Shown one piece after another: positions 1-64,000 of a stretch of DNA of 64,000 nucleotides (position 1 is its first letter; the number at the start of each line of letters is the position of its first letter). Under the pieces are notes generated by a model. That model did not search any database and had not been told where the DNA came from. It was given only the letters and a program-made list of their open reading frames with translations. The translations under genes were made by a program, and so were the position numbers. The stretch is from Paenibacillus lactis (lineage in GTDB: Bacteria > Bacillota > Bacilli > Paenibacillales > Paenibacillaceae). The DNA is taken from positions 186,001 to 250,000 of the forward strand of contig NZ_JAGGKI010000003.1 in NCBI RefSeq assembly GCF_017873605.1. Reading direction: 5' to 3'.

Positions 1-1173
1 GCCCAGCAGCAGCTCATCGCGGCCGGGATGGGTAAAGTTCAGCCGGATGCATTCGGCATTCTCCCCTCCTGCCGAACACATCGATCCCGGGAGGAAAGCA
101 GCCCCCTTCATTAATGCAGCCCGCAGAAGAGCATCGCCATTCAAGCCGGGAGGGAGCTCCACCCACAGAAACATGCCGCCGGGAGGGACCTCGTATTTAG
201 CATCCTTCCAGGCGCTCCGCTTCAGCAGCTCCACCATGAGCTTAAGCCTCGTGGCGTACTCTCTGTTCAGCATCTCGATATGGTCCTCGAGCTTAAAGTG
301 ATTCGATTCCAGCAGATGATGGAGCATCCGCTGATTCAGCATGCTGGATTGCCAATCCGCCATCTGCTTCACCGCCGTCATCATCTCAATGACCTGCGGG
401 CTGCCTGCCGCCCAGCCCGTGCGGAGCGCCGGAGCTACCGTTTTGCTGAACGAGCCGACATAAAGCACATGCGCTCCCTGCTTCTCCTCCAGAGAAAACA
501 GGGATGGAAGCCGCTGCTTCCGATCCGGCCCGCCGGCTGCTCCGAAATACAAATCCCCGTACGAATCATCCTCTACGATGAGAAGCCCGTGCTGCACGCA
601 CAGCTCCAGCACCTGTGCTCGCCGTTCCAGGCTCCACATGACACCTGTCGGATTCGTGAAATTCGGCGCTGCCATGAGCAGCTTTGGCCTGTGCTTGCGA
701 ATCAGCGGCGCCAGCCGGTCCGGGAGCATGCCGCTGCTATCTCCCGGAACCGGCACGATTTCAGCCCCTTGGAGGCGGAGCACCTGCAGCAGACCGGGTG
801 ACGTCGGATTCTCCACGAGAACCGCGTCGCCCGGCTCGACGTACACCCTGACCAGCAAATCAATGGCCTGCTGTGTACCCGTTGTCAGCAGTATATTCCC
901 GGGCTGGACACTCAGTCCTTTGCGCTTGGCAAGATCCCGGCTCAGCCACTCACGCAGCGGGCGATAGCCTTCCGCTTCCCCGTACTGCAAGGCTTCCGGA
1001 TCGGCGGTTAGTACAGAGGTAGCGGCCTCGGCCAGCGAATGCATAGGGAATAATTCCTCAGCCGGCAGCTCCTCTGCCAAGGAAATAAAAGAATCCCGCT
1101 TCGCAAGCTCACGGATATTGCGCAGCGGGGATGACAACAGGGTCTGTGCACGGGAAGCAAAGGAATACTGCAT
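1..1173 (-). CDS. PLP-dependent aminotransferase (MocR/LysN-like, no HTH), 3' end missing
   Basis: 391 codons are visible and the C-terminus continues past the left edge. The protein is a fold-type I PLP aminotransferase: it has NPTGVMWS, the DDSYGDLYF segment and the Schiff-base lysine in GSFSKTVAPALRTGW. It starts directly with the catalytic fold (MQYSFASR), so it lacks the GntR winged helix of true MocR regulators and resembles 2-aminoadipate or aromatic aminotransferases. The ATG at 1173 follows GAGGAGGG with 6 bases between. The substrate cannot be told from sequence. It is monocistronic as far as visible, with the response regulator gene upstream on the same strand. Confidence 0.85.
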   Translation of the reverse strand, partial: MQYSFASRAQTLLSSPLRNIRELAKRDSFISLAEELPAEELFPMHSLAEAATSVLTADPEALQYGEAEGYRPLREWLSRDLAKRKGLSVQPGNILLTTGTQQAIDLLVRVYVEPGDAVLVENPTSPGLLQVLRLQGAEIVPVPGDSSGMLPDRLAPLIRKHRPKLLMAAPNFTNPTGVMWSLERRAQVLELCVQHGLLIVEDDSYGDLYFGAAGGPDRKQRLPSLFSLEEKQGAHVLYVGSFSKTVAPALRTGWAAGSPQVIEMMTAVKQMADWQSSMLNQRMLHHLLESNHFKLEDHIEMLNREYATRLKLMVELLKRSAWKDAKYEVPPGGMFLWVELPPGLNGDALLRAALMKGAAFLPGSMCSAGGENAECIRLNFTHPGRDELLLG

Positions 1174-1285
1174 GGAAATCCCTCCTCTAACCGTTTATGG
1201 AAACCTCGGTTTTATATTCAGGGAGCCTCTTTACAACCTCTAAAAAATATTCCCGATATCTATATATTATACCTTATGTAAAATT

Positions 1286-1942
1286 TTAAGCATATATTTG
1301 CCTTCCTTGACGGGTATACAGCGCATACTTCTCAATGGCCTGCGCCCGGGTCGATACGCCAAGCTTGACATAAATTTTCCGGAGGTAGTTGTCGATGGAG
1401 CGCCGGCTGACCTGAATTTCAGATGCGATCTTATCGTATGTAATGCCCTGCACGATCCGTTCCATGATAAAGGCCTCCGTCTCAGAAAGCTGCAGCCCGC
1501 CTTCGTTCATCGCCGAGGCCGTCAGCGGCCATATCCCCTGTTTTACCCATTCCAGCGGAAGAGAAGCTACCCCCTCCCGAAGACCGGCGATCATATGGAT
1601 GAGCTGAAAGGTCGAGGCCTGCTTGGACAAAAGCCCGCTCGCTCCCCGGTTAACCAAGGACTGAAGCAGCGGAAGGCCGTCGTTGTCGGTCATGACCACC
1701 ACATGGGTGTTCGGGGACAACTGCTTCATCTGTTCCAGGATCGCTTCCGAGGTCTGGTCCTGAAGTTGGTAATCCAATAAGACCAGTTCGGGTAACAGCT
1801 CAGCGACCATCCTCACCCCTTCCGTACCGGAAGAGGTCATCCCCAGGACGGTCAGGTCCCGCTCCTCCTCCAATATCAATTTCGTTCCCAGCATGCTTGT
1901 AGGTTGACTGCCGACGATAACTACCCGCCAAACCTGATTCAT
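1286..1942 (-). CDS. ComA-like LuxR-family response regulator with degenerate acidic pocket
   Basis: 218 aa: N-terminal receiver (about 5-120) and C-terminal LuxR/NarL helix-turn-helix (about 149-207, with VSRRSIDNYLRKIYVKLGV). The phospho-acceptor Asp57 (LLDYQ), Thr85 and Lys107 are present, but the metal-binding acidic pair that normally follows beta-1 is replaced by Gly11-Ser12 (VIVGSQP). Overall arrangement recalls Bacillus ComA. There is no adjacent histidine kinase, so it is an orphan. Loss of the acidic pair suggests it may act without canonical Mg-dependent phosphorylation (inference). Start ATG is preceded by AGGAGG. Confidence 0.8.
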   Translation of the reverse strand: MNQVWRVVIVGSQPTSMLGTKLILEEERDLTVLGMTSSGTEGVRMVAELLPELVLLDYQLQDQTSEAILEQMKQLSPNTHVVVMTDNDGLPLLQSLVNRGASGLLSKQASTFQLIHMIAGLREGVASLPLEWVKQGIWPLTASAMNEGGLQLSETEAFIMERIVQGITYDKIASEIQVSRRSIDNYLRKIYVKLGVSTRAQAIEKYALYTRQGRQIYA

Positions 1943-2306
1943 ATTCCGATAGACCTCCTGTTTCGTCTTGATATCTCTATTTCTAAGTAAGCGGCATCAT
2001 CACGAAGCATACATCCGACATGCGAATTTACGTTGTTTACGGCATGGATCGACATTTCGAACTGTGAATCACATGCAGATCCGTGGCGAACTTAATCCTG
2101 AAGACGCAGAGAAGTCAAAATAAGCATGGCGAATGTCTTATATGTATCCTACTTGATAAACAAATCTATACAGATTGTATCCCACTCTAACTTTCTAAGC
2201 AATCTTTTTTCATAAAACAAGTGCCTTTTGTTCGTCTTTGCGAAAGTATTTCTGACATGATAGAATAGATATCTGGAAAAAATGATAGATTTTGAGGGGT
2301 GATGAA
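1943..2306. other. Divergent intergenic region
   Basis: About 360 bases separate the minus-strand regulator from the plus-strand operon. The only feature I can support is the plus-strand promoter at 2238-2266; I see no ORF with a ribosome site and no convincing structured RNA. Confidence 0.5.
2238..2266 (+). promoter_or_regulatory. Sigma-A-type promoter for the coiled-coil/NAGPA operon
   Basis: TTGCGA (2238-2243), 17-base spacer, TAGAAT (2261-2266) with an extended TG motif one base before the -10. It lies about 40 bases upstream of the first start codon. Confidence 0.6.
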
Positions 2307-2720
2307 ATGCCGGTGTTGGAATCAGAAAACAATACCCCCTATGAGTCCCGTGAGGAAATGCAGCGCAAAGGACCTTCGGCCAGATGGTTCTGGGTATTTT
2401 GGATTGTACTGATTGGGCTGGGCACTACCGCAGCCTATTTATACAGTAACCATTTGAAGGAACAGGTCGTTATCCAGCTCCAGGAGGATACCAATAGGCA
2501 GATGGCTTCGTTCAAATCGGAATACGATCAGCGTTTCAATGAGCTGGTACAGGAATTGGACGAAATGCAGAGTCAGGTTCAATCCTTCAACGAGCTGCTG
2601 ACCTTCACCAAAGATCAGGCCAGCGGCAAAACCGACAACAGCAACAAGCTGTACAGCCAGCTTAGCGAGGTCGAGAAACAGCTCAAAGAACTGGAACGCA
2701 AAATGGAGCTCTTAAAGTGA
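2307..2720 (+). CDS. Single-pass membrane protein with extracellular coiled coil
   Basis: 137 aa from the ATG at 2307, chosen over the upstream TTG (2292) because GAGGGGTGATGAA precedes the ATG directly. About 30 polar N-terminal residues are followed by a membrane helix (WFWVFWIVLIGLGTTAAYLY), then a Glu/Gln-rich heptad-like region to the C-terminus (QLSEVEKQLKELERKMELL). The family is not recognised. Its stop codon overlaps the start of the next gene (GTGA at 2717-2720), indicating translational coupling, so it probably works with the phosphodiester glycosidase at the cell surface. Confidence 0.75.
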   Translation: MPVLESENNTPYESREEMQRKGPSARWFWVFWIVLIGLGTTAAYLYSNHLKEQVVIQLQEDTNRQMASFKSEYDQRFNELVQELDEMQSQVQSFNELLTFTKDQASGKTDNSNKLYSQLSEVEKQLKELERKMELLK

Positions 2721-3802
2721 GCAAGCTCAAATATATCCGACCAAAGCAGGTAAACCGTTTATTTATGCTTGCCATCGCGCCTTTCATCGGCATGCTGCTG
2801 TGCATGTGGCTATTAACCCAGCCGCCGCGCATCACGCTGCACTCTTCGGAGTACATAGCCGACAGCCATATCTCCGAGCAGTCGGCGAAGATCAGGAGCG
2901 ATCTCGGCCAAGCGGCCGCAGCTGCCAAACAAACCGTATCCTCCATTGAAAAGACGGCCGTTCTCTATCAACAGACGACCGCCAAGGTAGGATCCCTTCT
3001 GGGAAAAGCCAAGACGCAGGCCGCAAAGCCCGAGCAAATCTATAACCGGAGAATCACCTCAAAGCTGGGAGCCCCCATCGAGACGGTTCACAGCGACCGG
3101 ATCCGGATTGAATTGTATAAAGTCAATCCCGGCCCCTACCATGGCTATGCGATGAAGGTCAAGCTGAAGGACCCTTCCGCGATGAGCATGTCCCTGGGCA
3201 GCGAAAGCGGCAAGCCCGGAACGGTGGAAACGACGATGCGGGCCGTCAGCCGGCACGGGGCCGTAGCCGGCATTAATGCCGGCGGATACGCCGATGGGAA
3301 CAAGGGCCGCTTCCCGCTCGGCACGACGTTTTACGAGGGCCACTATGTATCCGGATTTCAGCCTAGCTTTAAGGATCTGGCCTTCGTCGGAATGAGCACC
3401 TCCGGAAAACTGATCGGCGGCAAATTTTACAGTCAACAGCAGCTTGACCGTCTAAGCCCGAAATTCGGAGCCACCTTTGTGCCGGTGCTGCTGCAGAACG
3501 GAAGAAAGACGACCATTCCCGAGAAGTGGAGAAGCACGCCTGCACGTGCTCCGCGCACCGTCATCGGCAATTATAAGGACGATCAGCTGCTGATTCTCGT
3601 CACGGAAGGATATGATGAGAACGGCAAGTCGGGTGCTACGCTGCAGGAGCTGCAGAACAAGCTTCTTAAACTTGGCGTGATCGACGCATATAACTTGGAT
3701 GGGGGCGGCTCCTCCTCCCTCGTCCTGAACGGACGGGTTGTGAACAAGCCCTCGGACGGACAACTCCGTCCGGTGCCGACACACTTCCTGTTTTTCAAAT
3801 AA
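2717..3802 (+). CDS. Membrane-anchored phosphodiester glycosidase (NAGPA-domain) protein
   Basis: 361 aa. A membrane anchor (about 17-34, LAIAPFIGMLLCMWLL) is followed by a linker and a C-terminal NAGPA domain (phosphodiester glycosidase, formerly exopolysaccharide-biosynthesis annotation). Typical sequences are GINAGGY, RAPRTVIG and NLDGGGSSSLVLNG near the C-terminus. Proteins of this family cleave GlcNAc-1-phosphodiester type linkages; a role in cell-envelope or polysaccharide turnover is inferred. GTG start overlaps the upstream stop by four bases, so it is co-translated with the coiled-coil membrane protein. Confidence 0.85.
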   Translation: MSKLKYIRPKQVNRLFMLAIAPFIGMLLCMWLLTQPPRITLHSSEYIADSHISEQSAKIRSDLGQAAAAAKQTVSSIEKTAVLYQQTTAKVGSLLGKAKTQAAKPEQIYNRRITSKLGAPIETVHSDRIRIELYKVNPGPYHGYAMKVKLKDPSAMSMSLGSESGKPGTVETTMRAVSRHGAVAGINAGGYADGNKGRFPLGTTFYEGHYVSGFQPSFKDLAFVGMSTSGKLIGGKFYSQQQLDRLSPKFGATFVPVLLQNGRKTTIPEKWRSTPARAPRTVIGNYKDDQLLILVTEGYDENGKSGATLQELQNKLLKLGVIDAYNLDGGGSSSLVLNGRVVNKPSDGQLRPVPTHFLFFK

Positions 3803-3847
3803 AGGGGCAGTTTTCATATTATCATTTATTTTTTCGGCTAAGATGGT

Positions 3848-3853
3848 TATAAT
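3848..3853 (+). promoter_or_regulatory. Possible -10 for the 34-aa peptide gene
   Basis: TATAAT lies 29 bases before the start codon at 3883; the -35 region is AT-rich but not consensus, so this is tentative. Confidence 0.35.
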
Positions 3854-3882
3854 ATAGATTAGCTTAGCAGGAGGTGGCCGTA

Positions 3883-3987
3883 ATGTCTTTCTCATTAACC
3901 TTTTGGATCGTCATGATCGTATTTGCCCTTTATATGGTCGGCATTTTGACCGCAGCCTACAATGATGACAAAACCAAAGGCCTGTAA
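3883..3987 (+). CDS. 34-aa single-pass membrane peptide
   Basis: ATG preceded by GCAGGAGGTGGCCGTA, an excellent ribosome site. The product is a hydrophobic helix (SFSLTFWIVMIVFALYMVGI) followed by a short polar tail AAYNDDKTKGL. A good terminator follows immediately. No family is recognised. The strong translation signal, own candidate promoter and terminator argue that it is real; it could be a membrane-protein accessory peptide. Confidence 0.65.
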   Translation: MSFSLTFWIVMIVFALYMVGILTAAYNDDKTKGL

Positions 3988-3989
3988 GG

Positions 3990-4030
3990 CATGACTCCCT
4001 CTTCTTATGAGGGGGTCTTTTACTTTTTTG
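3990..4030 (+). terminator. Terminator after the 34-aa peptide gene
   Basis: GACTCCCTC, a 6-base loop, then GAGGGGGTC and TTTTACTTTTTT. Confidence 0.75.
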
Positions 4031-4033
4031 CGA

Positions 4034-4063
4034 TAAAAAAAAGCACCGCTGTCCGCGATGCTT
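4034..4063 (-). terminator. Terminator of the AbrB-like gene
   Basis: On the minus strand AAGCATCGC, loop ggaca, GCGGTGCTT then eight T residues. Confidence 0.8.
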
Positions 4064-4097
4064 ATCAAATGAGACGATAGAACCTTTATATTAGGAA

Positions 4098-4352
4098 TCA
4101 AGCATGTCTCGGAAGCTGCTGCATCTCCGACATGCATTGTGTGCAGATATAACGCTCCTTAAACTCGCTTACGCCGTCCATCGAGCCGCAAAAGACGCAT
4201 TTGGGACGGTAACGCTCCAGAATAATGTGGTCCCCCTGCACAAGAATTTCTACGGGATCGCCCTCGTTCATCTGATATCTCTTACGCAGAGACTTTGGAA
4301 GAACGATTCTCCCCAGCTGATCGACCTTTCGAACTACACCAGCAGGTTTCAT
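4098..4352 (-). CDS. AbrB/SpoVT-type DNA-binding protein with C-terminal zinc-ribbon-like tail
   Basis: 84 aa. Residues 1-50 are a swapped-hairpin AbrB domain (GVVRKVDQLGRIVLPKSLR). In place of the usual AbrB multimerisation tail there are two Cys pairs (CVFC about 52-55 and CTQC about 73-76), which look like a zinc site. AbrB-family proteins are transition-state regulators; the role here is inferred. Start ATG follows AGAGGTG with a 10-base spacer. Confidence 0.85.
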   Translation of the reverse strand: MKPAGVVRKVDQLGRIVLPKSLRKRYQMNEGDPVEILVQGDHIILERYRPKCVFCGSMDGVSEFKERYICTQCMSEMQQLPRHA

Positions 4353-4539
4353 AACAATTGTACACCTCTTTCATCTTCAACAAGTGATTTCTGGAATTCT
4401 CAAACTGATAATAAGGGCCTAGTAGTATAGTTCGATAAAAAGCTGTCGAATCCTGCTGGTTTTAAGAATTTATTAGTTTTTTCGATATCTTATAGGTATA
4501 CTGGATGGTTTTTCCGAATGATTTAAGCGTCAGCACGAC

Positions 4540-5004
4540 TCATTCCATCCCTGGAAAATCCAATTGGCGCAAAGCCTCATAAACGATAATGGCCGCCGAA
4601 TTGGATAAATTAAGGGAGCGGACCTTGTCTGTCATCGGCATCCGGATGCAGGACTCCGGATTGGCAGCCAGCAGCTCGGGCGGCAGCCCCTTCGTCTCTT
4701 TCCCGAATACAAGAAAATCCTCATCCTGAAATTGAATGTCCATATACCGCTTCTTGGCTTTCGTCGTAGCATAGAAATAGCGCCCGTCCGGATATTTCGC
4801 CTTCAGCTCCTCGAAGGAGTCATGATATTCAATATGTACGGCATACCAATAATCCAGGCCAGCCCGCTTTAAGGTCTTGTCATCGGTATTAAAGCCGAGC
4901 GGTCGAACCAGATGCAGATGTGTGCCCGTAGCCGCACAGGTTCTGGCAATATTGCCCGTATTGGCTGGAATTTCGGGTTCAACGAGTACGATATGCAGTG
5001 CCAT
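4540..5004 (-). CDS. trmL: tRNA (cytidine(34)-2'-O)-methyltransferase
   Basis: 154 aa, the normal length for TrmL/CspR SPOUT methyltransferases. It shows the family N-terminus (HIVLVEPEIPANTGNIARTC), the FGKETKGLP motif and the trefoil-knot SAM-binding end SLNLSNSAAIIVYEALRQ. The enzyme methylates the wobble ribose of tRNA-Leu isoacceptors. It is probably monocistronic, downstream of serC and its terminator. Confidence 0.93.
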   Translation of the reverse strand: MALHIVLVEPEIPANTGNIARTCAATGTHLHLVRPLGFNTDDKTLKRAGLDYWYAVHIEYHDSFEELKAKYPDGRYFYATTKAKKRYMDIQFQDEDFLVFGKETKGLPPELLAANPESCIRMPMTDKVRSLNLSNSAAIIVYEALRQLDFPGME

Positions 5005-5080
5005 GTTGTATTGTCCACCTTTTCTTTAACGTTTTCTTCTATTATAACCGATCCGCCGGACTTTTCAGGCTGATTCCAGA

Positions 5081-5113
5081 AAAACCCTTCCGCTGTTTAT
5101 CAGGGAAGGGTTT
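5081..5113 (-). terminator. Terminator of serC
   Basis: Minus strand AAACCCTTCC, loop, GGAAGGGTTTTT. It lies between serC and trmL. Confidence 0.85.
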
Positions 5114-5139
5114 AGGTCTGTTGTTGGATTTATATCACA

Positions 5140-6225
5140 TTAGCGGTTGTTCTTAAAGTGCTCCATAAAGTCCACAAGCGCTTTGCAGCTCTCGTAAGGA
5201 ACCGCATTGTATACGGATGCCCGCAAGCCGCCTACGCTCCGGTGCCCCTTAAGTCCCACAAAGCCTTCTTTCTCGGAAGCCTTCACGAATTCCTTCTCCA
5301 GCTCCTCGGTTTCCAGGCGGAACGTAATGTTCATATCGGAGCGGCTGTCCGGATTCACGCAGCCGCGGTAAAATCCGCCGCTGTTGTCGATGGCATCATA
5401 AATGAGCGCGGCCTTCTTGCGGTTCATATCCTGAACCCCTGCAAGCCCGCCCTTCTCTTCGATCCATTTCAGAACCTCGTTAATCATGTAAATGCCGAAG
5501 GACGGCGGCGTATTGTACAGGGAGTTGTTTTTCAGATACGTGTTATATCTTAGCATCGTCGGCAGATGCTTCGGAGAGTCCGTAATCAGGTCCTCTCGAA
5601 CGATCACAACGGCCACCCCGGACGGTCCCAGATTCTTCTGCGCGCCCGCATAGACCATGCCGAATCGTCTCAGGTCAAAAGGACGGCTGAGAATGTCGCT
5701 GGACATATCGCAGATCAGCGGCACTGCGCCGGTATCCGGGAAGTCCTTGAACTGCGTGCCCTCGATCGTCTCATTGGAGGTCAGATGCAGGTAAGCGGCA
5801 TTGTCGGACAATTGGATGTCCGCAAGCTTCGGCAGGGACATGTATTTGCTCTCTTCGGAAGAGGCGGCAACATGCGTCTCCCCGATCAGCTTCGCTTCCT
5901 TGAGCGCCTTGTCGGCCCAGCTTCCCGTCATGACGTAATTGGCGGCATGGCCCTGTCCCAAAAAATTCATCGGAATCATTGCAAACTGCGTGCTCGCACC
6001 GCCCTGAATGAACAGCACCTTATAACCGGACGGATTCCCCAGCAGTGACAGCAGGCGTTCCTGCGCTTCATTATGTACAGCTTCATAAACGGCACCACGG
6101 TGGGACATTTCCATGATCGACATGCCGGTATTGCGGTAATCGACGAATTCCGCTTGCGCGCGCTCCAGCACTTCCAGCGGCAATGCGGCAGGTCCTGCAT
6201 TAAAATTGAAGGCTCTCTTGCTCAA
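5140..6225 (-). CDS. serC: Phosphoserine aminotransferase
   Basis: 361 aa PLP enzyme converting 3-phosphohydroxypyruvate to phosphoserine. It has the family N-terminus FNFNAGPAALPLEVL, the GTQF and DMSSDILSRP segments, the PLP lysine in AGAQKNLGPSG, and the C-terminal GHRSVGGLRASVYNA phosphate-binding loop. The most likely start is the TTG at 6225, because GGTGGAG lies 6-7 bases before it and translation then begins MSKRAFNFN, as in Bacillus SerC; the GTG at 6237 sits on top of the ribosome site. It is a single-gene unit with its own terminator. Confidence 0.93.
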   Translation of the reverse strand: MSKRAFNFNAGPAALPLEVLERAQAEFVDYRNTGMSIMEMSHRGAVYEAVHNEAQERLLSLLGNPSGYKVLFIQGGASTQFAMIPMNFLGQGHAANYVMTGSWADKALKEAKLIGETHVAASSEESKYMSLPKLADIQLSDNAAYLHLTSNETIEGTQFKDFPDTGAVPLICDMSSDILSRPFDLRRFGMVYAGAQKNLGPSGVAVVIVREDLITDSPKHLPTMLRYNTYLKNNSLYNTPPSFGIYMINEVLKWIEEKGGLAGVQDMNRKKAALIYDAIDNSGGFYRGCVNPDSRSDMNITFRLETEELEKEFVKASEKEGFVGLKGHRSVGGLRASVYNAVPYESCKALVDFMEHFKNNR

Positions 6226-6352
6226 TTGACTCTCCACCCTTTCTCTGTGTTCCCTTTATCGCTTTATTGATTTAACGCTAATCATAGCAACAATCTGATG
6301 GTCCTTCAAGTGTAATTATTCACAATTTTTTTGCCGCTCCCGGTGACTACCT

Positions 6353-6391
6353 AAAAAGCGCCAAGGGCTTAATTATAAGCCCTCGGCGCTA
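6353..6391 (-). terminator. Terminator of glnA
   Basis: Minus strand AGCGCCGAGGGCTTA, loop, TAAGCCCTTGGCGCT followed by TTTT; long near-perfect stem. Confidence 0.9.
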
Positions 6392-6406
6392 AATGAAGCT
6401 GATCTC

Positions 6407-7831
6407 TTACAGATCGTAGTACAGGGAGTACTCGTGCGGATGAACGCGGATGTTAACGGCTTTGGCCTCGGCACGCTTGAAATCGATGAAGTTATCGAGG
6501 AAGTCTTTCGTAAATACGCCGCCTTCGGTCAAAAACTCATAATCTGCCTGAAGTGCATCCAGCGCTTCGTCCAGAGAACCCGGTACACTGCGGATTTCCT
6601 TCTTCTCGGCATCGGACAGCTCGTAGATGTTCTTATCGAATGGCCCGTATCCAAGAGCCGTTGGATCGATTTTACGCTTGATTCCGTCCAGACCTGCCAT
6701 CAGCATTGCCGCGAATGCCAGGTAAGGGTTCGCCGTAGAGTCCGGCGTACGGAACTCGATCCGGCAGCCTTTAGGGGTTACTGCGGCAACCGGAATCCGA
6801 ACGGCCGCGGAACGGTTGCCTTTGGAGAACACGAGGTTGACCGGTGCTTCGTAACCTGGAACCAGACGTTTAAAGGAGTTGGTGCTTGGGTTCGTCAGGG
6901 CGATCAGTGCCGGAGCATGGTACAGAATACCGCCGATGTAATGAAGCGCAGTTTCGCTCAGGTTAGCATACGCGCCTTTCTCGTAGAACAACGGAGTATC
7001 GCCATTGAAAATGGATTGGTGAACGTGCATCCCGCTTCCGTTGTCCCCGAACAGCGGCTTCGGCATGAAGGTTGCCGTTTTGCCGTATTGACGAGCCGTG
7101 TTATGAACGATGTATTTATAGATCAACAGATTGTCTGCTGTTTTCTTCAAGGTATCGAAACGGAAGTTGATTTCCGCTTGCCCTGCCGTCGCCACCTCAT
7201 GGTGATGACGCTCCACGCGAAGTCCTGCTTCATTCAGCAATCTGCACATTTCACTGCGGATATCCTGCTGCGTATCCACCGGCGCCACCGGTACATAACC
7301 GCCCTTTACGCCGACTTTAAAGCCGAGGTTGCCGCCTTCTTCTTTACGGTTCGTATTCCAGTTAGCTTCCTCGGAATCCACGAAGTAGCTGGAGCTGTTC
7401 ATCGTGCTTTCATAGCGGACATCGTCAAACAGGAAGAACTCGGATTCAGGCGCGAAGTACGCTGCCGTACCTACACCGGACTGCTGCAGATATTCTTCCG
7501 CACGTGTCGCAATGCCGCGCGGATCACGCTCATATGCTTCACCTTCCGGCGTATAGATGTTGCTCATAATATTGATGGTAGGATGTGCTGTAAACGGGTC
7601 GATATAGTAGGAATTTGGATCCGGCATCATCACCATATCCGATTCCTCAATGCCGCGGAAGCCTGGGATAGAAGATCCGTCAAAGGCTACCCCGTTCACA
7701 AACGTCTCAGCATCTACTTCTGAAGCTGGCAGGGAAATGTGATGCGCCCGTCCCGACAAGTCTACAAAACGAAAATCGACCCACTCAATGTTATTCTCTT
7801 GAATTGTATGCAATAATTTCTCTACCGACAT
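6407..7831 (-). CDS. glnA: Type I glutamine synthetase, beta-like
   Basis: 474 aa from the ATG at 7831, which follows GGGAGGAAGAGAC; the open frame extends 16 codons further without a ribosome site. It has a full GSI fold: AFDGSSIPGF, PESEFFLFD, GQAEINFRF, the KPLFGDNGSGMHVHQS active-site segment, NRSAAVRIP and the terminal HPHEYSLYYDL. The length and the insert around residues 145-190 match the 469-aa enterobacterial GSI-beta type rather than the 444-aa Bacillus GSI-alpha. A tyrosine (Tyr403, NIYELS) occupies the place of the enterobacterial adenylylation site. It has its own promoter with a GlnR/TnrA box. Confidence 0.93.
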   Translation of the reverse strand: MSVEKLLHTIQENNIEWVDFRFVDLSGRAHHISLPASEVDAETFVNGVAFDGSSIPGFRGIEESDMVMMPDPNSYYIDPFTAHPTINIMSNIYTPEGEAYERDPRGIATRAEEYLQQSGVGTAAYFAPESEFFLFDDVRYESTMNSSSYFVDSEEANWNTNRKEEGGNLGFKVGVKGGYVPVAPVDTQQDIRSEMCRLLNEAGLRVERHHHEVATAGQAEINFRFDTLKKTADNLLIYKYIVHNTARQYGKTATFMPKPLFGDNGSGMHVHQSIFNGDTPLFYEKGAYANLSETALHYIGGILYHAPALIALTNPSTNSFKRLVPGYEAPVNLVFSKGNRSAAVRIPVAAVTPKGCRIEFRTPDSTANPYLAFAAMLMAGLDGIKRKIDPTALGYGPFDKNIYELSDAEKKEIRSVPGSLDEALDALQADYEFLTEGGVFTKDFLDNFIDFKRAEAKAVNIRVHPHEYSLYYDL

Positions 7832-7909
7832 GTCTCTTCCTCCCAATTTCCGAACATTAAGATTAAAACAGCTTAACAATGTTCCTATATTCTTCGTTTT
7901 CTTTTCGTC

Positions 7910-7939
7910 ATTATATGCTGGCAGATAACCTCACGTCAA
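7910..7939 (-). promoter_or_regulatory. Sigma-A promoter of glnA
   Basis: Minus strand TTGACG (7934-7939), 18-base spacer, TATAAT (7910-7915). The start codon lies about 80 bases downstream. Confidence 0.8.
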
Positions 7940-7967
7940 TAGCTATGTAAGGTATTTTTAAAAACCA

Positions 7968-7984
7968 TGTCATATAAATTGACA
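7968..7984 (-). promoter_or_regulatory. GlnR/TnrA box upstream of glnA
   Basis: TGTCATATAAATTGACA fits the consensus TGTNA-N7-TNACA exactly. It sits 28 bases upstream of the -35 hexamer, the place expected for an activator. GlnR/TnrA family proteins control nitrogen genes in Bacilli. Confidence 0.8.
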
Positions 7985-8013
7985 TATGAAACCAATTAAA
8001 GTAAAACAGCATG

Positions 8014-8047
8014 AAAAAGACACCTGCAAATAACGTGCAAGTGTCTT
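8014..8047 (-). terminator. Terminator of aroF
   Basis: Minus strand AAGACACTTGCA, loop, TGCAGGTGTCTTTTT. Confidence 0.85.
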
Positions 8048-8160
8048 CATAGCTATGCTGTGACTCTGCCTATCCATATCCGCTATTCATAACTTCTCCC
8101 GCGGTTTCCCGGCTGCTTCTCCCGGCATCGCATCGACATTGCGATCAGGTACGAAGCGTA

Positions 8161-9216
8161 TTATACGCGGGCAAAATCGGATGCCGGAGCCTTGGAAGTA
8201 TTAAAGCTTTTGCCCACGAGCGGAGCCAGCTGCTCCAGATCCTTGAGCAAAGCGGCAAACTGATCCGGGAACAGGGACTGTACGCCATCTCCTGTCATCG
8301 AATTATCCGGGTCGGTATGCATTTCAATAATAAGTCCGTCCGCGCCTGCGGCTACGGAAGCCTTCGACATCGGTTCAACCAACTCCCGGCGGCCTGTTCC
8401 ATGGCTTGGGTCCGAGATGACCGGAAGGTGACTGAGCTGCTGCAATACAGGGATGGCAGATAAATCCAATGTATTCCGGGTATAGGTCTCGAATGTTCGG
8501 ATTCCCCGCTCACAGAGCATTACATCCGGGTTCCCCCCGGCAAGAATGTATTCCGCCGCATTTAAAAATTCATCGTAAGTTGCGCTAAATCCCCGCTTAA
8601 GCAGCACCGGCTTTCCGCAAGTGCCCAGCTTGCGCAGCAAATCGAAATTCTGCATATTCCGTGTTCCAACTTGAAGAATATCCGCGTATTCCGCGCAAAT
8701 ATCAACGTACTCCGGTGTCATAACCTCCGTAATCGTCAGGAGGCCATGCTTTTGCCCGGCTTCAGCCATCATGATCAGCCCTTCGACGCCGATCCCCTGG
8801 AAGCTGTATGGTCCTGTTCGCGGCTTGAAAGCACCCCCGCGAAGCACCTGTCCGCCGGCCGCCTTAACCAGCCTTGCAATCTCGTCGATCTGCTCCGCGG
8901 ACTCCACGGCACAAGGACCGCCCATGACAACCAGATTGCCGCCGCCGATTTTCGTTCCTTTAATATCGATGACCGTGTCGTCAGGATGGAAATCACGGCT
9001 TGCAAGCTTATAAGATTTAGAGATTTTAATGACGTTCTCTACGCCTTTCATTTGACGCAGATGCTCGGCAAGCTTCGGATTGACGCTGCCGATCAGCCCG
9101 ATCACCGTTCGGTCCGCACCGCGCGATACATGGGCTTGCAGCCCCTCCTTCTCAATCTCGCCTACAATATGCTTAATCTGCTCTTCCGGTGTTTGATTCG
9201 AAGTTATTACGATCAT
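8161..9216 (-). CDS. aroF: 3-deoxy-7-phosphoheptulonate synthase (type I-beta)
   Basis: 351 aa. Residues 1-70 are the ferredoxin-like regulatory domain seen in Thermotoga-type DAHP synthase, followed by the TIM-barrel catalytic domain with VMGGPCAVES, LRGGAFKPRTGPYSFQG, LLKRGFSATYDE, CERGIRTFE and DPSHGTGRRE. It condenses phosphoenolpyruvate and erythrose 4-phosphate, the first step of aromatic synthesis. ATG 9216 is preferred over 9237 because AGAAGGG precedes it at 7 bases. It is transcribed alone, terminating before the glnA regulatory region. Confidence 0.93.
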   Translation of the reverse strand: MIVITSNQTPEEQIKHIVGEIEKEGLQAHVSRGADRTVIGLIGSVNPKLAEHLRQMKGVENVIKISKSYKLASRDFHPDDTVIDIKGTKIGGGNLVVMGGPCAVESAEQIDEIARLVKAAGGQVLRGGAFKPRTGPYSFQGIGVEGLIMMAEAGQKHGLLTITEVMTPEYVDICAEYADILQVGTRNMQNFDLLRKLGTCGKPVLLKRGFSATYDEFLNAAEYILAGGNPDVMLCERGIRTFETYTRNTLDLSAIPVLQQLSHLPVISDPSHGTGRRELVEPMSKASVAAGADGLIIEMHTDPDNSMTGDGVQSLFPDQFAALLKDLEQLAPLVGKSFNTSKAPASDFARV

Positions 9217-9275
9217 GCTTAGCCCTTCTTTCCTCAATATGCTCAGTAATTATTCCTGATTCCACTATAGACTTT

Positions 9276-9318
9276 CACGCTTAAGCGCTTGTTCGCTTTT
9301 AAGCTTTTATGCTTTTAT
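9276..9318 (-). repeat. Short iterated AAAGC repeats upstream of aroF
   Basis: On the minus strand, AAAGCATA, AAAGCTTA, AAAGCGAA, CAAGCGCTT and AAGCGTGAA follow each other with about 8-base periodicity, 60-100 bases before the aroF start. They could be operator iterons or simple low-complexity sequence. Confidence 0.4.
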
Positions 9319-9332
9319 CTATTAAAGTAACT

Positions 9333-9396
9333 ATACAAAAAATGCCCCTTTCCGTCAAGCCCAAATCCTGGACCTTTTGAAAAGGGGAGCTGTTGG
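9333..9396 (-). terminator. Probable terminator after the YesM-type kinase
   Basis: Minus strand GCTCCCCTTTTC pairs with GGAAAGGGGC across a loop of about 30 bases and is followed by ATTTTTT. Confidence 0.55.
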
Positions 9397-9401
9397 TGTA
9401 C

Positions 9402-11189
9402 TTACGGAATCGGTTTGTCGCGTCCCTCCGACACTTTACGCTTAACCAGCGGGATAACGATTCTTACCGTGGTTCCGATCCCAGCCCGGCTGAACAAGGT
9501 AACCCCGTATTGACTGCCGTAGTGCAGCTTGATTCGCTGATCCACGTTACGGATCCCGTAGCCAGCGTTCGTCAGATTCTGAGCCCCGGTGTTATCCAGC
9601 CTTCGGTCAGGAGGGAAACCAACCCCGTTATCGATAACCCGGAATTCCAGCACATTCTGAAGCACCCTGGCCGTGATGCGGATATGAATGGAGTCCCCGG
9701 TCCAGGCATGCTCGAGCACATTTTCAATGAACGGCTGAAGAATTAGCTTCACCGTCTCGTACCGGACGACTTCCGGCTCTACGTCATAGCTGACTTGCAT
9801 TCGTTCATCGTATTTAATCTTCTGGATATCGACATAGGCTTGTGCTTGCTCCAATTCGTTCTTGACGGAAATAATGTTTCGGCCGTCATTGAGCGACAGG
9901 CGGTAAAACTTGGCCAGATCCAGAACCATCCGATGCAGCTTATCCAGCATGCCAAAGCGGGCCAGACGGCTGATGGAGGATAATGTATTGTACAGAAAAT
10001 GCGGATTGATCTGCGCATGCAGCGATTCCAGCTCCGCTTCCTTCTTCTGCAGATCGGCCAGGTACACCTCGTTGATCAGTCTGCCGATGTTGCTGCCCAT
10101 CTCATTGAGCGCGGATGAGATATGCGAGAATTCATCATTGCCTTTGAAATGGGCCCGCTTATGGAATTCCCCTTCCTGGAACGAATCCAGAACTGAGACG
10201 ATTTTAGACACGCGGAGGCTAAAATACCTCGAGACGATCAGGCTCACCACGAAGAACACCACGATGCAGACGAGGCAGATCAACAGCGTCAGGTTGCGAA
10301 TCTTGACTGTATCCTTCTCGACGATTGGCGCGGGGACAACAGCGATCAATTCCCAGCCAAGCTGAGGAATCGGTTCCCGGATGAGCAAGTCGCCGTTATT
10401 GCGGAGCTCCTTCTCCCTGAAGACGGTCGTCTTCACACCGCCCGAGGAAAGGATGATTCGCCCCTGCGAGTCGGATAAATAGAGGGCCGTTCCTTCACCG
10501 ATTTTTTTATAGTCCATACTCTCGAACAAATAATCCAGGCTGACGTTGATCCGCATAAATCCGATTTCCTGCAGCTTGATCGTGGTGATGTCGATCAAAC
10601 GGCGAAGGAGCGAGATGCGGCCCTGGGCAGCATCATACTCGATCTGTTTCCATTGCAGCGTCGTTCCGTATTCTTCTTCCGGCGGATAAAGCTTGTACCA
10701 GGTTTTGTCAACCAGGCGGTCATATCGATAAATATCGAACAGCCGTTTATCCGCATCAAGCGGATCGGAATTCGAATAATTATCATACACTTCTCCGAGG
10801 TCGTTATTCTTTAAATAGATCGACATCCATATTTTTCGATTGGCCGTGCTGATGGCCGTCTCCAGCTTGGGAATCAAAACCTTGACCATGGTATCGTAAC
10901 TGACCCACTGGCTCTCCGTGTAACGAAGGCGATTGTTGAATAAGGTATCGAAATACAGCATATCCGAAATCCGCACGATATCCTCGATCTTGTACGTAAT
11001 GTTATTATTCATTTGATGAAGCGTGCCTTGTATGTTATTGTGCGTCTGTTCCCGGATGGACGTAACAAAGATCTGGGTGGCGATGTTCCCGACCAGCAGC
11101 ACGGGAATAATGATGAACACGCAATAAGATATCATTAATTTATAGCCGAAGGGCACCTTGACCCGGATTCGTTCGAATTTCCCCGTCAT
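9402..11189 (-). CDS. YesM-type sensor histidine kinase
   Basis: About 595 aa. TM1 (about 15-38) and TM2 (about 300-322) flank a large extracellular sensor domain; HAMP about 322-375; the His_kinase domain has the phospho-acceptor His in INPHFLYNTLSSI, and the ATPase C-terminus has IDNGVGF and GYGIRNVDQRIKLHYG. This is the family that pairs with AraC-type regulators to control sugar ABC transporters. It lies 41 bases after the YesN-type regulator, so both form the tail of the ABC operon. Start uncertain: TTG at 11195 (better spacing to GAGG) or ATG at 11189. Confidence 0.92.
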   Translation of the reverse strand: MTGKFERIRVKVPFGYKLMISYCVFIIIPVLLVGNIATQIFVTSIREQTHNNIQGTLHQMNNNITYKIEDIVRISDMLYFDTLFNNRLRYTESQWVSYDTMVKVLIPKLETAISTANRKIWMSIYLKNNDLGEVYDNYSNSDPLDADKRLFDIYRYDRLVDKTWYKLYPPEEEYGTTLQWKQIEYDAAQGRISLLRRLIDITTIKLQEIGFMRINVSLDYLFESMDYKKIGEGTALYLSDSQGRIILSSGGVKTTVFREKELRNNGDLLIREPIPQLGWELIAVVPAPIVEKDTVKIRNLTLLICLVCIVVFFVVSLIVSRYFSLRVSKIVSVLDSFQEGEFHKRAHFKGNDEFSHISSALNEMGSNIGRLINEVYLADLQKKEAELESLHAQINPHFLYNTLSSISRLARFGMLDKLHRMVLDLAKFYRLSLNDGRNIISVKNELEQAQAYVDIQKIKYDERMQVSYDVEPEVVRYETVKLILQPFIENVLEHAWTGDSIHIRITARVLQNVLEFRVIDNGVGFPPDRRLDNTGAQNLTNAGYGIRNVDQRIKLHYGSQYGVTLFSRAGIGTTVRIVIPLVKRKVSEGRDKPIP

Positions 11190-11230
11190 GACCAATCACG
11201 ACCTCATTATCTACGGTATAGTATGGAAGG

Positions 11231-12805
11231 CTATGCGTGCTTGCGCCGATATTCCAGCGGCGTCATCCCGTACATTTCTTTGAATTGCCGACTGAAATAG
11301 GGCAGATACTGATAGCCGGTCTGGGATGCAATTTCATATATTTTAAGCTTTGTCGTAACCAGCAGCTCTTTCGCCCGTTCCATACGAAGCTTGATGACAT
11401 AATCGCTAAAATTGTATCCGGTTTCTTCTTTGAAGAGAACCCCTAAATAGTTCGGTGAAAACGAAAATCGGTTCGCCATATCGCGTAAAGTAATATTTTC
11501 ATGCATTCGTTCGCGGATATTGCTGATGATATCCTCAACCAGCCGGCCGTTCCTGGAATGCTGCCGGAAGTTGAGCTGCTCCGAAATTTCAAACACTTTC
11601 ATCCGGAGCCAAGCGAAAATATCATTCATCGTCTCAAACTGCATAAGGATATCCAAATTTTTCAGATCAATCCCAAGCATGCGGAACAGATCCTCATGCA
11701 TCGTGTGAAGATGTGCATCCAGCTTCATGATGATATAAATGGCCAAATTACGGATTGTAAATTTGGATCTGATGTTTGAGGCCAATGCTTGAATCGCTTC
11801 GATCTCGTCGTGAATCCGTACAATATCGTAATTGGTCATCGCCGTGAACAAGGAATCGAGGCGTATGTCCAGAATTTTGGCGTCCTCACGATCCTCGGTC
11901 GGAACCTCGTGATAAAGAATCCACTGACCCTTCCCGCGGAACATCTTATAATCTAATGCTTCCACCGCCGTCAGATAAGAAGCGTGCAGCTGCTCCAGCT
12001 GATTGGCAACGCCGCCCTCGCCAACCGTTACGGTTAAGGCATAATCGTCCTTCAGCTGCTCCAGGAGAAGCTGTATATCCGGCTTATCGTGCTTGCTGTC
12101 CAGCAGCACCGCCATTCGCTGGTCCGTAACCTTGCATACATGCCGGAATCCGGCCTGCTCCAGAAGCATGTGCAGCTTCGCGAAGAACTGCTCGTTAACC
12201 CTTGTCCCCTTTTTCCTCTCCTCATAGCTGCTGCGCCAGGTACTGACATCATCGATTTCCAAGAGTGCTACACGGACAGGCCATTCGATTTCATTCAGTC
12301 TGTACTCCCGTTCGATAATCTCCAGCATCGCTCCATCATACGGCTTTTGCAAAATTTGAAGAAAGTATTGGTTTTTCAGGATCGGCACCATCTGTTGATA
12401 GGCACGCTCCGTCTCCTTCCGCTCGCGAAGGCGGTCCAGCTCCTGCTTGACCTTGGTCAGCGCTTCGATAAGCTCCTCATCCTCCATCGGCTTCAGCACA
12501 TAATTACATGCTTTGAGCGCGATTGCCTGTTTAACGTAACTAAAGTCCTGGTAACCGCTCACGAAAATAACCTGCAGCTCTTCATTCATCTTCTGCGCCT
12601 TCTGTGCCAGCTCGATCCCGGTCATATTGGGCATTCGAACATCGGTGACGAGAATATCCACCGGCTCCTTCTCCAGCACTTCCCATGCCGCAAATCCGTT
12701 ATTAACCGCAGCCGCGACCTCCATGCCGAGGCTTTCCCATGGAATAAAGCTCCTCATGCCTTCTAGGTCCAGTATTTCATCATCTGCCAGCAGCACTTTA
12801 TACAT
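11231..12805 (-). CDS. YesN-type AraC-family response regulator
   Basis: 524 aa. N-terminal receiver (KVLLADDE, phospho-Asp in LVTDVRMPN, Lys in YVLKPM), a central linker of roughly 260 aa, and a C-terminal double AraC helix-turn-helix (RFSFSPNYLGVLFKEETGYNF, then QTGYQYLPYFSRQFKEMYGMTP). It presumably receives phosphate from the adjacent kinase and activates the upstream transporter genes. ATG 12805 is chosen because GGGGGAG is 9 bases before it; the ATG six bases earlier lies too close. Confidence 0.93.
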   Translation of the reverse strand: MYKVLLADDEILDLEGMRSFIPWESLGMEVAAAVNNGFAAWEVLEKEPVDILVTDVRMPNMTGIELAQKAQKMNEELQVIFVSGYQDFSYVKQAIALKACNYVLKPMEDEELIEALTKVKQELDRLRERKETERAYQQMVPILKNQYFLQILQKPYDGAMLEIIEREYRLNEIEWPVRVALLEIDDVSTWRSSYEERKKGTRVNEQFFAKLHMLLEQAGFRHVCKVTDQRMAVLLDSKHDKPDIQLLLEQLKDDYALTVTVGEGGVANQLEQLHASYLTAVEALDYKMFRGKGQWILYHEVPTEDREDAKILDIRLDSLFTAMTNYDIVRIHDEIEAIQALASNIRSKFTIRNLAIYIIMKLDAHLHTMHEDLFRMLGIDLKNLDILMQFETMNDIFAWLRMKVFEISEQLNFRQHSRNGRLVEDIISNIRERMHENITLRDMANRFSFSPNYLGVLFKEETGYNFSDYVIKLRMERAKELLVTTKLKIYEIASQTGYQYLPYFSRQFKEMYGMTPLEYRRKHA

Positions 12806-12834
12806 GGGCATCTACTCCCCCTAAAATTCCGATA

Positions 12835-12863
12835 AGGGTATACTGCATCCGCAGCATACCCTT
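12835..12863 (-). promoter_or_regulatory. Intercistronic hairpin after the binding-protein gene
   Basis: Minus strand AAGGGTATGCTGC, loop GGAT, GCAGTATACCCTT: a perfect-looking stem without a T run. Such hairpins often protect the 3' end of abundant solute-binding-protein mRNA or partly attenuate downstream regulators. Confidence 0.6.
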
Positions 12864-12881
12864 TCGGTATTCCATATGGTA

Positions 12882-14564
12882 TTATTGGCCGTTCATCTTG
12901 GCGAGGTTTGCTTGCCATCTTTCGGTTTTGAAAGCAAGAAGCTTCTCGTAGCCTGCTGCTTGAGCATCGGCTTCTGCCTTATCCAGCACGGCCAACACTT
13001 CGGCATCGTCCTTCGCAAACAGAGCCTTCGCTCTAGCTTCGGTATAGATATCTTCGATACGTTGACGAATAATTCCTTCTTCGCTTTCAGGTGACGGATC
13101 CAGGTTAATGAATTCCGTTGCGTTCGCTTGCGTTTTCCATGTTATTTCGTACTGCCAGCGAGTCGACCAGTTGCGCTGCTCTTCAGGCAGTGTGCTTTCG
13201 TACTTCGCTTTTGCGGTGTCGACGAATACGGTATTACCGTTCCATTGGATATTCGTTGTTGTTGCTTGAAGCTTAGCCAGACCTTCTGCATCCGTTATAT
13301 ACTTCTCAGTAAACTTCGGTGTCTTTCCGTCTTCTTCAAATCCGTCCCAATATCCGCCTGGAGGGCCCCACATTTGGACGCTTTGTCCTTCAGGACCCGT
13401 ATACCAATCCAGGAAAGCAAAGATGGCTTCCGGATCTTTCGCGCTTTTCGTAATGACGCTTACGTTCCATCCCAGCTGCGTATAGGTACCCGGATAAATT
13501 TTGTTCTTATCCAGACCTTCCTTAGCAATCGGCCAGATCATGAAATAACCGCCGTTCGGATCTTTCTTGGCCAGCTCGGCATGAGCATTCATCGCATTTT
13601 CCGTCGGGCTTGATGCAGCGTAGACTGCAACACGGCCCGTCATTACTTTTTCTTTAACCTGGTCGTTCGTTTGGGTCAGGGCATCCTGCGAAATCAGCTT
13701 GTCGCGGAACAGCTTCGCCGCATACTGCATCGACTCGCGATACGTCGGATCGGTGAAGATCGAGGTCAGCTTGTCGCCGTTTGGCACGCCGCGGATCGCG
13801 ATCCAGCGAGTCAGCGCATCTTCCTTGAATGCGGAGTACAATACATCGATCCCTTGGCCTTCAATGCCCGGCTCGAACGGTACGACTTCATTGCCGTACT
13901 TCGCCTTGACGGCCGCCAAGTAATTCGCCAAATCTTCGGTCGTCTCGAGCTTCGGCTCTCCAAGCTCCTTGTAAATCTTCTTGTTCACGACGTAACCGGC
14001 GTTGCCGTTCGGCTGGCTCGTATACCAGTTCGGGAACTGATACAGCTTCCCGTCATCGGAACGAAGCATATTGATCCCGGCTTCGCCGAGCCATTCCTTC
14101 AGATTCGGATATTTATCCAAATACTCATCGAAAGGCACGAGCATATCCGCCTCTCTGAGCTTCTCCACGTCAGGACCGCGATCGAGCCAGATAACGTCCG
14201 GAAGCTCTTTGGACGCGATCATCGTATTGAATTTTTGCTGCGCGTTGCCTTGGGAGTTAATCGCTTTAACATCGACTTTTTTGTTCTCTTTAATCCATTT
14301 GGAAGCGTCGTCCTCACCCCAAGGAGGCATCGTATACCAATCGTAATGACCATAGAAGCTGAACTCAAGCGGCTGCTCACCCAGCACGTACTTGCTGTCG
14401 GACGCTTGCTCTGTCGGCGTGCCTGTATCGCCGCCCGTGCTAGGAGCCGGATCGGACGTCTTCGTCCCGCCGTTGCCACCGCCGCCGCCACATGCCGACA
14501 GCATCAGCGCTGCTGCCAGCAAAGCGGTCATCGATGTGGTCAGAGATTTCTTTCTCAACCTCAT
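12882..14564 (-). CDS. Extracellular sugar-binding lipoprotein of the ABC transporter
   Basis: 560 aa, family 1 solute-binding protein of the LipO type (long form, about 550 aa). It has a lipoprotein signal (KSLTTSMTALLAAALMLSAC, Cys about 25) followed by a Gly/Thr/Ser-rich linker and the binding domain (DVIWLDRG, YVVNKKIYKELG, AIFAFLDWYTGPEG). It captures an oligosaccharide outside the membrane for the two permeases encoded upstream. The substrate is not deducible. No ATPase gene is present; such systems use a shared MsmX-like ATPase encoded elsewhere (family knowledge). Confidence 0.92.
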   Translation of the reverse strand: MRLRKKSLTTSMTALLAAALMLSACGGGGGNGGTKTSDPAPSTGGDTGTPTEQASDSKYVLGEQPLEFSFYGHYDWYTMPPWGEDDASKWIKENKKVDVKAINSQGNAQQKFNTMIASKELPDVIWLDRGPDVEKLREADMLVPFDEYLDKYPNLKEWLGEAGINMLRSDDGKLYQFPNWYTSQPNGNAGYVVNKKIYKELGEPKLETTEDLANYLAAVKAKYGNEVVPFEPGIEGQGIDVLYSAFKEDALTRWIAIRGVPNGDKLTSIFTDPTYRESMQYAAKLFRDKLISQDALTQTNDQVKEKVMTGRVAVYAASSPTENAMNAHAELAKKDPNGGYFMIWPIAKEGLDKNKIYPGTYTQLGWNVSVITKSAKDPEAIFAFLDWYTGPEGQSVQMWGPPGGYWDGFEEDGKTPKFTEKYITDAEGLAKLQATTTNIQWNGNTVFVDTAKAKYESTLPEEQRNWSTRWQYEITWKTQANATEFINLDPSPESEEGIIRQRIEDIYTEARAKALFAKDDAEVLAVLDKAEADAQAAGYEKLLAFKTERWQANLAKMNGQ

Positions 14565-14764
14565 TCTCTAATTCCCCTTTCGTATTTCCACTTGATATTT
14601 ATGTCTAAAGCGAATGCTTCAAACAACATGTTTAGATGCTCAGGATTATGCAAAATTCGATTCCAGCGGCTTCCAGGTCCAATAGATAGATGAACCAAAC
14701 CATTTCACCCTGCATATTGCCGATTGAAAGCCGCTCTTTGAATATTTGCAAAGACTCTCGGGTT

Positions 14765-15661
14765 CTACTCTTTCAATGAACCTACCAGTACACCCTTTAC
14801 AAAGTGCTTCTGTACAAACGGATACACCATAATAATCGGCAAGGTTGCCACGATCATCGTTGCCATGGACAACGATTTGGTCGTTACGCTCTGCATTCTC
14901 GACAGCGCTGCCGCCGACGAGGAATCGAGCTGGCTCATCTGCTCGGACATGATGTTCGAATTCAGAATTTGACGCAGAATCGTCTGAATCGGCAGAAGCT
15001 CTTCCTTCGTAATGTAGATACTCGGCAAGAACCACTCGTTCCAGTGCGCCACGGCTGTAAACAGGGATAGTGTCGCGATAACTGGACCGGACAGCGGCAG
15101 GATAATCCGGAAGTAAATCCCCCAATTGCCTGCGCCGTCAATCTTGGCAGACTCCTCCAGCCCGTTCGGAAGCCCTTGGAAGAAGGTTCGGAATATGATC
15201 ATGTTCCACACGCTTACCAAGCTCGGAATAATGAACACCCAGAAGGAATCCATCAGACCCAGACTGCGGACGAGCATGAACGTCGGAATCAAGCCGCCCC
15301 CGAAGTACATGGTAATGATGCACATCACCATGTAATATTTGCGTCCGATAAGCTCGCGCTTCGTCATCCCGTAAGCAAAGATCGACGTCACCAAAATCGA
15401 GCTGATCGTACCGACCACGGTCCGGGCTACGGATATGCCGAAGCCGTTCAGCAGCCGTTTGTCCTGGAAGACGATTTCATAGTTCTCCAGCGTAAAATCT
15501 CTCGGCCAGAAAGTCACTCCGCCCAGGGCGGTATCCGAACCGGAATTCAATGATATGACAAGTCCGTTCCAAAACGGATAAAAGGTCACAAAAGCCAACA
15601 ATGCAAGCAAGATATAGATGACAACCTGCATGACGCGGTCACCGAATCCTAATCGTACCAA
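14765..15661 (-). CDS. Carbohydrate ABC permease, YtcP-like
   Basis: 298 aa with six predicted membrane helices and the permease EAA-loop sequence LPNGLEESAKIDGAGNWGIYFRIILPLSGPVIAT. Ends in KHFVKGVLVGSLKE, typical of the YtcP/AraQ group. Translation probably begins at TTG 15661 after GGGAGCGGGTAGA. It lies 31 bases after the first permease gene and 200 bases before the binding-protein gene. Confidence 0.92.
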   Translation of the reverse strand: MVRLGFGDRVMQVVIYILLALLAFVTFYPFWNGLVISLNSGSDTALGGVTFWPRDFTLENYEIVFQDKRLLNGFGISVARTVVGTISSILVTSIFAYGMTKRELIGRKYYMVMCIITMYFGGGLIPTFMLVRSLGLMDSFWVFIIPSLVSVWNMIIFRTFFQGLPNGLEESAKIDGAGNWGIYFRIILPLSGPVIATLSLFTAVAHWNEWFLPSIYITKEELLPIQTILRQILNSNIMSEQMSQLDSSSAAALSRMQSVTTKSLSMATMIVATLPIIMVYPFVQKHFVKGVLVGSLKE

Positions 15662-15692
15662 ATCTACCCGCTCCCTTCATCACAATGTTCGT

Positions 15693-16649
15693 TTACCATA
15701 GACTGTTGCCCGATCTGCGTGCAATCAGGTTGGCGATCGTCAGAAGCATCACGCTGATTACCGCTTTGAACAAGCCTACAGCCGTTGCATAGGAGAACCG
15801 GGAGTTTTCGATACCGATTCGGTAAACATATGTATCAATAACATCGGACACCTCTCTAAGCACAGGGTTCTTTGCCAAGAGCAAGATGTCTTCAAACCCG
15901 GCAGTCAACAGGTTGCCGATCGCAAGAATCATGAAGATGACAACCACCGGCATGATCGAAGGCAGTGTAATGGTGAAAATCTGGCGGAACTTGCTGGCTC
16001 CATCCATGTCAGCCGCTTCGTACATATGCGGATCCACTCCCGCTACGGCTGCCAAATATACGATCGACGAGAAACCGATTTCTTTCCAAACTCCCGTCGT
16101 TACAAGAATGGTCCAGAAGTATTCCGGCAAGGACAGGAAGTTGATCGGCTCTTCGATCAGGTTCAGCTTCATCAGCAAAATATTTACGCTCCCGTTATCC
16201 GTGGACAACAGGGAAATGACGAACCCTGATACGATAACCCAGGATAAGAAGTGAGGCAGATAGCTGACGGTCTGCACCAAGCGTTTGAAGAACATGTGCC
16301 GGACCTCGTTCAGCATCAGCGCCAAGATGATCGGCGCCGGGAAGCCAATTAGAAATTTGAGCAAACTGATGACGATCGTATTGCGCATGACGTTCATGAA
16401 TTCAGGAGATTCAAAGAACATCCGGAAATGCTTCAGTCCCGCCCAAGGGCTGTCGCCCATGCCTTTGAAAATGTTGTAGTCCTGGAACGCCATCAAAATC
16501 CCGTACATCGGGATATAGCTGAATATAAAAATCAGCGCGAGCGCGGGAAGCACCATAAGCTGGATGTCCCACTGTTTGGCAAAGCGAACAAGTAAATTGT
16601 CTTTCTTCCGTTTAGGAACAGGTTCCTGCTTAACGGATATTTGTGCCAT
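15693..16649 (-). CDS. Carbohydrate ABC permease, LplB/YteP-like
   Basis: 318 aa with six membrane helices after a short charged N-terminus (PKRKKDNLLVRFAKQWDIQ). Contains the LplB-family sequence IPMYGILMAFQDYNIFKGM and the EAA loop YEAADMDGASKFRQIFTITLPSIMPV. It is the first gene of the operon. The ATG at 16649 is preferred over the TTG at 16655 because a GGGGGG run lies 6 bases before it. Confidence 0.92.
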   Translation of the reverse strand: MAQISVKQEPVPKRKKDNLLVRFAKQWDIQLMVLPALALIFIFSYIPMYGILMAFQDYNIFKGMGDSPWAGLKHFRMFFESPEFMNVMRNTIVISLLKFLIGFPAPIILALMLNEVRHMFFKRLVQTVSYLPHFLSWVIVSGFVISLLSTDNGSVNILLMKLNLIEEPINFLSLPEYFWTILVTTGVWKEIGFSSIVYLAAVAGVDPHMYEAADMDGASKFRQIFTITLPSIMPVVVIFMILAIGNLLTAGFEDILLLAKNPVLREVSDVIDTYVYRIGIENSRFSYATAVGLFKAVISVMLLTIANLIARRSGNSLW

Positions 16650-16922
16650 CTCCAACCCCCCGTATGTTTATGCCATGAAGTATCTCTAATGTCTATCATT
16701 CTAGTTGAAAGAGGCGATCATGAATATTTGCCTGATCAACGAAAAATGATAATATTCAATCGAAATGTATCCAAATGAAAAAAGAGCCCTTAAAGGACTC
16801 TTAGGAGGGCAGCATGTCGCGGCCCCTTCATCGGTAAATTACTTCTTACTACCCCCGGTTTAAAGAAAATTGATATTATTCAACGAGCTAGCAGCATCCG
16901 GGTGGCATAAACAACGGTTTGA
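16650..16922 (-). promoter_or_regulatory. Leader of the sugar ABC operon
   Basis: Between the ispH terminator and the first permease. It contains the structured element and terminator annotated at 16777-16856, a candidate 13-codon ORF (ATG 16829-16831, TAA 16790-16792) ending inside that terminator, and an inverted repeat GAATATT/AATATTC around 16715-16760. No clear promoter hexamers were found. Confidence 0.4.
16777..16856 (-). ncRNA. Candidate structured leader RNA or attenuator with terminator
   Basis: On the minus strand GGGGGTAG (16849-16856) pairs with CTGCCCTC (16805-16812), enclosing about 36 bases, and a terminator hairpin AAGAGTCC/GGGCTCTT plus TTTTTT follows at once (16777-16802). 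It is same-strand and about 130 bases upstream of the first ABC permease, so it could be an attenuator or a short independent RNA. It matches no riboswitch class I know. Confidence 0.4.
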
Positions 16923-16923
16923 C

Positions 16924-16960
16924 ACAAAAAAAGCCATTGCGAAATTACCGCAATGGCTTC
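16924..16960 (-). terminator. Terminator of ispH
   Basis: Minus strand AAGCCATTGCGG, loop, CGCAATGGCTTTTTTT. Confidence 0.9.
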
Positions 16961-16980
16961 TTCATAAATATCTATGGTAC

Positions 16981-17976
16981 TTAAGCTTGCGTCTTGCTTT
17001 TCGCACGTACCGGAGGCAGCAGCTTGCTCATGTTCACCGTACGCTTGATTTCCCAAGTTTCCGGTTTGTCATGCTCATACTGCTCAAGGTATGCGATGAC
17101 TTCTTTGGTGATCGGCGTCGGCGTCGAGGCGCCCGAGGTGACCGCCACCTTGCTTATGCCTTCAAGCCACTCGCGCTTCAGCTCGGTCACATCGCCGATC
17201 CGGTGCGCGGGAACGCCGGCAATTTCCTCGGAGACTTGAGCAAGCCGGTTCGAGTTGTTGCTTCGAGGATCGCCCACCACGATTACGAGGTCCGCCTGCC
17301 CTGCCTGCTCCGCTACGGCCTCCTGCCGCACCTGCGTCGCCAGGCAAATCTCGTTATGGATTTCGGCACCCGGGAATTTCTCCAGCAGGCGCTTCATAAT
17401 ATGCTTGATATCCCATTGGCTCATCGTGGTCTGGTTCGTGATGATGATCCGGGATGCGTCCACCTCAAGCTGATCAATCTCCTCTTCCTTCTCGATCAGA
17501 TGGACGTGCTCAGGCGCGATACCGATCGCCCCTTCGGGCTCGGGGTGGCCTTTCTTGCCGATATAAATAATTTCGTATCCGTCCGCAACCTTATCCCGAA
17601 TCAAATCATGGGTCTTCGTCACGTCCGGGCACGTCGCATCCAGCGTGGTCAGCCCTTTATCCCGGGCAAGCTTGCGAACCTCCGGCGAAACGCCGTGTGC
17701 GGTAAAGATAACCGTCCCGCTGTCCACCTGCTTCAATATTTCCATCCGGTTCGGACCGTCCAGCGTAATGATGCCCTCATCCTCAAAAGATTGCGTGACA
17801 TGACTGTTGTGCACAATCATGCCCAGTATATAAATAGGCCGGGGAAGATCCAGGTTCTGGGCGGCCTGACGTGCCAGCACCATGGCATCCACGACGCCGT
17901 AGCAGTAACCTCTCGGCGATATTTTGATGACTTCGATGATCCTCACCTGCTTTCGCGTTGTATTCCTTAGGTTCAT
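16981..17976 (-). CDS. ispH: 4-hydroxy-3-methylbut-2-enyl diphosphate reductase
   Basis: Last enzyme of the MEP isoprenoid pathway, making IPP and DMAPP with a [4Fe-4S] cluster. The three cluster Cys are visible ([23 protein letters not shown]), as are TAHGVSP and HPEPEG. The frame opens at ATG 17976, but this codon has no ribosome site and lies just 7 bases past a TATAAT. Conserved homology starts at [13 protein letters not shown], and AGGTGAGG lies directly before ATC at 17935-17937, exactly where homologues have Met. The real start may therefore be AUC at 17937, giving 318 aa; the GTG at 17946 is another option. Confidence 0.9.
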
Positions 17977-17982
17977 AGACCA

Positions 17983-18013
17983 TTATACCCTATTCCAGGG
18001 GAGGAGCAAAGAC
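17983..18013 (-). promoter_or_regulatory. Candidate promoter of ispH inside the kinase gene end
   Basis: Minus strand TTGCTC, 16-base spacer, TATAAT immediately before the ATG at 17976. The -10 is perfect, the -35 weak. Confidence 0.5.
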
Positions 18014-19435
18014 GACCGGCAGCCATACAATGAACGTGCTGCCTTCCCCTCTGCGGGTAACGACCTCGACCGAGCCCTTGTGTTCATCGATGATCCACTT
18101 GGCAATCGAGAGCCCAAGGCCCGTTCCGGCGGTAACGCCTCTAGACTGGTCCGCGCGGTAGAATCGTTCGAAGATGAACGGCACCTCGTCCTTGTCCATC
18201 CCGATTCCGGTATCCGAAATCCTCAGACCGACCTGTCCCTTGTACAGAACGGCGTCCAGACTGACCTCACCTTCCGGCGTATACTTGAATGCATTTTCGA
18301 TAAATATGAACAGCATCTGCTGCAAATAATCTTTGTTCCCCTCGACATACACCCCGTTAAGAACCGACAGCCGGCCGACGTGCCACTCTGCGGTCTTTTC
18401 CAGAAACTGTGCCCGCCGCGCAACCTCCTCAACGAGCGGCTGCAAAGGAATCGGCGACAGCTCGAAGGTCTGACCGGTATCCGCGCGGGCAAGAGACAGC
18501 ATATCGTTCACGAGCCGGCTCATCCGTTTGGCCTCATCTGAGATGTCTCCAACCGCTTCGATCGAAATTTGCTTGATCATTTCATCGTCCATATCCATTC
18601 GTTCGCCTTGCTCCGCCGTCCACATCTTCTGCAGCAGGTCGACGTTGCCGCGGATCGTGGTCAGCGGGGTGCGGAGCTCATGGGAAGCGTCGGAGACGAA
18701 ACGCCGCTGGGCGGCATAGGCGTCCTCCAGCTCCTTATAGAAGCCTTCGGTTCGCTCGAGCATCGCGTTAAAGGTGCCGATCAACTGTCCGATTTCGTCC
18801 TGCGGACCGTCGTACTCAATCCGGACGCTAAGGTCCGTTCCCTTCTGGATATGTTCTGCGGCCTCGGTCACTTTGCCGATCGGATTCATCGATTTACGCG
18901 CCAAGAACAGACCGAAGGTGGAAGCAATCACCAGCGTTGCGGCCGAACCCATGATCAGAATCGACTGGAGCCGGTCCAGCGTTTGGTCGATTAGCCTAGT
19001 ATTGGCACCAATCTGAAGCCACAAGATGGTTTGATTAGGGTTTTTAAATAATGCTTTTTGATATACAAGAAAAGAGTTTCCGTTGATATTCATGCGTGTA
19101 AACTTATTGTCGTATTTTTTTATATTGTCGGCAGGAGGAATATCAAACTGAACCTCGCTAAAGATCATATTATCAGAGCGCCATGTCGGTCTTTCCGTAG
19201 TCGATGTCTGCATAAATAAATCAGCTGCTTCGAGCCGGTCGGCTGTATCACGACTAGGAAACACTTCATAGCCGTCGGTTCCAAGCTCCATCTCGCCTGA
19301 TTGTTTGACAATCCTCTGTTTCAGTTCCTCATACGTGTACAAATGCACAAAGCCGTACACCGCTGAGCTGAATATCAGCAGCGTCACAAACAGAATTCCG
19401 GTATACCAAGCGGTCAGCCTTAAACGAATGGACAT
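17990..19435 (-). CDS. OmpR-partner sensor histidine kinase
   Basis: 481 aa: TM1 (about 8-30), extracellular domain, TM2 (about 155-177), HAMP (to about 230), HisKA with His in FVSDASHELRTPLTTIRGN, and HATPase with FIENAFKYTPEG, ISDTGIGMD and GTGLGLSIAKWIIDEHKG. It follows the response regulator by two bases and has its own site AGAGGTGA, so they are one operon. The signal is unknown. Confidence 0.93.
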   Translation of the reverse strand: MSIRLRLTAWYTGILFVTLLIFSSAVYGFVHLYTYEELKQRIVKQSGEMELGTDGYEVFPSRDTADRLEAADLFMQTSTTERPTWRSDNMIFSEVQFDIPPADNIKKYDNKFTRMNINGNSFLVYQKALFKNPNQTILWLQIGANTRLIDQTLDRLQSILIMGSAATLVIASTFGLFLARKSMNPIGKVTEAAEHIQKGTDLSVRIEYDGPQDEIGQLIGTFNAMLERTEGFYKELEDAYAAQRRFVSDASHELRTPLTTIRGNVDLLQKMWTAEQGERMDMDDEMIKQISIEAVGDISDEAKRMSRLVNDMLSLARADTGQTFELSPIPLQPLVEEVARRAQFLEKTAEWHVGRLSVLNGVYVEGNKDYLQQMLFIFIENAFKYTPEGEVSLDAVLYKGQVGLRISDTGIGMDKDEVPFIFERFYRADQSRGVTAGTGLGLSIAKWIIDEHKGSVEVVTRRGEGSTFIVWLPVVFAPPLE

Positions 19436-19437
19436 AT

Positions 19438-20124
19438 TTAATTGTCACCTCTTAGAATGTAGCCAGCACCGCGGATCGTCTGGATCAGCCGCTTCCCTCC
19501 ATGTTCCTCAGTCTTCTGCCGGAGCATGGCGATGTAGACCTCCAGCACATTGGATTCCCCGCTGTAATCGTAGCCCCATATTTTATCCATGATCAAATCG
19601 CGGGATAGCACCCGCTTCGGGTTCTGCATAAACAGATGGAGCAGCTCGAACTCCTTCGCGGTCAATTCCAGCCGCTGTCCCGCCCGGATGACCTCCCTGG
19701 CATCGGTGTCCATAACAAGGTCCTCGAAGGTCAGCCGCTGAGAGGCTGAGTCCTCCCCTGTTTTACGCCGCAAGAGCGCGCGCACGCGAGCGAGCAGCTC
19801 CTCCAGCGCAAACGGCTTGACCAAATAATCATCCGCGCCGGTATCGAGCCCCTTCACGCGGTTCTCGACTTCGTCTTTCGCGGTCAGCATCAGCACCGGC
19901 ACCGTGCTGCCCCCTTCACGAAGCCTTCTCAGCGCTTCAAATCCATCGACTTGGGGCATCATGACATCCAGCACGACCACATCCGGATCTTCGCTCAAAA
20001 TCAGCTTCAAGCCTTCGGCCCCGTTCGAGGCCGTCAACACATCATAACCTTCGAAGGCCAACCCTCTTCGAAGCATCGAAATAATTTTCTCATCATCATC
20101 CACGATTAAAATTCGGGACCGCAT
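19438..20124 (-). CDS. OmpR-family response regulator
   Basis: 228 aa: receiver (ILIVDDDEKI, phospho-Asp in VVVLDVMMPQ, Lys in DDYLVKPF) and C-terminal winged helix (LTAKEFELLHLFMQNPKRVLSR ... SNVLEVYIAMLRQKTE ... GAGYILRG). Pairs with the adjacent kinase. Start ATG 20124 is preferred over 20133 because AGAGGAG abuts the earlier ATG but is 9 bases from this one. The HtrA-like protease gene just upstream may be in its regulon, as with CssRS or WalRK systems (inference). Confidence 0.93.
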   Translation of the reverse strand: MRSRILIVDDDEKIISMLRRGLAFEGYDVLTASNGAEGLKLILSEDPDVVVLDVMMPQVDGFEALRRLREGGSTVPVLMLTAKDEVENRVKGLDTGADDYLVKPFALEELLARVRALLRRKTGEDSASQRLTFEDLVMDTDAREVIRAGQRLELTAKEFELLHLFMQNPKRVLSRDLIMDKIWGYDYSGESNVLEVYIAMLRQKTEEHGGKRLIQTIRGAGYILRGDN

Positions 20125-20204
20125 CGGCGACATCTCCTCTATCTGCTAGCATCTCAATTGTTACGTCATTTACAATCCATTATATCGGCCGGTCCAAGCA
20201 CAAG

Positions 20205-20236
20205 ACAAGCGGAAGGGAATCCACCCTTCCGCTTGT
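20205..20236 (-). terminator. Stem-loop after htrA-like gene
   Basis: ACAAGCGGAAGGG pairs perfectly with CCCTTCCGCTTGT; the T tract on the minus strand is weak (TTGTCTTG), so termination may be partial. Confidence 0.6.
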
Positions 20237-20255
20237 ATCGCTTCTATGTCAGTGC

Positions 20256-21905
20256 TTACGGCTGCTGTTGCTGCTGCTGTTGAAGGGAAGCCTCAAACTC
20301 GTTTCTGTCCCCAATCGTCAGCGGCAGGTCGATTTTCTTGCCGTTGCGGTCGACGTTAAGCGTAATTTTATCGCCGACCTTCTTCGATTGAATGAATTCG
20401 ACCAGATCGGTATGCGTCGGGTATTTCTCACCATCCACGCCAATGATGATGTCATATTGGCGAAGGTCGGCTTCATACGCCGGCGAGCGGAATACGACGC
20501 GATTGACGTAAGAGCCTTCGGTTACCTTCGAGCCAAGCTGCTGTGCAATTTGCGGCGTGACGGTTGCCAGCTCCGCTCCGATAAACGGTTCCGGCTCTTT
20601 CGGAACTTCCTGGTTGTTCTTCAGGTATTCCAGCACTTCCTTGATCGTGCTGGACGGAATCGCAAAGCCGATGCCCTGCGCTTCCGCGCTGACGGCCACG
20701 TTCATCCCGATCACTTCACCCTTCAGGTTCAAGAGCGGCCCGCCGGAGTTTCCCGGGTTGATCGAGGCGTCCGTCTGCAGCAGGTGCTGATAGTTGCGGT
20801 CCTCTTCCCCATTCGTTCCTGGAATATCGATTTCGCGCTCTTTGGAGCTTAACACGCCGGCGGTTACGGTATGATCGAACCCTTTCGGGTTGCCGATCGC
20901 CACCAGCCATTCGCCGACTTTCAGGGAATCGGAGTCGCCCAGCTTAACCGCCGGGAAGTTATCCCCTTCAATCTTCAGCACGGCCAGGTCGAGCTCGTAG
21001 CTGGAGCCGAGCAGCTTGGCTTCATACGGCTTCTTGGTGCCTTGAACCGTAACTTGAATGACGTCGGCGCCATGAATAACGTGCTCGTTCGTCAGGATGT
21101 AACCGGACTTATCGAATATGAAGCCGGAGCCGAGACCCGAAGGCACGAGCTGCTGATTGCCGCCATTACCGCTGTTTCCGCTATTGCCGCTGTCTTCCTG
21201 CTGACTGGACGGGCCCCCGCCGAAGAAATACCAGAATGGATCATTCAGACTCGGATTGGAGCTTTGCCCGCTGCGGCTGTTGACCAGCGTTTCGATCAAG
21301 ACAACGGCAGGGCCGGCTTCATCCACGACAGCCGAAACGTCCCCTTGGTTGGTTGGAATCATCGCGGATGCCGTTGTCGCGCTGTCGTTGCCGTTACCGT
21401 TGCTATCGACAGGCGCCGCCGTTTCCTGAGACGGCTGTTCGGATGAGAAGGCCGCGTCCGGCGTGAACAGATTCGTCCGGTCTGCCGCAAACATCAGGCT
21501 CGAGATGACGATGACGCCTGCGAGAAAGGACAGCAGCACCGTTTTGACCGACGTTTTCGGCTTGGAGCTGTAGTTCCATTGCGTATTCCTTGTCACGGCG
21601 TCCGACGGTCCCCCGCTGCCGCCCTGTTGTCCGGCCGATTGCGATTGGGCATAGCCGGAAGACGGAATCGGCTTTACGGGCTGCGGTGCCGTAACCTCAA
21701 CCTCTTGGGATTCCCGTCTCCGATACGGGCTTTCCTCGGTTGGCTCGTTGCCTCCCTCATTGGATAGGGACTGAAAGGGTCCGTACGAATAGTAGTATGA
21801 AGAGCTGCCCGAGGATGGCTCCTCTTGTCTGTTCGGCTCATTGCCGGGTTCGTTGTTCGCTCGCTCATCATCTGGATAGCCATATCGCTTTCTTGGATCG
21901 TCCAT
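20256..21905 (-). CDS. Membrane-anchored HtrA/DegP-type serine protease with PDZ domain
   Basis: 549 aa. A long disordered cytoplasmic N-terminus (about 1-118), one membrane helix (about 121-140), a Ser/Gly/Asn-rich linker, a trypsin-like domain with His275 (TNEHVIHG), Asp306 (YELDLAVLKI) and Ser387 (PGNSGGPL), and a C-terminal PDZ domain (about 440-535). It ends in a run of Gln. HtrA proteases degrade misfolded secreted proteins at the outer membrane surface. The N-terminus is longer than that of Bacillus HtrA. It is followed by the OmpR two-component pair on the same strand. Confidence 0.93.
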   Translation of the reverse strand: MDDPRKRYGYPDDERANNEPGNEPNRQEEPSSGSSSYYYSYGPFQSLSNEGGNEPTEESPYRRRESQEVEVTAPQPVKPIPSSGYAQSQSAGQQGGSGGPSDAVTRNTQWNYSSKPKTSVKTVLLSFLAGVIVISSLMFAADRTNLFTPDAAFSSEQPSQETAAPVDSNGNGNDSATTASAMIPTNQGDVSAVVDEAGPAVVLIETLVNSRSGQSSNPSLNDPFWYFFGGGPSSQQEDSGNSGNSGNGGNQQLVPSGLGSGFIFDKSGYILTNEHVIHGADVIQVTVQGTKKPYEAKLLGSSYELDLAVLKIEGDNFPAVKLGDSDSLKVGEWLVAIGNPKGFDHTVTAGVLSSKEREIDIPGTNGEEDRNYQHLLQTDASINPGNSGGPLLNLKGEVIGMNVAVSAEAQGIGFAIPSSTIKEVLEYLKNNQEVPKEPEPFIGAELATVTPQIAQQLGSKVTEGSYVNRVVFRSPAYEADLRQYDIIIGVDGEKYPTHTDLVEFIQSKKVGDKITLNVDRNGKKIDLPLTIGDRNEFEASLQQQQQQQP

Positions 21906-22052
21906 GGGTGTTTACCTCCTATTTGAATCGCCTGCTTCCAAGCGGTTTCATTGATTAACTGTCTTTATTGTGTACTATAAACCTTAATAGTACCTTAAAA
22001 ACAATTAAAAGGCAGATAAAAACCTTATCAGACGGGATTTAGCTTCCCTCGC

Positions 22053-22712
22053 TTACGACGATTTGACCCAGCCCTTCCGGTGGGCATAAATCGCAAGCTG
22101 GGTCCGGTCCTCCAGCTCACACTTCATCAGCAGGTTGCTGACATGGGTTTTGACGGTTTTAATGCTGATATGCAGTTCCTCCCCGATCTCCTTGTTGCTC
22201 TTTCCTTCGGCGATGAGCAGCAGAACTTCCCGCTCTCTCTCGGTCAATCCGGACTCGTCTTCATTCACCATATGCCGCCGGATTCCCCGGGTCAACGCTT
22301 CCGAAACGTCCTTCGTCATGACCGGCATGCCCCTGAACGCCCCCTGAAGGGCATAGATCAGCTCATCGGCGGATACCGTCTTCAGCACATAGCTGACCGC
22401 GCCCGCCTCAATACACTCCACGACCAGATCATCTTCGAGAAAGCTGGTCAGAATGACGATCTTCTGCTCGGGAAACTCCGACATCACCGCCCGCGTCGTC
22501 TCCGCTCCGTTCATAACCGGCATCATTAAATCCATCAAAATCAGATCCGGTCTGGAGCTGTCATCCGCGCTGCGCAGCATGTCAATAACCTCTTGCCCGT
22601 TCGCCGCCTCGCCGATCACCTCAAAGCCGGGATCAAGCGACAAGTATGTTTTTAGCCCCATCCGCACCATATCATGATCATCAGCCAGCAGTACTCGAAT
22701 TACACCACTCAT
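22053..22712 (-). CDS. liaR: LiaR-type response regulator
   Basis: 219 aa NarL family: receiver (VLLADDHDMVRMG, phospho-Asp in LILMDLMMPVMNG, Lys in YVLKTVSADE) and LuxR helix-turn-helix (LTEREREVLLLIAEGKSNKEIG ... IKTVKTHVSNLL). The start codon overlaps the liaS stop by one base (TAATG), giving tight coupling. The LiaFSR set senses cell-envelope damage. Confidence 0.93.
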   Translation of the reverse strand: MSGVIRVLLADDHDMVRMGLKTYLSLDPGFEVIGEAANGQEVIDMLRSADDSSRPDLILMDLMMPVMNGAETTRAVMSEFPEQKIVILTSFLEDDLVVECIEAGAVSYVLKTVSADELIYALQGAFRGMPVMTKDVSEALTRGIRRHMVNEDESGLTEREREVLLLIAEGKSNKEIGEELHISIKTVKTHVSNLLMKCELEDRTQLAIYAHRKGWVKSS

Positions 22713-23812
22713 TATTCTTCCGCTCCCCTTTCCAATGCGCCGGCGCCTGCCGGTACTTCCCGTTCCGTCTGATCCTTGCCGCTACCTTCATGTCCGTTCT
22801 CGTCTTCAAACAGAGGGATATTGACTCTAACAGTCGTACCTGCTCCCTTTTTGCTGATAATCTCGACCTGCCCGCCAAGCTTCTCCGCCCGCTCGCGCAT
22901 GGTTGAAAGTCCATAAGAGCCCTGTCTTCCGGCAATCTCGTCGAATCCGACGCCATCATCGCTGATGCTGAGCACGACCCGTTTCTGGTCTTCCCGCAGC
23001 GACATGCTGACAAGCCCCGCACCCGCGTGCTTGACAATGTTGGCAACCGCCTCCTGTATGATCAAGAACAGCTGGTGCTCGATCGCCTCCGACACGCCGC
23101 CGTACAGCTCCACGTCCTTCATGCCTTTTAGACCATTTTGACGACAGTAGTCGGGGAACCATTTCTCAAGCGCTTCCTCAAGCGTTCGACCCTCCAGCTC
23201 AACCGGGCGCAGCTGTGCAATCAATGCCCGCATTTGCTTCTGAGCGATGTGCGACATCTCGATAAGCTGTCCAAGCACCAGATCCCCATGCTCCGGGTTC
23301 CGCTTCAGTACGGCCGGCAGCGAGGAGGCCGACATGTGGATGGCGAAGAGCTGCTGGCTAACCGTATCATGCAGATCGCGCGCCATTCGGCGCCGCTCCT
23401 CCAGGACGGCGGCTTCAGCCGCGATTTCCTTCTCCATCACTTCCTGTTCGCCCAGCCGCTGCAGTATCTTTACCTTCTTCTCCAACGCCTCGATCATGCC
23501 GTTAAATTCATCATATACTCTGGAAAACGAACCATCCTCAATGACAGGCAGCCGAACCGTCAAATTGCCCTTCGCTGCCTGAAGCATATTTAGATGAAGA
23601 AGATCGAGCGGCCGCTGAATTCGCTGGCCTGCGATGTACCCGGCGATGCCCGAAAACAGAATGACACCGGCCGCGTAAACGAACCACAGCCGGTTATCTA
23701 TTATATGTATAGAACCGGTTCGGTCCGCTGCATACAGGAATACAGCGACTCCGGCTCCAATCAGAAGGAAATTGACCATGATGATCCATTTTGTGTTCTT
23801 TAAAAATCCCAT
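22712..23812 (-). CDS. liaS: LiaS-type sensor histidine kinase
   Basis: 366 aa, intramembrane-sensing type: two membrane helices with a very short extracellular loop (about 10-30 and 40-62), a HAMP-like linker, HisKA_3 with His in RRRMARDLHDTVSQQLFAIHM, and HATPase (LIIQEAVANIVKHAGA, ISDDGVGFD, GLSTMRERAEKLGG). The acidic C-terminal tail is rich in Glu. It lies five bases after liaF. Confidence 0.93.
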   Translation of the reverse strand: MGFLKNTKWIIMVNFLLIGAGVAVFLYAADRTGSIHIIDNRLWFVYAAGVILFSGIAGYIAGQRIQRPLDLLHLNMLQAAKGNLTVRLPVIEDGSFSRVYDEFNGMIEALEKKVKILQRLGEQEVMEKEIAAEAAVLEERRRMARDLHDTVSQQLFAIHMSASSLPAVLKRNPEHGDLVLGQLIEMSHIAQKQMRALIAQLRPVELEGRTLEEALEKWFPDYCRQNGLKGMKDVELYGGVSEAIEHQLFLIIQEAVANIVKHAGAGLVSMSLREDQKRVVLSISDDGVGFDEIAGRQGSYGLSTMRERAEKLGGQVEIISKKGAGTTVRVNIPLFEDENGHEGSGKDQTEREVPAGAGALERGAEE

Positions 23813-23816
23813 GGCG

Positions 23817-24989
23817 TTACCCTACCTTGTTCACTTTAACGTCACCGATAAAGACGCTGACATTGATTCGAATTTTCTTGCCCGCTTCCCTGTAATACGG
23901 GCTTTCCAGACCGGTGCTTCCCATAAATCCGCTCCGCTTCTCCTCCAGCACCTTCATATCGCCGATGAATGAGCTGGTCGATACATGGATCCCGACATCC
24001 GAGTCATTCGGAACGAACACTTTGACATCGCCGATGAATGCGGAGATATTGATTTTGGTTTCCCCGTAAGGGATCTGGGCTTTGGTTAAATCAAGCACCG
24101 TGTCGCCGATAAACTGGGAAATATTCGTCGGCTTGAGCTGAAAATAATCCTTGCCCATATGCACATCCCCGATAAAAGAGGACTTGTTCACCGTATCATG
24201 ATTGGAATGTCCATGATGGTGTCCATAATGACCGTCATGGCCGTAACGGCCGTATGGGCCATGATCATTAGGGTCGTGCTCGTTTGGACCGTAAGCACTC
24301 CCGTATTGTGAATCCCGGCCATCCATACCGATATAATCCCGATATTTTCTGCGATCGTCCCGTTCACCGCCATGTTCTTCATTCCGTTGATCCGCATGAT
24401 GATTGCCCTGCCAGCGGTATCCCTTAACCGATTCGTTGTGCCTTGTCTTCCGTTCTGCTCCGCCGCCCATACCGCTCATGCGGCCCTTGTCGGTCTTGTC
24501 CATGCTGTCCTGCTTTCCGAATCTGCGCTCGAATTCCTCATCCAAAGAAGAATCCAACGGCTGTGCCTCCGGCGGCTCTGGCAGATCATGATAGCCCTCT
24601 CCCCGTGAGGAGGTGAAATCGTCAGGCTTGGGCGGGGACGGCGGCGGTGCTTGATGCTTCGGATTAAAAATCACCTGCAGACCGAATCCGATCAAGATAA
24701 GCGGGATCGCGTATTTAATCAGATCGCCGAAGGAAAAGTCGACAACCCCCAAATTGCGGCCCAGGAAGTAGAAGCCGATGATCAGCGGAACGACGGCCCC
24801 CCACAGCCCTCCTCCGCGTGCATAAATCAAGCTCTGCAGTCCGAACCAAATGATGAACACCGGCCAGAAGGTTGAGAAAATATATCCGAGATCCACATCT
24901 ACAATATTCATCTGATTGAGAAGAAACAATACACCGATCCCGATGAGCAGCAAACCGCTGCTGAGCTTGCTCCACCCTTTTCTACTCAT
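23817..24989 (-). CDS. liaF: LiaF-type cell-envelope stress inhibitor with His-rich linker
   Basis: 390 aa, longer than the roughly 240-aa Bacillus LiaF. Four membrane helices (about 1-105), an insert of about 150 residues rich in charged residues, Gly and His (YGRYGHDGHYGHHHGHSNHD), then the C-terminal LiaF beta domain with repeated FIGD motifs (SSFIGDV, SQFIGDT, SAFIGDV, SSFIGDM, SVFIGDV). In Bacillus LiaF holds LiaS inactive without stress. ATG 24989 is preferred because AAGGGG is 6 bases before it. Confidence 0.9.
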   Translation of the reverse strand: MSRKGWSKLSSGLLLIGIGVLFLLNQMNIVDVDLGYIFSTFWPVFIIWFGLQSLIYARGGGLWGAVVPLIIGFYFLGRNLGVVDFSFGDLIKYAIPLILIGFGLQVIFNPKHQAPPPSPPKPDDFTSSRGEGYHDLPEPPEAQPLDSSLDEEFERRFGKQDSMDKTDKGRMSGMGGGAERKTRHNESVKGYRWQGNHHADQRNEEHGGERDDRRKYRDYIGMDGRDSQYGSAYGPNEHDPNDHGPYGRYGHDGHYGHHHGHSNHDTVNKSSFIGDVHMGKDYFQLKPTNISQFIGDTVLDLTKAQIPYGETKINISAFIGDVKVFVPNDSDVGIHVSTSSFIGDMKVLEEKRSGFMGSTGLESPYYREAGKKIRINVSVFIGDVKVNKVG

Positions 24990-25239
24990 GGTCATCCCCT
25001 TGCTTTCGTAGTTCTATTTGTAGCTTACCTACAGTGTACTACATGATGGGGGAAATCGGTTAGCGGCGCCGGGATGAAACTATTCTCGGTCTCGAGACCG
25101 AGGCGCTGGATATTTCTGGGCTTGACATTAGAAAGACGTCTATCGACGTACTCTCAAAGAAGACTAACCGTTTAGCGGTAGTCTTTCTTGCGGTGCCGGG
25201 CAGCACATCTTCCGAAGATTATATACTATCTAATATCTA
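24990..25239. other. Intergenic region with palindromes upstream of liaF
   Basis: It holds a perfect 18-base palindrome CTCGGTCTCGAGACCGAG (25085-25102) and a second stem, AAGACTAACCG/CGGTAGTCTT (25160-25185). A TTGACA occurs at about 25123 on the plus strand without a good -10. No ORF was found. One of these could serve regulation of liaFSR, or mark a small RNA. Confidence 0.45.
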
Positions 25240-25276
25240 CAAAAAAAGACCTCCGCCTAGGCGAAGGTCTTTTTAT
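25240..25276 (-). terminator. Bidirectional terminator after the SASP-like gene
   Basis: AAAAGACCTTCGCC, short loop, GGCGGAGGTCTTTTTTT on the minus strand; T runs on both sides. Confidence 0.85.
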
Positions 25277-25311
25277 CTGAACTCGAACGATCTACCATCA
25301 ATAATGAATGG

Positions 25312-25611
25312 TTAGCGGTTCGTCGGGTGGTCGCCTGGCTGGTTCAGCTCACCAAACTCGGCGTCAAACTTCTCGTTCGGTTTTTTGTAGTTCTCCTGAA
25401 CTTTAGCGTTCCCCTTAGGATTGCTCTTGATTCCGCTGGTATCTTCAGCGAACTCAGCGTTGAACTTTTCGTTCGGTGTTTGGAAATTCTCCTGAACTTT
25501 AGCGTTCCCCTTAGGATTGCTCTTGATTCCGCTGGTATCTTCAGCGAACTCGGCGTTGAACTTTTCATTCGGAGTTTGGTAGTTCTCTTGCACTTTGTTC
25601 TTTTTAGGCAC
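25312..25611 (-). CDS. Gamma-type SASP-like tandem-repeat protein
   Basis: 99 aa from the GTG at 25611, which follows GGGAGGTGA with 5 bases between; longer frames have no ribosome site. After MPKKN the protein consists of three repeats of about 32 aa, each with KVQEN(Y/F)..PNEKF(N/D)AEF. The repeat core KFNAEFAEDT resembles QFGTEFASET of Bacillus SspE, the gamma-type small acid-soluble spore protein, in size, Asn/Gln/Glu content and repeat layout. Assignment is by resemblance only. It is monocistronic and has a strong terminator. Confidence 0.7.
   Translation of the reverse strand: MPKKNKVQENYQTPNEKFNAEFAEDTSGIKSNPKGNAKVQENFQTPNEKFNAEFAEDTSGIKSNPKGNAKVQENYKKPNEKFDAEFGELNQPGDHPTNR
25391..25582. 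repeat. Two near-identical 96-bp tandem repeats inside the SASP-like gene
   Basis: The period is 96 bases (32 codons); copies begin around 25395 and 25491 and differ at only a few positions. A diverged third copy follows. Confidence 0.85.
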
Positions 25612-25758
25612 AATGTTCACCTCCCTGTTCTTATCGATACCTTCATCCTCTTCAGGGGTTCTTGCCCCCCGAAATGTAGTATGTGATGAACAGGGTGACC
25701 TTATTCTGAAATTCCGCGAGGTGAACTCCCGGCTCAAATCGATGTTTCGGAATGCTCT

Positions 25759-26514
25759 TTAGATCGCTTCCTCGAGCACCGAGGACGGCAGAAACCGGTA
25801 CGTCTCGATCGCATTGCCAAACGTTCTCAGCATCTGCTCCGTACATTTGCCGCTGCCCTGCTTAATGACCTGAACCTCGACATCCTTCTTTCCCCACTCC
25901 TGGAACACCTGCTTGGTTGTAGCAAAATACAGGTCGATCTTCCGGCCTTTGATCGCCGATCCGATATCAGCGACGATCCCATAGCCGTAGCCCGGAATGT
26001 ACAGGATGCTTCCAAGCGGAAACACATCAGGATCTGCGGCGATTGTGGACAGCGTGTTTTTATCCCGCTTGACCTTAACGCCGGAATAGGTAATTCCGTA
26101 TTGCGGGTGGCCCGGTTTCTTGCCCGTCGATTCGTATCCTGCCGTATAGCCTGTTGCCGTCACTTTTACCGTATGAAGCACCTGATCCTCCGGCGGTGCA
26201 AGCACCGGCATGGAGGATGCCCGCCTCTTCGCAGGCCCGGTTTTCTTCGGCGCCGTTTCGGGCAAGGTAATATACCGGCTCAAATCGGATAAGCCGGCGG
26301 CACGCATGGCATAAAACACGGACAGATCTACGTAATCCGAGCCTCGGACTTCCCCTTTCCTTAAACCTTCGTAAATAGGACTGCTATCGATCCTGCTGTA
26401 TGATTCGCTTAAAATGGTATTGTAGGCTTTCGCTGAAGATGTCCATGTGCTGAATATCAAAGCTGACAGAACGGAACCGCAAAGAACCCTCTGCCATGTT
26501 TTCCATTTGATCAT
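25759..26514 (-). CDS. Secreted 3D-domain protein (YuiC/Sps-like)
   Basis: 251 aa. Signal-like N-terminus ([24 protein letters not shown]), a middle section without assignment, and a C-terminal 3D domain with [55 protein letters not shown]. The three Asp that give the domain its name are present. Related proteins (YuiC, Rpf-type Sps) are small lytic transglycosylases acting on spore or vegetative peptidoglycan. The start follows AAGGGGGAGGTACTCAC. Confidence 0.88.
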
Positions 26515-26653
26515 GTGAGTACCTCCCCCTTAATAGCGAGGGTTCCCACATCCCGAATGAAATATACATCATAACAGAGGGTTCTAACGGTTTACTATTT
26601 AATGGATTGCAGCCTTCAGTTGCGCAAGCTGCTCCGACGATTCAGCCCCGAAA

Positions 26654-28591
26654 TTAAACGAGGCGCGTGTCGATCTCTTCCCGAAGCTTCGAGATGATTT
26701 CGCCGAGCGGCTGGGCGCCGATATCTCCCTCGCCCCGTTTGCGGACGGAAACCGCACCCGCATTTTTCTCATTCTCGCCCACAATGAACATGTAAGGAAT
26801 TTTCTCAAGCTGTGCTTCCCGGATTTTGTAGCCGAGCTTCTCGTTGCGGAGGTCCGCTTCGACGGAAATGCCTGCCTGCTGCAGCTTCTCGGCCACTTCC
26901 TTCGCATAGTCCTCGAATGCGCCCGAAACCGGAATGACCTTCACCTGAACCGGGGACAGCCACAGCGGCAGCGCACCCGCAAAGTTCTCCAGCAGGAAGG
27001 CGGTAAAGCGCTCCATCGTGCTGATAATACCGCGATGGATAACGACAGGGCGATGCTTCTGGCCATCGTCGCCTACGTATTCGAGCTCGAAGCGTTCCGG
27101 AAGCAGGAAGTCCAGCTGGACGGTCGACAGCGTCTCTTCCTTGCCGAGCGCCGTCTTGATCTGCACATCGAGCTTCGGACCGTAGAAGGCCGCTTCGCCT
27201 TCAGCCTCGTAGAACGGCATATCCAGGCCCTCCACGACCTCGCGCAGCATGCGCTGGGACATTTCCCACATTTCGTCGTCTTGATAATATTTTTCGGTAT
27301 CCTGCGGATCCCGGTAGGAGAGGCGGAAGCGGTAGTCTCTAATGCCGAAGTCCTTGTACACCGTCATGATCAGCTGAATGACGCGTGCGAACTCGTCCTT
27401 GATCTGGTCCGGGCGGCAGAAGATGTGGGAATCATTCAGCGTCATGGCCCGCACGCGATGAAGGCCGGTCAGCGCTCCCGACATTTCGTAACGGTGCATC
27501 ATCCCAAGCTCCGCTACGCGAATCGGCAAATCCCGATAGCTGTGCATCCCGCTCTTGTAAACCATCATATGGTGCGGACAGTTCATCGGACGAAGCACAA
27601 GCTCCTCGTTGTCCATAGCCATCGTCGGGAACATATCCTCCTGATAGTGGTCCCAGTGTCCGGATGTTTTGTACAGCTCTACGTTACCGAGTACCGGCGT
27701 GTACACATGCTGATATCCGAGACGCTCCTCCATATCGACGATATAACGCTCCAGCGTCCGGCGAAGCTTGGCTCCGTTCGGCAGCCAAATCGGCAGTCCT
27801 TGTCCGACGAGCTGCGAGAAGGTAAACATCTCGAGCTCCTTACCCAGCTTGCGATGATCCCGCTTCTTGGCTTCCTCCAGCAGATGCAGATGCTCATCAA
27901 GCTGCGCTTTCTTCACGAAAGCCGTTCCGTATACGCGCTGCAGCATTTTATTCTTGCTGTCACCGCGCCAGTAAGCGCCCGCAACGCTCATCAGCTTGAA
28001 CACCTTGATCTTGCCGGTAGACGGAACGTGCGGCCCGCGGCAAAGATCGAAAAACTCGCCCTGCTCGTAGATCGTGATCACGCTGTCCTCAGGCAGAGCA
28101 TTGATCAGCTCAAGCTTGTATGGGTCGCCCAGCTCACCGAATATACGCAGCGCTTCCGCACGGCTGACTTCCTTGCGAACAATGGGAAGGTTCTCCTGGG
28201 TAATGCGCTCCATTTCCTTCTCAATCTTTTGCAGGTCCTCCGGATTCAGCGGCTCCTCAAGATCCATATCATAGTAGAAGCCGTCCTCGATCACAGGCCC
28301 CACGCCAAGCTTTACTTCCTTCGCGCCGAACAGGCGCTTCGTTGCCTGGGCCAGCAGGTGAGCGGTGCTGTGGCGGATGACCTCCAGTCCTTCCGCGGAG
28401 TCTTGGGTCACGATTTCAATCAACGCCCCGTCCTGAAGCGGTGTCGATAAATCCACCAAAATCCCGTTCTGTTTGCCTGCAACCGCATTTTTCTTCAGCC
28501 CGCTGCTGATCGAAGCGGCAACATCCTCAATGATGCTCCCCGCTTCGTACTCGCGGACGGAGCCGTCAGGTAATTTGATACTGATAGCCAC
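26654..28591 (-). CDS. thrS: Threonyl-tRNA synthetase
   Basis: 645 aa. TGS domain (about 1-62), editing domain ([15 protein letters not shown], then the [10 protein letters not shown] region with CRG), class II core (motif 2 [19 protein letters not shown], motif 3 [19 protein letters not shown]) and anticodon-binding domain. The GTG at 28591 is the likely start: GAGGAGGAATGCAAG precedes it and homologues begin there; the open frame extends 29 codons further upstream. It is controlled by the T-box leader upstream. Confidence 0.95.
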
Positions 28592-28730
28592 CTTGCATTC
28601 CTCCTCCAAAATGATGTTTCTTTCACGTTCATTGACATTCTGCAGGACAGGCTCAATCCCGTGCGTGCCAGCTTTCATCCCCGTATAGCTAGGCTTAAGT
28701 GAAGGCTGTTCGCGGGCCTATAAATAACAA

Positions 28731-29013
28731 AAAACACCCGTCCCGCAAAGGGACGAGTGTTATACCCGTGGTTCCACCCTAATTCGATCGCTCCAGCCGT
28801 GCGCACACATTAGACTCGGAGGATCCTTCATCAGCATGAGGTAACGGTCATGACCGGTGATGCCTACTAAGCCCGAAGGATGTTCGACAGCACAGCTACA
28901 AAGGGGTAAATCAATGGCATTCCGGAGGAAATTTCAGCCGATGTTTCCTCTCTCTGAAAGCGGTCTGGTCCGAATTGATTCATGTCTTTGTCAGAGCTTT
29001 TTACGTGAATTTA
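28731..29013 (-). promoter_or_regulatory. T-box leader of thrS
   Basis: The T-box core AGGGTGGAACCACGG lies at 28766-28781, followed by the terminator AACACTCGTCCC/GGGACGGGTGTTTTTT (28731-28763). ACC at 28905-28907 is a candidate Thr specifier codon. Uncharged tRNA-Thr should prevent termination. Confidence 0.92.
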
Positions 29014-29019
29014 TCAGTA

Positions 29020-29049
29020 ATTATAATCCTGTCTCGCGCAAAACGTCAA
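29020..29049 (-). promoter_or_regulatory. Promoter of thrS
   Basis: TTGACG (29044-29049), 18-base spacer, TATAAT (29020-29025); the -35 overlaps the ytxC stop codon. Confidence 0.8.
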
Positions 29050-29951
29050 GTCATCATCCGTCCGCTCCCGAGAAGCGCGCTGCATTCCGGACAGCTGCAG
29101 CATACCTCGGCGCGATTATCGAAGATATGGGCAAGGGTCACGATAACCGGAAGTTCCGGCTGCCTTGTATGAATGATCATCCGGGCAGGGGATACGGAAA
29201 TCAGCGTGCTGACAACCATGTCCTCGATTTCCATCTCCTGATCCAGCCGCTCCATCACAAGCCCCTCCTCCCGAGGGCGCTCAATCGGCCGTAAATTGCC
29301 GTCCAGCAGGAGGAAATCCTCGTCTCCCTTATGAATAACATGGACCAGCGGCATTTTAGGCTCTTGAAAATAAACGAAATATTTCAGCAGGCTCACAAAT
29401 TCCTCATACTGCTGATCCAGCATAAATTCATCTACGGCATACTCTGCCATCTCGCGGAGTTCCTCTTCATATCCTTGAAGCCGGAAGGTCATGAACCCGT
29501 CCAGATTCAGCTCCGGGCTCTCGAGCAGGCATTGATAAATGCCATCGGTCAACTTACGCCTGCGGCTCCGCCAGAAGTCGCCCGAAGGACCTTCTTCCTT
29601 GGTCAACAGCATAAGAAACCATTGCAGAATCCGATCGGCCTCTTCCTCATCGTCAAACTCGAATTCCGAGAACATTAACCGTGCAGCAATCTCCTGCTCC
29701 TTCTCCTCGAGAATATAAGCCGTTACGGCTTCGGAGACTTGGCGCCGAAGGGTTTCGGCAGAGACTGTCCAAGATGACAGCGGGAGCTTGCCGGAGCAAG
29801 TCCAAATGACGCGGTCCTCGGAAGCGCTGAACGTGAATTTCAGCTGCTTGCATTGTTTATGTAACTCCTTCTGCTTGTCTGACAATATACGGTGAAACGC
29901 TCTTTTCTCGTCTTCGGTCCGTGCACTGACAGAAATGCTGAACAGTTCCAT
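29046..29951 (-). CDS. ytxC: Sporulation protein YtxC
   Basis: 301 aa, matching YtxC in size, acidic composition and position beside thrS, as in many Bacilli. Features include EKEQEIAARLM, the FMLDQQYEEFVSLLKYFVYFQEPKMPLVH segment and a C-terminal Cys pair (CCSCPEC). Its biochemical function is unknown; it is made during sporulation in Bacillus (family knowledge). ATG 29951 follows AAAGGAGTGATTCC; the upstream frame lacks a ribosome site. Confidence 0.85.
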   Translation of the reverse strand: MELFSISVSARTEDEKRAFHRILSDKQKELHKQCKQLKFTFSASEDRVIWTCSGKLPLSSWTVSAETLRRQVSEAVTAYILEEKEQEIAARLMFSEFEFDDEEEADRILQWFLMLLTKEEGPSGDFWRSRRRKLTDGIYQCLLESPELNLDGFMTFRLQGYEEELREMAEYAVDEFMLDQQYEEFVSLLKYFVYFQEPKMPLVHVIHKGDEDFLLLDGNLRPIERPREEGLVMERLDQEMEIEDMVVSTLISVSPARMIIHTRQPELPVIVTLAHIFDNRAEVCCSCPECSALLGSGRMMT

Positions 29952-30090
29952 GGAATCACTCCTTTCGAATCCCTTTTCAGTATATGGGGACCCGCTCGGG
30001 GATATACGGAACACCTGCTTGGAAAAACAAGCAAGTCCAAGGAATATTTAAGCGCAGGAATGAATAAGGGCCGGGCGCTTACCGGCATGC

Positions 30091-30126
30091 AAAAAAGCGG
30101 ACCGGGGCTGTTCCCCGATCCGCTTC
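30091..30126 (-). terminator. Terminator of mqnC
   Basis: Minus strand AAGCGGATCGGGG, loop, CCCCGGTCCGCTTTTTT. Confidence 0.9.
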
Positions 30127-30153
30127 TCAAGCAAGACATCTAAGTATTTGGAA

Positions 30154-31287
30154 TTAGTTCTGCATGACAAAATCGCGCTCTACGCTGCTGTTGTCCTCAA
30201 ACACGCGGAGGATTTCATAGCGGGTGTTCCGCTGGGCCGGGATATTGCCGGTCTCGCGGATCAGCTTCAGAATCGACTCGATGTTAACCTTGTATACGGC
30301 ACCGGCAGAAGAAACAACATTCTCCTCCATCATCGTGCTGCCAAAGTCGTTGCAACCGTAGCTAAGCGACAGCTTGCCGATCTCCGGTCCCATCGTTACC
30401 CAGGAGGATTGCAGGTTCGGCACATTATCGATGGCGAGGCGGCCGATCGCAACGGTCTTCAAGTAAGCCTCGGGCGTCTCCCGCTCGCGCTTCAGGTTCG
30501 TATTGTCAGGCTGGAAGGTAAATGGAATAAAAGCAAGGAAGCCCTTGGAATTCCAGCCGTTCTGAATGCACTCATCCTGCGCATCCCGCACGCGCAGCAA
30601 ATGCAGCGCCCGCTCCTCCATCGTCTCGCCGAGACCGATGACCATCGTGGCCGTCGTGTTCATGCCGAGCCGGTGAGCCGTCTGCATGACATCCATCCAT
30701 TGGCGCCAGGAGCCCTTCAAGCGGCTGACCTTCTTCCGGATCCGGTCATCCAGAATCTCGGCGCCGCCGCCGGGAAGCGAATCCAGTCCGGCATCGCGGA
30801 GCTCGCGTACGACCTCCTCCAGCGACAAACCCGACACCTCGACCATCTTCATGATCTCCGCAGGCGAGAAGGAGTGCATCGTAATATTCGGGAACCGCTT
30901 CTTGATGTTGCGCAGAAGATCCGTGTAATAGCTGAACGGCAGATCCGGATTGGTTCCCCCCTGCATCAGGATCTCGGTTCCGTTAACGTCCTCGGTCTCC
31001 TGAATCTTCTGAAAGATCGTCTCGTCCGGCAGTACATATCCTTCCGACGAGCCCGGTCTCCGGTAAAAAGCACAGAAGCGGCAATAAACGTCGCAGACGT
31101 TCGTATAGTTGATATTTCGGCCGATGACAAATGTCGTGATCGGGTCTGGATGCAGACGCTTGGTCATCACATTCGCCGCATGCCCTATTTTCTCCACCTC
31201 ATCGCTTTCAAACAGCGTTACAGTATCCTCAAGATTTAGTCTTTCACCGCGTAAAGCTTTATCCAAAATACGGTTTACCGCACTCAT
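30154..31287 (-). CDS. mqnC: Cyclic dehypoxanthinyl futalosine synthase
   Basis: 377 aa radical SAM enzyme with the CX3CX2C cluster motif in CDVYCRFCAFYR, QGGTNPDLPFSYY and SLPGGGAEIL. It cyclises dehypoxanthine futalosine in the alternative (futalosine) menaquinone pathway. No other mqn genes are in the window, so the pathway genes are dispersed. The gene stands alone with its own terminator. Confidence 0.93.
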   Translation of the reverse strand: MSAVNRILDKALRGERLNLEDTVTLFESDEVEKIGHAANVMTKRLHPDPITTFVIGRNINYTNVCDVYCRFCAFYRRPGSSEGYVLPDETIFQKIQETEDVNGTEILMQGGTNPDLPFSYYTDLLRNIKKRFPNITMHSFSPAEIMKMVEVSGLSLEEVVRELRDAGLDSLPGGGAEILDDRIRKKVSRLKGSWRQWMDVMQTAHRLGMNTTATMVIGLGETMEERALHLLRVRDAQDECIQNGWNSKGFLAFIPFTFQPDNTNLKRERETPEAYLKTVAIGRLAIDNVPNLQSSWVTMGPEIGKLSLSYGCNDFGSTMMEENVVSSAGAVYKVNIESILKLIRETGNIPAQRNTRYEILRVFEDNSSVERDFVMQN

Positions 31288-31483
31288 TTCTTGCAGCCTC
31301 CCTTATCCGAGAAAATGACAACTCAACAAAAATTTCAAAAACTTCGTCTTTTCATCCTACCACAATCCGGCAACAAAAACGACATCCCGCTGCGGGCGGG
31401 ATGCCGAATAAAAATATGGAAATATTGTGAACGACCCAGTCGGAGCGCCATGTTCCATGGGATTTTATCGCCGTTCGTCTCGC

Positions 31484-32707
31484 TCAATAGCGGCTGCCGG
31501 CAAGTGCCTGATCCAGATCGGCAATCAAATCATCCACATCCTCGAGTCCGACCGAGAAACGCAGCAGTCCATCTGTAATCCCCCGTTCATGACGAACCTG
31601 CTCCCCCATCGCCGCGTGGGACATCATGGCCGGATAGGACAGAATGCTCTCCACTGCTCCCAGGCTGACCGCTACCAGCGGCAGCTTCACTTGGTTCAGC
31701 ACCTGCTTGGCCCGCTCCCCGGAACCGACGTCAAACGAGATGACGGCCCCATAGCCGCTCGATTGCTTCTCGTGAATCTCCCGACCCGGATGATTCAAGA
31801 GACCCGGATAGTAGACGCGCTCGATATCGCTTCTTCCTTGCAGCCATGCCGCCAGCTTGGCGGCACTCTCTTCGGAATGAGCCATCCGCGCGCCTAGCGT
31901 CTTCATTCCCCGCATGAGCAGCCATGAATCCTGAACGCCAAGCACCGTGCCGAGTCCGTTCTGCAGCTGCTTCAGCCGCCCAGCCAGCTCTTCCGTTCTG
32001 GCAACCGCCAGACCTGCGAGAACGTCGCTGTGTCCCCCCAGAAATTTGGTGGCGCTGTGAATGACGATATCAACGCCGAATTCGATCGGCCGCTGATAGT
32101 ACGGGGTCATAAAGGTGTTATCCAGAAGCGTAAGCAGATCATGCTCCTTCGCCCAATCGGTCACTGCGCCGATATCGGTAATGTTCAGCGTCGGATTGGA
32201 CGGCGTTTCCATATAGACCGCCTTGGTGTTCGGCTTAAGCGCAGCCTTCACCTGATCGAGATCGGTCATGTCCACGAAGGTGCTCTCAATGCCCATCCGG
32301 TTCAGGATGCTGGTTAATAGACGGTAGGTTCCTCCATACACATCCTCCGTGACGATCATATGATCGCCTGCCGAGAGCAGCATGAATGAACTGGAGATCG
32401 CTGCCATGCCGGAAGCGTAAGCGAATCCGCGAACACCGCCTTCGAGCAGCGCGATATAATCCTCGAGCGCTTGGCGGGTCGGATTGCCGGATCGGCTGTA
32501 ATCATGAAGCGGAGGCTGGTAGATATCCTCGTGGTGAAAGGTCGATGCCTGATAGATCGGCACGCTTGACGCTCCGGTGGCCCGGTCGATCTCCCCGCCG
32601 AAATGAAGCAGCTTCGTCTCGAAGCGGAGCGATTCCGCTTCCCGTCCTTTCGGGCCGGAATGCTTTCGACCCTTCGCGTCTATGCGTACGCCTTTATCGA
32701 TGCTCAT
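31484..32707 (-). CDS. metC: Cystathionine beta-lyase
   Basis: 407 aa Cys/Met-metabolism PLP enzyme with YSRSGNPTRQALE, YASGMAAISS, the PLP lysine in SATKFLGGHSDVLAG and GAVESILSYPAMMSHAAM. It splits cystathionine to homocysteine. The product begins with an unusual basic extension of about 20 aa. Its start overlaps the end of metI by four bases (ATGA). Distinguishing beta-lyase from gamma-lyase rests on operon position. Confidence 0.88.
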   Translation of the reverse strand: MSIDKGVRIDAKGRKHSGPKGREAESLRFETKLLHFGGEIDRATGASSVPIYQASTFHHEDIYQPPLHDYSRSGNPTRQALEDYIALLEGGVRGFAYASGMAAISSSFMLLSAGDHMIVTEDVYGGTYRLLTSILNRMGIESTFVDMTDLDQVKAALKPNTKAVYMETPSNPTLNITDIGAVTDWAKEHDLLTLLDNTFMTPYYQRPIEFGVDIVIHSATKFLGGHSDVLAGLAVARTEELAGRLKQLQNGLGTVLGVQDSWLLMRGMKTLGARMAHSEESAAKLAAWLQGRSDIERVYYPGLLNHPGREIHEKQSSGYGAVISFDVGSGERAKQVLNQVKLPLVAVSLGAVESILSYPAMMSHAAMGEQVRHERGITDGLLRFSVGLEDVDDLIADLDQALAGSRY

Positions 32708-33888
32708 CCCAGAACGCCTCCTTCCACCTCGGCCACAGCTGCGTTCAAGGCCTCATCCAGATCCGCGATCAGATCGTCCGCATGCTCGATGCCGACCGAG
32801 AAACGCAGCAGTCTCTCATCCACCCCGACGGCCTCGCGGATCTCCACCGGAATGTCTGCGTGCGTCTGCACCGCCGGATAAGTCATGAGCGATTCAACGC
32901 CCCCGAGGCTCTCCGCGAAGGCAATCAGCTTGATATGGCGCAGAACAGGCTCTACATAGCGGGCATCTTTCACTTTAAAGGAGAAGATGCCTGTATTTCC
33001 GCTGGACTGCCGGTGCTGAATCTCATAACCCGGGTGATCAGGCAGCGCAGGGTAGAACACCTCTGCGATTGCCGGATGAGTCGTGAGAAAGTTTGCGACT
33101 GCAGTCGCATTGCTTTCGTGCCGGTCCATGCGGAGCGCCAGCGTCTTCATGCCCCGCATCAGCTGATAAGAATCGGAAGGGCTTAGCACCGCTCCGATGG
33201 AATTGTGCAAAAAGGCGATTTCTTCGGACAGTTCCTTGCCTTTCGTTACGATTAGCCCTGCAAGCACATCGTTATGTCCGCCCAAATACTTGGTGGCGCT
33301 ATGAATGACGATGTCCGCCCCTAGCTCGATCGGCCGCTGGAAATACGGTGTCAGCAGCGTGTTGTCTACAATCGTGATCAGTCCATGATGTCTGGCCCAT
33401 GTACAGACCGCTTCAATATCCGTGATCATCATCAGCGGATTGGTCGGGGTCTCGATAAATACCGCCTTTGTATTCGGCTTTCGGGACTGCTCCAGCGCGT
33501 CCAGGTCATTCGTGTCGACATACGATGCGCTCACGCCGAACTTGGACATGATTCTGTCCAGCAGCCGATAGGTTCCGCCATACAGATCCAGAGATACGAT
33601 CAGATGATCCCCTTGGCTGAACATGGCAAATATCGTCTGCAAGGCCGCCATGCCCGAGCTGCAGGCAAAGCCGGCATCGCCGGATTCCAACCCGGCAATC
33701 GAATCCTCCAGCACTTGCCGGGTTGGATTCTTCGTGCGGATATAATCAAAGCCCGTGCTTTGCCCAAGCTTCGGATGACGGTATGCGGTCGCCTGATAGA
33801 TCGGGAACGTGACGGCTCCCGTCACCGGCTCATGCACCGATCCGATCTGCGCCAGCCGGCTCTCGATATTCAGCGGTTTTCTCTCCAT
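32704..33888 (-). CDS. metI: Cystathionine gamma-synthase / O-acylhomoserine thiolyase
   Basis: 394 aa PLP enzyme: YIRTKNPTRQVLEDSIAGLE, ACSSGMAALQT, PLP lysine in HSATKYLGGHNDVLAG, SLGGVESLMTYPA. In Bacillus the MetI-MetC pair converts O-acylhomoserine and cysteine to cystathionine and then homocysteine. ATG follows AAGGAGGAAGTTGTA. It lies between metA and metC in one operon. Confidence 0.9.
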   Translation of the reverse strand: MERKPLNIESRLAQIGSVHEPVTGAVTFPIYQATAYRHPKLGQSTGFDYIRTKNPTRQVLEDSIAGLESGDAGFACSSGMAALQTIFAMFSQGDHLIVSLDLYGGTYRLLDRIMSKFGVSASYVDTNDLDALEQSRKPNTKAVFIETPTNPLMMITDIEAVCTWARHHGLITIVDNTLLTPYFQRPIELGADIVIHSATKYLGGHNDVLAGLIVTKGKELSEEIAFLHNSIGAVLSPSDSYQLMRGMKTLALRMDRHESNATAVANFLTTHPAIAEVFYPALPDHPGYEIQHRQSSGNTGIFSFKVKDARYVEPVLRHIKLIAFAESLGGVESLMTYPAVQTHADIPVEIREAVGVDERLLRFSVGIEHADDLIADLDEALNAAVAEVEGGVLG

Positions 33889-33911
33889 TACAACTTCCTC
33901 CTTGGCGGCTT

Positions 33912-34829
33912 CTATATTTGTGGACCGATATCATATGGGGTTTCTTGATATACATAGTAATTGAGCCAATTCGTAAACAATAAGTTAGCATGGGCCCGCC
34001 AGATCGAAGGAGGGTTGCTGGTCGGATCGTCATTCGGATAATAATTGCGCGGCAGCGCAATATCCAATCCCTTCGCAACATCCCGGTCATATTCCCATTT
34101 CAAGGAGTCCGGATCATATTCCGAGTGGCCGGTGGCGAATATTTGTTTGCCGTCCCTGCTTGCTACCAGGTAGATGCCTGCCTCCTCGGACTCCGACAGA
34201 ATGACCAGGTCATCGATGCCCGCAATGTCTTCGCGCCGGACCTCGGTGTGGCGGGAATGCGGAACGAAGAACATGTCGTCAAAGCCGCGGAGCAGCTTCG
34301 TACAGGGCTCGCTGACCGTATGGGAAAACACGCCGAAGCACTTCTCTTCCAAGCTGTATTTCGGCACGCCGTAATGGTAGTACAAGCCGGCCTGGGATGC
34401 CCAGCAAATATGCATGGTCGAGGTCACATGCGTCTTGCTCCACTCAAAAATTTCCGTGAGCTCCTGCCAGTAGTTGACCTCCTCGAATTCGAGCTGCTCC
34501 ACCGGAGCGCCGGTGATAATCATGCCGTCAAACCGGCGATTCTTCACTTGCTCGAACGTTTTGTAGAACGACTTTAAATGCTCAGCCGATGTGTTCTTGG
34601 ATACATGGGAGCTTGGGTGCAGCAATACAACATCGACTTGAAGCGGCGAGTTACCGATCAGCCTCAGCAGCTGGGTCTCCGTCGTTTCCTTCGTCGGCAT
34701 GAGGTTCAGAATCGCAATCCGCAGCGGGCGGATATCCTGGTGAAAGGCATGACTCTCATCCATAACAAAAATGTTCTCTCCAGCCAGCACTTCTTTGGCC
34801 GGCAGGGCATCAGGGATTTTAATTGGCAC
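33912..34829 (-). CDS. metA: Homoserine O-acyltransferase (MetA family)
   Basis: 305 aa, the normal length of MetA. Shows [28 protein letters not shown], the catalytic Cys in [16 protein letters not shown] and His in [13 protein letters not shown]. It acylates homoserine; in Bacilli the MetA family generally uses acetyl-CoA. The probable GTG start follows GAAGGAGTGAGCTTAAG. First gene of the methionine operon controlled by the SAM-I riboswitch. Confidence 0.92.
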
Positions 34830-34911
34830 CTTAAGCTCACTCCTTCAAAATATGTAGTGGTACATCCGCTGCAGCTTGAGTCAGAGCGCTTTGACTGTAT
34901 AAACGCAAGAA

Positions 34912-34937
34912 GACCTTTCTCGGTCGAGAAAGGTCGT
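34912..34937 (-). terminator. Expression-platform hairpin of the SAM riboswitch
   Basis: GACCTTTCTCG/CGAGAAAGGTC followed by TTCTTGCGTTT on the minus strand. Confidence 0.75.
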
Positions 34938-34956
34938 CGTATACATTACTACAATG

Positions 34957-35085
34957 CTCCTCTCTCATCTGCCAGGCTATACGGTCAATCATGAATCGTA
35001 TATCCTGCAAGAATTAGCACCGTGCGATATTGCCGCCGGTTGCCGGGTTTCATAGGGCTAGTCCCTCCACCTGCTCTTGATAAGA
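34957..35085 (-). promoter_or_regulatory. SAM-I riboswitch (S-box) upstream of metA
   Basis: Contains the class signatures in order on the minus strand: CTTATCAAGAG, GGTGGAGGGACTAGCCC, GAAACCCGGCAACC, GGTGCTAATTCTTGC, and TGGCAGATGAGAGAGG. SAM binding should favour the terminator at 34912-34937 and shut off metA-metI-metC. Confidence 0.96.
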
Positions 35086-35117
35086 TTTCGCTGTATTTAG
35101 TTGTATGGTTATATTGA

Positions 35118-35154
35118 TACTTACTTTATATCATCCGAATATTTTCGTCAAGCA
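35118..35154 (-). promoter_or_regulatory. Probable promoter of the methionine operon
   Basis: Minus strand TTGACG followed after 15 bases by TATAAA (or after 17 by TAAAGT), 40-60 bases upstream of the riboswitch. Confidence 0.5.
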
Positions 35155-35232
35155 TCTTTTCAAGCGAGCCGTCACATTACACCCCTTTCTCAATACCCTG
35201 TATTAACGCCTTCTGTTTGACCCGATTACAGC

Positions 35233-35261
35233 TTGAAAGCTCCCAAACCCGGCGTTATACT
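35233..35261 (+). promoter_or_regulatory. Sigma-A promoter of the corA leader
   Basis: TTGAAA (35233-35238), 17-base spacer, TATACT (35256-35261). Transcription would start near 35268, giving an untranslated leader of about 240 bases before corA. Confidence 0.75.
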
Positions 35262-35301
35262 AGACAAGTGCTATTTAGCCCCATGATGAAAGAGGTGAAA
35301 C

Positions 35302-35418
35302 ATGAAAATGGACGGTGACCCGAGCCAGAACGTGGAAGCGAAGGATGCACAACCGCATAGGACCAGGATCAGCTTACCGGCAGAGGGCAGCGTTATTTTT
35401 CATGCGCTTTTGTCATAG
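35302..35418 (+). CDS. 38-codon leader ORF upstream of corA
   Basis: ATG preceded by AAAGAGGTGAAAC, a strong ribosome site. The peptide is polar (MKMDGDPSQNVEAKDAQPHR, then ending FHALLS) and resembles no family I know. Codons 21-27 form the 5' arm of a long stem whose 3' arm lies just before corA (35452-35471), so its translation would change the fold of the leader. I regard it as a regulatory leader ORF rather than a protein with its own job. Confidence 0.55.
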   Translation: MKMDGDPSQNVEAKDAQPHRTRISLPAEGSVIFHALLS

Positions 35419-35471
35419 TTCTCTTAGGAGAAAATCAACAAAGCCCGTACACCGGCTAAGCTGATATCCTG
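35364..35471 (+). promoter_or_regulatory. Long imperfect stem in the corA leader
   Basis: CAGGATCAGCTTACCGG (35364-35380) pairs with CCGGCTAAGCTGATATCCTG (35452-35471) in 17 pairs with two small bulges; inside it GGGC (35385-35388) pairs with GCCC (35443-35446). The corA ribosome site follows 20 bases later. Confidence 0.65.
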
Positions 35472-35508
35472 TGCCTTTAATGTACGAATGAAGAAGGAGT
35501 GATATCAG

Positions 35509-36444
35509 ATGAAAATCCGGTTGGTTGATGCGGGTGTATTTACCCCTGTTGACGATATCCAGATGACGCTGACAGCACCGGCCAGCGGCTTTTACTGGCT
35601 GGATGCGGATGTCGATGATTTAGCCGAGCTGCAGCCGCTTTTCTCCCTGCATGATCTTGCGGTGGAGGACTGCCTGAGCGAAGAGGAGCAGCGTCCGAAG
35701 ATCGAAATATATGAAAACCACTATTTTATCGTTGTAAACAGCATCCGTTTTGATGACGAGGAGATTTTCCTCCGGGCCCTCAATATTTTCCTGGGCAGAC
35801 ATTTCATCATCACGGTCACGAAACAGAAAATTCACGAGCTGCGGACCGTCAAGCCCCTTCTATGGGAAGACGAGGTCAGCACGCCCGACCGTTTCCTCTA
35901 CCTGCTGATCGACTTGGTCACGGACAACTACTTTTCGGTCGGCGACCGGATCGAAGCCCGGATCGAGAAGCTGGAGGAAGACATTCTTATTCATACCAAG
36001 AAGACGCATCTCAGCGAAATTATCGGCCTGCGAAGCGAGATTCTATGGCTGAAGAAGGTGCTGGGGCCGCAGAAGGAAGTTATCAATACGCTCAACAAAA
36101 AGGATCTTCGGCTGATCGACGATCAGCTGCAGAAATATTTCAGCGATATTTATGAGAATGCCGTGAAAATTTCGGAAACATTCGAAACCTACCGCGATTT
36201 GATGGGCAACCTGCGGGAAGCGTATCAGTCGAGTATTGCGAATCGTGCTAACGAAATCATGCGCGTATTTACCGCTATTACGACCATCTTCATCCCGCTT
36301 ACGCTGATTACAGGCATCTATGGGATGAACTTCGACAATATGCCGGAACTGCATTGGGAATATTCGTATTACGTTGTGATCGGGGTCATGGTATTCGCCG
36401 GCCTGCTGATGTTTTATTTGTTCCGAAAAAAGGACTGGATTTAA
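35509..36444 (+). CDS. corA: CorA-family magnesium/cobalt transporter
   Basis: 311 aa. Cytoplasmic alpha/beta N-domain, long helical stalk (about 145-250), two C-terminal membrane helices and the ion-selectivity motif GMN in YGMNFDNMPELHWEYSY. Ends with the basic tail RKKDWI. Forms a homopentameric channel for Mg2+. Start follows GAAGGAGTGATATCAG. It is transcribed alone from the promoter at 35233 through a structured leader. Confidence 0.94.
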   Translation: MKIRLVDAGVFTPVDDIQMTLTAPASGFYWLDADVDDLAELQPLFSLHDLAVEDCLSEEEQRPKIEIYENHYFIVVNSIRFDDEEIFLRALNIFLGRHFIITVTKQKIHELRTVKPLLWEDEVSTPDRFLYLLIDLVTDNYFSVGDRIEARIEKLEEDILIHTKKTHLSEIIGLRSEILWLKKVLGPQKEVINTLNKKDLRLIDDQLQKYFSDIYENAVKISETFETYRDLMGNLREAYQSSIANRANEIMRVFTAITTIFIPLTLITGIYGMNFDNMPELHWEYSYYVVIGVMVFAGLLMFYLFRKKDWI

Positions 36445-36474
36445 TTTCACCGCATATACAGCAGCTTGTTGTTA

Positions 36475-36525
36475 AAGAGGAGGCGTCCCATGAGATCATT
36501 AGATCTTGCGGGGCTCCTCTTTTTC
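36475..36525 (+). terminator. Terminator of corA
   Basis: AGAGGAG..GTCCC pairs with GGGGCTCCTCT across an inner ATGAGATC/GATCTTGC stem, then TTTTT. Confidence 0.8.
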
Positions 36526-36562
36526 TATGTGAAATGATGCTTCCCTCGCAGCAAGCGTTCAT

Positions 36563-36603
36563 TAAAAAACGGTCCCACAAGTAGAAGGTTCTACTCATGG
36601 GAC
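36563..36603 (-). terminator. Terminator of the HRDC gene
   Basis: Minus strand GTCCCATGAGTAGAA, loop CC, TTCTACTTGTGGGAC then CGTTTTTT. Confidence 0.85.
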
Positions 36604-36630
36604 AGCGCTACCCTGCAGTCTATTCTTGCT

Positions 36631-37644
36631 TCAGCCCGCACTCGCTTGGCTGGATTCCTCTCGGCGGAAGCGGATCCGGATCAGGCGCAGCCGCTCATAC
36701 AGCTTCTCCGTTCCGCCAACCTCCTCTCCCCCCTTTTCTTGGCCGTATACCCGCTGAAGAACCGGCTTAAGAAACGTATCGCCAAGCTCCTCAAAAGCCT
36801 TCCATACCGCTGCTTGCTCAGCATCCGGCACGGTGCACAGCTCGGCTTGCACCAGCTGTTCGGTGTCATAGCCTTCCTTCTCAAGCCCCTCCAGCTGCTC
36901 GATCAGATCGCGGCGGGACAGCGACGTTCGCTCTTCCAGCTGCTCCAGCGTCGCTCCCTCGGCAATGCCAAGCAGCATCGAGCGGCGGATCCGGTACCGC
37001 TCCAGCTCCTGCTTGTACTTCTCCTCCTTCTGCTTATACAACCAGGAGACGAACACATCCTCCGGGAGCTGGTGATAAACCCAGTCCAGCGGAAAGGTTG
37101 TCTTGCGCTCGATCTTCGCCGTGATCTCAAGCCACTCCGCCCCATGCTCGGAAGCTTTGGCAGGCCCGATTCCGGGAAGCTGCAGCAGCTCCTCCTCGCT
37201 CTGGGGAACGAACGCGCTGATGAGCCGCAGCACCCGGTTGCTGGCGATAAAGTACGGAGCCTTCCGCCCGGAAGCCGCCTTCCGGCGCCTCCAGGCGCAC
37301 AGCTCGGTATACAGCTCCTCCGAGCCGTGCAGCTCGCTGTAGCATTGAAGCTTCTGCATATGGAGGTTCCTGCCGCCGATCTCTCCGGTCTCGTTAAATA
37401 TCCCTTCGATGATCGGACGATACCCCTCCGCCAGCTTTCTGGCCAAATGGTGACGGTATACACAGAGCAGCTCATTCCACGAGCCTCCTTCATACCAATC
37501 GTCATCTGCGGCCTCGCCCTCCGGCTCGATGTCCCGCCAGCCAAGGCTCCAGACGCCCTCCTCCTCTCCGATCCACACCTGAGCGAAACTCGAATGCCCC
37601 TGCTCGTCCGTCCTGCTCATCTGATTCATGAACACAATTTGCAT
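36631..37644 (-). CDS. HRDC-domain protein
   Basis: 337 aa. The middle (about 120-190) is an HRDC domain with YTELCAWRRRKAASGRKAPY and LQLPGIGPAKASEHG, typical of nucleic-acid-binding C-terminal modules of RecQ and RNase D. The C-terminal part has helix-turn-helix features (TLEQLEERTSLSRRDLIEQLEGLEKEGY). There is no helicase or nuclease domain, so it is a free-standing DNA/RNA-binding protein of unknown role. ATG 37644 follows GGGAGGTAGACAGGAC. Confidence 0.8.
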   Translation of the reverse strand: MQIVFMNQMSRTDEQGHSSFAQVWIGEEEGVWSLGWRDIEPEGEAADDDWYEGGSWNELLCVYRHHLARKLAEGYRPIIEGIFNETGEIGGRNLHMQKLQCYSELHGSEELYTELCAWRRRKAASGRKAPYFIASNRVLRLISAFVPQSEEELLQLPGIGPAKASEHGAEWLEITAKIERKTTFPLDWVYHQLPEDVFVSWLYKQKEEKYKQELERYRIRRSMLLGIAEGATLEQLEERTSLSRRDLIEQLEGLEKEGYDTEQLVQAELCTVPDAEQAAVWKAFEELGDTFLKPVLQRVYGQEKGGEEVGGTEKLYERLRLIRIRFRREESSQASAG

Positions 37645-37694
37645 GTCCTGTCTACCTCCCGTTATCACATTCTTCAGTACAACCTAAGACAACG

Positions 37695-37738
37695 CAAAAA
37701 AGCACCCCTACTCCGCCGCAGCGTCGTTAAGGGTGCTT
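37695..37738 (-). terminator. Terminator of the fructokinase gene
   Basis: Minus strand AAGCACCCTT, about 22-base GC-rich loop, AGGGGTGCTTTTTT. Confidence 0.75.
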
Positions 37739-37850
37739 CCCGTTTCACTATGTTATACTGTTGGCTATATAGTACCATAATTTGTAACGGGAGCCAACAG
37801 ATTTTATAAAGATCTATCCGTTTACCGTCACGAAGTCTTCGGGCTTTCTG

Positions 37851-38732
37851 TTACTTCTCGGCAAGAGCCAGCTTGGCAAGCGCGATGGCGCCGCACAGCC
37901 CCGCATTATCGCCCAGCTGCGGCGGCACGATAAACTGATCGATGTTCTCGCGCAGGCTAGGATGATGAACGTAGCCGGCCAGCAGCTCTTGAAGCTTGGT
38001 ACGGATCATCGGAAACAGATGCTCCTGCTTCATGACGCCGCCGCCCATAACGATCCGCTGTGGAGAGAGAATCAGCACATAATTCATCAGTGCTTGAGCC
38101 AGATAGTACGCTTCCATCTCCCAAGCCGGATGGTCCGGTGTCAGTTCCGCCCCCGGAACCCCCCAGCGTTTGCCGAGCGAAGGTCCTGCAGCAAGTCCCT
38201 CCAGGCAGTCTGCATGGTACGGGCATGTGCCTTCATAACGATCCTCCGGATGGCGGCGGACATAGATGTGACCCATTTCCGGATGGGACAAGCCGTGGAT
38301 CAGCTCGCCGGATACAACAGCGCCTGCTCCCACACCCGTGCCGATCGTAATGTACAGGCAGCTGTCCAAGCCTTGAGCAGCTCCCCAAGTATATTCACCA
38401 AGCGCGGCCCCGTTAACGTCCGTGTCAAAGCCGATCGGAACCCCGAACCGCTCCTCCAGTGCTTTTACGATGTTATAGTTGCTCCAATGCGGCTTAGGCG
38501 TCGTCGTAATGCAGCCATATGTAGGACTGCCCTTCACCGGATCGATCGGACCGAACGAACCTACGCCGATCGCTTCAATATCCTTATCCGCAAAAAAGCT
38601 GAAGACGTTCGCCATCGTCTCCTCAGGGGTTGTTGTCGGGAAGCTTACCCGTTCCACGACCGTACCGTCCGCAGTTCCAACTCCGCAAACGAACTTCGTT
38701 CCTCCTGCCTCAATAGCTCCAAGTAAACTCAT
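37851..38732 (-). CDS. ROK-family fructokinase
   Basis: 293 aa. ATP-binding IEAGGTKFVCGVG, DVNGAALGEY, ITIGTGVGAGAV and the ROK zinc site HPEMGHIYVRRHPEDRYEGTCPYHADCLEGLAAG region, as in Bacillus GmuE/YdhR and ScrK fructokinases. It phosphorylates fructose (possibly mannose). ATG 38732 is chosen since GGAGAGG is 9 bases upstream. Monocistronic with its own terminator; no sugar transporter is adjacent. Confidence 0.9.
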   Translation of the reverse strand: MSLLGAIEAGGTKFVCGVGTADGTVVERVSFPTTTPEETMANVFSFFADKDIEAIGVGSFGPIDPVKGSPTYGCITTTPKPHWSNYNIVKALEERFGVPIGFDTDVNGAALGEYTWGAAQGLDSCLYITIGTGVGAGAVVSGELIHGLSHPEMGHIYVRRHPEDRYEGTCPYHADCLEGLAAGPSLGKRWGVPGAELTPDHPAWEMEAYYLAQALMNYVLILSPQRIVMGGGVMKQEHLFPMIRTKLQELLAGYVHHPSLRENIDQFIVPPQLGDNAGLCGAIALAKLALAEK

Positions 38733-38825
38733 GCTACTCATCCTCTCCACGTGTGCTCTCTTTCTCTTGGGTTGTTAAACAAGCTCTATTCGTCAGCATA
38801 TGGAAACATTCCTCTTCCGTCAAGC

Positions 38826-39503
38826 CTAATCCCTCTTGCTCGGGCCTCGCCCCGTTCCCGAAGCTGCCAGGAGCAGCCAGGAAAAGAGGACGATCATGCC
38901 GGTCCAGGCCCAAGCGAGCCGGCTGTCACCGTTGCTTACAGCAACGTAAATCGCTGTTGGCAGCGTCTGTGTCACCCCGGGAATGTTGCCGGCCACCATC
39001 CACGTTGCACCGAATTCGCCCAATCCTCTGGCAAACGCCAGAATATAGGCCGAGACCGCCGCACGCCGCACGAGCGGCAGCGTAATCCAGCGGAACACCT
39101 GCCATTCGCCGGCTCCGGCCGAACGGGCCGAATCCTCAAGCTCGGCATCCACCGATTCGAACCCGACGCGCATGCTTTGATAAACCAGGGGAAACGAAAC
39201 CACGATCACCGCGATGACGGCGGCCCCCCAGCTGAATACGACCGGTCTTGCGAACAGCCATTCCGCCGCCATCCCTACCCAGCTATTTCTGCCCAGTATA
39301 ACGAGCAGAAGAAAGCCGACAACCGTCGGCGGCAGGACGAGCGGAAGCATAAGCAGCGTTTCGACCGCCGTCTTGCCGGCAAATCGGCGCCTCGACATCC
39401 ACCGGGCTGCCGCAGTACCTAGTATAAACGTAATGATGCTGGAGAGCAGTGATGTTTTTATCGACAGCCACACCGGCATCCAGAACATCTCGGCTTCCGT
39501 CAC
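38826..39503 (-). CDS. modB: Molybdate ABC transporter permease
   Basis: 225 aa with about five membrane helices; FILGTAAARWMSRRRFAGKTAVETLLMLPLVLPPTVVGF region and the loop RSAGAGEWQVFRWITLPL are ModB/CysT-like. The GTG at 39503 overlaps the modA stop (GTGA) and follows GGAGGAATCGCC; the longer open frame is inside modA and not used. No modC ATPase gene follows. Confidence 0.92.
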   Translation of the reverse strand: MTEAEMFWMPVWLSIKTSLLSSIITFILGTAAARWMSRRRFAGKTAVETLLMLPLVLPPTVVGFLLLVILGRNSWVGMAAEWLFARPVVFSWGAAVIAVIVVSFPLVYQSMRVGFESVDAELEDSARSAGAGEWQVFRWITLPLVRRAAVSAYILAFARGLGEFGATWMVAGNIPGVTQTLPTAIYVAVSNGDSRLAWAWTGMIVLFSWLLLAASGTGRGPSKRD

Positions 39504-40339
39504 GGCGATTCCTCCACCACGTCGAAGCCTGCCTTCTGAAATATCGCTTTCACTTCCGGCGTTTTCATAAAAGCCAGCAGCTCGCTTGCCTCCTCCGGAT
39601 GCTTGGCCTGTACCGGCACGGCTGCGGGGTACTCGATCGGCTGATGCAGGCCCTGATTGATCTCCATGGACAATACGGCTTTCGACGAATGGGTCAAATC
39701 CGTTTTGTAGACGAATCCCGCATCCGCATTGCCAGACTCCACGTAAGCCAGCACCTGTGACACGTCCTTGCCGTACACGGCCTTGGACTCCACCTCGTCC
39801 CATAGCCCTTCATGCTGCAGCGCTTCCGCAGCGTACTCGCCGGCCGGAACGGTATCGGGCTGACCGACCGCCACAATCCGGACATCCGGTCTTAACAGCT
39901 CGTCCAGCTGTTTGATGGAAGGCTTCGGCCCAGGCTCAATCAGCACAAGGCTGTTCCGGAACATCAGCTGAACCGAGTCGGCCTTTACAATCCCCTTATC
40001 GACAAGACGATCCATCGGCTCCACTGCAGCGGATACGAATAAATCGACAGGGGCTCCTTGCTCCAGCTGCTGGCCCAGAGAGCCGGAGCCGCCGAAATTG
40101 TACCGGATCCGGACATGGGAATGCTGCTCTTCGAACAGCCGCCCTGCCTCCTCCATACTGTCCTTAAGACTTGCGGCTGCGGATACCAAGAGCTCCACCG
40201 GTTCTTCCCCGCCGGACGTCATATCTTGAGCATCATTTCCCGAAGAACGACCGGAAGCGCATGCCGATAGCAGGAGCAGCACCGCTAACAGCGCAGTGAT
40301 CATGATCGGCCGTTTCGGGAAGGTTCCGCGGCCGGCCAT
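39500..40339 (-). CDS. modA: Molybdate-binding lipoprotein
   Basis: 279 aa. Lipoprotein signal LLAVLLLLSAC (Cys about 26), then ModA fold: LLVSAAASLKDSMEE, YNFGGSGSLGQQLEQGAPVDLFVSAA, GKDVSQVLAYVESGNADAGFVYKTDL. It delivers molybdate to ModB. The start lies one base after the exonuclease stop, so exonuclease, modA and modB form one transcript. Confidence 0.93.
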   Translation of the reverse strand: MAGRGTFPKRPIMITALLAVLLLLSACASGRSSGNDAQDMTSGGEEPVELLVSAAASLKDSMEEAGRLFEEQHSHVRIRYNFGGSGSLGQQLEQGAPVDLFVSAAVEPMDRLVDKGIVKADSVQLMFRNSLVLIEPGPKPSIKQLDELLRPDVRIVAVGQPDTVPAGEYAAEALQHEGLWDEVESKAVYGKDVSQVLAYVESGNADAGFVYKTDLTHSSKAVLSMEINQGLHQPIEYPAAVPVQAKHPEEASELLAFMKTPEVKAIFQKAGFDVVEESP

Positions 40340-40340
40340 G

Positions 40341-41231
40341 TCAGGAAACCACCGCAGCGCCGATCAGATGACTAAGGCTCTTCATCTCAAGCTCTTCCAG
40401 CTTCTGCAGGGCACGTTCAGGATCCACGGCCAACCGGCATAGATCCAGCTCGCATTCCATCGGAACCTCGCAGTGGATCTCGGCAAGCTGACGGGACAGA
40501 TGAAGCATATCCAGATCGGCTTCAATCTTGCTCCGAACCCCCTTCGTTAGGGCATCCAGATTTTCCAGTATCCCTTCCACCGATTCATATTCCTGAATCA
40601 GCTTGACCGCCGTCTTCTCTCCGATCCCGCGCACGCCCGGGTAGTTGTCGCTGGTGTCGCCCATAAGCCCCTTCACATCAATGACCTGCTTCGGCAGGAG
40701 GCCTTTCTCTGCATACAAAGTTTCCGGAGTATACACCATATAATTGCCGTGGCCTTTTTTCATAATAATGACGGAGGTGGATTCGTTGACAAGCTGCAGC
40801 AGATCATGGTCCCCTGACAAGATCATTACCTTCATGTCACCGCCGAACCGTCTGGACAACGTTCCGATGCAATCATCGGCTTCGTAGCCCTCGACCCCCA
40901 AATTCGGCATTCCGAGGCATTCGGTCACCTCTCGTACGAGGGAAAACTGGGGGATCAAATCATCCGGCGCATCCGGACGGTTCCCCTTGTACATCGCAAA
41001 CTGTTCCGAACGGAACGTTTTCGATCCCATATCCCAGCAACAGGCGACATGGGTCGGGTTGAATTTATCGATTGCATCCCATAAATAACGCAGGAATCCG
41101 TAGACTGCATTGGTAGGCAGACCGGATTTCGTACGGCGAATGTATCCGCTGGATGCGGTAGCATAATAAGCTCGAAATAATAAAGCCATCCCGTCTACGA
41201 GCATTAAGGATGGTTGTTGATGGGGTATCAC
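40341..41231 (-). CDS. 5'-3' exonuclease (PolA N-domain type, YpcP-like)
   Basis: 296 aa stand-alone FEN domain: MLVDGMALLFRAYYA, GYEADDCIGTLSRR, ILSGDHDLLQLV, KGLMGDTSDNYPGVRGIGEKTA provide the metal-binding acidic residues and the helix-hairpin-helix. Corresponds to YpcP, which processes RNA primers and flaps. GTG start after TTAGGAGCGATATTAC. Promoter has an extended -10 (TGG before TATAAT at 41293-41298). Its coupling to molybdate transport is not obviously functional. Confidence 0.9.
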   Translation of the reverse strand: MIPHQQPSLMLVDGMALLFRAYYATASSGYIRRTKSGLPTNAVYGFLRYLWDAIDKFNPTHVACCWDMGSKTFRSEQFAMYKGNRPDAPDDLIPQFSLVREVTECLGMPNLGVEGYEADDCIGTLSRRFGGDMKVMILSGDHDLLQLVNESTSVIIMKKGHGNYMVYTPETLYAEKGLLPKQVIDVKGLMGDTSDNYPGVRGIGEKTAVKLIQEYESVEGILENLDALTKGVRSKIEADLDMLHLSRQLAEIHCEVPMECELDLCRLAVDPERALQKLEELEMKSLSHLIGAAVVS

Positions 41232-41292
41232 GTAATATCGCTCCTAACTGTATACTTCTGTTATGCATGGGTTACCATCATGATTCTTTGCC

Positions 41293-41298
41293 ATTATA
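41293..41298 (-). promoter_or_regulatory. Extended -10 promoter of the exonuclease operon
   Basis: Minus strand TGG-TATAAT about 62 bases before the start; -35 region weak. Confidence 0.55.
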
Positions 41299-41405
41299 CC
41301 ATATCAGCCTCGGATCTTGGGCTTGTCTAAAGGCGTTTCTTTGAATTTCCTGCCCATTCCTTTCATCCGGGTGGCATCTGAAGACCAGCCTGGTTCAAAA
41401 ATCCG

Positions 41406-41449
41406 CAAAAAAGAAGCATCCTTTGGTCTCATGACCTTAAGATGCTTCC
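41406..41449 (-). terminator. Terminator downstream of the ArsC/Spx-like gene
   Basis: Minus strand GAAGCATC..AGGTC, loop ATGA, GACC..GGATGCTTC then TTTTTT. Confidence 0.85.
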
Positions 41450-41623
41450 TCGTTGGATCCCGCTGACTGGCCGGCTGCCGGGGCCGGGTGAACTCCGTTG
41501 GCGGCATGATGCCCATCTTCTCCAGCACCAGCGTTCAGCTTTGAGACGATTTCGGATTTCGATTGATGTCCGGGTTGACCGGAGGGTTCTTATACCCGCC
41601 GCTGACTCGGTGGGGCTGCCATC

Positions 41624-41986
41624 CTACTTGCCCCAAGCCTCCTGATATTGCTCGGCCTTAAAACCAACGGTCACCTGTTTGCCGTCCGTCACGATCGGAC
41701 GCTTGATCAACCGGCCGTTGCCGGACAACAGCTCGATCTTCTCATCATCGGAAAGACCCGGCAATTTATCCTTCAGGTTCATTTCCTTGTAAACCTCGCC
41801 GCTCGTATTAAAAAACTTCTTCAGCTCCAGCCCGCTCTTGGCAACCAGATCGGCCATTTCTTCCTTGCTTGGGGCCTCTTCAAAAATATTTTGGAGCTCA
41901 AGCTCATAGCCTTCATTCTGAAGCCATTTCACGGCATTGCGGCATGTGCCGCATTTCGGATATTGGTATACCTTCAATTTGCTCAT
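41624..41986 (-). CDS. ArsC/Spx/MgsR-family protein
   Basis: 120 aa thioredoxin-fold protein: YQYPKCGTCRNAVKWL carries a CxxC pair, and KRPIVTDGKQVTVGFK is the family C-terminal motif. Length and sequence fit YusI-type arsenate-reductase-like proteins rather than Spx (about 131 aa). Function unproven; arsenate reduction or redox regulation are possible. Confidence 0.88.
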   Translation of the reverse strand: MSKLKVYQYPKCGTCRNAVKWLQNEGYELELQNIFEEAPSKEEMADLVAKSGLELKKFFNTSGEVYKEMNLKDKLPGLSDDEKIELLSGNGRLIKRPIVTDGKQVTVGFKAEQYQEAWGK

Positions 41987-42020
41987 ACGTTATGTGCTCC
42001 TTCTTATGTCGTAAAAACTG

Positions 42021-43034
42021 CTAAGATCTTGCCCTTTCAGCCTCATGAAGCCATGCTTTCAGCCGATTCATATCATCCGGCAGCGGTGCGCGGAACTGGA
42101 CCGTCCGTCCATCCATCGGATGCACAAGCGTAAGGCTCGAGGCATGAAGCGCCTGTCTTCCGATTCTCTCGTCCAGCCTCGCCACCTTCTCATATAGCAC
42201 AGGCGGTAGCGGGTCCGTATTTGCGGAGGATGCCCATTCCGCCCCCGACACCCGGCTGTAGACCGGATGCCGGTACATCGGATCGCCGATCAGCGGGCAA
42301 CCGATGCTTAGCATATGCACCCGAATTTGATGCGTTCTGCCGGTCTCCAGCTTCAATTCAACCAAGGAAGCGTCGCGGTATGCCGCAACCAGCTTGTAGC
42401 GGGTCAATGACGGGTAGCCGCTCGGCGTAACGATCCGCCGGTGAGGCTCGAGCGGGTCCCGATCGATCGGTCCGTCAATATCGCCATCGGCGGGCTCAGG
42501 TCGTCCATGAACGAAGGCGACATATCTTTTATCCACGGTCCCGGCGATCATTTGCTCGGAAATATGCTGATGAACATAAGGGTTCTTGGCAATAACGAGC
42601 ACCCCCGATGTTTCCTGGTCCAGACGGTGCACGGCCCGGAAGCGGTAGTTCCAGCCCTTCTGCAGCCAGTAATGAACGACGCCGTTGGCCAGCGTATCCG
42701 TATAATGCCCGTGCGTCGGATGTACAATGACCCCTGCCGGCTTGTTCAGTACAAGGATGAATTCGTCCTCGTACATAATGTCCAGATCCATCGGCTGCGG
42801 CAAAATATCATCCGAGCGCTCCTGCTCCATGCGGATTTCAACGACATCTCCTGTCTTAACCTTGACGCTGATGTACACACGCTCGCCGTTGAGCATGATC
42901 CCCTTTTCGGTGAGCTTAAGCCGGGAGAGCAGCTTCCGGGATACCCCCATCCGCTGTTGGAGGATCGTCTTTAGCAGCATGCCCTCCTCATGCCCGGATA
43001 TGACATACTTGATCGGCGGATAATACGAGTCCAT
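42021..43034 (-). CDS. RluA-family pseudouridine synthase
   Basis: 337 aa. N-terminal S4-like RNA-binding region (MGVSRKLLSRLKLTEKGIMLNGERV) and catalytic domain with HRLDQETSGVLVIAKN (catalytic Asp), LKLETGRTHQIRVHMLSIGCPLIGD. Isomerises uridine in rRNA or tRNA; exact target unknown. ATG 43034 or the TTG three bases earlier may be used; it starts almost at the stop of the adenosyltransferase gene, so the two are co-translated. Confidence 0.9.
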   Translation of the reverse strand: MDSYYPPIKYVISGHEEGMLLKTILQQRMGVSRKLLSRLKLTEKGIMLNGERVYISVKVKTGDVVEIRMEQERSDDILPQPMDLDIMYEDEFILVLNKPAGVIVHPTHGHYTDTLANGVVHYWLQKGWNYRFRAVHRLDQETSGVLVIAKNPYVHQHISEQMIAGTVDKRYVAFVHGRPEPADGDIDGPIDRDPLEPHRRIVTPSGYPSLTRYKLVAAYRDASLVELKLETGRTHQIRVHMLSIGCPLIGDPMYRHPVYSRVSGAEWASSANTDPLPPVLYEKVARLDERIGRQALHASSLTLVHPMDGRTVQFRAPLPDDMNRLKAWLHEAERARS

Positions 43035-43037
43035 CAA

Positions 43038-43598
43038 TTATCGAAACACCTTCCCGCTGCGCTCGTACTCCACATCCGGTATTCCCGCACGGGCATTCGC
43101 CGCGCGCGCCGCCACGAAGAAATAATCCGACAGCCGGTTCAGATAACGGCGTACCTCCGGATTACTCTCAATGTCGCGCTGCAGCTTAACGGTCAGCCGT
43201 TCCGCCCGGCGGCAGACGGTCCGGCATACATGGAGGGCGGCCGCCAGCGGGCTTCCTCCCGGCAGGATGAAGCGTTCCAGCGGCGGATTGCCCTCCTCCA
43301 GCTCATCCATCCACGCTTCCAAATGATCGACCAGGCCGGCACTCACCTTATATTTATCCTCGCGGGGCCTTGCATAAGCTAAATCCGATCCGCAATCAAA
43401 CAGCTCATGCTGGATCTGGACCAGCTGCCGGGCCAGCTCCTCGAACCCGCTCTCCTTCGCCAGGGACACGGCCTGTCCGGTAAAGCTGTTTAATTCGTCA
43501 ATCGTACCGTACGCTTCGATCCGCGGATCATCCTTAGGAACACGTCCGCCGATAATGGAAGTCTCACCGGCATCCCCTGTTTTCGTGTATATCTTCAT
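43038..43598 (-). CDS. ATP:cob(I)alamin adenosyltransferase (PduO type)
   Basis: 186 aa. N-terminus KIYTKTGDAGETSIIGGRV and YGTIDELNSFTG are the ATP-binding signature; RAERLTVKL and LNRLSDYFFVAARAAN complete the PduO family. It makes adenosylcobalamin. First gene of a two-gene unit with the pseudouridine synthase. Confidence 0.93.
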   Translation of the reverse strand: MKIYTKTGDAGETSIIGGRVPKDDPRIEAYGTIDELNSFTGQAVSLAKESGFEELARQLVQIQHELFDCGSDLAYARPREDKYKVSAGLVDHLEAWMDELEEGNPPLERFILPGGSPLAAALHVCRTVCRRAERLTVKLQRDIESNPEVRRYLNRLSDYFFVAARAANARAGIPDVEYERSGKVFR

Positions 43599-43721
43599 TT
43601 ACGCGTCTCCTCCTTATCCCGATTCAGGCAGCTTTCTTATATCAACTTATTATGCTCAACTATAGCACAACCCGGTACAACTTCCCCAATCGCTTCAAGC
43701 CAAAAGAGGATTGTCCAGATG

Positions 43722-43778
43722 TGAATAAGGCTGCTCACGCGGGTAATTGGATCACCCACAGAACAGCCTTATCTTTAT
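43722..43778 (-). terminator. Possible terminator after the Spo0E-like gene
   Basis: ATAAGGCTGTTCTGTGGGT pairs with ACCCGCGTGAGCAGCCTTAT with mismatches; T tract modest. Confidence 0.5.
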
Positions 43779-43807
43779 ATTTTTCATATATTAGAGGATA
43801 CTCGCGT

Positions 43808-44071
43808 TTATAATTTCTTTTTCGGGTTGGCTTTCATGTACTCGTTAATCTTCAAATCCAGCAAACTGCTGATTTCGATCACGATCTCCGAAGTGAAGGA
43901 CTGTTCTTCAAGAAAAATCTGCTCCATCTTCCGGCGGAGCATGTGAATTTCGTCTTCCAAGGTGATTTCCTGAGGAGTGGATTTCGCTGATTTCATTGAC
44001 CATTTACCGTGATCATTGTCTTCAGCCGTATAATCACCACGGTAATTTGACAATTCATAATCACAAAACAC
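43808..44071 (-). CDS. Spo0E-like aspartyl-phosphate phosphatase
   Basis: 87 aa. The C-terminal 50 residues match the Spo0E hairpin family (IHMLRRKMEQIFLEEQSF ... IVIEISSLLDLKINEYM), with the SxxxD motif as SSLLD. A polar 35-residue N-terminal extension is present. Members dephosphorylate Spo0A~P and delay sporulation. GTG start after AAGGAGGGATCACCA. Confidence 0.85.
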   Translation of the reverse strand: MFCDYELSNYRGDYTAEDNDHGKWSMKSAKSTPQEITLEDEIHMLRRKMEQIFLEEQSFTSEIVIEISSLLDLKINEYMKANPKKKL

Positions 44072-44189
44072 TGGTGATCCCTCCTTGGAAAGTAAAATTC
44101 TGCTCCCAAAATAAAATTATAACATATTTCTGACCAATGAAAAGTAAAACTTTTGTTAATTCAAGGAAAACGTACAACGAATTCCTTGC

Positions 44190-45395
44190 TTATATTAATT
44201 TTTCCATAAACTTTCCTATACGCTCCAACGCTTCGTTCAGCTGTGATATGGATGTTGCATAAGAGCAGCGTATAAAGCCTTCCCCGCCCGATCCGAAAGC
44301 CGTGCCTGGAACGGCAGCGACCTTGGCCTCTGTCAGGAGCTGCTGGGCGAAATCCTCCGATGTTAACCCCGTCCGCTTAATGCTTGGGAATGCGTAGAAG
44401 GCCCCTTGCGGTTCATGGCAATCCAGCCCGACCTCACACAATCCCTTGACAATGAGCCTGCGCCGCTGATTATACGACTCCACCATGCGATCCTTCTCGC
44501 CCATACCGTTGCGGAGCGCCTCCAGCGCGGCCACCTGTCCCATCGCAGGCGCGCACATGACGGTGTACTGATGGATCTTCAGCATGGCGGCAATCAGATC
44601 GGAATGCGCGCACACATATCCCATACGCCAGCCCGTCATTGCAAATGCCTTGGAAAAGCCGCTGACCAGAATCGTGCGGTCTTTCATGCCCGGAACCTGG
44701 GCAAAGCTGACATGCTTGCCTTCGTACGTTAACTCGGCATAGATCTCATCGGAGATGACGATCAGATCATGCTTCTCCACCACTTCCGCAATCGGGAGCC
44801 AATCCTCATAGGTCATAATAGCCCCTGTCGGATTGCTTGGATAACACAGAATCAGTATTTTCGACTTCGGCGTAATCTTCGCCTCGAGGGCCTCGGCCGT
44901 CAGCTTGAACTGATTCTCGGCCTTCGTCTCGATGCCAACCGGCACCCCGCCGCCCAGCGAGGTAATCGGAGAATAAGAAATATAACACGGTTCAGGTATC
45001 AAAATTTCGTCGCCGGGAACGATCAAGGCCCTAAGCGCCAGATCGATCGCTTCGCTTCCGCCGACGGTCACAATCATTTCATTCGCAGGGTCGTAAGCGA
45101 CATGGAAGCTGTCGTTCAAATATTCCGCAATCGCTTCGCGCAGCTCCGGCATGCCCGCATTGGACGTATAGCCGGTAAACCCGCGCTCAAGGGAATAAAC
45201 GCAGGCTTCGCGGACATGCCACGGAGTTACGAAATCCGGCTCGCCGACTCCGAGCGTGATGATATCCTTGTTGCCGCTGACCAGATCGAAAAACTTCCGG
45301 ATTCCCGAAGGCTGAATATTTCTAACACTCGGCGCCAGATAGGAGCTCATCGATTTCCTGTTTTGTTCTGCAAGCTGCTGTTCGTTCACAATCAT
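44190..45395 (-). CDS. alaT: Alanine-type aminotransferase (AlaT/YugH-like)
   Basis: 401 aa class I aminotransferase: GVGEPDFVTPWHVREA, SNPTGAIMTYEDW, ISDEIYAELTYEG, PLP lysine in VSGFSKAFAMTGWRMGY, and the final Arg in GEGFIRCSYATS. The neighbouring Lrp-family gene 14 bases upstream reproduces the Bacillus alaR-alaT pair, supporting alanine metabolism. Start after AAAGGAAGCGTGTGCT. Confidence 0.88.
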   Translation of the reverse strand: MIVNEQQLAEQNRKSMSSYLAPSVRNIQPSGIRKFFDLVSGNKDIITLGVGEPDFVTPWHVREACVYSLERGFTGYTSNAGMPELREAIAEYLNDSFHVAYDPANEMIVTVGGSEAIDLALRALIVPGDEILIPEPCYISYSPITSLGGGVPVGIETKAENQFKLTAEALEAKITPKSKILILCYPSNPTGAIMTYEDWLPIAEVVEKHDLIVISDEIYAELTYEGKHVSFAQVPGMKDRTILVSGFSKAFAMTGWRMGYVCAHSDLIAAMLKIHQYTVMCAPAMGQVAALEALRNGMGEKDRMVESYNQRRRLIVKGLCEVGLDCHEPQGAFYAFPSIKRTGLTSEDFAQQLLTEAKVAAVPGTAFGSGGEGFIRCSYATSISQLNEALERIGKFMEKLI

Positions 45396-45409
45396 AGCAC
45401 ACGCTTCCT

Positions 45410-45910
45410 TTACGGCGAGATCAGGAGACGGTTGTCTTCTTCACGCTCTTCAAAAATAATCCCGTCTTGTTTATATTTTTTCAAAATAAAATTGGTTTTG
45501 GTCGACAGTACCGAATCAATCGGTGACAGCTTCTCGGACACAAAATTGGCCACTTCGCGCAAATTGGCGCCTTCCACTTCAACCAGCAGATCATACGCGC
45601 CGGACATGAGGTAGACCGACTTCACTTGAGGGAACAGATAAATCCGCTCCGCAATGCCTTCGAAGCCTCTTCCGCGTTCAGGCGTAATCTGTACTTCGAT
45701 CAGCGCCGTTACCTTCTCATCCTCAACCTTGCCCCAATTGACAACTGTCGCATATTTCACGATCACATGATCCCGCTCAAGCTCTGCAATGGAGGTCTTT
45801 ACTTCTTCCTCATCGACACCAAGAAGGGTTGAGAGCAAAGCCGGCGATCTTCTCGCGTCCTCTTTCAGCAGGTCAAGCACCTTCAGTTTCAATTCGCTTA
45901 GCTCTTCCAT
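45410..45910 (-). CDS. alaR: Lrp/AsnC-family regulator (AlaR/YugG-like)
   Basis: 166 aa. N-terminal winged helix (LDLLKEDARRSPALLSTLLGVDEEEVKTSIAELE) and C-terminal RAM ligand-binding domain (ALIEVQITPERGRGFEGIAERI ... GAYDLLVEVEG). Probably controls its own operon with alaT in response to alanine. ATG 45910 follows CTGGAGGATACGTAT. Confidence 0.88.
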   Translation of the reverse strand: MEELSELKLKVLDLLKEDARRSPALLSTLLGVDEEEVKTSIAELERDHVIVKYATVVNWGKVEDEKVTALIEVQITPERGRGFEGIAERIYLFPQVKSVYLMSGAYDLLVEVEGANLREVANFVSEKLSPIDSVLSTKTNFILKKYKQDGIIFEEREEDNRLLISP

Positions 45911-46013
45911 ATACGTATCCTCCAGCACTTGCTTTCGATCCCTTCATCAGCTGCAGGGTTCGGAAGCAGAGATTAATACCTATATTACAATAACTCACAT
46001 GGGATGTGCAAAA

Positions 46014-46068
46014 CAAAAAAACCGACGGCTGCTCCCGCGAAAGCTGCAGCAAGAACCATCGGTTTTTA
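46014..46068 (-). terminator. Terminator of the coat-protein operon
   Basis: Minus strand AAAAACCGATGGTTCTTGCTGCAGC pairs imperfectly with the segment ending GCAGCCGTCGGTTTTTTT. Confidence 0.85.
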
Positions 46069-46091
46069 TGCGGGGAAAAGCATGGCTGCAT

Positions 46092-46472
46092 TTAGGATAG
46101 CGGCGGAACGTTTGCCGCATGGGAAGCAACATTCGGCTGGTGTGCGAACGGACCCATCGCTGCGTTTTTTTGGCTGATTAGATCCCGCGCTTTTTGGACG
46201 GACTGCTGTGCCTGCTTATACTGCTTGTCCACATCGACCTTCAGCGCATATGATCCGGCGGAATACATGTTTTGCTGTTTCATCAGGCTGTATAACTCCC
46301 CCTGCAGCTTCAACGTGTCCGCAGTCAGGCTCTCGAACATTTGCCGGACGGCGGGGCAGGATGACTCCGTTGTGGCCGTCGTATATTCGCGAACCGTTCG
46401 CTTCAGCTCACCCAAAATCGTGCTGAGCATATCCTGTTCCGGTAAAAATGAAGCATTGCCCATGGATGCCAT
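46092..46472 (-). CDS. CotF-like spore coat protein
   Basis: 126 aa, helical coat-F/ferritin-like type: LPEQDMLSTILGELKRTVREYTTATTESSCPAVRQMFESL and LQGELYSLMKQQNMYSAGSY. C-terminus Ala/Pro/Asn-rich. Made in the mother cell and placed in the spore coat (family knowledge). AAGGAGGATTATTA precedes the ATG. Second gene after a smaller relative. Confidence 0.85.
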   Translation of the reverse strand: MASMGNASFLPEQDMLSTILGELKRTVREYTTATTESSCPAVRQMFESLTADTLKLQGELYSLMKQQNMYSAGSYALKVDVDKQYKQAQQSVQKARDLISQKNAAMGPFAHQPNVASHAANVPPLS

Positions 46473-46519
46473 TAATAATCCTCCTTATGTTCATGTGCTC
46501 GAAGTATTTAAGGTTGAGG

Positions 46520-46756
46520 TTACTGGGGCTGTGCAGGCGCGATTCCGCTGTGTGCCTGGAGCGAATTCACCAGGGTATCCATATGCTGCTCGTGACGGCT
46601 TGCAAACCCCATCAGTGCCTGCTGGATCGCAGGATTCTTGCTTGCCGCCGCAGTTGCCGCGCAATGCTTGGCCAGCATCGCTTCATTCGATAGGCAATCC
46701 GCGATATAGTCCAGCTCTTTGAAGGTCAGCGGCTCCATTTGATGATTGGATGTCAT
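46520..46756 (-). CDS. Small coat-protein relative
   Basis: 78 aa from ATG 46756 (after AAAGGAG; an ATG at 46780 giving 86 aa is also possible). PLTFKELDYIADCLSNEAML and AIQQALMGFASRHEQHMDTLVNSL are typical of short CotF-family proteins (COG5577 type). Pairs with the downstream CotF-like gene, 48 bases away. Confidence 0.78.
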   Translation of the reverse strand: MTSNHQMEPLTFKELDYIADCLSNEAMLAKHCAATAAASKNPAIQQALMGFASRHEQHMDTLVNSLQAHSGIAPAQPQ

Positions 46757-46906
46757 GTCGTTGTCATTCTCCTTTGCCATAAAGTATCGCAACCCTAGTA
46801 TGCCTCGGGCAATAAAAACTATGTTCCGGGCCTCATAAATCCCCGACAGGAATCCAAAACTAATATGGATCGCCCCATACGTTTTGAAGGAGGAAGCACG
46901 AAGGAC

Positions 46907-48133
46907 ATGATATTGACCGGCGGCACCACCCCCTGGACATTTTTACACAACAAGCCCATAGCGAAATACCCCCGTTTAGAAGATAAGATCCATTGCGATG
47001 TTCTTGTGATCGGCGGGGGCATCAGCGGAGCGGCCATGGCCTACGTACTGACGAAACAGGGTGTGGACACCGTGTTGTTGGAAAAAGGGCGCGTTTGCGG
47101 CGGCAGCACCTCGGCCAATGCGGGACTTCTGCAGTTCGCCAACGACCGGATGCTTTCCGAGCTGATTCAGCAGTTTAACGAACAGCAGGGCAAGGCCTTT
47201 TACCGGATGTGCAAAGATGCGGTGAAACGACTATCTGATATAGCCGGAGAGCTATCCATCGATTCATCCTTCACGGAAAGAAACAGTCTCTATTATGCGA
47301 GCACGCCTGAGGATGCCGGCAAGCTTCGGCATGAGTATGATATTCTGAAGCGCTGCGGCTTCGATGTGGAGTATTGGGACCGCCAGCGAATCAAGGCCGC
47401 CTTTCCTTTCGCAAAGGAAGCGGCGCTATATACCCGTGGAGACGCCGAGGTTAATCCTTACCTTCTCGGACACGGCATGCTGAAAGACGCTAGCCTTCAG
47501 GGGCTCCGGATTTATGAGGAGAGTGAAGTCCTGGATTGCCTATATACCGACAGCAGCGTAGTGGCCCATACGCAGCGGGGGGCGGTGGCGGCTAAGCAGG
47601 CCGTATGGGCTGGAGGTTATGCCATGCAGGATTGGAAGCCGGACCGTCAGGTGGTGCTGACCAACACGTATGCGATCATGACCGAGCCGGTATCCGATCT
47701 ATCTTCTTGGCACGATCAGGCGTTACTGTGGGAGTCCGGCAATCCCTATCTCTATTTCAGAACAACGCCGGATCACCGGATTATGGCCGGCGGACTGGAC
47801 GAGCCTCCCCCTCCTTCCGGCAGGCCGTATCAGTTCATGAAGGAACGAAGCGACAGGCTGCTGAAGGAAATCGGCCGTATGTTCCCCGAGTTGGAAGGCG
47901 TAAGAATGGCTTGCGCCTGGGCGGGGATCTTCGCGTCTACGAAGGATGGCATGCCCCTCATCGGACGTCATCCCGAATACCCGAACAGCTATTTCATGGA
48001 GGTATACGGCGGCAACGGTACGGTATTCAGCATGATTGCGGCAGAGCTCCTGGCTGAAGCCATTGCAGGCCGTGAGCCCGAAGCGCTGGCGTGGCTGTCC
48101 TTGACCCGTCCGGTCGAGATCAAGAACGAATAG
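46907..48133 (+). CDS. FAD-dependent oxidoreductase (DAO family)
   Basis: 408 aa from ATG 46907, which follows GAAGGAGGAAGCACGAAGGAC; the ATG at 46865 has no ribosome site. Rossmann FAD motif CDVLVIGGGISGAAMAYVLTKQGVDTVLLEKG, then STSANAGLLQF and the C-terminal GMPLIGRHPEYPNSYFMEVYGGNG. Related to glycine or sarcosine oxidases and YurR-like enzymes, usually oxidising an amino group. The short N-terminal segment PWTFLHNKPIAKYPRLE is seen in a Bacillus subgroup. Substrate unknown. Confidence 0.88.
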   Translation: MILTGGTTPWTFLHNKPIAKYPRLEDKIHCDVLVIGGGISGAAMAYVLTKQGVDTVLLEKGRVCGGSTSANAGLLQFANDRMLSELIQQFNEQQGKAFYRMCKDAVKRLSDIAGELSIDSSFTERNSLYYASTPEDAGKLRHEYDILKRCGFDVEYWDRQRIKAAFPFAKEAALYTRGDAEVNPYLLGHGMLKDASLQGLRIYEESEVLDCLYTDSSVVAHTQRGAVAAKQAVWAGGYAMQDWKPDRQVVLTNTYAIMTEPVSDLSSWHDQALLWESGNPYLYFRTTPDHRIMAGGLDEPPPPSGRPYQFMKERSDRLLKEIGRMFPELEGVRMACAWAGIFASTKDGMPLIGRHPEYPNSYFMEVYGGNGTVFSMIAAELLAEAIAGREPEALAWLSLTRPVEIKNE

Positions 48134-48152
48134 ACATGCTGGCCAATGCAGC

Positions 48153-48194
48153 AAAGGGTATCCCGGGCACGAACCCGCGGATACCCTTTTTTTT
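48153..48194 (+). terminator. Terminator of the FAD oxidoreductase gene
   Basis: AAAGGGTATCCCGGG, short loop, CCCGCGGATACCCTTTTTTTT. Confidence 0.9.
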
Positions 48195-48217
48195 GAATGA
48201 CTGATTCCCCGTGTTTC

Positions 48218-49438
48218 CTAGTCGGCTTTCCCAGTATAGGTCGCTTGTTTGTCCCCGGTAAACAGCTTCCGCATAAAGATCCATGAGCCGATCGGCGAAG
48301 CGCCCAAAAACAAAAGCAGCAAGGTAATCGTTAACGTATCCTGCCGTATGGACAACACCATGATAAAGACCAAAAGTCCTGCGATTCTCCCCAAAGTGAG
48401 GCTCAGCTCCCGAAGCACGACAAGCTCCACCCGCTTCTCCACGTTTTCCCGGTTAAGTCCCATCAGATCGAAGCTTACCGATACGGACGGCAGCATGTAC
48501 AGCGGGATAAACAGCGAGGTACCGATACCAAGCACCAGCAGGGTCGTATAATTGACATCCAGAAGCAAAGGCATAATGACAAGCAGCATACACGCTGCGC
48601 CGATGAGCATACCGGTTTTGCGGTACTTCGGCTTGAACCATTTCCCGCATATCCAGTAGCTGACTAGCGAGACGGCAGAGGTGATTAGCGCGAATTGGCC
48701 GAGCTTGGCCTCACGGTCGGTAGCGACAAATACGAGCAGGGTGATGAGAAAGGAAAATACCCCTTCCCGCATCCCCTGCACGGCAAGCCCCCATACGGCA
48801 TATTTCCACACTCCGCCTTCCTTTAACCGGTGATAGGCTTCGAGCCAATGGTAGCTGTCCTGGACCGGACGCTTGTGCAGAAAAAAACTAAGAACGACCG
48901 TTACGCCGTAAATGATCATCGAGACCGTGAAAATAAACCTGTAGCCGGACTCTCCGTGCATAATCGTGATGATCCAGCCGGCCAACCACGGCCCGATAAT
49001 GCCGGTGATGGAGCCCAGCAGCCCGATCCAGCCATTGAACCAGTCCCGGTTCTCCGCGCTGGACACTTCGAAATAGACGACATTAAAGGCCAGCCAGAAC
49101 AATCCCAGCGATACGCCGAACAGCAAGCCGAGGGGCCAAATGTAATCAACGGCTTGACCTCCTGCCCACAGCACGCACATATAGAATATGCCGGAAACGG
49201 CAATTCCGAGGCGGAGGGCATTCATCTTATTGTGCTCCTTCACCCATTTCCCCGCAGCCCAGAAGGTAAGCCCCAAAGCGACTTGCTGGGCAATCGTAAA
49301 CCAGCCAAGCATCAAATAATCCTGCCGGCTCTTCCACAGGTACACGTTCAGGAATGTGCCCGACAGCGCGCTCGATAGAATGAAGAGGCCATGAACGGAA
49401 AGTAGAAGGATAGCCTGGGGGTCCTTTGTCCATTTCAT
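48218..49438 (-). CDS. MFS transporter
   Basis: 406 aa with about twelve membrane helices arranged 6+6. No drug-signature motif was recognised; short cytoplasmic basic stretches KWVKEHNKMNALRLG and FKPKYRKTG fit MFS loops 2-3 and 8-9. Substrate unknown. Start after GGGAGGAACTGCAG. Confidence 0.85.
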   Translation of the reverse strand: MKWTKDPQAILLLSVHGLFILSSALSGTFLNVYLWKSRQDYLMLGWFTIAQQVALGLTFWAAGKWVKEHNKMNALRLGIAVSGIFYMCVLWAGGQAVDYIWPLGLLFGVSLGLFWLAFNVVYFEVSSAENRDWFNGWIGLLGSITGIIGPWLAGWIITIMHGESGYRFIFTVSMIIYGVTVVLSFFLHKRPVQDSYHWLEAYHRLKEGGVWKYAVWGLAVQGMREGVFSFLITLLVFVATDREAKLGQFALITSAVSLVSYWICGKWFKPKYRKTGMLIGAACMLLVIMPLLLDVNYTTLLVLGIGTSLFIPLYMLPSVSVSFDLMGLNRENVEKRVELVVLRELSLTLGRIAGLLVFIMVLSIRQDTLTITLLLLFLGASPIGSWIFMRKLFTGDKQATYTGKAD

Positions 49439-49510
49439 CTGCAGTTCCTCCCTTGCCAGTTACACTGAAAGTCCTCGGATATTTTACCCTTTCCGTGCCC
49501 GCTTCATAAC

Positions 49511-49545
49511 GAAAAAAGGGAACCGCTCCTTAGCGGTTCCCTGTA
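49511..49545 (-). terminator. Terminator of the zinc-ribbon gene cluster
   Basis: Minus strand AGGGAACCGCT, loop, AGCGGTTCCCTTTTTT. Confidence 0.9.
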
Positions 49546-49583
49546 ACAAGCCCTAAGACGGGCCATTTCGCCTATCCTTACGG

Positions 49584-50165
49584 CTATTCCTTTTTCTGGA
49601 TGAAGCTTCGAATCAAACGCAAACGGTCGTCCTCGGCCAGATTGTACTGTACCTGGAAGCAACCTGGACACACGTAGACGTTCATGTCGAAAGGCGGCTT
49701 CAGCACCGGTCCTTGCAGCAAGGAGGCGACAGCCGGCTGGAATCCCTCTTCCGTCACGCGCTGCGTGCCCGCATGGAGCATATACTCCCGGCAATGGAAG
49801 CACTCCGGCACCTCGTCCTGCTCGTCCAGAACCGCTTCCACGGCCTCCTCGAATGCAAACAAATCATGATCCTCTCCGTACTTATCCACCGTTCGCAGCG
49901 AAGAGAGGTTCTCTGTATCGGATCCCCATATGCGGTGAAGCTCACGCTTCTCATCTTCGGAGATATCAAAGGATTCTTCGTCCACTTCATCCAGATCCGC
50001 CGGATCGGCTTCCTCATCCTCCCGGTCAATGGAAATGCTGAGGGTCCGGTACCCCTTCAGCTCGTTGGAGCAGTGGGGACATGTATCCTCGGGACCGATC
50101 TCTTCGTCCCACACAATTTCATTTTGACACCATGGACATACCGTTGGCTCCATCGTTACATTCAT
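49584..50165 (-). CDS. Acidic protein with two zinc-ribbon-like Cys clusters
   Basis: 193 aa. N-terminal ribbon CPWCQNEIVWDEE...CPHC, a very acidic middle (DREDEEADPADLDEVDEESF), and scattered C-terminal Cys pairs (CFHC about 117, CPGC about 170). I do not recognise a function. Last gene of a likely operon with the 26-aa peptide and DUF350 genes. ATG 50165 lies close to AGGAAAGGA. Confidence 0.7.
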   Translation of the reverse strand: MNVTMEPTVCPWCQNEIVWDEEIGPEDTCPHCSNELKGYRTLSISIDREDEEADPADLDEVDEESFDISEDEKRELHRIWGSDTENLSSLRTVDKYGEDHDLFAFEEAVEAVLDEQDEVPECFHCREYMLHAGTQRVTEEGFQPAVASLLQGPVLKPPFDMNVYVCPGCFQVQYNLAEDDRLRLIRSFIQKKE

Positions 50166-50210
50166 TCCTTTCCTAATTAAAGCGGCCCATGATAGGTCGG
50201 TTCATATATT

Positions 50211-50291
50211 TTACTGGGACATCAAATAAACGATGCCCCCCACAAAGAAGATCAAGGCGGCCGCAAACAGCACCCGCGGCAAATATTTCAT
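50211..50291 (-). CDS. 26-aa membrane peptide
   Basis: ATG after GGGAGGAAAAGTACG; the product is nearly one hydrophobic helix (MKYLPRVLFAAALIFFVGGI). It lies 27 bases after the DUF350 gene and 45 bases before the zinc-ribbon gene on the same strand, so it is likely part of that operon. Function unknown. Confidence 0.65.
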   Translation of the reverse strand: MKYLPRVLFAAALIFFVGGIVYLMSQ

Positions 50292-50318
50292 CGTACTTTT
50301 CCTCCCGTACTAGCAGCC

Positions 50319-50738
50319 CTACGTAATACTGGCGCCGATAATGTAAGATAAAGATACGGTGATCAGCAGCACAATTAAGCCGACGGCACGGTTATCCTTG
50401 CCGATTTCCTCATCAACGGAGAATACCGGAGTAAGGAATTCCAACAGCAAATATGCCGCCAACAGCAGTATAAACCCTAAGAACGACCATTTAATCATAC
50501 CGTAAATGGAGGTGTTGGCCGTAATGCTGTAGCGCATAACATTGCAAATACCGAATACCTTGCCTCCCGTTGCCATGGCTGCGGCCACATTACCCTTGCG
50601 TATTTCATCCCAGCAGTTGTACTTGGTGACCAGCTCAAAGCAATACAGGTACACGATCAGCGCTAATATGGCCACCGAAAAATACCCGACAAGCACGCCC
50701 AATGGGTGGGTCAGCAAATGATCAATCGCTTCCATCAT
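50319..50738 (-). CDS. DUF350 membrane protein
   Basis: 139 aa with four membrane helices; pattern KYNCWDEIRKGNVAAAMATGGKVFGI and the terminal IVLLITVSLSYIIGASIT identify DUF350 (half-length UPF0719 type). Function unknown. ATG 50738 or TTG 50744 could start it; GGAGG lies 5 bases before the TTG. Confidence 0.8.
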   Translation of the reverse strand: MMEAIDHLLTHPLGVLVGYFSVAILALIVYLYCFELVTKYNCWDEIRKGNVAAAMATGGKVFGICNVMRYSITANTSIYGMIKWSFLGFILLLAAYLLLEFLTPVFSVDEEIGKDNRAVGLIVLLITVSLSYIIGASIT

Positions 50739-50869
50739 TCCCAATAGTTCCTCCCCGAACCTCGGCGGGACTCTGAAGACCTGGTGAGGTCAAGAATCCC
50801 GCCGGACTAATCCCTATGGTGTATTGTATACGTATGAAGGAGAAAACGGTTCCTGATTTTTGCTCTTCC

Positions 50870-53248
50870 TTATTTCAGCTCGGCAATCGTAACGCCGGTT
50901 CCGCCTTCACCGTAGTTGCCGAGGCGGTAGCTTTTGACATGCTTATGCTTGCGCAAATATTCCTGAATGCCTGTTCGCAATATCCCCGTACCTTTGCCAT
51001 GAATGATGTAAATCTGGCCCAGGTTGCCGAGGAACGCCTCGTCGATAAAGCGGTCCACCTCGATTAACGCTTCCTCCAAATTGGCGCCGCGAAGATCAAG
51101 CTCATTGCGGATATTTGCATCACGCGTTCGCTTGAGCACCGTGGCATGCTGCTTCTGCGCCTGTTTGGCGTTTGCAGCCGGATTGGACAGCAGCTCCAAA
51201 TCGTCGAGCCCGACCTTCATCTTCATGATGCCAAGCTGCACGATCGCTTCCTTCGATCCTGCGAGCTCCACCACATGGCCTTTCTGGTTCAGGCTGTACA
51301 CGCGGACCTCGTCACCGGCTTCGATACTGCGCTGCTGCTTGCTCTGGCGCTGGGCCCCCGGCCTTTTGCCCTGCTCGGGCTCGGCTTCCTCCAGCCGCTT
51401 TCTGGCCGCGATCAGCTTATGCTCCTTAACCGATGCCCCTTCCTCCTGGGCCAGCTTGCGCAGATCCGATATGATCTGTTCCGCCTCGGAACGAGCTTTA
51501 TCGACAATCTGCTTCGCTTCGACGCGCGCTTTATCAACCAGCTTATCGCGCTGGTCCTCCAGCCGCTGAAGCTCCTCACGATGACGGGCGCGCAGCTCCT
51601 CCATTTCCTTCCGGACCTGCTCCGCCTTCTCGCGTTCAACCTCGGCAGTATGCCGGTTTTCCTCAAGAGAGGCAATCATATGCTCGACCCGCTGATCCTC
51701 TTCCTTCACTTCACCCCGGGCAAATTCCAGAATGGAGCCCGGCAGACCGAGCCGTTCCGCAATCGCAAAAGCGTTGCTTCGTCCCGGCACGCCGACGAGG
51801 AGCCTATAGGTTGGGCTCAGCGTGTTGATGTCGAATTCCATGCTGGCGTTAATAATGCCCTTCCGCTCGTAAGCGTAGGCTTTCAGCTCGGAATAGTGCG
51901 TTGTGGCAATCATGCGGCAACCCATGGAATGGATATGCTCGAGGATCGCGATCGCGAGGGCGGAGCCCTCCGCCGGATCTGTACCTGCCCCTACCTCGTC
52001 CAGCAATACTAGGCTTTTCGGGGTCATTTGGGTCAAAATGCGAATGATATTGGTCATATGGCTGGAAAAAGTACTCAGGCTCTGCTCGATGCTCTGCTCA
52101 TCCCCGATATCGGCATAAATCGCATCGAATACGCACATCTGGCTGCCTTCCTCGGCCGGAATGAACAAACCGGACATCGCCATCAGATTGAGCAGCCCGA
52201 TCGTTTTCAGCGTAACGGTCTTTCCTCCGGTGTTGGGGCCGGTCACGATGATCGAAGTATACGAATTGCCCAGCTCGACATCAAGCGGCACGACCTGATC
52301 CATCGGAATTAGCGGATGGCGGCCTTTGCGGAGCTTGATATATCCCCGGTCGTTCATTCGCGGCAGCGAAGCCTTCATGACATGCGCCAAGCGGGCTTTG
52401 GCAAAAATAAAGTCCAGCTGGCCGACCAGATCGACGTCAATCGCCAGCACGTCGGCCTGCTCGCCGACCTGTGCGGTCAATTTTTGCAGGATGACTTCAA
52501 TTTCCCGTTCTTCCCGAATCCGGGTCTCCCGAAGCTTGTTGTTCATGGCCACAATGGATTCCGGCTCGATAAACAGGGTAGCGCCGGATCCGGATTGGTC
52601 ATGGACGATGCCGCCAAAGTATGAACGGTACTCCGCCTTGACCGGAATGACAAAACGGTCGCCGCGGATCGTAATCAGCTGATCCTGCAGCATCTTCGCC
52701 ACCGATTGGGAGCGGATCATCGATTCCAGCTTCTCCCGGATCCGCACCTCGCCGTTTCGCAGCTCGCGCCGAATCTGGGCCAGCTCCGCGCTTGCCGTAT
52801 CCAGCACCTCGGCCGAATCGTCGATGCATGCCCGGATCGCATCCTCCAGCGGCTTCTGCTCCGAGATCAAATCGCTCAAATGAAACAGGATGTCGATGGG
52901 TTCATCCTCATGGATGCCTGCGATGAAACGCTTAATGCGCCGCGAGCCTAAGATGGTGTTCGCCGTGGCTAACAGCTCATGCGGATTCAGCGTCCCTCCG
53001 ATCCGCGCCCGCTTTAATGCGTCATTAATATCCGTAACGCCGCTGAAGGAAGGCGTTCCCTTCAGCCGATCGACGGTGTACGCCTGGTCGGTCGCCGCGA
53101 GCAGATGCTTCACGTCCTCAAGCTCCGCAACGGGCCGAAGCTGCTCCGTTCTCTCGGCTCCCATCGAGGTCTGGGTATACTGCGACAATGTATTTAAAAT
53201 TTTTCGATATTCCAACGTTTGCAAAATCTTGTCGTTCAAGAAGCTCAC
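50870..53248 (-). CDS. mutS2: Endonuclease MutS2
   Basis: 792 aa. MutS core with Walker A ITGPNTGGKTVTLKT, Walker B LVLLDEVGAGTDP and ATTHYSELK, a long charged coiled coil (about 515-640) and the C-terminal Smr nuclease domain (LDLRGANLEEALIEVDRFID ... IHGKGTGILR). It binds collided ribosomes and recombination intermediates in relatives. GTG 53248 is preferred (after GAGAGGAGTT). In Bacillus mutS2 lies with zapA, cvpA and polX; here zapA is separated by plus-strand genes. Confidence 0.94.
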   Translation of the reverse strand: MSFLNDKILQTLEYRKILNTLSQYTQTSMGAERTEQLRPVAELEDVKHLLAATDQAYTVDRLKGTPSFSGVTDINDALKRARIGGTLNPHELLATANTILGSRRIKRFIAGIHEDEPIDILFHLSDLISEQKPLEDAIRACIDDSAEVLDTASAELAQIRRELRNGEVRIREKLESMIRSQSVAKMLQDQLITIRGDRFVIPVKAEYRSYFGGIVHDQSGSGATLFIEPESIVAMNNKLRETRIREEREIEVILQKLTAQVGEQADVLAIDVDLVGQLDFIFAKARLAHVMKASLPRMNDRGYIKLRKGRHPLIPMDQVVPLDVELGNSYTSIIVTGPNTGGKTVTLKTIGLLNLMAMSGLFIPAEEGSQMCVFDAIYADIGDEQSIEQSLSTFSSHMTNIIRILTQMTPKSLVLLDEVGAGTDPAEGSALAIAILEHIHSMGCRMIATTHYSELKAYAYERKGIINASMEFDINTLSPTYRLLVGVPGRSNAFAIAERLGLPGSILEFARGEVKEEDQRVEHMIASLEENRHTAEVEREKAEQVRKEMEELRARHREELQRLEDQRDKLVDKARVEAKQIVDKARSEAEQIISDLRKLAQEEGASVKEHKLIAARKRLEEAEPEQGKRPGAQRQSKQQRSIEAGDEVRVYSLNQKGHVVELAGSKEAIVQLGIMKMKVGLDDLELLSNPAANAKQAQKQHATVLKRTRDANIRNELDLRGANLEEALIEVDRFIDEAFLGNLGQIYIIHGKGTGILRTGIQEYLRKHKHVKSYRLGNYGEGGTGVTIAELK

Positions 53249-53397
53249 AACTCCTCTCAATCAATGCATATATTATAACGAAAGCCATGGAAATTCGCCA
53301 TGGAAACCAAAATCCTTCCACACATAACCGCAGGCTCAATTGAACAAAATAATTTCTGCGTAACATTCTTAGTCCTATTTCTAAGGAGGCAAGTACC

Positions 53398-53763
53398 ATG
53401 CAATTCCTCGGGCACGTCGTTCGATTTATCGTTGCCGCGCTTGTACTTATGGTCGTGGGATGGATTGTTCCTCAATTCACCGTCGGCGGATTCGGAAGTG
53501 CGCTCTTGCTTGCGCTGGTTATCGCTCTGTTTGGCTGGGCGATTGAGGGGATCTTCGGCAAGAGGGTCACCCCGTTTGGACGCGGGATCGTAGGCTTTCT
53601 CGTGAGCGCCCTTGTCATTTACCTTGCCCAATTTATCGTTGGAGGCGTCAGCGTCTCCGTATTGGGCGCTCTAATTGCCGCGCTCGTTATCGGGATCATC
53701 GATTTGTTCATCCCGGTCGCCACACCGTTTGAAGCCGGCAAGAGCCGCCGCAAGAATTCGTAG
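53398..53763 (+). CDS. Holin-like four-helix membrane protein (YvlD type)
   Basis: 121 aa with four membrane helices, a Gly-rich pattern (GGFGSALLLALVIALFGWAI, GGVSVSVLGALIAALVIGII) and a basic tail, matching the phage_holin_4_2/YvlD family. In Bacilli such proteins are linked to envelope stress, not phage. Start after TAAGGAGGCAAGTACC. No phage gene is nearby. Confidence 0.85.
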   Translation: MQFLGHVVRFIVAALVLMVVGWIVPQFTVGGFGSALLLALVIALFGWAIEGIFGKRVTPFGRGIVGFLVSALVIYLAQFIVGGVSVSVLGALIAALVIGIIDLFIPVATPFEAGKSRRKNS

Positions 53764-53814
53764 CACACACCTGCGGCTAACCGCCCTTCTTCGAAAGTAC
53801 GGCGGATATTTCTC

Positions 53815-53850
53815 AGCACCCCCCTGTTGCCACTAACAGGGGGGTGTTGT
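53815..53850 (+). terminator. Terminator of the holin-like gene
   Basis: CACCCCCCTGTT, loop GCCACT, AACAGGGGGGTG; only short T runs follow. Confidence 0.65.
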
Positions 53851-53985
53851 CCTGTTCAGACATATTTTTAAGCGCTGAGTTCACCAATTTTTCATAACAG
53901 CGATGTGCATGCCCGCTCTTTCTGCGCTATGATAAAAAACAGATAGGTAAAGTTCACCAATATTTCATAGTCGGGAGAGATCATA

Positions 53986-54375
53986 GTGAAAAAAGCGATT
54001 GCACTGCTTATATCTTCTATGCTTCTGCTTGTGCTGGCTGCATGCGGCGGCGGAAATCAGAATGAATCCGCAGGAGATTCGGGCATTACCGATACAGGCG
54101 TAGCGCCGGAAGCTGAACTCGTCATCAAGGGAACGAACTTCAAGTTCGACCAAGAGGAATACCGTCTGAAAAAAGGGGTTCCCGTCAAAATTACGTATGA
54201 GAACGAGGAAGGCAATCATGGGGTCATGATCCCGGCTCTGGGCCTGCAGCTTGACCGCAAAAACAACTCCACGGTCGTTACCCCGGACGAAGCGGGCGAA
54301 TTCGAAATTTCTTGCTCCATTATGTGCGGAAGCGGCCATGGCGCGATGATCTCCAAGCTTATTGTTGAAGAATAG
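53986..54375 (+). CDS. Cupredoxin-type lipoprotein with CuA-like site
   Basis: 129 aa. GTG start after GGGAGAGATCATA. Lipoprotein signal ALLISSMLLLVLAACGGG (Cys about 20), then a plastocyanin/COX2 fold with an early His (EEGNHGVMIP) and the C-terminal metal motif CSIMCGSGHGAM (C-x3-C-x3-H-x2-M), the binuclear CuA pattern of cytochrome oxidase subunit II. No oxidase genes are nearby; it may carry electrons or copper at the membrane. Confidence 0.85.
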   Translation: MKKAIALLISSMLLLVLAACGGGNQNESAGDSGITDTGVAPEAELVIKGTNFKFDQEEYRLKKGVPVKITYENEEGNHGVMIPALGLQLDRKNNSTVVTPDEAGEFEISCSIMCGSGHGAMISKLIVEE

Positions 54376-54399
54376 CACCAGCAGCAAGACGCAAACAAA

Positions 54400-54449
54400 A
54401 CCTCCGGATTGCCAGAGAGAACTTCCTCTCTGTGCAACCGGAGGTTTTT
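54400..54449 (+). terminator. Terminator of the cupredoxin gene
   Basis: AACCTCCGG..., AGAGAG/CTCTCT inner stem, CCGGAGGTTTTT. Confidence 0.85.
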
Positions 54450-54514
54450 GCCGCTGGTAAGAATGGGATGATTCCACAACCGTACTGATCAGAATACGGA
54501 AGCAGACCCTCGGA

Positions 54515-56380
54515 TTATCGCTGGTCCTGCTCGATCAGTTCAATCCATTCATTATATTCGACTTGAAGCTTGGCGTACTCTTCCTTCAGCTTCTTATGTT
54601 CTTCTTCAAGGTGGGCGGTTTGCTCCGCCTTCAGCTCCTGTTCGGCCTGCAGCAGCCGGTATTGATGCATAACGAGCTCATACTGCTCGCCCAGCTCGGC
54701 GTACTGCGCCTCGGCATCCTTCTTCTCGCTCTCCATTCGCTCGCAGGCTTCCTTAGCTGAAGCGATTTCTCGCTGCCAGGAAGTCAGCTCCTCTTCCAGC
54801 GCGTCCCGGGATGTCTTCCATTCCTCGCGTTCGGCCTGAAGCCGCTCCGTCTCTTCCGCGAGCTGGTCCCGCTCCGCCATCCACTGCTCGCATTGCTCCT
54901 GCCAGTGAGCCGCCCGTTCCTCTGCCTCTCTTAATCGCTTCGCAAGCTCCTGACTGTGCTCCTCGCTTGCATTTGCCTTGCGGCGAAGCTCGTCCAGCTG
55001 ACTTGAAAGCGTATCGTATTCCTCCTCGAGCATCGCATAGAGCTTATGCGTTTCTTCCTCGCGGCTCTCCGCTTCCTTGCCCAGCTTCTCCAGCTCGTCA
55101 TACCGGTGCTGAAGCTCGAGCAATTCCTGCCGGGCCGCATTGCGATCGGCATTCGCGCGTTCGGCTTCGTCCTTCAGAACGCCGATTTCATCCTGGAGGC
55201 CTCTCATGCCTTCCTCCAGGCTTTCGTTGCCTTCCATCAGCTCCACAATCCGCATCTCGAGCTCGCCGGTCTCCACTTTACGCTGATCGGCCAGCGTACG
55301 CCAAGACTGAAGCTCCTGGCTCAACCGCTGCAGCTCCTCCTGCTGCTTCCTCGAAGTCTGATTCGCATCCACAACGAGCTTCTGAAGGCGGCGCCGCTCC
55401 TCTTCCGACTTGGCGGATTCGGCTTTCAGGCTGTCCCGCTCCTCGCTCAGCTGCTGCACTTGACTCCGAAGCTTCTGCAGCTCCTGCTCGGCGCTCTTGA
55501 CCTGCTGCCTTGCCTGAAGCAAATCCTCCTTCAGCTTCTGGGACTCGCTCTTGACTACGCCCAGCTCCTTCTCGGCCGCTGCCAGGCGCGACTGCAGCTG
55601 ACCTCCCCGGCTTCGCTGATCCGACAGCTGCTTCTCCAGCTCTTGTACGGCGGCTGTATGCTGCCGGTCTTTCTGAAGCGCCTCCTGCTTGAAGGACTCC
55701 TCCAGCTTCTTGGCATGCTGGGCATGCTTCTCGGCTTCCTCCTTGGCGGAAGCCTGATACTGCTGCTCCAGCTTCTCCAGCGCCTGCTTATGGGTTCCGT
55801 TCAATTGCTGCAGCTGGCTTTCATGTCGCCGCTTCATTTCCTCCAGCGCCTGCTGGTGCCGCCGCTCAAGCTCTTCGCGCTGCTTCTTCAGCTGCCCTTC
55901 CAGCTGCTGCTTATCCTGCTGCAGCTCAGACACACGCGCAGATTCCTTCTGCAGCAGCTCCTTGGTCCGCTCGGATTCAGCCGTCAGCGTCTCTTTCGCG
56001 CTCCGATATTCCTCAGCCAGAGCGGTCTGCTCCGCAAGCTTGCGTTCCATCAGCTCGCTCTGCTGGCGATGCCTTTCCTGCTGCTCAATCTGCAGCCCCT
56101 GAACACGCGCCAGCTCGGAACGCAGCTCGTTACGCTCCGCATTAAGCTGCTTAGCCTCATTCTGATAATGCTGCATCTGCAGCGCTTCTTCAGCCATATG
56201 TACCGCAGCAAGGACGGCAATTCGCGGAGTATCCAGCCGGGTGTGCGCCTTGGATATGGTGCGCATCCGTTCGTCCACATAGCTTGCGACCTGTTTCGTA
56301 TAATCGCTGCTGCTGCCGACAAGTTTATAGGAAGTCCCGTAGATGTCTACGGTGACGCTTTTACGATCCGGTGTTGTCAC
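54515..56380 (-). CDS. zapA: Cell-division protein ZapA with a very long coiled-coil tail
   Basis: 621 aa against 85-130 aa for usual ZapA. Residues about 1-90 are ZapA (VTVDIYGTSYKLVGSSSDYTKQVASYVDERM ... TPRIAVLAAVHMAEEALQMQH). From about 75 to 610 the protein is almost continuous heptad coiled coil rich in Glu, Gln, Lys and Arg, ending with the normal family tail YAKLQVEYNEWIELIEQ. ZapA bundles FtsZ filaments. GTG start after AAGGAGGGCACAACC. Located downstream of pheT, as in Bacillus. Confidence 0.9.
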   Translation of the reverse strand: MTTPDRKSVTVDIYGTSYKLVGSSSDYTKQVASYVDERMRTISKAHTRLDTPRIAVLAAVHMAEEALQMQHYQNEAKQLNAERNELRSELARVQGLQIEQQERHRQQSELMERKLAEQTALAEEYRSAKETLTAESERTKELLQKESARVSELQQDKQQLEGQLKKQREELERRHQQALEEMKRRHESQLQQLNGTHKQALEKLEQQYQASAKEEAEKHAQHAKKLEESFKQEALQKDRQHTAAVQELEKQLSDQRSRGGQLQSRLAAAEKELGVVKSESQKLKEDLLQARQQVKSAEQELQKLRSQVQQLSEERDSLKAESAKSEEERRRLQKLVVDANQTSRKQQEELQRLSQELQSWRTLADQRKVETGELEMRIVELMEGNESLEEGMRGLQDEIGVLKDEAERANADRNAARQELLELQHRYDELEKLGKEAESREEETHKLYAMLEEEYDTLSSQLDELRRKANASEEHSQELAKRLREAEERAAHWQEQCEQWMAERDQLAEETERLQAEREEWKTSRDALEEELTSWQREIASAKEACERMESEKKDAEAQYAELGEQYELVMHQYRLLQAEQELKAEQTAHLEEEHKKLKEEYAKLQVEYNEWIELIEQDQR

Positions 56381-56653
56381 GGTTGTGCCCTCCTTCTATT
56401 ATGTGTGCAATCTATGATGTATTGGCCTATCCCTCTTCCTTCATTATATATGAGATCTCAAGTGCAGACGAATGGTAGAGACACAGACCGAAGCTTGATT
56501 TATGACAATAGCCGCTTGTGGTTATCATTATCTACCGAACGGGCGTCCGGATGCAACTCTTGCGCAAAAATGCTGCGAAGAAACGCTCATGCTGCACCTT
56601 CCGGGACCGAGGATCGAAACAATCGCTTCCAAGCGATCTTAGGCTCGACCACA
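56381..56653. other. Intergenic region between pheT and zapA
   Basis: About 270 bases without an ORF having a ribosome site. In Bacillus rnhC lies here; I see no trace of it. I found no promoter or structure I would defend. Confidence 0.5.
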
Positions 56654-56704
56654 AAAAGCCCGCATCGAATCTCTGATGTGTAAAGGATTCGATGCGGGCT
56701 TTCA
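56654..56704 (-). terminator. Terminator of pheST
   Basis: Minus strand AAAGCCCGCATCGAATC, loop, GATTCGATGCGGGCTTTTT. Confidence 0.92.
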
Positions 56705-56713
56705 CAATTCCTG

Positions 56714-59164
56714 CTATTTTCTCAATTCTGCGCCAAAAGTTTGCTGAAGCGCCGTTACGGCTTTTTCGGTTACCTGAGCAACCTCTTCATCGGTCAATGT
56801 CCGATCCTGATGACGGTACATCAGGGAAATCGCAACGCTCTTCTTGCCTTCGCCAAGCTTGCTTCCGGTGAAGACGTCGAATACTTGAACCTGCTGAAGC
56901 AGTTCACCGGCATTCTCACGAATGACCTGAATCAAGGAGCCTGCCTCAACCTCTTCATTCACCACGATGGCCAGATCCCGCTCCATACCCGGGAATCTCG
57001 GCAAGTCACGGTAAGCCACCCGGTCATTGGTCAGCTCATACAATGGGGCAAGCAATATTTCCGCAGCGTAGGTATCCTCCAAATCCAGCTCCTGCTGAAG
57101 CTTCGGATGGATTTGTCCCAGCACGCCAAGAAGCTGCTTGTTGCCTCCATGCTGGACGAATACCGATGCCGAGCGGCCAGGATGGAAGCCGGCCGGCTGG
57201 TTCGCCTCATAGCTGATCTGATCTGCGGCGATGCCGAGATAATCCAGCACGGTTTCGATCGCACCCTTCAGATCGAAGAAGTCCACCTTCGCCGGCTGCA
57301 CATTCCACTGCTTCGCTCCTGTCCGGCCCGACAGCAGCAGACCCAGCACCGGACGCTCCTGCGGCTGCTTCGTCAGAACCTCCTCATGCGTGTGGAAGAG
57401 GTTGCCGATTTCGAACAACGCAAGATCCGGCTGCTTGCGATTGAGGTTGTAAGCGGCAATATCGAGCAACTGCGGCAGCAGGCTGGTCCGAAGCACGCTG
57501 CGGTCCTCGCTCATCGGCATCGCCAGCTTGACCGCTTTGCCCTCTTGCTCCAACGCGGTAAATCGTTCGGCCTGTTTCGGATGAATGAAGGAGTACCCAA
57601 GCACCTCCTGGAAGCCGCCATGCGTCAGCAGCTTGCGGAGCGAGCGGCGGATCGCCTGTGCTTTCGTAAGGGAGCCCGGCGTGGTCGGCCCTTCGATCGG
57701 CGTGGTCGGAATGTTGTCATAGCCGTACAAGCGTGCAACCTCTTCGATCAGATCCACATCCAGCGTAATGTCTCCGCGGCGGGTAGGGACTTGAACGTCC
57801 ACCAGCCCTTGAGCGGCATCACCGCTTGCAAAATGCAGCCGGGAGAAGATCGTCTTCACCTCCAGCAGCGACAGATCGGTACCGAGATAGCGGTTCAGCT
57901 TCTCGAGCGAGAGCGTGATCACCTTCGGCTCGGACGCCGCTGATCCCGCTTCGGCAATTCCTTGATGCACCTTGCCCCCGGCATATTTCGCCATCAGGGA
58001 GGCCGCCCGGTTCAATGCCGGGATAACTGCCGCAGGATCCACTTCCTTCTCGAAGCGCGAGCTGGCTTCGGAGCGAAGCCCCAGTTGTCGGGATGTTTTG
58101 CGGACGGTGCCGCCGTCAAATTTGGCCGATTCGAGGAAAATGTTCACGGTATTGTCCGTAACCTCGGAATCCAAGCCACCCATAACGCCGGCAAGGGCCA
58201 CCGGTTTGCCGCCGGACGCGATGACCAGCATATGAGGAGCAAGCGTACGCTCCTGGCCGTCAAGCGTCACCATCTTCTCGCCGTCTTCGGCCATCCGAAC
58301 GTGCACGGCGCCGTTCTCCAGGCGATCCGCATCAAAGGCATGCAGCGGCTGTCCGTACTCCAGCATGACGTAGTTGGTAATGTCGACGATATTATTGATC
58401 GGGCGAATCCCTGCCGCCATCAGCCGGTTCTGCATCCACAACGGGGATGGAGCGATCGTAACTCCGCTAATATAGCGTGCTGCATAATGCGTGCACTGCT
58501 CCTTCGCGCCGATGGTCACTGCGATATGATCCGCTGCGCGCTCATGCACCTCTACGATGTCTTTCTCCGGCTCTGGCAGGCTCAGCTCCCGTCCAAGGAT
58601 CGCGCTTACCTCGTAGGCTGCCCCGAGCATACTCAAGCAATCGGAACGGTTCGGCGTAAGATCCAGCTCCATCACCTCATCGTTCAAGCCGAGCACATCG
58701 ACGATCGGCTTGCCGATCTCGGTATCGGCAGGCAGCACCAAAATTCCCTCCTGCAGCTCCTTCGGCAGCAGCTTATCGTTCATGCCCAGCTCCTTGGCCG
58801 AGCAGATCATCCCTTGGGACAGCACGCCCCGCAGCTTCGCTTTCTTAATGTCCAGGCCGCCCGGAAGCTTCGCGCCGACAAGAGCGACGGGCACTTTCTG
58901 TCCGGCGTCAACGTTCTTTGCCCCGCACACGATTTGCAGGTCTTCCTCCTGCCCCGCATCCACTACACAGACGTTAAGCTTATCCGCGTCCGGGTGTTTT
59001 TCCTTGCTCTTCACGTAGCCGACGACGACCTTGCTGATGCCCTGATTCCGCTTCTCGATGACGTCGATCTCGATGCCGGCTGACGTAATCCGCCCGGCAA
59101 GCTCCTCGGCGCTAACGCCCTCGAGCGATATATAATCGGACAACCAATCCGTTGAAACTCTCAT
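56714..59164 (-). CDS. pheT: Phenylalanyl-tRNA synthetase beta subunit
   Basis: 816 aa, full length. N-terminal EMAP-like tRNA-binding fold (VVVGYVKSKEKHPDADKLNVCVVDAG), B3/4 and B5 domains (SDCLSMLGAAYE ... IEEVARLYGYDNIPTT), the catalytic-like core and C-terminal FDX-ACB domain (YRDLPRFPGMERDLAIVV ... SVAISLMYRHQDRTLTDEEV). Works with pheS as a tetramer. 30 bases after pheS. Confidence 0.95.
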   Translation of the reverse strand: MRVSTDWLSDYISLEGVSAEELAGRITSAGIEIDVIEKRNQGISKVVVGYVKSKEKHPDADKLNVCVVDAGQEEDLQIVCGAKNVDAGQKVPVALVGAKLPGGLDIKKAKLRGVLSQGMICSAKELGMNDKLLPKELQEGILVLPADTEIGKPIVDVLGLNDEVMELDLTPNRSDCLSMLGAAYEVSAILGRELSLPEPEKDIVEVHERAADHIAVTIGAKEQCTHYAARYISGVTIAPSPLWMQNRLMAAGIRPINNIVDITNYVMLEYGQPLHAFDADRLENGAVHVRMAEDGEKMVTLDGQERTLAPHMLVIASGGKPVALAGVMGGLDSEVTDNTVNIFLESAKFDGGTVRKTSRQLGLRSEASSRFEKEVDPAAVIPALNRAASLMAKYAGGKVHQGIAEAGSAASEPKVITLSLEKLNRYLGTDLSLLEVKTIFSRLHFASGDAAQGLVDVQVPTRRGDITLDVDLIEEVARLYGYDNIPTTPIEGPTTPGSLTKAQAIRRSLRKLLTHGGFQEVLGYSFIHPKQAERFTALEQEGKAVKLAMPMSEDRSVLRTSLLPQLLDIAAYNLNRKQPDLALFEIGNLFHTHEEVLTKQPQERPVLGLLLSGRTGAKQWNVQPAKVDFFDLKGAIETVLDYLGIAADQISYEANQPAGFHPGRSASVFVQHGGNKQLLGVLGQIHPKLQQELDLEDTYAAEILLAPLYELTNDRVAYRDLPRFPGMERDLAIVVNEEVEAGSLIQVIRENAGELLQQVQVFDVFTGSKLGEGKKSVAISLMYRHQDRTLTDEEVAQVTEKAVTALQQTFGAELRK

Positions 59165-59194
59165 TGTGTATTCACTTCCCTTATCTTGTTTAAG

Positions 59195-60229
59195 TTAGAT
59201 CCGCGTGAACTGCTTCAAAAATGCCGTATCGTTGTTGAAGAAATGCCGGATGTCATCTACGCCGTATTTCAGCATGGCGATCCGCTCGACTCCCATGCCG
59301 AATGCAAAGCCGCTGTATTTTTCCGGATCGTAGCCGCCCATCTCCAGGACTTTTGGATGAACCATGCCGCAGCCCAAAATTTCGAGCCAGCCGGTATGCT
59401 TGCACACGCGGCATCCGCTGCCGCCGCACTTCACGCAGGACACATCCACTTCGGCGCTCGGCTCGGTGAACGGGAAGAAGCTTGGACGCAGGCGAATCTG
59501 CGTATTCTCCCCGAACATTTCCTGTACGAATTGCAGCAGCGTTCCCTTAAGGTCGCTCATCCGGATATTCTCCCCGATGACCAGACCTTCGATCTGGTGG
59601 AACTGGAACGAGTGGGTCGCGTCATCGTCGTCCCGGCGGAATACCCGGCCCGGGCAGATGATTTTAACCGGAACTTCCCCTTCCATCGCCAGCATCGTCC
59701 GCGCTTGCACTGGAGAAGTCTGGGTACGCATCAGCAAATCCTCCGTCAAATAGAAGGAGTCCTGCATGTCGCGCGCCGGGTGGTTTTTCGGCAAATTCAA
59801 CGCCTCGAAATTGAAATAATCGGTCTCCACCTCCGGCCCCTCGGCGACGCGGTAACCCATTCCAATGAAAATGTCCTCGATATCCTGGATGACTTTGCTG
59901 AGCGGATGAATCGCGCCTTGCGCAAGCTTCCTTCCCGGCAGCGTAACATCCACCTTCTCCGCGCGCAGCCGCTCCTCCGTCTCCTGCTGGAGGAACGCCT
60001 CCTGCTTGCTGGCGATGACCTCCTCAATCGCTCCGCGGACATCGTTCGCCACCTGTCCGATCACCGGGCGCTCTTCGGCACTTAACTGGCCCATGCCGCG
60101 CAAAATTTCCGTCAGCGCTCCTTTTTTACCGAGGTACTTCACCCGCAGATCATTCAAGCGTTGCGGATCGCTTACGTCCTGCAACTGTGCTAATGCTTCT
60201 TGCTTTAATGCTTCCAATTTCTCTTTCAT
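59195..60229 (-). CDS. pheS: Phenylalanyl-tRNA synthetase alpha subunit
   Basis: 344 aa, equal in length to Bacillus PheS. Class II core: [31 protein letters not shown] (motif region), SHSF-type [11 protein letters not shown] and the Cys-rich [22 protein letters not shown] insert; motif 3 [17 protein letters not shown] 60229 matches homologous starts; a GTG at 60241 is also possible. Controlled by a Phe T-box. Confidence 0.94.
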
Positions 60230-60282
60230 TGCTGTTCGCACACCCCTTCATGAACTCGTACTTGCCTTTTTCCTTGCAAATA

Positions 60283-60590
60283 AAAAAGGCCTTTTCTCCC
60301 AGAAAGGGACGAAAAGACCGTGGTACCACCCTTGTTAGCATACCAGCTTCTTAAGAATGCGGCTTGAACACACCGGCATTCCCTAATATAAGCGGACACA
60401 TGCTCACTTGACCGACGTAACGAATCGGACCCGTTATCCCCTACTGTACGGCGTTCTGCCGTGTTCAGGGAACTGCTCCGGAGCGAACTTCACCAGCCTG
60501 ATTCCATCGAGACGCTCTCAATCTGCGGCATCTCTTCCCTGTACGGAAGCACTGACTACTCTTCTCCATCCATGCATTTAAACACTATGG
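60283..60590 (-). promoter_or_regulatory. T-box leader of pheST
   Basis: T-box core AAGGGTGGTACCACGG at 60318-60333, followed by terminator GGTCTTTTCGTCCC/GGGAGAAAAGGCC plus TTTTTT (60283-60319). TTC at 60485-60487 within GTGAAGTTCGCTCC is the likely specifier codon for Phe. Confidence 0.92.
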
Positions 60591-60611
60591 CAAATCGAAT
60601 TTATAGGGTAT

Positions 60612-60640
60612 ATTATATGCAACCTTTCGACATATGGCAA
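60612..60640 (-). promoter_or_regulatory. Promoter of the pheST T-box transcript
   Basis: TTGCCA (60635-60640), 17-base spacer, TATAAT (60612-60617). Confidence 0.8.
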
Positions 60641-60695
60641 GTTGCATTTACCCGAAATGCCTTATACAAGAAGGTTTACCCGTATTGGCACGCGC

Positions 60696-62561
60696 TTATT
60701 CACCTTGCAGCCGGGCCAGCTCATTCCGGAGCGTCCGGATTTCGGCGAGCCAATCCTCCGCCTGCTCGGCTCCACCCTCTCCGGCCGAGAGTCCAAGCAG
60801 CTCTTGAATCCGGTACTCCAGCTCCATCCTGCGATTCTCCTTGTCGGTATCTCCCCTGATCACCCCGACACGGGCCATATGCTCCTCTTCTTCTGCCACG
60901 CTCCCCTCGAACCAGACTGGAGCTCCGCCTGGCTGCAGAGTCAGAAGCCGGTTGGCGACTTTGCGAACCAGGTATCTGTCATGCGATACGAGCGCAATCG
61001 CTCCCGGAAAGCGGACGAGGACCTCTTCTATCACCTCGCGTGTATCCACATCCAAATAGTTGGACGGTTCATCAAGCACCAGAAGATGGGCCCCGCTAAA
61101 ATACAGCTTCAGGAAGGCGGTCCGGCATTTCTCCCCCATGCTGAGCTGACCGATCTGCTTGAAGACGTCGTCCCGGCGGAACAGGAAGCATCCGAGCAGC
61201 GTTCGGGCATGGCTCTGCGTCATTCCAGGAATGGCAAGCAGACTGTCCAGCAAGGTCATGTCATCCTCCAGCCCTTCGAGCTGCTGGGAGAAGTACCCGA
61301 TTTTGACGGCAGGATGCCAGGCGACGGTTCCTTCCGTCGGCGTTATTTCGCCTAGCAGAAGCTTAAGCAGCGTCGTTTTCCCGCTTCCGTTCGGCCCCCG
61401 GACTGCGAGACGATCCCCGCGGTTCAACTGAAAGCTGAAACGGTCAAACAGCAGGCGGTCTCCGAATCCGAAGCTCATCTCCTTCACGCGCAGCAGGGTT
61501 CTGGCACCGATATTCTCCGCTTCCAGCTCCATTTTCAGCTTCGGATCGCTCCGCGGCTTATCTACACGCTCCGCTTCCAGCCGCTCGAGCGCCTTCTCCT
61601 TGGCATGGTATCGCGAAATGTTCTTCTTCGCTTTAGCTTTATAGTAGCTAGCCGTAATCCGGACATCTCCATCCCCTGCCGAATTGTGCGCTTTATGGAA
61701 CCATTCCTCATATCTGCGAATCGATTCCTCCAGCGCTTTGCGGGCCAGCTCCTGTTTGCGGTAGAGGGTTTCCTGCTCACGCAGCTCACGCTCTTTCTCC
61801 CTACGGTAATCCGTGTATCCCCCCCGATACCTCCGCAGCTCGGTGGCGGACAGCTCGCACACCGTGGTGGCGACGCGGTCGATGAATTCCCTGTCATGGG
61901 ATACGAACAGCACGGTCCCTTTATATGAGGAAACAAGCCACTGCTCCAGCCAGACCAGACTCTCGCTGTCGAGATGATTGGTCGGCTCATCCAGAAGCAA
62001 AAATTTGGGGTTTCGTACGAGCAGAGCGCCCAGCATCACCTTGGTCTTTTGTCCACCGCTGAGCTCTTTATAGGGGACAGGCCATACGTCCGGCCCGATG
62101 CCGAGCATCGTCATGGCCTTCTCGACTTCAGTCTCCCACTGGAAGCCTCCACCGGACTCATAGCGCTCTAACAGATTCCCGTACTGCTCAACCAGCCGAT
62201 CCATAGCATCAGCGTCAGTTGCCTGCATCTGCTTCTCTATAGCTGCAAGCTGCTGCTTAAGCTCCCAAAGGGACGATTCGCTGCGGCTGCGAACCATTTC
62301 GAGCGCCGTCATCTCGGATTCGTCAGGCTCATCCTGCTGCCGCATCCAGCCCCATCGTTCCCTTGGCAGTACAGCCTCGACCGTCCCGTTCGTCGGCTGG
62401 CGCTCTCCTGCCAGGATCGACAGCAACGTGGATTTCCCCATTCCGTTTCGTCCATACAGGGCGATGCGCTCCCCCTCTGCCACCTCCAGGTGTATCCCCT
62501 CGAACAGCGGCTTTCCCTGCAGCTCCATTCCTATATCCTTAGCCTTTAAGATCATCGTCAT
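60696..62561 (-). CDS. ABC-F ATPase, possible ribosome-protection/antibiotic resistance type
   Basis: 621 aa. Two ABC domains joined by a linker and with no membrane helices: Walker A YGRNGMGKST and GPNGSGKTT; signatures LSGGQKTKVML and LSMGEKCRTAF; Walker B LLLDEPTNHLD and LVLDEPSNYLD. The charged interdomain linker (RKQELARKALEESIRRYEEW ... YHAKEKALERLEAERVDKPR) is long, as in Vga/Lsa/VmlR-type proteins that eject antibiotics from ribosomes. The attenuator-like leader supports an antibiotic-inducible role; a housekeeping role is the alternative. Confidence 0.85.
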   Translation of the reverse strand: MTMILKAKDIGMELQGKPLFEGIHLEVAEGERIALYGRNGMGKSTLLSILAGERQPTNGTVEAVLPRERWGWMRQQDEPDESEMTALEMVRSRSESSLWELKQQLAAIEKQMQATDADAMDRLVEQYGNLLERYESGGGFQWETEVEKAMTMLGIGPDVWPVPYKELSGGQKTKVMLGALLVRNPKFLLLDEPTNHLDSESLVWLEQWLVSSYKGTVLFVSHDREFIDRVATTVCELSATELRRYRGGYTDYRREKERELREQETLYRKQELARKALEESIRRYEEWFHKAHNSAGDGDVRITASYYKAKAKKNISRYHAKEKALERLEAERVDKPRSDPKLKMELEAENIGARTLLRVKEMSFGFGDRLLFDRFSFQLNRGDRLAVRGPNGSGKTTLLKLLLGEITPTEGTVAWHPAVKIGYFSQQLEGLEDDMTLLDSLLAIPGMTQSHARTLLGCFLFRRDDVFKQIGQLSMGEKCRTAFLKLYFSGAHLLVLDEPSNYLDVDTREVIEEVLVRFPGAIALVSHDRYLVRKVANRLLTLQPGGAPVWFEGSVAEEEEHMARVGVIRGDTDKENRRMELEYRIQELLGLSAGEGGAEQAEDWLAEIRTLRNELARLQGE

Positions 62562-62590
62562 ATAACCTCATCCTCCCTGAAAAATCCATT

Positions 62591-62620
62591 AAAAAAACCG
62601 CAGGCCATGGCCTACGGCGG
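62591..62620 (-). terminator. Leader terminator upstream of the ABC-F gene
   Basis: Minus strand CCGCCGTAGGCC, ATGG, CCTGCGG then TTTTTTT, ending 30 bases before the ABC-F start codon and on the same strand. Confidence 0.8.
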
Positions 62621-62621
62621 A

Positions 62622-62675
62622 TCATCGAGAAAGAGATGCGGATGTGTTTATGAAATGGACGGATTGATTCGACAC
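62622..62675 (-). CDS. 17-aa leader peptide of the ABC-F gene
   Basis: GTG start preceded by GCGGAGGGG (close spacing); peptide MSNQSVHFINTSASLSR. Its TGA stop is one base before the terminator stem. Regulatory role inferred from position. Confidence 0.45.
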   Translation of the reverse strand: MSNQSVHFINTSASLSR

Positions 62676-62801
62676 CCCCTCCGCATTCAGCACACGCGCT
62701 GTCTAGTCAAAATACAGGCTGTTGTGTTCGGATTCCGAACATCCGAATAGAAACCCGCTGACCGTGGGTGGGAATTGCTGTTCAACCCGGAATGAAGTCC
62801 T

Positions 62802-62852
62802 TTAAATCAGGAAATAAAAAAAGGCACCCCGAATCCCATTTTTCAGACACAC
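62802..62852 (-). CDS. 16-aa upstream leader peptide candidate
   Basis: GTG start after GGAGAAGAGATTTG; peptide MCLKNGIRGAFFYFLI. Lies in the first half of the leader. Weakly supported. Confidence 0.35.
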   Translation of the reverse strand: MCLKNGIRGAFFYFLI

Positions 62853-62973
62853 CAAATCTCTTCTCCAGCACCGTAGAGAAACGCCTGCAACATCATTGCA
62901 GTTGTCAGAGAAAAGGGTATCTTACTTCATCGGACTATGGTTACCTCGCATTCTTGGAATTGAATTCACCGAC

Positions 62974-63002
62974 ATTGTAACAAATCTGGTTGTCAATGGC
63001 AA
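62974..63002 (-). promoter_or_regulatory. Promoter of the ABC-F transcript
   Basis: TTGCCA (62997-63002), 17-base spacer, TACAAT (62974-62979). Confidence 0.75.
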
Positions 63003-63042
63003 GCATGAAATCAGCAAGCGGACCATCACGTTTAAACGACAC

Positions 63043-63071
63043 AAAAAATCCCTTGATTCTCAAGGGTTCTA
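63043..63071 (-). terminator. Terminator of the tRNA-Pro/tRNA-Gly unit
   Basis: Minus strand AACCCTTGA, GAA, TCAAGGGATTTTTT. Confidence 0.85.
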
Positions 63072-63084
63072 GTCTACTAAAGTA

Positions 63085-63158
63085 TGGAGCGGGTGATGGG
63101 AATCGAACCCACGCTACCAGCTTGGAAGGCTGGAGTTCTACCATTGAACTACACCCGC
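63085..63158 (-). tRNA. tRNA-Gly (TCC)
   Basis: Minus-strand acceptor GCGGGTG pairs with CACCCGC; anticodon stem CCAGC/GCTGG with loop CTTCCAA, anticodon TCC; T arm GTGGG-TTCGATT-CCCAT-type. Discriminator T and CCA are encoded (63085-63088). Confidence 0.95.
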
Positions 63159-63233
63159 ATATCAACCCACAAAAGCGGCGCTATGCTTCAGAGCATATTC
63201 GATTACTTTTGCGGGGCCTATTTCGTAAGCCAA

Positions 63234-63307
63234 TCGGGACGACACGATTTGAACATGCGACCCCCTGGTCCCAAACCAGGTGCTCTACCAAGCTGAGCTA
63301 CGTCCCG
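63234..63307 (-). tRNA. tRNA-Pro (TGG)
   Basis: Minus-strand acceptor CGGGACG pairs with CGTCCCG; D arm TAGCTCAGCTTGGTAGAGC; anticodon stem CTGGT/ACCAG with loop TTTGGGA, anticodon TGG. CCA is not encoded. Confidence 0.95.
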
Positions 63308-63401
63308 ATAATCCAGTAACTGTCGTGAAGACAAAAATAAATATACCATGCTGTATTCATAATTTCAACATGTATTTTATGGAAATTATCATCTCGGAAA
63401 A

Positions 63402-63444
63402 TAAAGCAGCAGCTTCCCTCCTCAAGAGTTTCGCTGCTGCCTAT
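63402..63444 (-). terminator. Terminator of the aldolase gene
   Basis: Minus strand GGCAGCAGC, loop of about 22, GCTGCTGCTTTATTTT. Confidence 0.7.
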
Positions 63445-63478
63445 CCATCTCAATAGCCACCGAATGTTAGGGCGATTG

Positions 63479-64000
63479 TTATTTCTTTTTGTCGAAGGTT
63501 ACTTCCGGTGTCGTCAGCTTATCGTAAAAATCTACAACTTTATCCTTGTCCTCCGATGCCCGAAGCGCCATGGCCGACCGCGGATGTTCGTCCAGCGTAC
63601 CGGTAATCATGTAAGGAATGATGTAACCCCACTCCTCCTTCTCCCGCAGCGGGATCATGAAGCGCTCAATGATATCCAGAACCGGGCGAAGCTCGTACTT
63701 GGTTCCCTTCAAATGGGTGACGAGCAGCTCCGTAGGACAATTGCCAGCAGCCCGTCCCATTCCGTACACGGACGCATCCAGCAGCTCCACACCCAGGTCA
63801 GCTGCAACGAGTGTATTCGAAAACGCAAGCTGCATGTTGTTATGCGTATGCACACCAAGGCGCTTATTCGGCAGATGCGTTTTAAATTTATTGACGAGGT
63901 ATTCGATATCCTTATGATCCAGACTTCCATAGGAGTCCACGATGTAAACGACATCGACGACGCTTTCCTTGATCAGCTCAAAAGCCTCCAGCAGTTCATT
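63479..64000 (-). CDS. HMGL-type aldolase-domain protein, 5' end outside the window
   Basis: The last 173 codons are visible and the frame runs off the right edge. VDSYGSLDHKDIEYLVNKFK and LGVHTHNNMQLAFSNTLVAA (metal-binding HTHNN) and DASVYGMGRAAGNCPTELL identify the DRE-TIM (HMGL-like) superfamily, nearest in pattern to 4-hydroxy-2-oxovalerate aldolase. It differs from 2-isopropylmalate synthase in lacking the C-terminal regulatory domain. Exact substrate unknown. Confidence 0.85.
   Translation of the reverse strand, partial: NELLEAFELIKESVVDVVYIVDSYGSLDHKDIEYLVNKFKTHLPNKRLGVHTHNNMQLAFSNTLVAADLGVELLDASVYGMGRAAGNCPTELLVTHLKGTKYELRPVLDIIERFMIPLREKEEWGYIIPYMITGTLDEHPRSAMALRASEDKDKVVDFYDKLTTPEVTFDKKK

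Follow-up and report, generated by a model that had tools for sequence, protein, structure and literature searches.

In the genome of Paenibacillus lactis, a corA gene is preceded by a leader that contains both an upstream open reading frame (uORF) and a long potential stem, which raises the question of whether translation of the former could decide the folding of the latter, and with it the synthesis of a Mg2+ importer. The locus was examined within a stretch of 64,000 nucleotides, referred to below as the window. An earlier note on this DNA had proposed a sigma-A promoter, a uORF of 38 codons, and a 17-pair stem that would be melted by translation of the uORF. The features on which the analysis relies are the following.

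35233–35261, + strand: sigma-A type promoter, TTGAAA-17-TATACT, found by a promoter scan, with TATACT kept in the leaders of relatives
35291–35297, + strand: Shine-Dalgarno sequence of the uORF, AGAGGTG, read from the sequence, with similar sites in relatives
35308–35418, + strand: uORF of 36 codons and a stop, MDGDPSQNVEAKDAQPHRTRISLPAEGSVIFHALLS, with an M[DE]GD-type uORF at 79 of 80 protein-fetched loci
35308–35328, + strand: conserved start of the encoded peptide, M-[ED]-G-D-(R)-P-x-(P), identified from codon-position changes over 79 tips
35355–35380, + strand: arm 1, inside the uORF, made of P1 (GCATAGGA, 35355–35362) and P2 (35368–35380), predicted to pair with arm 2
35452–35474, + strand: arm 2, made of P2′ (35452–35465) and P1′ (TCCTGTGC, 35467–35474), predicted to pair with arm 1, with the corA ribosome site as putative alternative partner
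35494–35508, + strand: arm 3, the corA Shine-Dalgarno sequence and spacer, AAGGAGTGATATCAG, from sequence and folding
35509–36444, + strand: corA, 311 amino acids, assigned to the CorA family by PF01544 (245.6 bits)

Taken alone, the promoter at 35233–35261 is weak evidence, because the scan of 2.5 kb returned 4 promoter-like sites when shuffled sequences gave 2.7 ± 1.6. The proposal of a sigma-A promoter gains its weight from the relatives instead: of 204 leaders, 193 have an exact TATACT, 4 have it with one mismatch, and 7 lack it. This conservation is also what argues against a transcription start downstream of 35418, which had been named as a refuting observation. Two other elements were noted in the neighborhood. 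A terminator-like hairpin lies 3′ of corA on the minus strand (36572–36603), and a SAM (S-box) riboswitch (34962–35086, minus strand, 75.5 bits) is found upstream of the divergent homoserine O-succinyltransferase gene (33912–34829, minus strand).

An open reading frame extending from 35302 to 35418 behind AGAGGTG does exist, as had been proposed, but the start that relatives keep is the ATG at 35308, six bases downstream; the ATG at 35302 is absent or out of frame in many of them. The uORF is therefore taken as 35308–35418, with 36 codons instead of 38. A search with the CorA protein only yielded 80 named loci from Paenibacillus, Saccharibacillus, and a few others, 79 of which have, upstream of corA and behind a Shine-Dalgarno sequence, a uORF that starts with M[ED]GD or a close variant. 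The uORF detector was positive in 3 of 4000 dinucleotide-shuffled leaders. Overall, the uORF is present in 204 of 205 leaders, 35 loci having been fetched with the motif and others with leader DNA; 182 of the 204 are distinct, and the named and unnamed sets share species. When leader DNA was used as the query, a match was obtained in all of 100 genomes of the same genus, and leaders were retrieved from 90 of them, including that of the window. Among 392 genomes of the order, 187 matched a strict motif pattern that overlooks variants such as MEGDPG.. and MEGDRP..; the matches listed included no control match, and all 35 motif-fetched loci examined within the order have the motif upstream of corA. 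The same motif occurs in 10 of the 398 genomes of a phylum-wide sample, six of these belonging to the window's own family. The occurrence of the uORF in Paenibacillus and its relatives thus appears well supported by comparison.

Three sets of sequences stand apart. The start-motif matches in the four phylum genomes outside the window's family (L208–L212) come from fetched stretches without a CorA match and were taken as chance. In Paenibacillus alkaliterrae (L081), the corA leader lacks the uORF and keeps the promoter-like sequence, providing a natural comparison. A contig labelled Neobacillus mesonae (L062) contains a Paenibacillus-like corA (83% identity) with its leader and is possibly misnamed.

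Selection on the encoded peptide was examined by counting changes at each codon position by parsimony on the CorA tree, using 79 protein-fetched tips that were unselected for the motif. At positions 1/2/3, the changes amount to 0/0/0 for codon 1, 0/1/10 for codon 2, 0/1/4 for codon 3, 1/0/3 for codon 4, 4/5/4 for codon 5 (where an insertion shifts some clades), 7/5/13 for codon 6, 13/8/13 for codon 7, 12/7/17 for codon 8, and 12/10/23 for codon 9. In codons 10–20, each codon position underwent 12–26 changes. These counts reveal a coding signature at the start of the uORF that fades inward. A larger count on 124 tips agrees, the constancy of positions 1 and 2 being there by construction as these tips were picked for an M[ED]GDP start. 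Among the 204 uORFs, an acidic residue is found at residue 2 in 203 and at residue 4 in 203, and proline is found at residues 5–8 in all 204 and at residue 5 or 6 in 201, these being residues that the finding pattern favors. A functional micropeptide was considered as well; this reading was dropped because the codon bias weakens beyond roughly codon 9 and clades use different frames.

Codons 4–6 (35317–35325, GAC CCG AG) are nearly fixed in their nucleotides, beyond the needs of the peptide. In 150 M[ED]GDP leaders that were not motif-fetched, GAC occupies codon 4 in all 150 and CCG occupies codon 5 in 146, whereas GAC represents 43% of the Asp codons and CCG 40% of the Pro codons of the same corA genes. 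When arginine is encoded at codon 6, it is by AGG in 34 cases out of 34, although AGG makes up about 1% of the Arg codons in the neighboring corA genes. Codons 4 and 5 are not fixed in the MEGDRPKP clade, where GAC/GAT and CCG/CCA/CCT/CCC vary while the peptide is kept. Codon identity is therefore not a general requirement.

The segment 35350–35475 folds with −49.4 kcal/mol (z = −6.26), and none of 200 shuffles was as good. The 17-pair stem proposed previously thus exists and can be made longer, by adding P1 to P2. The fold of the whole leader (35270–35540) is only modestly more stable than that of shuffled sequences (z = −2.04, with 4 of 200 equally good), however, and there the partner of arm 2 is not arm 1 but the start region of corA.

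Whether arms 1 and 2 pair in relatives was evaluated on 120 non-redundant leaders, of which 71 have both arms recognizable by sequence anchors; 7 with doubtful anchors were dropped, and the named pairs were counted on the alignment of the remaining 64. In the named structure of 20 pairs, 86.2% of the cells are paired, compared with 83.1 ± 0.4% in shuffles and 25–41% when the arms are slid by 1–3 columns. Cells changed on both sides number 59, against 14.1 ± 3.3 in shuffles, none of 500 reaching that number, and 11 of the 20 pairs are changed on both sides, against 6.1 ± 1.4 (2 of 500). An alignment-free evaluation of duplexes between the uORF interior and the downstream region in the 120 leaders gave a mean z of −2.71, with 76 below −2, whereas control duplexes between the uORF interior and the corA site gave a mean z of +0.47. 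RNAalifold returned no pairs on the gappy 64-leader alignment, nor on a 53-leader alignment of the downstream part; for the latter, 60 of the 64 leaders gave references after 4 wrong arm-2 anchors were dropped, and 7 were left out by hand.

Within the uORF, the block AACYGCATAGGA...ATCAGCTTGCCGG is kept in frames that differ by clade (classes of 54, 9, and 1 atypical among the 64 leaders), which points to conservation at the RNA level. No stop interrupts the uORF frame before the end of arm 1 in any of the 64 leaders, whereas the +1 frame is open in 19 and the +2 frame in 4, as would be expected if translation of the uORF melted the stem, and the uORF stop lies about 23–59 bases beyond arm 1. 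Conservation of stem and reading frame in related genomes had been set beforehand as a test of the earlier proposal. Both are kept, with covariation of the arms and a codon-position bias at the beginning of the uORF, and the pairing of arm 1 with arm 2 can be regarded as well supported by the comparison of leaders.

Arm 2 has a putative second partner, the corA ribosome site, which was missed in the earlier note. Its segment CTGATATC (35461–35468) is complementary to GATATCAG, directly 5′ of the corA ATG. Direct duplexes between arm 2 and the corA site have only a slight advantage over shuffles (mean z = −0.82, with 20 of the 120 leaders below −2). The cost of opening the corA Shine-Dalgarno sequence was calculated with the whole uORF covered and with its start covered. 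The difference between the former and the latter averages +2.45 kcal/mol over 120 leaders, the cost being more than 1 higher in 89 and more than 1 lower in 3. For the 100 leaders of the main family, this difference amounts to +2.66 kcal/mol and becomes −0.10 when the interior is shuffled and 0.44 when the arm-1 (uORF) part is shuffled. It is weaker in the second family (n = 20), with a mean of 1.38 and a median of 0.31, the shuffled controls giving −0.71 and 0.08. These controls comprised two shuffles per leader, and the test probabilities for opening costs overstate certainty because the leaders are related. The mean opening cost in the main family is 4.70 without ribosome, 3.25 with the uORF start covered, and 5.92 with the uORF covered. 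The refolded state is striking in leaders L064, L063, and L035, where a long helix spans the corA Shine-Dalgarno sequence. A test for resemblance between arm 1 and the corA site was not significant overall (10 of 120 leaders with z > 2, two of which are overlap artefacts).

For the window itself, folding of the ribosome-free leader favors pairing of arm 2 with the corA site. With a covered uORF start, arm 2 is divided between arm 1 and the corA site through branch migration; P1 is then hardly formed, and part of P2 alone displaces the pairing between arm 2 and the corA site. For the corA site of the window, the mean probability of being unpaired is 0.52 vs 0.49 in the two states, a contrast that depends on the boundaries chosen. 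The case rests more on the set of relatives than on the sequence of the window, because of this preference of the free leader and the near absence of P1. Folding during transcription may also bear on the states of the switch.

It is probable that the leader works as an attenuator-type switch in which a leader peptide controls the translation of corA, with a Mg2+ trigger, an early drop-off of ribosomes, and a translational output that we infer. The anatomy of this switch is fairly well supported, its closing of the corA site by arm 2 is predicted from folding, and a sensor function of the uORF leader is likely by analogy with known leader peptides. The layout of the peptide suggests that Mg2+ would be the signal. 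Ribosomes would be loaded on the uORF by its strong ribosome site and would translate its M[E/D]GD(R)P beginning. Those reaching the uORF stop would cover arm 1, so that arm 2 would fold on the corA Shine-Dalgarno sequence and start region, and corA would be off. At low Mg2+, ribosomes would abort in the first codons of the uORF, as happens with acidic/proline nascent chains in E. coli and Salmonella, and cover its start alone. Arm 1 would then be free to pair with arm 2, the corA site would be released, and the Mg2+ importer would be made. Without any ribosome, the corA site is intermediate or closed in the models, because the start region of the uORF is then free to compete for its interior. 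A simpler scheme, in which the absence of uORF translation turns corA on, is not borne out by the ribosome-free folds, given opening costs of 4.70 without ribosome and 3.25 with the start covered. The output is probably translational, closer to that of mgtQ than to that of corL, because arm 2 has the corA ribosome site as its putative second partner.

The M-box (ykoK) Mg2+ riboswitch, RF00380, is known in Bacillota. It resembles the present case in being a leader that controls Mg2+ uptake genes, and differs in that its covariance model is unmatched here: RF00380 matches neither the leader nor any other part of the genome, which agrees with the earlier statement that the leader is not an M-box. 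No Rfam family was found in the leader at the gathering threshold, and sR24 alone appeared at E ≤ 10 (E = 0.059, 18.9 bits vs a gathering score of 36). With stricter filters, RF00380 was found in 10 of 100 genomes of the same genus, with one to four copies each, and had no match in 90. Besides this corA, the genome has two CorA-family genes and a single mgtE gene; a uORF of this kind was not seen in the 420 bases preceding their furthest-upstream starts, and their true starts may lie further down. In the open subset of PubMed Central, where subscription papers are mostly absent, narrow search terms listed no paper whose title or opening lines of the abstract describe such a leader in Paenibacillus or upstream of a Gram-positive corA. 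A uORF controlled by an M-box in M. tuberculosis (2026, excerpt of PMC12810186) is a different arrangement.

The closest known systems are found in enterobacteria. In E. coli, ribosomes translating MgtL drop off at EPDP when Mg2+ is low, and changing both Glu2 and Asp4 abolishes the effect studied (PMC11282234). The mgtL leader of mgtA in E. coli and Salmonella shares with the present uORF the acidic residues at positions 2 and 4 and an adjacent proline at the beginning, and, as predictions here, the repression of a Mg2+ importer by efficient uORF translation and alternative RNA structures (PMC11282234 and PMC11552253). In contrast, mgtL leads to Rho-dependent termination, whereas the predicted target here is the corA ribosome site; residue 3 is Pro in EPDP and Gly here, and the transporter and the phylum differ. 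With mgtQ, in the mgtC–mgtB intergenic region of Salmonella, ribosome destabilization by Asp2/Glu5 frees the mgtB ribosome site, with stems 1:2 and 3:4 opposed to stem 2:3 (excerpt of PMC8092293). Alternative stems by which the ribosome site of a Mg2+ transporter is masked or exposed, and a release favored by a ribosome on the uORF start, are described in that excerpt and suggested here by folding. The mgtQ uORF has 8 codons and lies within an operon, as given there, whereas 36 codons are found here in the 5′ leader of corA, with arm 1 deep inside the uORF. The corL leader of Salmonella and E. coli has in common with this one a uORF upstream of corA and an inverse relation between uORF translation and corA, predicted here; it works via Rho and has fewer acidic and proline residues than mgtL, whereas the acidic/proline start is the conserved part here (excerpt of PMC11552253). 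In B. subtilis, Asp-Pro motifs can stall ribosomes without EF-P (PMC11381351). The likeness to corL and mgtL seen previously is strengthened by the conserved M[E/D]GD(R)P start, which had not been mentioned. The corA leader may thus work like mgtL or mgtQ, and its uORF is likely, by analogy, a Gram-positive counterpart of the Salmonella Mg2+ leader peptides. The likeness is in layout and predicted scheme, and membership by descent cannot be claimed.

The constraint on codons 4–6 could have another origin. The same switch could respond to the decoding of the fixed GAC-CCG, through charged tRNA-Pro, EF-P, or tRNA-Pro modification, and not to a Mg2+-dependent destabilization by the nascent chain as such. 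The use of GAC, CCG, and AGG far above the codon usage of corA would fit, as would a paper cited in PMC11552253 whose title links Mg2+ control of mgtA to the proline codons of mgtL. The MEGDRPKP clade, which varies the codons and keeps the peptide, points the other way, and we hold this reading to be unlikely. Fixation at the nucleotide level of GACCCGAG and of the AACYGCATAGG block, together with the strong fold of 35350–35475, might instead reflect an undescribed riboswitch, the RNA itself sensing Mg2+ or another ligand and the uORF being secondary. Such a role of the RNA accords poorly with the changes in codons 2–4, which are mostly at third positions, with the apparent 3-base in-frame insertion that distinguishes the MEGDP and MEGDRP clades, and with the bias towards the uORF frame among those open through arm 1; the leader is also without an Rfam match. 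A riboswitch is, on this evidence, quite unlikely.

The output could also be exerted at another level. In E. coli and Salmonella, corL translation opposes corA via Rho (excerpt of PMC11552253), and termination of transcription within the leader by Rho or another factor, instead of control of translation initiation, would be the direct parallel. A factor would be needed, because the intrinsic-terminator scan found no terminator-like site on the + strand here. Because folding, set against shuffled controls, predicts that the corA ribosome site is closed, termination in the leader is distinctly unlikely to be the mechanism. The small contrast predicted for the window between the two states, by the measure of unpaired probability, would even suit a constitutive leader, in which the uORF serves to hold the RNA open or to couple translation and senses nothing. 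A peptide beginning kept across the order, and arms that covary, would be hard to explain without regulation, which makes a constitutive leader very unlikely.

A switch at corA driven by early ribosome drop-off remains the preferred reading. Its extension to a whole Gram-positive order is, in our judgment, slightly better than an even proposition: there, an independently evolved M[E/D]GD(R)P peptide would destabilize the ribosome at low Mg2+, expose the corA site, and do the work of the M-box, the exact GAC-CCG also mattering in most clades. If this is true, Mg2+ sensing by ribosome destabilization would be no peculiarity of enterobacteria, being found again in Gram-positives with a nearly identical acidic/proline start. 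The approximately 120 divergent leaders would constitute a natural set in which to look for nascent-chain residues that destabilize ribosomes outside of E. coli. They would also hint at how genomes of the same genus without an M-box handle Mg2+.
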